Source: a bacterium (lineage in GTDB: Bacteria > Margulisbacteria > Marinamargulisbacteria > SXXA01). Taken from it: a DNA stretch of 14,839 nt. Under the pieces are notes generated by a model, which had not been told where the DNA came from, did no database searches, and worked only from the letters and a program-made list of their open reading frames with translations. Every line of letters begins with the position of its first letter. Position 1 is the stretch's first letter. A program made the position numbers and the translations under genes. Of this stretch, positions 1 through 14,839 are shown piece by piece. The stretch is taken from contig RGUG01000013.1 of the NCBI GenBank assembly GCA_010027915.1, forward strand, positions 1 to 14,839, read 5' to 3'.

Positions 1-1
1 A

Positions 2-2170
2 TTTTTGGGTGAAAAAAAAGCCACCCCGCCCCCCCTGTCATGGGACACTCTTCAAGCCGAACGTCAGAGTATTACCTCGTCATTGGCATTGTTGATCGAA
101 AAAATAACATCCGCACTCGAAAAACGACCCACTTTAACGGAGCATCAGGGGGATTATGACAAGGAATCCCAAGCGTTGCGACTGGTGATGCAACAACGCC
201 AAAAAGAATACAATGCCATCGAAGCGGACGTGCTACAAACCCAACAAGAAATCAAAATAAAGCATATCGAGCGTCAGGAACTCCAATTGCAGTTGGATCA
301 CAGCCTCAATCTGCTGTCTCAAACCACCCAAACAACGGGACCTGAATACCAGCGACGGCTATTTGATCAACAATCCCTTCAAAAGAGTATTCAAAACAAA
401 GAGACCTTGGTCCATACATTGGGCAACCTGCTGGCCATGAAAGAGCGTCGATTGTCAGAATCGAAAATGGCCCTTGATAGGGCCAGCGAAGCGGTAGCCT
501 CACGAGACAAAGCCATTGGTTTTGATCGTCGCACATTATGGCAGTTTGACACGGCATTATCAAAAAAAGTGGGTGACTTGATCTCATACCAATCGTGGGC
601 TAAGGGATATGAAGCCCGATTAAAAAAAGTGAATCAGACCCAACCCAACCCATCTGCCTTTGCATTGGAATGGTCTGAACTGGCCAGCGGCAACCGTCAA
701 ATCGAAGCCGTTTTGAAGCTTGTCGCTCAAGTCTCCCTAACGGTTCCTCCCCCATCCCAACCCAAGCCGCGGCCTGATAAGACACATTGGTTGCAACAGT
801 CTTATTGGGCCATGGGTGCCCGTTGTGGGTATCAGTGGTTGTCGGACCCCACCTATACTGACGGGCCGGTCTGTGGGGCACATGTATGGGGTGATGGGGG
901 TAACGGCTGGGCATTTCGTGCCGGCATGTCCTGGGTGTCGGCCATGAAGCAATACCGAAGCAAATCAGTATGGCAAACCCAATGGCACCTCATGCCACGT
1001 CTGCTAACGGCATTGGATGGGGCGGTTTATGGCATCCTGGGGGGACGTTGGGATGAGGTATCGGCGGGACTTTCCCCGGAGTATGGGGCCAATGTGATGG
1101 GAAGTGTGGATGTGGTGGGGGGAAAAGAATGGGGGATTTCGCTCTCAGTCAATCGACGATTGGGAGAATTTTCCCCTCCCGAAGAGGCCATGCCCCGTCT
1201 GGAATCCTCCCTATCACCACATCTTTCGTTGGGGGTTGAAGGGGTCAAACGAATTTTTCGTTTTAAAACGGTCTCACTGGATGGCTTGAAGGGTCACTGG
1301 GCCCAATCGGATATCGAGCGGATGGTCAAACTGGGATTGCTAGATGACACCCAAGCACCCATTTTACCCAATCGGCTCTTAACCTTTTTAGAGGCGGCAC
1401 GCATGATCGCGTTTGCCAAAAATGCGCCGGTACTGTTGGCATCGGAACCCCTTCGTATTTGGTTTACCATCTCTAACACGGAAGGGGTTCCCGTTTTGGT
1501 AGGGTTAGAAGCATTGGGTCCCGATGGCAAGACGGTGGGTACACTCATTGAGCGTCAGGTATACCCAGAAGGCCAACACATGTTATCTTGGGATACCCCC
1601 GTGTTATTACCTGATATGACCGTTCCCCTATCCCTATCGGTGGTGTTGTCATTGTGGGATCAAGGGGGAAATACCTTGGCCCAAGAACAATTAGAGATAC
1701 CCGTCATGATGTATGATTCCCTTGGTAAAGTGGAGGCGGCACTGGCTAGAAAATCCGACACGATGCAAACCCAACGTCGCTTGTTTTCAGAATGGCAAGC
1801 CATGGGGAATGCCAGCACCAGCTTGACCTCGGCACAAAACCTAAAAAATCGTCCCAAGGCCACAAAAATCAATCCAAATGGGGAGTTGTCACGCCTTTCA
1901 TTTGTGATGGCGGTGAGTAATGTGATCAAGTCCATTCGTGGTCTCAAAACCGTGACCACCTCTGATTTAAGTCCTTACCGGGATGTGGACTCCTTTCCCA
2001 AAGACGCCATGAATAGCTTGTATCTTTACACCACTGAATTGGAATACGGTGGCGATACCAACGGCAATTTGCGCCCGTTTTCCAACATCACGTTGGCTGA
2101 AGCCAGTCGAATTGTCTCGCGGTTATTGGATTGGCAAGAAAAAAGAACGGGGATATTGATACCACGCTAA
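2..2170 (+). CDS. SLH-domain envelope protein with coiled coil, barrel-like region and FlgD-like Ig domain (5' end outside window)
   Basis: Reading frame is open to the left edge; the only early initiation codon is a TTG at 5, so the gene probably begins upstream. About 721 residues are visible. Residues ~15-245 are charged, Gln/Glu/Lys-rich and heptad-like, suggesting a long coiled coil. A Pro-rich linker (~248-260) leads to a Gly/Trp/aromatic stretch (~265-425) with alternating hydrophobicity (GAHVWGDGGNGWAF, GAVYGILGGRWDEVSAGL) that could be outer-membrane beta strands. An SLH repeat starts near 427 (GLKGHWAQSDIERMVKLGLL). Residues ~480-575 resemble a FlgD-type Ig fold (GTLIERQVYPEGQHMLSWD). 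A second SLH-like block lies near 656-705 (SPYRDVDSFPKDAMNSLYLY). SLH domains bind cell-wall-linked polymers, so a role anchoring the outer membrane or surface layer to the wall is inferred. It is convergent with pdxJ, only 13 nt away. Confidence 0.75.
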   Translation, partial: FLGEKKATPPPLSWDTLQAERQSITSSLALLIEKITSALEKRPTLTEHQGDYDKESQALRLVMQQRQKEYNAIEADVLQTQQEIKIKHIERQELQLQLDHSLNLLSQTTQTTGPEYQRRLFDQQSLQKSIQNKETLVHTLGNLLAMKERRLSESKMALDRASEAVASRDKAIGFDRRTLWQFDTALSKKVGDLISYQSWAKGYEARLKKVNQTQPNPSAFALEWSELASGNRQIEAVLKLVAQVSLTVPPPSQPKPRPDKTHWLQQSYWAMGARCGYQWLSDPTYTDGPVCGAHVWGDGGNGWAFRAGMSWVSAMKQYRSKSVWQTQWHLMPRLLTALDGAVYGILGGRWDEVSAGLSPEYGANVMGSVDVVGGKEWGISLSVNRRLGEFSPPEEAMPRLESSLSPHLSLGVEGVKRIFRFKTVSLDGLKGHWAQSDIERMVKLGLLDDTQAPILPNRLLTFLEAARMIAFAKNAPVLLASEPLRIWFTISNTEGVPVLVGLEALGPDGKTVGTLIERQVYPEGQHMLSWDTPVLLPDMTVPLSLSVVLSLWDQGGNTLAQEQLEIPVMMYDSLGKVEAALARKSDTMQTQRRLFSEWQAMGNASTSLTSAQNLKNRPKATKINPNGELSRLSFVMAVSNVIKSIRGLKTVTTSDLSPYRDVDSFPKDAMNSLYLYTTELEYGGDTNGNLRPFSNITLAEASRIVSRLLDWQEKRTGILIPR

Positions 2171-2183
2171 AGAGGAAAATAAG

Positions 2184-2906
2184 TCAAGTTGGGGAGCCCA
2201 ATGGGCCATTAAGAATCCCTTTGATTTCGCTGACGGCCTGGGTAAGCCCCACAAACAAGGCACGGCTGATAATACGATGGCCAATGTTATAGCCTGTAAT
2301 ATCTGCAATCGATACCAGTCGGGGAAGGGTTTTGTGAGACAAGCCGTGACCCGCATGGCATGTAAGCCCACACAATCGGGCCATGCTGGCGGCGGTTTTA
2401 ATGCCTTGAAATGACAAAGGGGCGTGAGGGTCTCGACTGTAAGCGGCAGTATTTAATTCAATCATACTGGCACCACAGGATTGGGCCGCCATAATCTGAT
2501 CCGGATCTGGGTCTACAAATAATGACACCCTGATGCCATCATCTTGCAATCGGTTGACCACCTCTGAGAGCCACGACTGCTGAGCCTTTACCTGTAACCC
2601 CCCTTCGGTTGTAAGTTCGTGCCTTTTTTCGGGCACCAGGCAACAAGTCGCCGGTTTGATATGACGGGCCACGGCGATCATCTCTTCGATGGCCGCCATT
2701 TCAAGGTTGAGCGGGATACCAAGTTCAGCCAATGCGATAACATCGGCATCCTGAATATGCCGTCGGTCTTCACGCAAATGAACGGTGATACCATCGGCAC
2801 CGCCCGCCATCACGGCGGCGACGGCCGCCAATAAGTCGGGATCCCCCTCCTTGCGTTGTTCACGCAAGGTGGCGACATGGTCCACATTGACACCCAGTGT
2901 GATCAT
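2184..2906 (-). CDS. pdxJ: Pyridoxine 5'-phosphate synthase PdxJ
   Basis: PdxJ condenses 1-deoxyxylulose 5-phosphate with 3-amino-2-oxopropyl phosphate to give pyridoxine 5'-phosphate, in the cytosol. The 240-residue product has family length and signatures: LGVNVDHVATLREQR at 4-18, ADGITVHLREDRRHI at 37-51 (His43 and Arg45 of the active site), NLEMA at 67-71 (Glu69), CLVPEKRHELTTEGGL at 89-104, HAGHGL at 184-189 and NIGHRII at 207-213. One deviation: the usual ELHTG segment reads ELNTA (150-154). I chose the ATG at 2906 because its ATGA overlaps the rmlB stop and [10 protein letters not shown] matches the family N-terminus; an in-frame ATG at 2927 would add seven residues with no ribosome site. 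Last gene of the sugar operon; a B6 gene there is probably a passenger. A small dyad (TTGGG gag CCCAA, 2189-2201) lies in its last codons, with only a weak T-rich stretch after it. Confidence 0.96.
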   Translation of the reverse strand: MITLGVNVDHVATLREQRKEGDPDLLAAVAAVMAGGADGITVHLREDRRHIQDADVIALAELGIPLNLEMAAIEEMIAVARHIKPATCCLVPEKRHELTTEGGLQVKAQQSWLSEVVNRLQDDGIRVSLFVDPDPDQIMAAQSCGASMIELNTAAYSRDPHAPLSFQGIKTAASMARLCGLTCHAGHGLSHKTLPRLVSIADITGYNIGHRIISRALFVGLTQAVSEIKGILNGPLGSPT

Positions 2907-3904
2907 CGTTTTTTTTCCCACAACCATTCAATGGTCTGTCTTAACCCTTCTTCAAATGGCATGCGTGCACGCCATCCCAATTGGGTTTCAAGTTTACTCG
3001 GATCAATGGCGTAGCGCCAATCGTGACCCGGTCGGTCGGACACATGGGTCACCAATGTACGATACGACCCATTGGGATGGGGATACAAGTCGTCTAGTTG
3101 CTCACATATCTTCTGAATGAGTGCATGATTGGCCCATTCATTTCGGGCCCCAATTAGGGTGGTCTCACCTGCTTGTCCTTGCTGAAACACCAACCCAATC
3201 GCGGCCGCATGATCCCCGACATACAGCCAATCGCGGACCTGATGACCGTTGCCATAAAGGGGAATAGGTTGCCATGCTTGGGCACATCGCACCACCGTTG
3301 GAATCAGTTTTTCATCGTGCTGATGGGGACCATAATTATTGGAACAATTGGTGGTCACCACATTCAAGCCATAGGTATGGTATGCTGCCCGAACCAAAAA
3401 ATCGCTGGCGGCTTTGGTGGCACTGTATGGCGAATTGGGTTGGTAGGGTGACAGTTCGGTGAAATACCCAGTGGATGACAACGCCCCATATACCTCATCC
3501 GTTGACACATGATGGAACCGAGACGATTCGTAGCCAGGTTTGGGTTGGTGGGGAGATACCATCCAATGAGAACGGGCGGCTTCGAGCAGACAAAAGGTTC
3601 CCTGTACATTGGTGGTCACAAACACGGCGGGACCCGCAATGGCATTGTCCACATGACTCTCGGCGGCCAAATGAATCACGTGTCGAATATCATGGGTCTC
3701 AAACAGGTGGGCAAGTAACAACGAATCTTCAATCCGTCCCTGTACAAACAGACAACGCTCATCCAAATACGACTCGATATAAGGCAAATGACCCGCATAG
3801 GTGAGTTGGTCGAGTACCAGCAATTGCCATTCCGGGTGATGGGTGCGACACCACGCCACCACATGAGACCCGATAAACCCTGCACCCCCCGTAATCAATA
3901 TCAT
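2903..3904 (-). CDS. rfbB: dTDP-glucose 4,6-dehydratase RmlB/RfbB
   Basis: Extended short-chain dehydrogenase that converts dTDP-glucose to dTDP-4-keto-6-deoxyglucose, the second step to dTDP-rhamnose and related deoxysugars. The 333 residues match family length. Visible: NAD-binding GGAGFIGS at 6-13, the catalytic STDEVYG at 134-140 (Thr135, Asp136, Glu137), YSATK with Tyr160 and Lys164, and [10 protein letters not shown] at 186-195, all diagnostic of RmlB rather than GalE. It overlaps rmlA upstream and pdxJ downstream by 4 nt each, implying translational coupling. rmlC and rmlD, needed to finish dTDP-rhamnose, are not in this window; either they lie elsewhere or the pathway branches to another 6-deoxysugar. 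Confidence 0.97.
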
Positions 3905-4764
3905 GACAACACCCCCCTAACGTACTCAACGTATGTTGAGGGTGGCATCTGTTCGCACCATTGTGACAATGTTTGGTGTGAGACATAGCCCAGTTGAAAC
4001 GCAATTTCTTCAAGGCACGCCACTTTAAGGTTTTGTCGTTTTTCTATCGTGGCCACAAACATAGCCGCATCCAACAACGAATCGGGGGTTCCGGTATCCA
4101 GCCAAGCAAACCCGCGACCGAGGGTTTCAACCGATAAGAGGCCGTCGGTGAGATACCCCTGGTTTAAATCGGTGATTTCAAGTTCCCCTCTTGCCGACGG
4201 GGTCAATTGCTTGACACGCTCTGTGACGGTATGGTCATAAAAGTACAACCCCGTTACGGCATGGTTCGAAGCCGGAATCTTGGGTTTTTCTTGAATACTG
4301 ACGGCCCGCTTTTCATGATCAAAGGCCACCACCCCAAACCGCTGGGGATCTGACACATGATACGCAAACACGGTGGCCCCCTTGGGCTTCTGTACGGCGG
4401 CTTTTAACAGCTGGCTTAAGCCACGGCCATGAAAAATATTGTCGCCTAAAATCAAGGCCACAGGGCCGCCATTTATCCAGGTTTCTGCCACCAAAAAGGC
4501 TTGGGCAATGCCACCCGGCGTGGGTTGAACGGCATATTGCAATGAGATGCCCCATTGTGACCCATCGCCCAAGACCTCTTCAAATCGGGGGGTATCTTGA
4601 GGGGTTGAAATAACCAACACCTCCCGAATACCCGCCAGCATGAGCACCGACAGGGGGTAATACACCATGGGCTTGTCATAAACCGGCAACAATTGTTTTG
4701 AAATGGCCCTGGTAAGCGGATACAAGCGTGACCCATGTCCCCCTGCGAGTACAATGCCTTTCAT
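3901..4764 (-). CDS. rfbA: Glucose-1-phosphate thymidylyltransferase RmlA/RfbA
   Basis: Transfers dTMP from dTTP to glucose 1-phosphate to make dTDP-glucose, the substrate of the adjacent RmlB. The 287-residue product is full length. It has the nucleotidyltransferase signature [16 protein letters not shown] (3-18) followed by [18 protein letters not shown] (21-38), [11 protein letters not shown] in the substrate loop, [10 protein letters not shown] with the metal-binding Asp, [10 protein letters not shown] and [15 protein letters not shown]. Its start ATG overlaps the stop of the gmhA-like gene by 4 nt and its stop overlaps the rmlB start by 4 nt. Confidence 0.97.
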
Positions 4765-5324
4765 GGGTGTAAGGCCCGGTCAATCGCCGCACACAAGAGA
4801 TGCCCCATCATGATATGACATTCTTGAATCCGCATGGTGCAACCCGACGGCACCTTAATGCAGGGCACCAGCTCTGCCATCTTGCCACCCGTAGCCCCCG
4901 TCCATCCGACCACGGACATGCCGGCGGTTTGGGCCACCGGAATGGCCGCCAAAAGATTGCGGCTATTCCCGCTGGTTGAGAGGGGAAAAAAGACATCGCC
5001 TGAACGACCCAGGGCCTGCAATTCGCGGGCAAATACCTGTTCGTACCCGTAATCATTGCCAATGGCCGTAAGACTGGCACCATTCATGCCCAATGCCACC
5101 GCTGACAGGGGGGGGCGCTCGGTGATCAATCGCCCCACAAATTCACCCACAATATGTTGACAATCGGTGTAACTGCCCCCGTTCCCGGCGAAAAAAAGGG
5201 TGCCACCTTGTTTTAATGCCACAATGGCCAGTTCAATGCATTGTCTCAGGCCTGCCATGCACGCTTCATCGGCTAAAAAATGTTCTTTGACTGCGATGGA
5301 CTGACGAATCATGGATTCGATCAT
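4761..5324 (-). CDS. gmhA: Sedoheptulose-7-phosphate isomerase, GmhA-like SIS protein
   Basis: SIS-fold isomerase of 187 residues. GmhA makes D-glycero-D-manno-heptose 7-phosphate, the first step to ADP- or GDP-heptose for LPS core or S-layer glycans. The phosphate-binding GNGGS is at 47-51 (the common SAAD continuation is SYTD here), the active-site Glu at EFVGR (Glu61), ERPPL at 69-73, [14 protein letters not shown] at 87-100, STSGNS at 116-121 and RIQECH at 165-170, whose His is the likely catalytic partner. The ATG at 5324 is supported by a GGAGG ribosome site 6 nt upstream. First gene of the operon with rmlA, rmlB and pdxJ. No HldE- or GmhB-like gene is present here, so a related phosphosugar isomerase such as DiaA-type is possible but less likely given the conserved Glu/His pair. 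Confidence 0.88.
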
Positions 5325-5330
5325 TGGACA

Positions 5331-5335
5331 CCTCC
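5331..5335 (-). promoter_or_regulatory. Strong Shine-Dalgarno of the gmhA-like gene
   Basis: On the - strand the sequence reads TGGAGGTGTCCA then ATG. GGAGG sits 6 nt before the start codon at 5324 and fixes that start as the operon's first translation site. Confidence 0.8.
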
Positions 5336-5351
5336 ATTATTGAATGACCAT

Positions 5352-5380
5352 AGTGTATCGTGAGAGAATGGGACAAACAA
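5352..5380 (-). promoter_or_regulatory. Candidate sigma70-type promoter of the gmhA-rmlA-rmlB-pdxJ operon
   Basis: On the - strand TTGTTT (5375-5380) and TACACT (5352-5357) are separated by exactly 17 nt, a good -35/-10 pair. A start of transcription near 5345 would leave a ~20-nt leader carrying the GGAGG ribosome site. It lies in the short gap of the divergent pair and overlaps the longest possible N-terminus of the epimerase, which argues for a downstream epimerase start. Confidence 0.5.
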
Positions 5381-5391
5381 GCAAATCCATG

Positions 5392-6360
5392 ATGAATGAT
5401 GAGGCGTTTTTTATTAGCATTTGTATTACAGGGGCATCAGGTTTTATTGGCACCCATTTGGTTAGGGGGTGTGTGGCAGCAGGCCATCGGGTGGTAGCCT
5501 TCGATCGGTCCCCTTGCCCGAATCCGCTTGAATGGCACGGCCAAGCGGTTGAATGGGTACTTGGGGATGTCACGGACCCAGTGGCAGTGGGGCGTGCGTT
5601 CAATGGGTGCGAGGCGGTGTTTCATCATGCGGCGGAAGTGTCAGTCCATGATTCTATTCATCGACCACTCGATACCTTTCATACCAATGTGCAGGGTACC
5701 GCCGTGGTCTTAGAAATGGCCCGAACCCACGGTGTGTCATTGCTTACCTTTCCATCCTCAGCAGCGGTCTATGGCAACAGCGACCATCCCGTGCAATCTG
5801 AAACCGACCCCATTGCTCCCTTGTCTCCCTATGGGGTGAGCAAGTGGATGGGTGAATGCTTGTGTCAAGCTTACCAACAACAATACCAATTAAATTGTCT
5901 GGTCTTACGGTACTTTAATGTCGTTGGCAAAGGCCAGTCTCCCAACTCGCCCTACGCAGCGGTGATTCCCAGGTGGATTGAACAAATAGAAAAAGGGATG
6001 CCCTTGTCTATTTATGGCGACGGCATGCAAACCCGCGATTTTGTGTCAGTGGACGTGATTGTCGCCCTTCATTTGCACGCATTGGGTCGTCAGGCCCCCC
6101 ATCACCCACTCAATGTGGGATCCGGAAACGCCATGACGGTTGCAACATTAGCCGACGTGCTGCAATCCGTCATGGAAAGGGAGGTGGGGGTGACCCATTA
6201 CCCCCCACGCAACCAGGAAGTACGGCACTCGTGTGCCAATACCCAGTCCATTCATCGCATGTTTCCGGGCTTAAAAATCGAGGCATTGGCCCATACCCTT
6301 CGTCAATGGGTATCCCCCCATCAAGACACTAACACATGTCACATGCCATTCAACACCTAG
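5392..6360 (+). CDS. NAD-dependent nucleotide-sugar 4-epimerase (WbpP/Gne/GalE-like)
   Basis: Extended SDR enzyme that probably interconverts UDP-GlcNAc/UDP-GalNAc or UDP-Glc/UDP-Gal. Counting from the ATG at 5392: the Rossmann motif GASGFIG at 14-20, GDVTD near 58-62, FHHAAEVSVHDSI near 77-89, SSAAVYG near 122-128 and YGVSK with Tyr147 and Lys151. The later block RYFNVVGKGQ plus YAAVIPRWI and IYGDGMQTRDFV resembles WbpP/Gne-type UDP-HexNAc epimerases more than classic GalE. The start is uncertain: ATGs at 5344, 5368, 5389 and 5392 are in frame. Family N-termini usually begin five residues before the TG of TGASGF, which falls on an ATT codon at 5413 with GAGG 8 nt upstream. The operon promoter on the other strand covers 5352-5380, so I prefer 5392 or later. 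Divergent from the gmhA-like gene. Confidence 0.88.
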   Translation: MNDEAFFISICITGASGFIGTHLVRGCVAAGHRVVAFDRSPCPNPLEWHGQAVEWVLGDVTDPVAVGRAFNGCEAVFHHAAEVSVHDSIHRPLDTFHTNVQGTAVVLEMARTHGVSLLTFPSSAAVYGNSDHPVQSETDPIAPLSPYGVSKWMGECLCQAYQQQYQLNCLVLRYFNVVGKGQSPNSPYAAVIPRWIEQIEKGMPLSIYGDGMQTRDFVSVDVIVALHLHALGRQAPHHPLNVGSGNAMTVATLADVLQSVMEREVGVTHYPPRNQEVRHSCANTQSIHRMFPGLKIEALAHTLRQWVSPHQDTNTCHMPFNT

Positions 6361-7382
6361 GTAACTGTGGGCATCAAAGACCACATATTGGGTCTTGTCA
6401 CCATTGTCCTTACCCACCGTCCCCATTGTTCACGAGGGCCAGTAAGGCCACTGGGATGTTTCAACATATCACCCATCGCCGTTATCTCAGGAGTGCCCCA
6501 TCTCGAGAACAAATCCAGGCCATTGAGACCTTGCTTCGGTCCATCATTTTGATTGGATTAAACAGAGCAGCTCATATGGAGAAGGGTAAACAAAATAACC
6601 CAGAACTCACTTCAACCGCCCAGTTTTTCAGGCAACACCCGGTTACCCCGCCCTACCTGTTGTCACCCTTTCGCCTAGCAAATGAGAGCGAATGGGTGCC
6701 CCTGCATCTATCCCACTCACCCCCTAATGACACCGAATGGTGGGACCACCTGCGTTGTATTCTCGACACCCTCTTAACGGGTCCACATGATTCACGATAT
6801 GAAAAGCAGTGTTTAGAAGAGATCAAGGCCATTCTCTTTCCAGATCAGCACGATTCGACGCCCCCCACGTCACCACTCAGTCGGTTATATGCGCACCCAA
6901 CTCAACGACTCATCCAATTGGCCAATACCTTTCAATTGCAGTATCAGAAGATGCACCAAAAAAGCCCCCCTTATCCTAACCAATCGTTTCTTAATCGTGC
7001 CGATCACACCTTATTACGCTTTCGCCCAATCGATGGGTTCCCATCAGACATTCAACCCATTGTCACCCCCCGATCCCAAGAAACAGCCCCTGTTGATCGC
7101 CCATCCCGTCCCATTAACCCAAAACCAAAGGCTTGTATAGGAGCCGCCGTCAGCCAACCGGGACCTGGCCAAGTATCCTCCCCTCGGTTGGCACCCGTGC
7201 GAATATCCCCACCTATCCTGGCACCCACGCGGCCAAGACCCTCATCCCCCTGCCCTCCCCCAGAAAAGGAAGTGATACCCGCATGGCGTGTCATGGCTGA
7301 TTGGATCAGTGGGATGTGGGATCATCCCCATCATTCTGAGGGGGGTTATCAAAAGTATCCAATCAAAAAACAGTGGGAATGA
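6336..7382 (+). CDS. Unrecognised protein with proline/arginine-rich C-terminal half
   Basis: No family recognised. The frame encodes up to 348 residues and begins inside the last codons of the epimerase gene (25-nt overlap), with no convincing ribosome site there. An in-frame ATG at 6456 (Met41, MFQHITHRR) avoids the overlap, which would give 308 residues; its SD is also weak (AAGG ~12 nt upstream). The N-terminal part (41-205) looks soluble and partly helical. From ~225 to 320 it is rich in Pro, Arg and Ser, with a short imperfect repeat, LAPVRISPP then LAPTRPRPS, seen also in the DNA. The tail has several Trp residues (AWRVMADWISGMW). No signal peptide or clear membrane segment is seen. 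It is on the same strand between the epimerase and menB, 89 nt before menB. Length and lack of stops support a real gene, but composition is atypical. Confidence 0.55.
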   Translation: MSHAIQHLGNCGHQRPHIGSCHHCPYPPSPLFTRASKATGMFQHITHRRYLRSAPSREQIQAIETLLRSIILIGLNRAAHMEKGKQNNPELTSTAQFFRQHPVTPPYLLSPFRLANESEWVPLHLSHSPPNDTEWWDHLRCILDTLLTGPHDSRYEKQCLEEIKAILFPDQHDSTPPTSPLSRLYAHPTQRLIQLANTFQLQYQKMHQKSPPYPNQSFLNRADHTLLRFRPIDGFPSDIQPIVTPRSQETAPVDRPSRPINPKPKACIGAAVSQPGPGQVSSPRLAPVRISPPILAPTRPRPSSPCPPPEKEVIPAWRVMADWISGMWDHPHHSEGGYQKYPIKKQWE

Positions 7383-7460
7383 CACCCATCAGGCGGTATC
7401 ACTCCCGTTGTCTTAACGACGCGTGGGCTTTATGATGACATCTGTGACAGTTGTTTATCA

Positions 7461-7466
7461 TAGGAG
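7461..7466 (+). promoter_or_regulatory. Shine-Dalgarno deciding the menB start
   Basis: TAGGAG ends 5 nt before the ATG at 7472. An upstream in-frame TTG at 7451 would place this site inside the coding region, so 7472 is the better start. Confidence 0.7.
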
Positions 7467-7471
7467 CGTAT

Positions 7472-8293
7472 ATGACACCCCAATGGCAACCCATTTTAAC
7501 TTCTCTTACCGACATTCTCGTATCAGAATGGGAGGGAATATGTAAAATCAGCATCAATCGCCCCCATGTCCGCAATGCCTTTCGACCCGAAACCATTGCC
7601 TCCCTTCAAGCAGCATTCGAATGGGCCCGTTTCGCCTCTCATATTGGGGTGATTGTCTTAACCGGTGAAGGCCCCGATGCCTTTTGTGCTGGGGGTGATC
7701 AAAAAATACGGGGAGAATCGGGTTATCGGGACGAACAAGGAAATCACCACTTGAATGTGTTGGATCTGCAACGTCAAATCCGCACCTGCCCCAAAGCCGT
7801 GATTGCCATGGTGGCGGGCTACGCAATTGGTGGGGGACAAATTTTGCACATGATGTGTGATCTTAGTATTGCGGCCGATACGGCTATTTTTGGACAAACG
7901 GGACCCAAAGTAGGTTCATTTGATGGGGGGTTTGGTGCATCATATATGGCCCGCATTGTGGGCCAAAAAAAAGCCCGTGAAATCTGGTTTTTATGCCGGC
8001 AATACAGTGCCCAAGACGCCCTGTCGATGGGGTTGGTTAACGCCGTGGTTCCCTACGACCAGCTAGAACCCGAAACGGTTCGGTGGGCCCAAGAGATTTT
8101 GGGGCATTCACCCCTTGCCATTCGGTGTATCAAATCAGCATTAAATGCGGATTGTGACGGGCAAGTTGGGTTGCAAGAATTAGCAGGTAACGCCACCATG
8201 TTGTATTACATGTCTGACGAAGCCAAGGAAGGTCGTAATGCCTTTATTGAAAAACGACCGCCCAATTTCAAGCCGTTTTCTCGTCAATCATGA
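7472..8293 (+). CDS. menB: 1,4-dihydroxy-2-naphthoyl-CoA synthase MenB
   Basis: Crotonase-fold enzyme that cyclises o-succinylbenzoyl-CoA to DHNA-CoA in menaquinone synthesis. The 273-residue product has the family landmarks: oxyanion loop CAGGDQ at 72-77 (the GGDQ form typical of MenB), GYAIGGGQ at 116-123, [14 protein letters not shown] at 142-155, [23 protein letters not shown] at 168-190, and the C-terminal [14 protein letters not shown] at 253-266 that reaches the neighbouring subunit. QTG at 142-144 is the Gly-containing type that uses bound bicarbonate as catalytic base, as in the E. coli enzyme, rather than an Asp. It overlaps menE by 4 nt (ATGA), so the two are coupled. Other men genes are not in the window. 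Confidence 0.96.
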
Positions 8294-9648
8294 CCCTTAT
8301 TACCTGCCCTGTGGCCCAAATGGCCCATTCACATCCCCAGCACTTGGCCATCGAAGGGGTTCAATCTGTTTCGTACGACCAACTAAATAACCGGATTAGG
8401 CAATGGCATACCATGCTTCGCCCATTGGCGCCGGGCGAGGTGGTGGTCTATCGGATGGTATCCCCATTGGATGAAATGGCCATTATGTGGGCCTGTTTTC
8501 GGGCTGGCCTTATTGCATACCCCCTAAGCAAATTATTGGATTACGACGGTATATGCCATGCCATTCAATTGGCACAAGCCGCCGTCATGGTGTCAGACCT
8601 GGCCATACCTGAGCCGTTTCCTGTGCCCACGCTCACCCCATCTGAGTTGGAAACGGGGGAAAAGGAGAATGACACGTTGAGCATGGACCAACCCTGTTTG
8701 TTGGTGGCAACATCGGGCACCACGGGTGAGCCTCGCTTGGCGTTGAGTACCGTGGGACAATGGGTCTGGAATGCCATGGGGGTATTATCGGTGTTTCCGA
8801 TGACACCGCAGGACAAGGTATTGCTGTGCTTACCACGCAGTCACATGGGTGGCATTGGGGTGGTATGTCGTACCATGATGGCAGGTGCTACCCTGGTGAT
8901 ACCCCACCAAGCCGATGCCTTATCTGACATCATCTCTGGCATTACCCATGTGTCATTGGTGCCCACCCAACTGCAACAGTTAGCACCCAACAGCCCGCCA
9001 AGCACGCTACGAAGCCTCTTGGTAGGCGGGGCTGATTTACGGCCCGAACTGGCGACCCGCTACTATCAATGGCCCATACAGGCAGTGTATGGGTGTACAG
9101 AAATGGGGTCTACGGTGGCCATCCATACCCCATCTGGATGGGACCCTTTGCCATATCGAGAGATGAGGATCACCGCAAACGGATGGATTCAATTGAAAGG
9201 TGAGACCCTGTTTTCGGGGTATTATCATCCCCCCATGGTGAGGTTGGCTTTGACGCATGATGGGTGGTTTGAAACCCATGACCGCATCACCCCCGAAACA
9301 GATAACCGAATCAGTCGTGGCGAAGAATGGGTTAATTCGGGGGGTGAATCCATCAGTGTGATGGGCATTGAATCGGTGTTACAAGGGGTATGTCACAGCT
9401 GTTTGGTGGTAGGGGTGGATGATGATATGTATGGTGAACGACCCATTATCATGGTCCAAAACCCTCAAGACAGGGTATTTTGGGATAAGGTCAACACCTT
9501 AAAAGGGGCCATGAAGCCGTTGCAAATAGTGGACTGGCACCCTCAGATTAACCCCCACGAAAAAACAGCCCGTTTGAAGCTAAAAAGGCTATATCAACAA
9601 AAAGCCTTAACCCCCTTAACACAAGAGGGCTCGTTAGGTAACGGATAA
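8290..9648 (+). CDS. menE: o-succinylbenzoate-CoA ligase MenE
   Basis: ANL-superfamily adenylate-forming enzyme that activates o-succinylbenzoate with ATP and CoA, giving the substrate of MenB. Length 452 is normal. Motifs: P-loop TSGTTGEPR at 141-149 (Arg where Lys is usual), YGCTEMGS at 267-274 with Glu271, the hinge region GWFETHDRI at 325-333, GGESI at 351-355, [13 protein letters not shown] at 371-383, and EKTARLKL at 424-431 with the likely catalytic Lys425. The usual TGD before the hinge reads THD (Asp331 kept). Assignment to MenE rather than another acyl-CoA ligase rests mainly on the coupled menB. Downstream it converges on the receiver protein gene. Confidence 0.88.
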
Positions 9649-9694
9649 AAAGAGCTGTTGGATTGGCGGGTGCGTAGCAAACCAAGATCAACAG
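9647..9694 (-). terminator. Candidate rho-independent terminator of the two-receiver gene
   Basis: On the - strand, directly past the stop codon, CTGTTG (9694-9689) pairs with CAACAG (9660-9655), with an inner helix TTGG/CCAA between them. CTC and then five T residues (9651-9647) follow. No T-run follows in the + direction, so it serves only the - strand gene. Confidence 0.45.
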
Positions 9695-9696
9695 GG

Positions 9697-10944
9697 CTAG
9701 GAAGAAAGATATCGCAGTTCAAGTTGGGTATCCTCAATGGCATCAGGGAAATGGGTGTGTAAAAATAATGTCAGCCCCCCTTCAAATAACACGGCATCGT
9801 ACCATTGATCCAAATGGGTCAGGCTACTTTTGAGTAGTGAAGGAATAAAAACCGATAATTCTCTGGTGTTAATGGCCCTGTTTTTTTGGCGTCGCCACGC
9901 AATCAATTCGGCTAATAGGGTCATCCGGAATGGAAGTGTAACGGTTAAGGAAGGCACCGCCGTCAAGGCCCCAGGTAACAAGGTGTGATAGTGACTGCGT
10001 TGAATAGCCCGCCCCATCACCTGTAACAGTTGGTACGCACGGAATGGTTTTTGGAGATAATCGGATGCCCCTTGTTTAAAGGCGGTTTGAATTAATTCAA
10101 GCTCATGATACGCCGTTAATATGACCATTTCACTGTGAGGTGAATGATCACGAATCGGAGTCATGAGATCCAGCCCGGATCCATCTGGTAACCCGATATC
10201 CAATATCGCCAGTTGCCAATGAGTCGTACCATCCAACAACCCTTTTGCTTCATGAATGCTAGATGCAATGGTAACCTGGCAATGCCCTTTGGAATGCAAG
10301 AGGGCTTGAATGGGGGCTGCAATCATGGGTTCATCTTCAAGTAGCAAGACCTGGGCAAGGGGTGGGGATGCTAAAAGGCCCTGTGTTAATTGATCCGCCA
10401 GCCGTTGGGACTCTTCGTTTTTGGTGCACCCAAATAAAATTAAAAAATCCGAGGGCCCAAGGGTTTGACCTTCCTGACGACGCTTGCTTAACAACTCGTG
10501 GGCCAACGCCAATCGCACATCCATTTGTGATATCATTTTTTTTTGCATCAACTGCTCGGTTTGATCAAACCAGTTGGCTTGTGATCGAATTTGTTGAAGG
10601 TACGTGCCCAACACCCGGGATGACACATCATAGGTAAGGTATACATAGGCCCCCAACCCCATGCTGGCAATGGCCCAATCAGGATTCGAGGTGGGAGCCA
10701 ACACGACAACTTCTTGATACGGAGAAACCAGTTTTAGGTGCTCTAACACCGCCAAGCCGTCTTCATCTGGCACCAGCAAATCCAATACGATGGGGGCTTG
10801 CGACATGTAGGGATTGGCATGAAGGGAATCGATCACCGATGCAAATGTAGGTAAATAAAGCACTTGTTGGGTCTGGTCTAAGTCATTTTTTAGTCCACTT
10901 GCACCATCTTTAAATGGCCCAATGAGTACCACCGATTGAATCAT
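9697..10944 (-). CDS. Protein with two receiver (REC) domains, first one degenerate, and unknown C-terminal region
   Basis: 415 residues from the ATG at 10944, preceded by GGAGG at 10954-10950; a longer in-frame reading to 11055 lacks a ribosome site. REC1 (~1-120) keeps a possible phosphoacceptor, Asp55 (IVLDLLVPDEDG), and Thr85, but lacks the N-terminal acidic pair and the conserved Lys (YVYLTYD at 100-106). REC2 (~197-315) is intact: acidic cluster E203-D204-E205, phosphoacceptor Asp249 (LAILDIGLPDGSG), Thr277 (VILTAYH) and Lys299 (DYLQKPF). The helical linker (~120-195) has no named domain. The last ~100 residues carry no recognisable DNA-binding, GGDEF, EAL, CheY-phosphatase or kinase motif. 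No histidine kinase is adjacent, so it is an orphan regulator, perhaps acting by protein-protein contact. REC2 identity is secure; the overall role is unknown. Confidence 0.85.
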   Translation of the reverse strand: MIQSVVLIGPFKDGASGLKNDLDQTQQVLYLPTFASVIDSLHANPYMSQAPIVLDLLVPDEDGLAVLEHLKLVSPYQEVVVLAPTSNPDWAIASMGLGAYVYLTYDVSSRVLGTYLQQIRSQANWFDQTEQLMQKKMISQMDVRLALAHELLSKRRQEGQTLGPSDFLILFGCTKNEESQRLADQLTQGLLASPPLAQVLLLEDEPMIAAPIQALLHSKGHCQVTIASSIHEAKGLLDGTTHWQLAILDIGLPDGSGLDLMTPIRDHSPHSEMVILTAYHELELIQTAFKQGASDYLQKPFRAYQLLQVMGRAIQRSHYHTLLPGALTAVPSLTVTLPFRMTLLAELIAWRRQKNRAINTRELSVFIPSLLKSSLTHLDQWYDAVLFEGGLTLFLHTHFPDAIEDTQLELRYLSS

Positions 10945-10949
10945 AACAT

Positions 10950-10954
10950 CCTCC
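10950..10954 (-). promoter_or_regulatory. Shine-Dalgarno of the two-receiver gene
   Basis: GGAGG on the - strand, 5 nt before the ATG at 10944. It selects this start over the longer reading frame that begins at 11055. Confidence 0.75.
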
Positions 10955-10968
10955 CTTTTTTGTGCGAC

Positions 10969-10997
10969 AACCCGTTCATTCCCTGGGAAATGGGGTT
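10969..10997. promoter_or_regulatory. Imperfect dyad upstream of the two-receiver gene (possible operator or leader hairpin)
   Basis: On the + strand AACCC (10969-10973) and CATTCCC (10977-10983) face GGGAAATG (10985-10992) and GGGTT (10993-10997). The arms pair with one bulged A and an unpaired GTT. It lies 15 nt upstream of the ribosome site of the receiver gene. No specific regulator is implied. Confidence 0.3.
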
Positions 10998-11082
10998 TAA
11001 AACCCATTGCCAGGCATGCGGTGGATGGCATCAATAAGGGAATCATTCGTGCCATATCTGGTTAAATCGCACCTCATACGTG

Positions 11083-11088
11083 TATACT
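11083..11088 (+). promoter_or_regulatory. Candidate -10 box for the tRNA gene
   Basis: TATACT lies 13 nt before the tRNA 5' end. A -35 at the expected distance is poor (GGTTAA near 11060), so the promoter is only suggested. Confidence 0.35.
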
Positions 11089-11101
11089 TTAAATCCCATG
11101 G

Positions 11102-11178
11102 GGGCCCATAGCTCAGTTGGTCAGAGCAGCCGGCTCATAACCGGTAGGTCCCAGGTTCAAGTCCTGGTGGGCCCACCA
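11102..11178 (+). tRNA. tRNA with CAU anticodon, probably tRNA-Ile2 (lysidine type), else elongator tRNA-Met
   Basis: A complete 77-nt cloverleaf with encoded CCA. The acceptor GGGCCCA pairs with TGGGCCC, discriminator A. The D stem is GCTC/GAGC, the anticodon stem GCCGG/CCGGT with loop CTCATAA (anticodon CAT), and the T stem CCAGG/CCTGG with loop TTCAAGT. G1-C72 pairing and the absence of three G-C pairs next to the anticodon rule out the initiator. C4-G69 and C5-G68 are acceptor features linked to TilS recognition of tRNA-Ile2 in E. coli, so Ile2 is favoured. A short inverted repeat (GGTTTTA 11189-11195, TAAAACC 11208-11214) follows, without a T-run. Confidence 0.95.
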
Positions 11179-11244
11179 TATCACCACTGGTTTTACTCTC
11201 TTGTGGCTAAAACCCAATACACGGCTCGTAACACGTAACGCAAA

Positions 11245-11362
11245 GGGTTTCGTCTGTAACCCATCAAAAAGTGTGGGGAGTAAGAGGCTAACCGGCGTGC
11301 ATTAACGGTGGGATTGCCTCCCCTTACTCAAGGGATCAAGTTCGGCACATTACCCTAGTGCC
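11245..11362 (+). ncRNA. Possible structured RNA: consecutive stem-loops downstream of the tRNA
   Basis: Four helices can be drawn in 118 nt. GGGTT/AACCC (11245-11249 with 11258-11262). GAGTAAG/CTTACTC (11278-11284 with 11323-11329), continued by AGGC/GCCT (11285-11288 with 11316-11319) across a CCC bulge. Inside it ACCG/CGGT (11291-11294 with 11306-11309). Then GGCAC/GTGCC (11344-11348 with 11358-11362). Strand is assumed from the upstream tRNA. No known RNA family was recognised. Confidence 0.25.
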
Positions 11363-11606
11363 TCTAAAATGCCCGTCCCTGCCATTCAATTCATTGGCGT
11401 GATCAATGTATTTTTTATCTGGTTTTGAAGGCTTGGTAACTAGCACATGAGGTTTGCAAGGGTCATGTCAATAAGTGAAATGGGTCAGATGACATCATGG
11501 TTACTTTGACCACAGGATTGTTGGTTACCAACCCAAATTTCCCAAACGCTTCGGTAGCAACGCCAGCTCAATTTACCACAGTGCTTATCAATCGTAGGGC
11601 GGCTAG

Positions 11607-11975
11607 AAAAGCGGTGCATTCGAAAAAAGAGTCTCTATCTTTGGCTTGATTGACCGGGGGAAGTACCGTAATGAGCACACCATCTACAACCCATACGATG
11701 TCCGGTTGACGTGTATGCCCGGCCCTTTAATCGCACCCTGATTGAGGGCCACTGACTGGTGTTCGGGTGTCACTCAAGCATGGGTAGGAAGTACGGGGTT
11801 CACCACCCCCTTGACGCTACTTGGGCACCCCACCAACCAGCCGCTGCTGGTCGTATCGGTAATCCGACGGCAAGGACGGGATGCCCACGTCTTGCCACAG
11901 ACTTACAACATGCTCAGAAGCAGCGGGGATGATGTTTCCCCGCATGATAACACAACCCCTCGTACGGGGTTATAA
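11607..11975 (+). pseudogene. Possible decayed reading frame (IS4-like transposase remnant is one option)
   Basis: One frame runs from 11607 to its TAA at 11973-11975, interrupted only by a TGA at 11739-11741. Before the stop it contains GLIDRGKYRNEHTIYNPYD, after it LLVVSVIRRQGRDAHVL. These loosely recall the DRG segment and the later VVR-x-GR segment of DDE transposases. No terminal inverted repeats or target duplication were found and the likeness is weak. It may be chance. Confidence 0.15.
11923..11971. repeat. Two adjacent perfect hairpins
   Basis: GCGGGGA (11923-11929) pairs with TCCCCGC (11937-11943) around a 7-nt loop. 10 nt further, AACCCC (11954-11959) pairs with GGGGTT (11966-11971) around TCGTAC. 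No T-run follows on either strand, so neither is a classic terminator. Confidence 0.4.
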
Positions 11976-12011
11976 AGAGCATGAAACAAGAGGTAAGCTG
12001 GTCATGTGGGC

Positions 12012-12046
12012 AAAAAAAGAATGACTGGTGCAATGGACTCACAGTC
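12012..12046 (-). terminator. Rho-independent terminator of the LonB-like AAA+ gene
   Basis: Immediately after the TGA stop on the - strand, GACTGTG (12046-12040) pairs with CA-C-CAGTC (12030-12023; one bulged C) around a 9-nt loop. ATTC and then seven T residues (12018-12012) follow. Confidence 0.6.
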
Positions 12047-14635
12047 TCAATGGGGCTGAGGGGAGTGTCGTCTAAGCTCTGGACCTGAACTTACCTCAAT
12101 GTCTCCCAGTCCATTTGAATTCACGCCTGTCTGCCCATCAGTGTCTATAGTTAAGATCTGGAAACGCCCACTTTTGGTCAGAATTTCCAAAAGAGCTGAG
12201 TATTGAGTAGTGGATACCCCCAACACAAAGGTTCCAAGAAAAGGACCATGTCCGCAAACCGTTGGGACCGAACGCTCCGTGATCATGCTGGCGATTCGCA
12301 TTTGCTCTTCTTTAGTGGCAGAACCAAAATGAGGGTCAATGAGTAGCGATCCCCACGACAAGGTGTTTTCGCCTATTTTTAAACGCTGGGTAGGTGGCAT
12401 TAAGGGATTCTGACGCCACTGCCCTTCTCTTTCTTGACGTGTCATGTTGGTTATCATGGGTCGAATACCCAAAGAATCGGCTGGTACGACCAGTACCACG
12501 GGGGTTTGATCATCTTTGGCCGTAACCCATTGGTTGGCATCGTGCAAGGTTTTGGCAATGGCCAGCGTTGACATCCAGTTACTAAGGGCGATCAACATCA
12601 CCTTAAATAAATAGATCAAGGAATGAAAAGAATCAAATTGTTTTAAGCTTTTGATAATCGCTGTATCGGATGCCGACACACCAGGTATAAGGCATGTGTC
12701 ATGGGAGGTGATGAGGTCATTGACCACATGTCCCTTGTACGCCTCTATCAACAAAAAAAACAGGCTGTAAGCCCCGATGAGTAATTTGCCTGTATGCGTT
12801 AAAACGGCCAGGGCATTTTTTTTGGATTGTAACGTTTTGTTCATGTGATGGCATTGCTCGGCCGTCATCAGTTTAAGCCGAACCCCACCCTCATGAGGAA
12901 ACGCCACCAGGCCCATTGAAAGATTCTCTGCTTGCTTCAGTTCATCTAGCTTTTTTGTGATCAAGGCTTCAATCCGAGTCATCTCTGATGGGTCGTCGCT
13001 TACTATCATTAACGCCGGAATGGGTTGAATCATTGCGGGCTGAATCTCATCAACCCAACACCCTTCCGGGCTAGCGCTAACCCATTGCGACAGCTTCTGC
13101 AAACGATTCCAATAGGCATGGCATATGCCATCAATCATCTCCTGATGGGATTGAGTAGAATGATCAACGCAACGCAACGCACTTTCTAAACGTGGCCCAT
13201 CTAATATGACACCCTGTTGGTTGGCACTCGATAACGCCATCCATAACCGGCGGTTCACTCGAATCGAATCGGTGGCGACGGTAATATGTTCAAGTAATAC
13301 ACGCCATGCCCCATCGGTAAGGCGAGGTAAGTCACCTGACTGACTTTTATGATGGATTAATTGCATCAAACGAAAGGTATGATTGTTGCCTGGGTCAGGG
13401 AAAATAGAGGGATGTTGTAACATTGTGACCATCTTTGAACGGGAGAGTAATGGGTGAATGGCCTCCGGGTGATTGGTCGTGCCCAAGATGAGCATTGAAA
13501 AAGGGAGTCGTAGGGTACTGCCAGGTAGTTGAAAATAGTTGTTTGTCATATGGTTTAGGAGCATCGATTGCTGATGGGTCGATAGCTGGTCAAGATTCTC
13601 GCAAATAACAGGGTTTCCAAATGATGAGGCGGCTTTGCCAAGCATCAAACGTTGTGACGGTACTGCTGCATTGGGATCCTCCCATCCCGATAACTCATGA
13701 AACGATAAGTCACCCACTACCACGGGGACCCCTTCGCACGAAAAAATAGACGGGGTGTCGTCGTGCCGATGTTTGTCAACATTACCCAATAACCACAACA
13801 GGACAAACCCCTGGCAGGCCAACAAAAGATCATTAAACAATTGACACGCATAGGAATAATTAAAGGCCATCGTAAACAATGGCTTGTCTCGATACAGCGT
13901 TTCATCGCTTACATACTCATGGGGTCCCATCATGTTTTGGCCTAAGGTGGCATAGCGTATTGGGTCAGGCAATGAGTCTAAGTCCATGTCTTGGCATACC
14001 ACCATTCGGTCAGCAGAGGGAATCAATTTAGCGGCAAAATAAGCATAGTTCGCCATGATATAACCCAAGGTCATCAATACACCCCCGGCCAACGCCTTCC
14101 CTTTGCGTTCCCTCTGTGTTTTGAGTTTCTCCCGATCGGCTAAGACCCTATCGATTTGCTCACGGGTGCTAAGGTAATAGGCGTCTTTCTGCCCCTCACG
14201 GATCACCATTACGTACCGTTGTTGAAGGCCAAGACGCTCTCGCTGGGTCTTAAGATACTCACACAAAGCCAACATGAGGCTGGTTTTGCCATCACCATAA
14301 TCACCATGCAAGACCAACAATGAAGAAAGGGGGGGCAATCTCTTAAACAACGAGGAAGGCAGATCTTGAATAGGAATTCCTTTGGCACTGTCACCTGCAT
14401 AATTAATGCAGCAAGTAATCAAGTCATGATAATGAGTTAAAAAAGTATCTACGGTGTTTTTAAATCTTTGAATAGTCTCTGAATGGCCCACAATACCTGA
14501 AAAAGGATCCGATAAAAGCGGGTATTGGGCTAAGGTTGACTGAATAAGAGTAGTGGGTGTGCCAGGATCATTCGAACGGGCGGTGGTAACACATTGTAAA
14601 GGTGAGGTAGAAGGTAACGCAATAATACGAAACAT
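12047..14635 (-). CDS. Large membrane AAA+ protein with two tandem LonB-like modules, no Lon protease domain
   Basis: 862 residues. Module 1: IVG-x6-RF lead-in at 48-58, Walker A GDYGDGKT (111-118), hydrophobic segments near 181-203 and 262-284, then VVVGDLSFHELSG (305-317), PSQRLMLG (326-333), a degenerate Walker B (VICENLDQL, 343-351), sensor-1-like LGTTN (384-388), Arg finger candidate R399, and a helical lid (~438-490). A membrane insert between Walker A and B, followed by a GD-x-H and P-x-x-R-L/V-x-x-G block, is the layout of archaeal-type LonB. Module 2 repeats it: hydrophobic segments ~615-632 and ~670-695, PPTQRLKIG (747-755), SLLIDPHF (763-770), EEQMRIASMI (776-785) and FVLGVSTT (803-810), but has no Walker A. 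The Ser-Lys protease domain of Lon is absent. ATG at 14635 has a G-rich SD-like AAAGGGGG. Function unknown; assignment is by eye. Confidence 0.65.
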   Translation of the reverse strand: MFRIIALPSTSPLQCVTTARSNDPGTPTTLIQSTLAQYPLLSDPFSGIVGHSETIQRFKNTVDTFLTHYHDLITCCINYAGDSAKGIPIQDLPSSLFKRLPPLSSLLVLHGDYGDGKTSLMLALCEYLKTQRERLGLQQRYVMVIREGQKDAYYLSTREQIDRVLADREKLKTQRERKGKALAGGVLMTLGYIMANYAYFAAKLIPSADRMVVCQDMDLDSLPDPIRYATLGQNMMGPHEYVSDETLYRDKPLFTMAFNYSYACQLFNDLLLACQGFVLLWLLGNVDKHRHDDTPSIFSCEGVPVVVGDLSFHELSGWEDPNAAVPSQRLMLGKAASSFGNPVICENLDQLSTHQQSMLLNHMTNNYFQLPGSTLRLPFSMLILGTTNHPEAIHPLLSRSKMVTMLQHPSIFPDPGNNHTFRLMQLIHHKSQSGDLPRLTDGAWRVLLEHITVATDSIRVNRRLWMALSSANQQGVILDGPRLESALRCVDHSTQSHQEMIDGICHAYWNRLQKLSQWVSASPEGCWVDEIQPAMIQPIPALMIVSDDPSEMTRIEALITKKLDELKQAENLSMGLVAFPHEGGVRLKLMTAEQCHHMNKTLQSKKNALAVLTHTGKLLIGAYSLFFLLIEAYKGHVVNDLITSHDTCLIPGVSASDTAIIKSLKQFDSFHSLIYLFKVMLIALSNWMSTLAIAKTLHDANQWVTAKDDQTPVVLVVPADSLGIRPMITNMTRQEREGQWRQNPLMPPTQRLKIGENTLSWGSLLIDPHFGSATKEEQMRIASMITERSVPTVCGHGPFLGTFVLGVSTTQYSALLEILTKSGRFQILTIDTDGQTGVNSNGLGDIEVSSGPELRRHSPQPH

Positions 14636-14651
14636 AAAAAACCCCCTTTAA

Positions 14652-14663
14652 TGTCATATGACA
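14652..14663. promoter_or_regulatory. Perfect 12-bp palindrome before the AAA+ gene (candidate operator)
   Basis: TGTCATATGACA reads the same on both strands. It lies 16 nt before the ATG at 14635, in an AT-rich 65-bp gap that also offers a -10-like TATATT on the - strand (14672-14667). A binding site for a dimeric repressor is plausible. Confidence 0.4.
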
Positions 14664-14700
14664 AAAAATATAGTGGATGAAATGATGTAAAAATAATAGA

Positions 14701-14839
14701 TTATGACGCTGTTTCTTGCAATATATAATGGGTACTTCGTCCCGATCCCCTGGTCATAATCAACCCCTTATTCACCATATCGGTTAACTCTAAATGGGCG
14801 GTTTTGTGTGACACCGAATAAAGCGACCGGTATTTTTTA
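14701..14839 (-). CDS. C-terminal winged-helix tail of a gene truncated by the window edge (Fic-family-like)
   Basis: The last 45 residues of a - strand gene are visible, with stop TAA at 14703-14701. The pattern YSVSHKTAHLELTDMV then NKGLIMTRGSGRSTHYIL is the recognition helix and wing of a winged-helix module. It is the form often found at the C-terminus of Fic proteins and of some ATP-binding regulators (S-x-x-TA-x-x-x-L-x-x-L/M, then G-x-GRST-x-Y). The catalytic part lies outside the window, so the family is not proven. It is 65 nt upstream of the AAA+ gene on the same strand; the two could be cotranscribed or the palindrome gap could hold a separate promoter. Confidence 0.6.
   Translation of the reverse strand, partial: KKYRSLYSVSHKTAHLELTDMVNKGLIMTRGSGRSTHYILQETAS

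Follow-up and report, generated by a model that had tools for sequence, protein, structure and literature searches.

Which kind of protein is encoded by the long minus-strand open reading frame at 12047..14635, which a first-pass annotation had read as a Lon-type membrane ATPase that lost its protease domain and became a tandem by internal duplication? To answer this we analysed the frame, its relatives and its surroundings within the window, i.e. the whole stretch of 14,839 nucleotides. The frame runs from an ATG at 14635 down to 12047, is preceded by a G-rich stretch resembling a ribosome-binding site and encodes a protein of 862 aa (P0001). All features of this protein given below lie on the minus strand. 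Over the same stretch, frame 1 of the plus strand contains 53 stops. A single homologue was found among 5.8 billion proteins, P0002 (883 aa, JGI data). Since P0002 is 53% identical over 93% of P0001, the comparison of the two sequences marks the frame as a real gene.

Both proteins were combined into a two-sequence profile (A1). Searches of the protein collection with P0001, with A1 and with residues 183-290, the latter by dense words, returned only these two proteins after 7994, 7992 and 181 candidates had been scored, respectively. Scans with two peptide patterns for A1 matched 55 stretches in a genome collection of 84,980 species and 46 stretches in viral contigs, none of which was confirmed. 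Six-frame searches with A1 provided only short partial matches, with E ≤ 0.01 in 19 of the 285 genomes from the phylum of an Omnitrophota MAG and in 5 of the 232 genomes from the phylum of a Chlamydiae MAG. The best match of the latter set (an 869-aa frame, E 5e-4, A1 columns 117-204) was discarded as chance, because on inspection it is a VWA-type membrane protein without P-loop. A tblastn match on a Rhizobium sullae plasmid (24.9% identity, E 0.01), located in the frame of a LysR-like-looking open reading frame, was also attributed to chance. Among PDB sequences P0001 had no match at E ≤ 10, while A1 reached at best E 0.46, for an unrelated small chain, and E 1.2-1.3 for two AAA-type chains. 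No convincing match came from PADLOC (best E 0.025) or from PHROGs (best E 0.13). As far as these searches reach, whose sensitivity is limited, the family of P0001 and P0002 is rare. The literature search turned up no paper on a tandem membrane AAA+ architecture of this type, in agreement with the novelty that had been suspected at first.

The ATPase motifs are best preserved in the first half of P0001. Its Walker A motif, GDYGDGKTS (residues 111-119, 14279..14305), is invariant in P0002 at all nine residues, and a GK[ST] signature is present in half 1 only. Further along the chain follow PSQRLMLG (residues 326-333, 13637..13660), the Walker B strand PVICENLD (residues 342-349, 13589..13612; read from residue 345, CENLDQLS) and the sensor 1 strand MLILGTTN (residues 381-388, 13472..13495). 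In the Walker B strand E346-N347 stand in place of D-E in both members of the family, and a canonical hhhhDE is absent from either half of either protein. K117, N388 and R399 are unchanged between P0001 and P0002; of these, R399 is our guess, by inspection, for a candidate arginine finger. Residues 416-495 (13151..13390) were assigned by inspection as a putative helical lid.

We compared half 1 by hhalign with profiles of known P-loop ATPases. The LonB profile contained six sequences, four bacterial and two haloarchaeal. For the other profiles the rows retained after pattern and length filters came from 6 of 9 loci for LonA, 6 of 8 for AAA_32-type Lon, 10 of 14 for MoxR, 8 of 8 for Mg-chelatase, 5 of 10 for KAP and 5 of 10 for the sigma-54 activators of the NtrC/FlrC type (bEBPs). 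As these profiles are small and the query consists of two sequences, all z values are relative. For residues 293-415, which extend from before the PSQRL motif over Walker B, a helix and a hairpin to sensor 1, the bEBPs scored highest (44.2, z 14.8), followed by MoxR (34.1, z 7.6) and LonB (27.8, z 4.6), each reached by 0 of 60 shuffles. Mg-chelatase (18.2, z 1.6), AAA_32-type Lon (15.6, z 0.4) and LonA (14.5, z -0.3) scored lower. The same top order was obtained for the whole half 1 (bEBP 43.6, MoxR 34.8, LonB 30.3). With Pfam, the AAA family was matched by P0002 above the cut-off of 21.2 bits (22.4) and by P0001 below it (16.4), and P0002 additionally matched Sigma54_activat over 319-378 (E 0.0012, below cut-off). 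Among PDB sequences P0002 matched best with FlrC, a sigma-54 activator, in the segment corresponding to residues 293-415, at a non-significant E of 1.3. By its motifs and profile matches half 1 is thus an AAA+ module, and the profile scores together with the FlrC match place segment 293-415 with AAA+ proteins of the pre-sensor-1-hairpin kind. For the putative lid (residues 405-505) none of six profiles gave a convincing match; the top score, 19.1 for LonA, was reached by 0 of 40 shuffles, yet a single column was aligned.

For the segment from Walker B to sensor 1 the bEBPs are the best profile match. Unlike these activators, P0001 has no GAFTGA loop, with EDPNAAVPS aligned at its place, it carries a membrane insert and a second, degenerate module, and Pfam finds neither a receiver nor a DNA-binding domain. 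The MoxR-type proteins (NorQ, RavA, dynein, midasin) gave the second-best match; P0001 differs from them in its membrane hairpins. VWA domains were not matched among those window proteins that were scanned with Pfam. A tandem of AAA+ modules including a non-hydrolysing one is found in dynein, in which, according to passages of PMC4047620, the ATP at AAA2 seems to be structural. Judged from sequence, P0001 is a new tandem variant among the pre-sensor-1-hairpin AAA+ proteins.

For the region around Walker A (residues 40-182) the highest hhalign score of all profiles tried was that of the KAP NTPases (profile of five proteins; score 54.3, z 19.0, 0 of 40 shuffles). P0001 resembles them in its P-loop region, GDxGxGKTSLM, and P0002 matches Pfam KAP at E 0.22. 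KAP proteins carry inserted helices. These likenesses would suit a KAP-type membrane P-loop NTPase, i.e. a signalling protein with helices inserted in its NTPase domain. The match covers, however, only 27 residues around the P-loop, and the Walker B segment of P0001, which does match pre-sensor-1-hairpin AAA+ proteins, gives no match with KAP (13.4, reached by 33 of 60 shuffles). We give this explanation very little credence.

The layout resembles that of LonB, for which archaeal proteins and a bacterial set served as comparison (PDB 3k1j and 4zpx, titled ATP-dependent protease Lon). Passages of PMC9569914 locate the membrane insert of LonB between Walker A and Walker B, and in a LonB comparison, excerpts of PMC4864567 describe two transmembrane helices within the AAA domain. 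P0001 has, as had been noticed at first, a hydrophobic insert at this place, between K117 and E346, with TM2 found by hydropathy and TM1 by inspection only. The distance from the Walker A Lys to Walker B amounts to 229 residues, next to 169, 169 and 207 in three LonB proteins. The P-x-x-R ahead of Walker B falls into the same column as T-P-x-H-x-R of LonB in a motif alignment that omits two of the six LonB sequences. Region 40-182 scored 27.0 against LonB (z 5.0, 0 of 40 shuffles), and the score of 30.3 for the whole half 1 was attained in none of 150 full shuffles and in one of 150 block shuffles. All this would be expected of a true LonB descendant, in which the protease domain was lost and the membrane AAA+ module duplicated, and which would still actively unfold or dislocate membrane proteins.

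Other data argue against this origin. For region 40-182, LonA (28.5, z 4.6) and the AAA_32 type (26.8, z 3.7) scored about as well as LonB, which ranked third of six profiles both for the Walker B segment and for the whole half 1. The lid region did not match the LonB lid (13.3, reached by 23 of 40 shuffles), half 2 alone matched LonB non-significantly (2 of 60 and 6 of 150 shuffles), and the Walker B Glu is replaced by Asn. A1 was also run against five genomes with LonB, of which four had a match spanning the entire query and the fifth, G018, had split matches. No LonB was recovered (0 to 7 first-look candidates scored in each); the search gave 12 short matches across four of the genomes, with GAFTGA proteins at 5 of the 10 loci fetched. 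The Lon (S16) protease domain was undetected, as had been claimed: Pfam Lon_C was found neither in P0001 (E ≤ 1) nor in P0002 or either half (E ≤ 10), while the positive control, the bacterial LonB L089, matched at 2.5e-12. Pfam LonB_AAA-LID matched neither P0001 nor P0002, a model for which L089 itself attains 19.4 of 22.4 bits, and TIGR00764 (lon_rel) was absent for P0001 at E ≤ 1 and for P0002 at E ≤ 10. With protease domain, LonB lid and TIGR00764 match all undetected, P0001 is not a LonB by membership; its layout is LonB-like and common descent is possible. From the Lon-type origin proposed initially we thus retain the position of the insert, the P-x-x-R and the match around Walker A, and consider descent from LonB itself unlikely though not far-fetched. 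The bacterial LonB set with membrane insert and protease domain comprises L089 and L101-L104; bacterial LonB was matched at full length in 4 of the 148 genomes from the phylum of G016, counting the query's own genome.

We next turn to half 2 (residues 540-832, 12140..13018), a degenerate copy in which residues 706-832 repeat 293-415 and residues 540-705 were assigned by position only. At the position of the P-loop, SDDPSEMTR is found by inspection (residues 546-554, 12974..13000), in line with the reported loss of Walker A. PTQRLKIG (residues 748-755, 12371..12394) repeats residues 326-333, and TFVLGVSTT (residues 802-810, 12206..12232) repeats the sensor 1 strand. In between, the degenerate Walker B strand LLIDPHF (residues 764-770, 12326..12346) has D-P where P0002 has H-S. 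The starts given in the first-pass annotation for the paired motifs (326, 381, 748 and 802) were exact, and so was its remark that neither half has a Walker B D-E. Aligning residues 293-415 with 706-832 by hhalign resulted in a score of 35.2 (P 1.9e-5), compared to a maximum of 20.2 among 200 block shuffles. Controls with mismatched parts scored 13.3 and 12.2, reached by 51 and 93 of 200 shuffles. Aligned in full, the two halves scored 34.0, which no shuffle reached (0 of 150 full, 0 of 150 in blocks of 10). Half 2 hence repeats, at the sequence level, the Walker-B-to-sensor-1 segment of half 1. The front parts (100-295 against 530-712) scored 11.5; because 154 of 200 shuffles equalled this value, repetition there is unsupported by sequence. 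The internal duplication that had been postulated for whole modules accordingly holds for the rear segment and was not recovered for the front.

Taken alone, half 2 did not match any profile tried: its scores were reached by 37 of 60 shuffles for bEBP, 21 of 60 for MoxR and 17 of 40 for KAP, such that the pre-sensor-1-hairpin match at profile level belongs to half 1 only. Pfam yielded nothing notable, its best match being unrelated (E 0.2), and the best PDB match was an FNR/CRP regulator at E 1.8. Together with the front parts lacking sequence repetition, this would agree with half 2 being another domain that shares a local motif with an AAA+ half 1, in place of a duplicated module. By eye, however, both halves present the same order of elements, a strand, a helix, a strand pair, a charged helix and a membrane hairpin, which continues with P-x-Q-R, the Walker B strand, a helix and the sensor strand; we therefore hold a different domain to be improbable. 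AlphaFold2, run once per half with the two sequences, returned mean pLDDT values of 37.5 and 38.0, a confidence too low for its secondary structure to prove the shared order. With pLDDT below 40, we infer the AAA nature of half 2 from half 1, from the shared succession of elements visible by eye and from a hydrophobic hairpin that recurs in the corresponding position. As the chain ends about 30 residues past the repeated segment, half 2 is too short to include a lid.

The hydrophobic segments probably form four membrane helices in all. TM1 (about residues 184-205, 14021..14086) was assigned by inspection and conservation and stays under the hydropathy cut-off in both proteins. TM2 (residues 264-284, 13784..13846) has a hydropathy of 1.70 and passes in both. 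TM3 (about residues 613-632, 12740..12799) reaches 1.46 in P0001 and lies below the cut-off in P0002, and TM4 (residues 673-694, 12554..12619) was found by hydropathy scan. The cut-off alone thus provides three helices in P0001, missing TM1, and two in P0002, missing TM1 and TM3; an extra segment of P0002 at 1.42 overlaps its own sensor 1 strand. In P0001, TM1 and TM3 are each preceded by a K/R-rich flank, which suggests two hairpins running inside-outside-inside; at the second hairpin of P0002 the flanks give no clear positive-inside signal. The predicted extracytoplasmic loops, with sides taken from these flanks, would be formed by residues 206-255 (13871..14020) and 634-668 (12632..12736).

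Within this one pair of sequences, the hairpins with their loops are more conserved than the remainder of the protein: identity amounts to 73% in them (149 of 203) and to 48% in the other residues of 100-832 (256 of 530; Fisher P 6e-10). TM3 does not follow this pattern, as only 11 of the 25 residues in 611-635 recur in P0002. For LonB the reverse was observed, as the Walker B segment exceeded the hydrophobic part in conservation in 6 of 6 pairs, which are not independent. At least one of the two proteins has a Cys in 24 alignment columns, and both have it in just three of these, C214, C274 and C648; C214 and C648 are found one in each predicted outer loop.

What could such a protein do? Passages of PMC13036017 report that a Glu-to-Gln exchange in Walker B of NorQ leaves a low ATPase activity while ATP binding is kept, and that binding stabilises the complex. 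Since Walker B reads E-N in both members of the family, half 1 is by analogy predicted to bind ATP with little hydrolysis, of which D349 or E346 might rescue some. In our preferred reading, to which we assign a probability of about one half, P0001 is a tandem AAA+ membrane protein that couples its ATP state to the membrane or the outer loops and serves as a scaffold, sensor or gate, and not as a protease. Half 1 would bind ATP via its intact P-loop, the sensor 1 Asn and the candidate arginine finger R399, and the exchange of the Walker B Glu for Asn would let it hold ATP and assemble instead of turning over fast. Half 2 would be a non-binding structural copy without lid that acts as ring neighbour or cap. 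Each half would pass a helical hairpin across the membrane and display a loop outside, and the two loops, with one invariant Cys each, are perhaps linked by a disulfide. Ring assembly, ATP trapping, topology, disulfide and coupling are what we infer from these features. A sensor, scaffold or gate is favoured over a plain motor by the constraint being strongest largely in and beyond the membrane.

A more specific version, which we regard as quite unlikely, is a natural membrane ATP-trap, in which half 1 keeps its ATP without turning it over, half 2 closes the ring as a pseudo-module, and two outer loops, linked by a disulfide between C214 and C648, open or close with ATP occupancy. Such a nucleotide-gated gate or sensor of the membrane was not encountered in the literature searched. 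If this holds true, the membrane insert that the cited passages place between the two Walker motifs of LonB can exist without a protease, be duplicated and come under tighter constraint than the ATPase itself. An energy-driven machine would then have become a membrane device controlled by ATP occupancy, a natural counterpart to the engineered Walker B trap mutants.

The neighbours of P0001 in the window do not explain its function. Protein comparisons did not assign the host to a phylum, since MenB reached at most 74% among the best 80 matches kept, spread over many phyla, and PdxJ 50%, with matches in 13 of 23 genomes. A winged-helix-like regulator on the same strand ends 65 bases ahead of the P0001 start and is a possible operon partner. 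Of this regulator the window holds the C-terminal 45 aa (14701-14838, minus strand, truncated at the contig end), which match Pfam DIP2311-like_C at E 1.9e-5 with 25.3 bits (cut-off 27). At the window's other end a coiled-coil-looking protein of 722 aa, open at its 5' side (2-2170, plus strand), has a weak S-layer-homology match near its C-terminus (E 0.0018, below cut-off). For a proline-rich protein of 348 aa (6336-7382, plus strand) Pfam lists no family at E ≤ 1. A 452-aa protein (9697-11055, minus strand) contains two Response_reg stretches, the better one at 236-345, and no output domain was recognised in it. Downstream of P0001 lies a tRNA-Met gene on the opposite strand. The roughly 870 bases between both genes (11179-12046) contain no minus-strand open reading frame of at least 60 aa and gave no Rfam match at E ≤ 0.5. 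Opposite the tRNA-Met gene (11102-11176, minus strand), Rfam RF04354 (plastid ycf2 5'UTR) scored 49.5 with a cut-off of 65.7, apparently an antisense echo of the tRNA.
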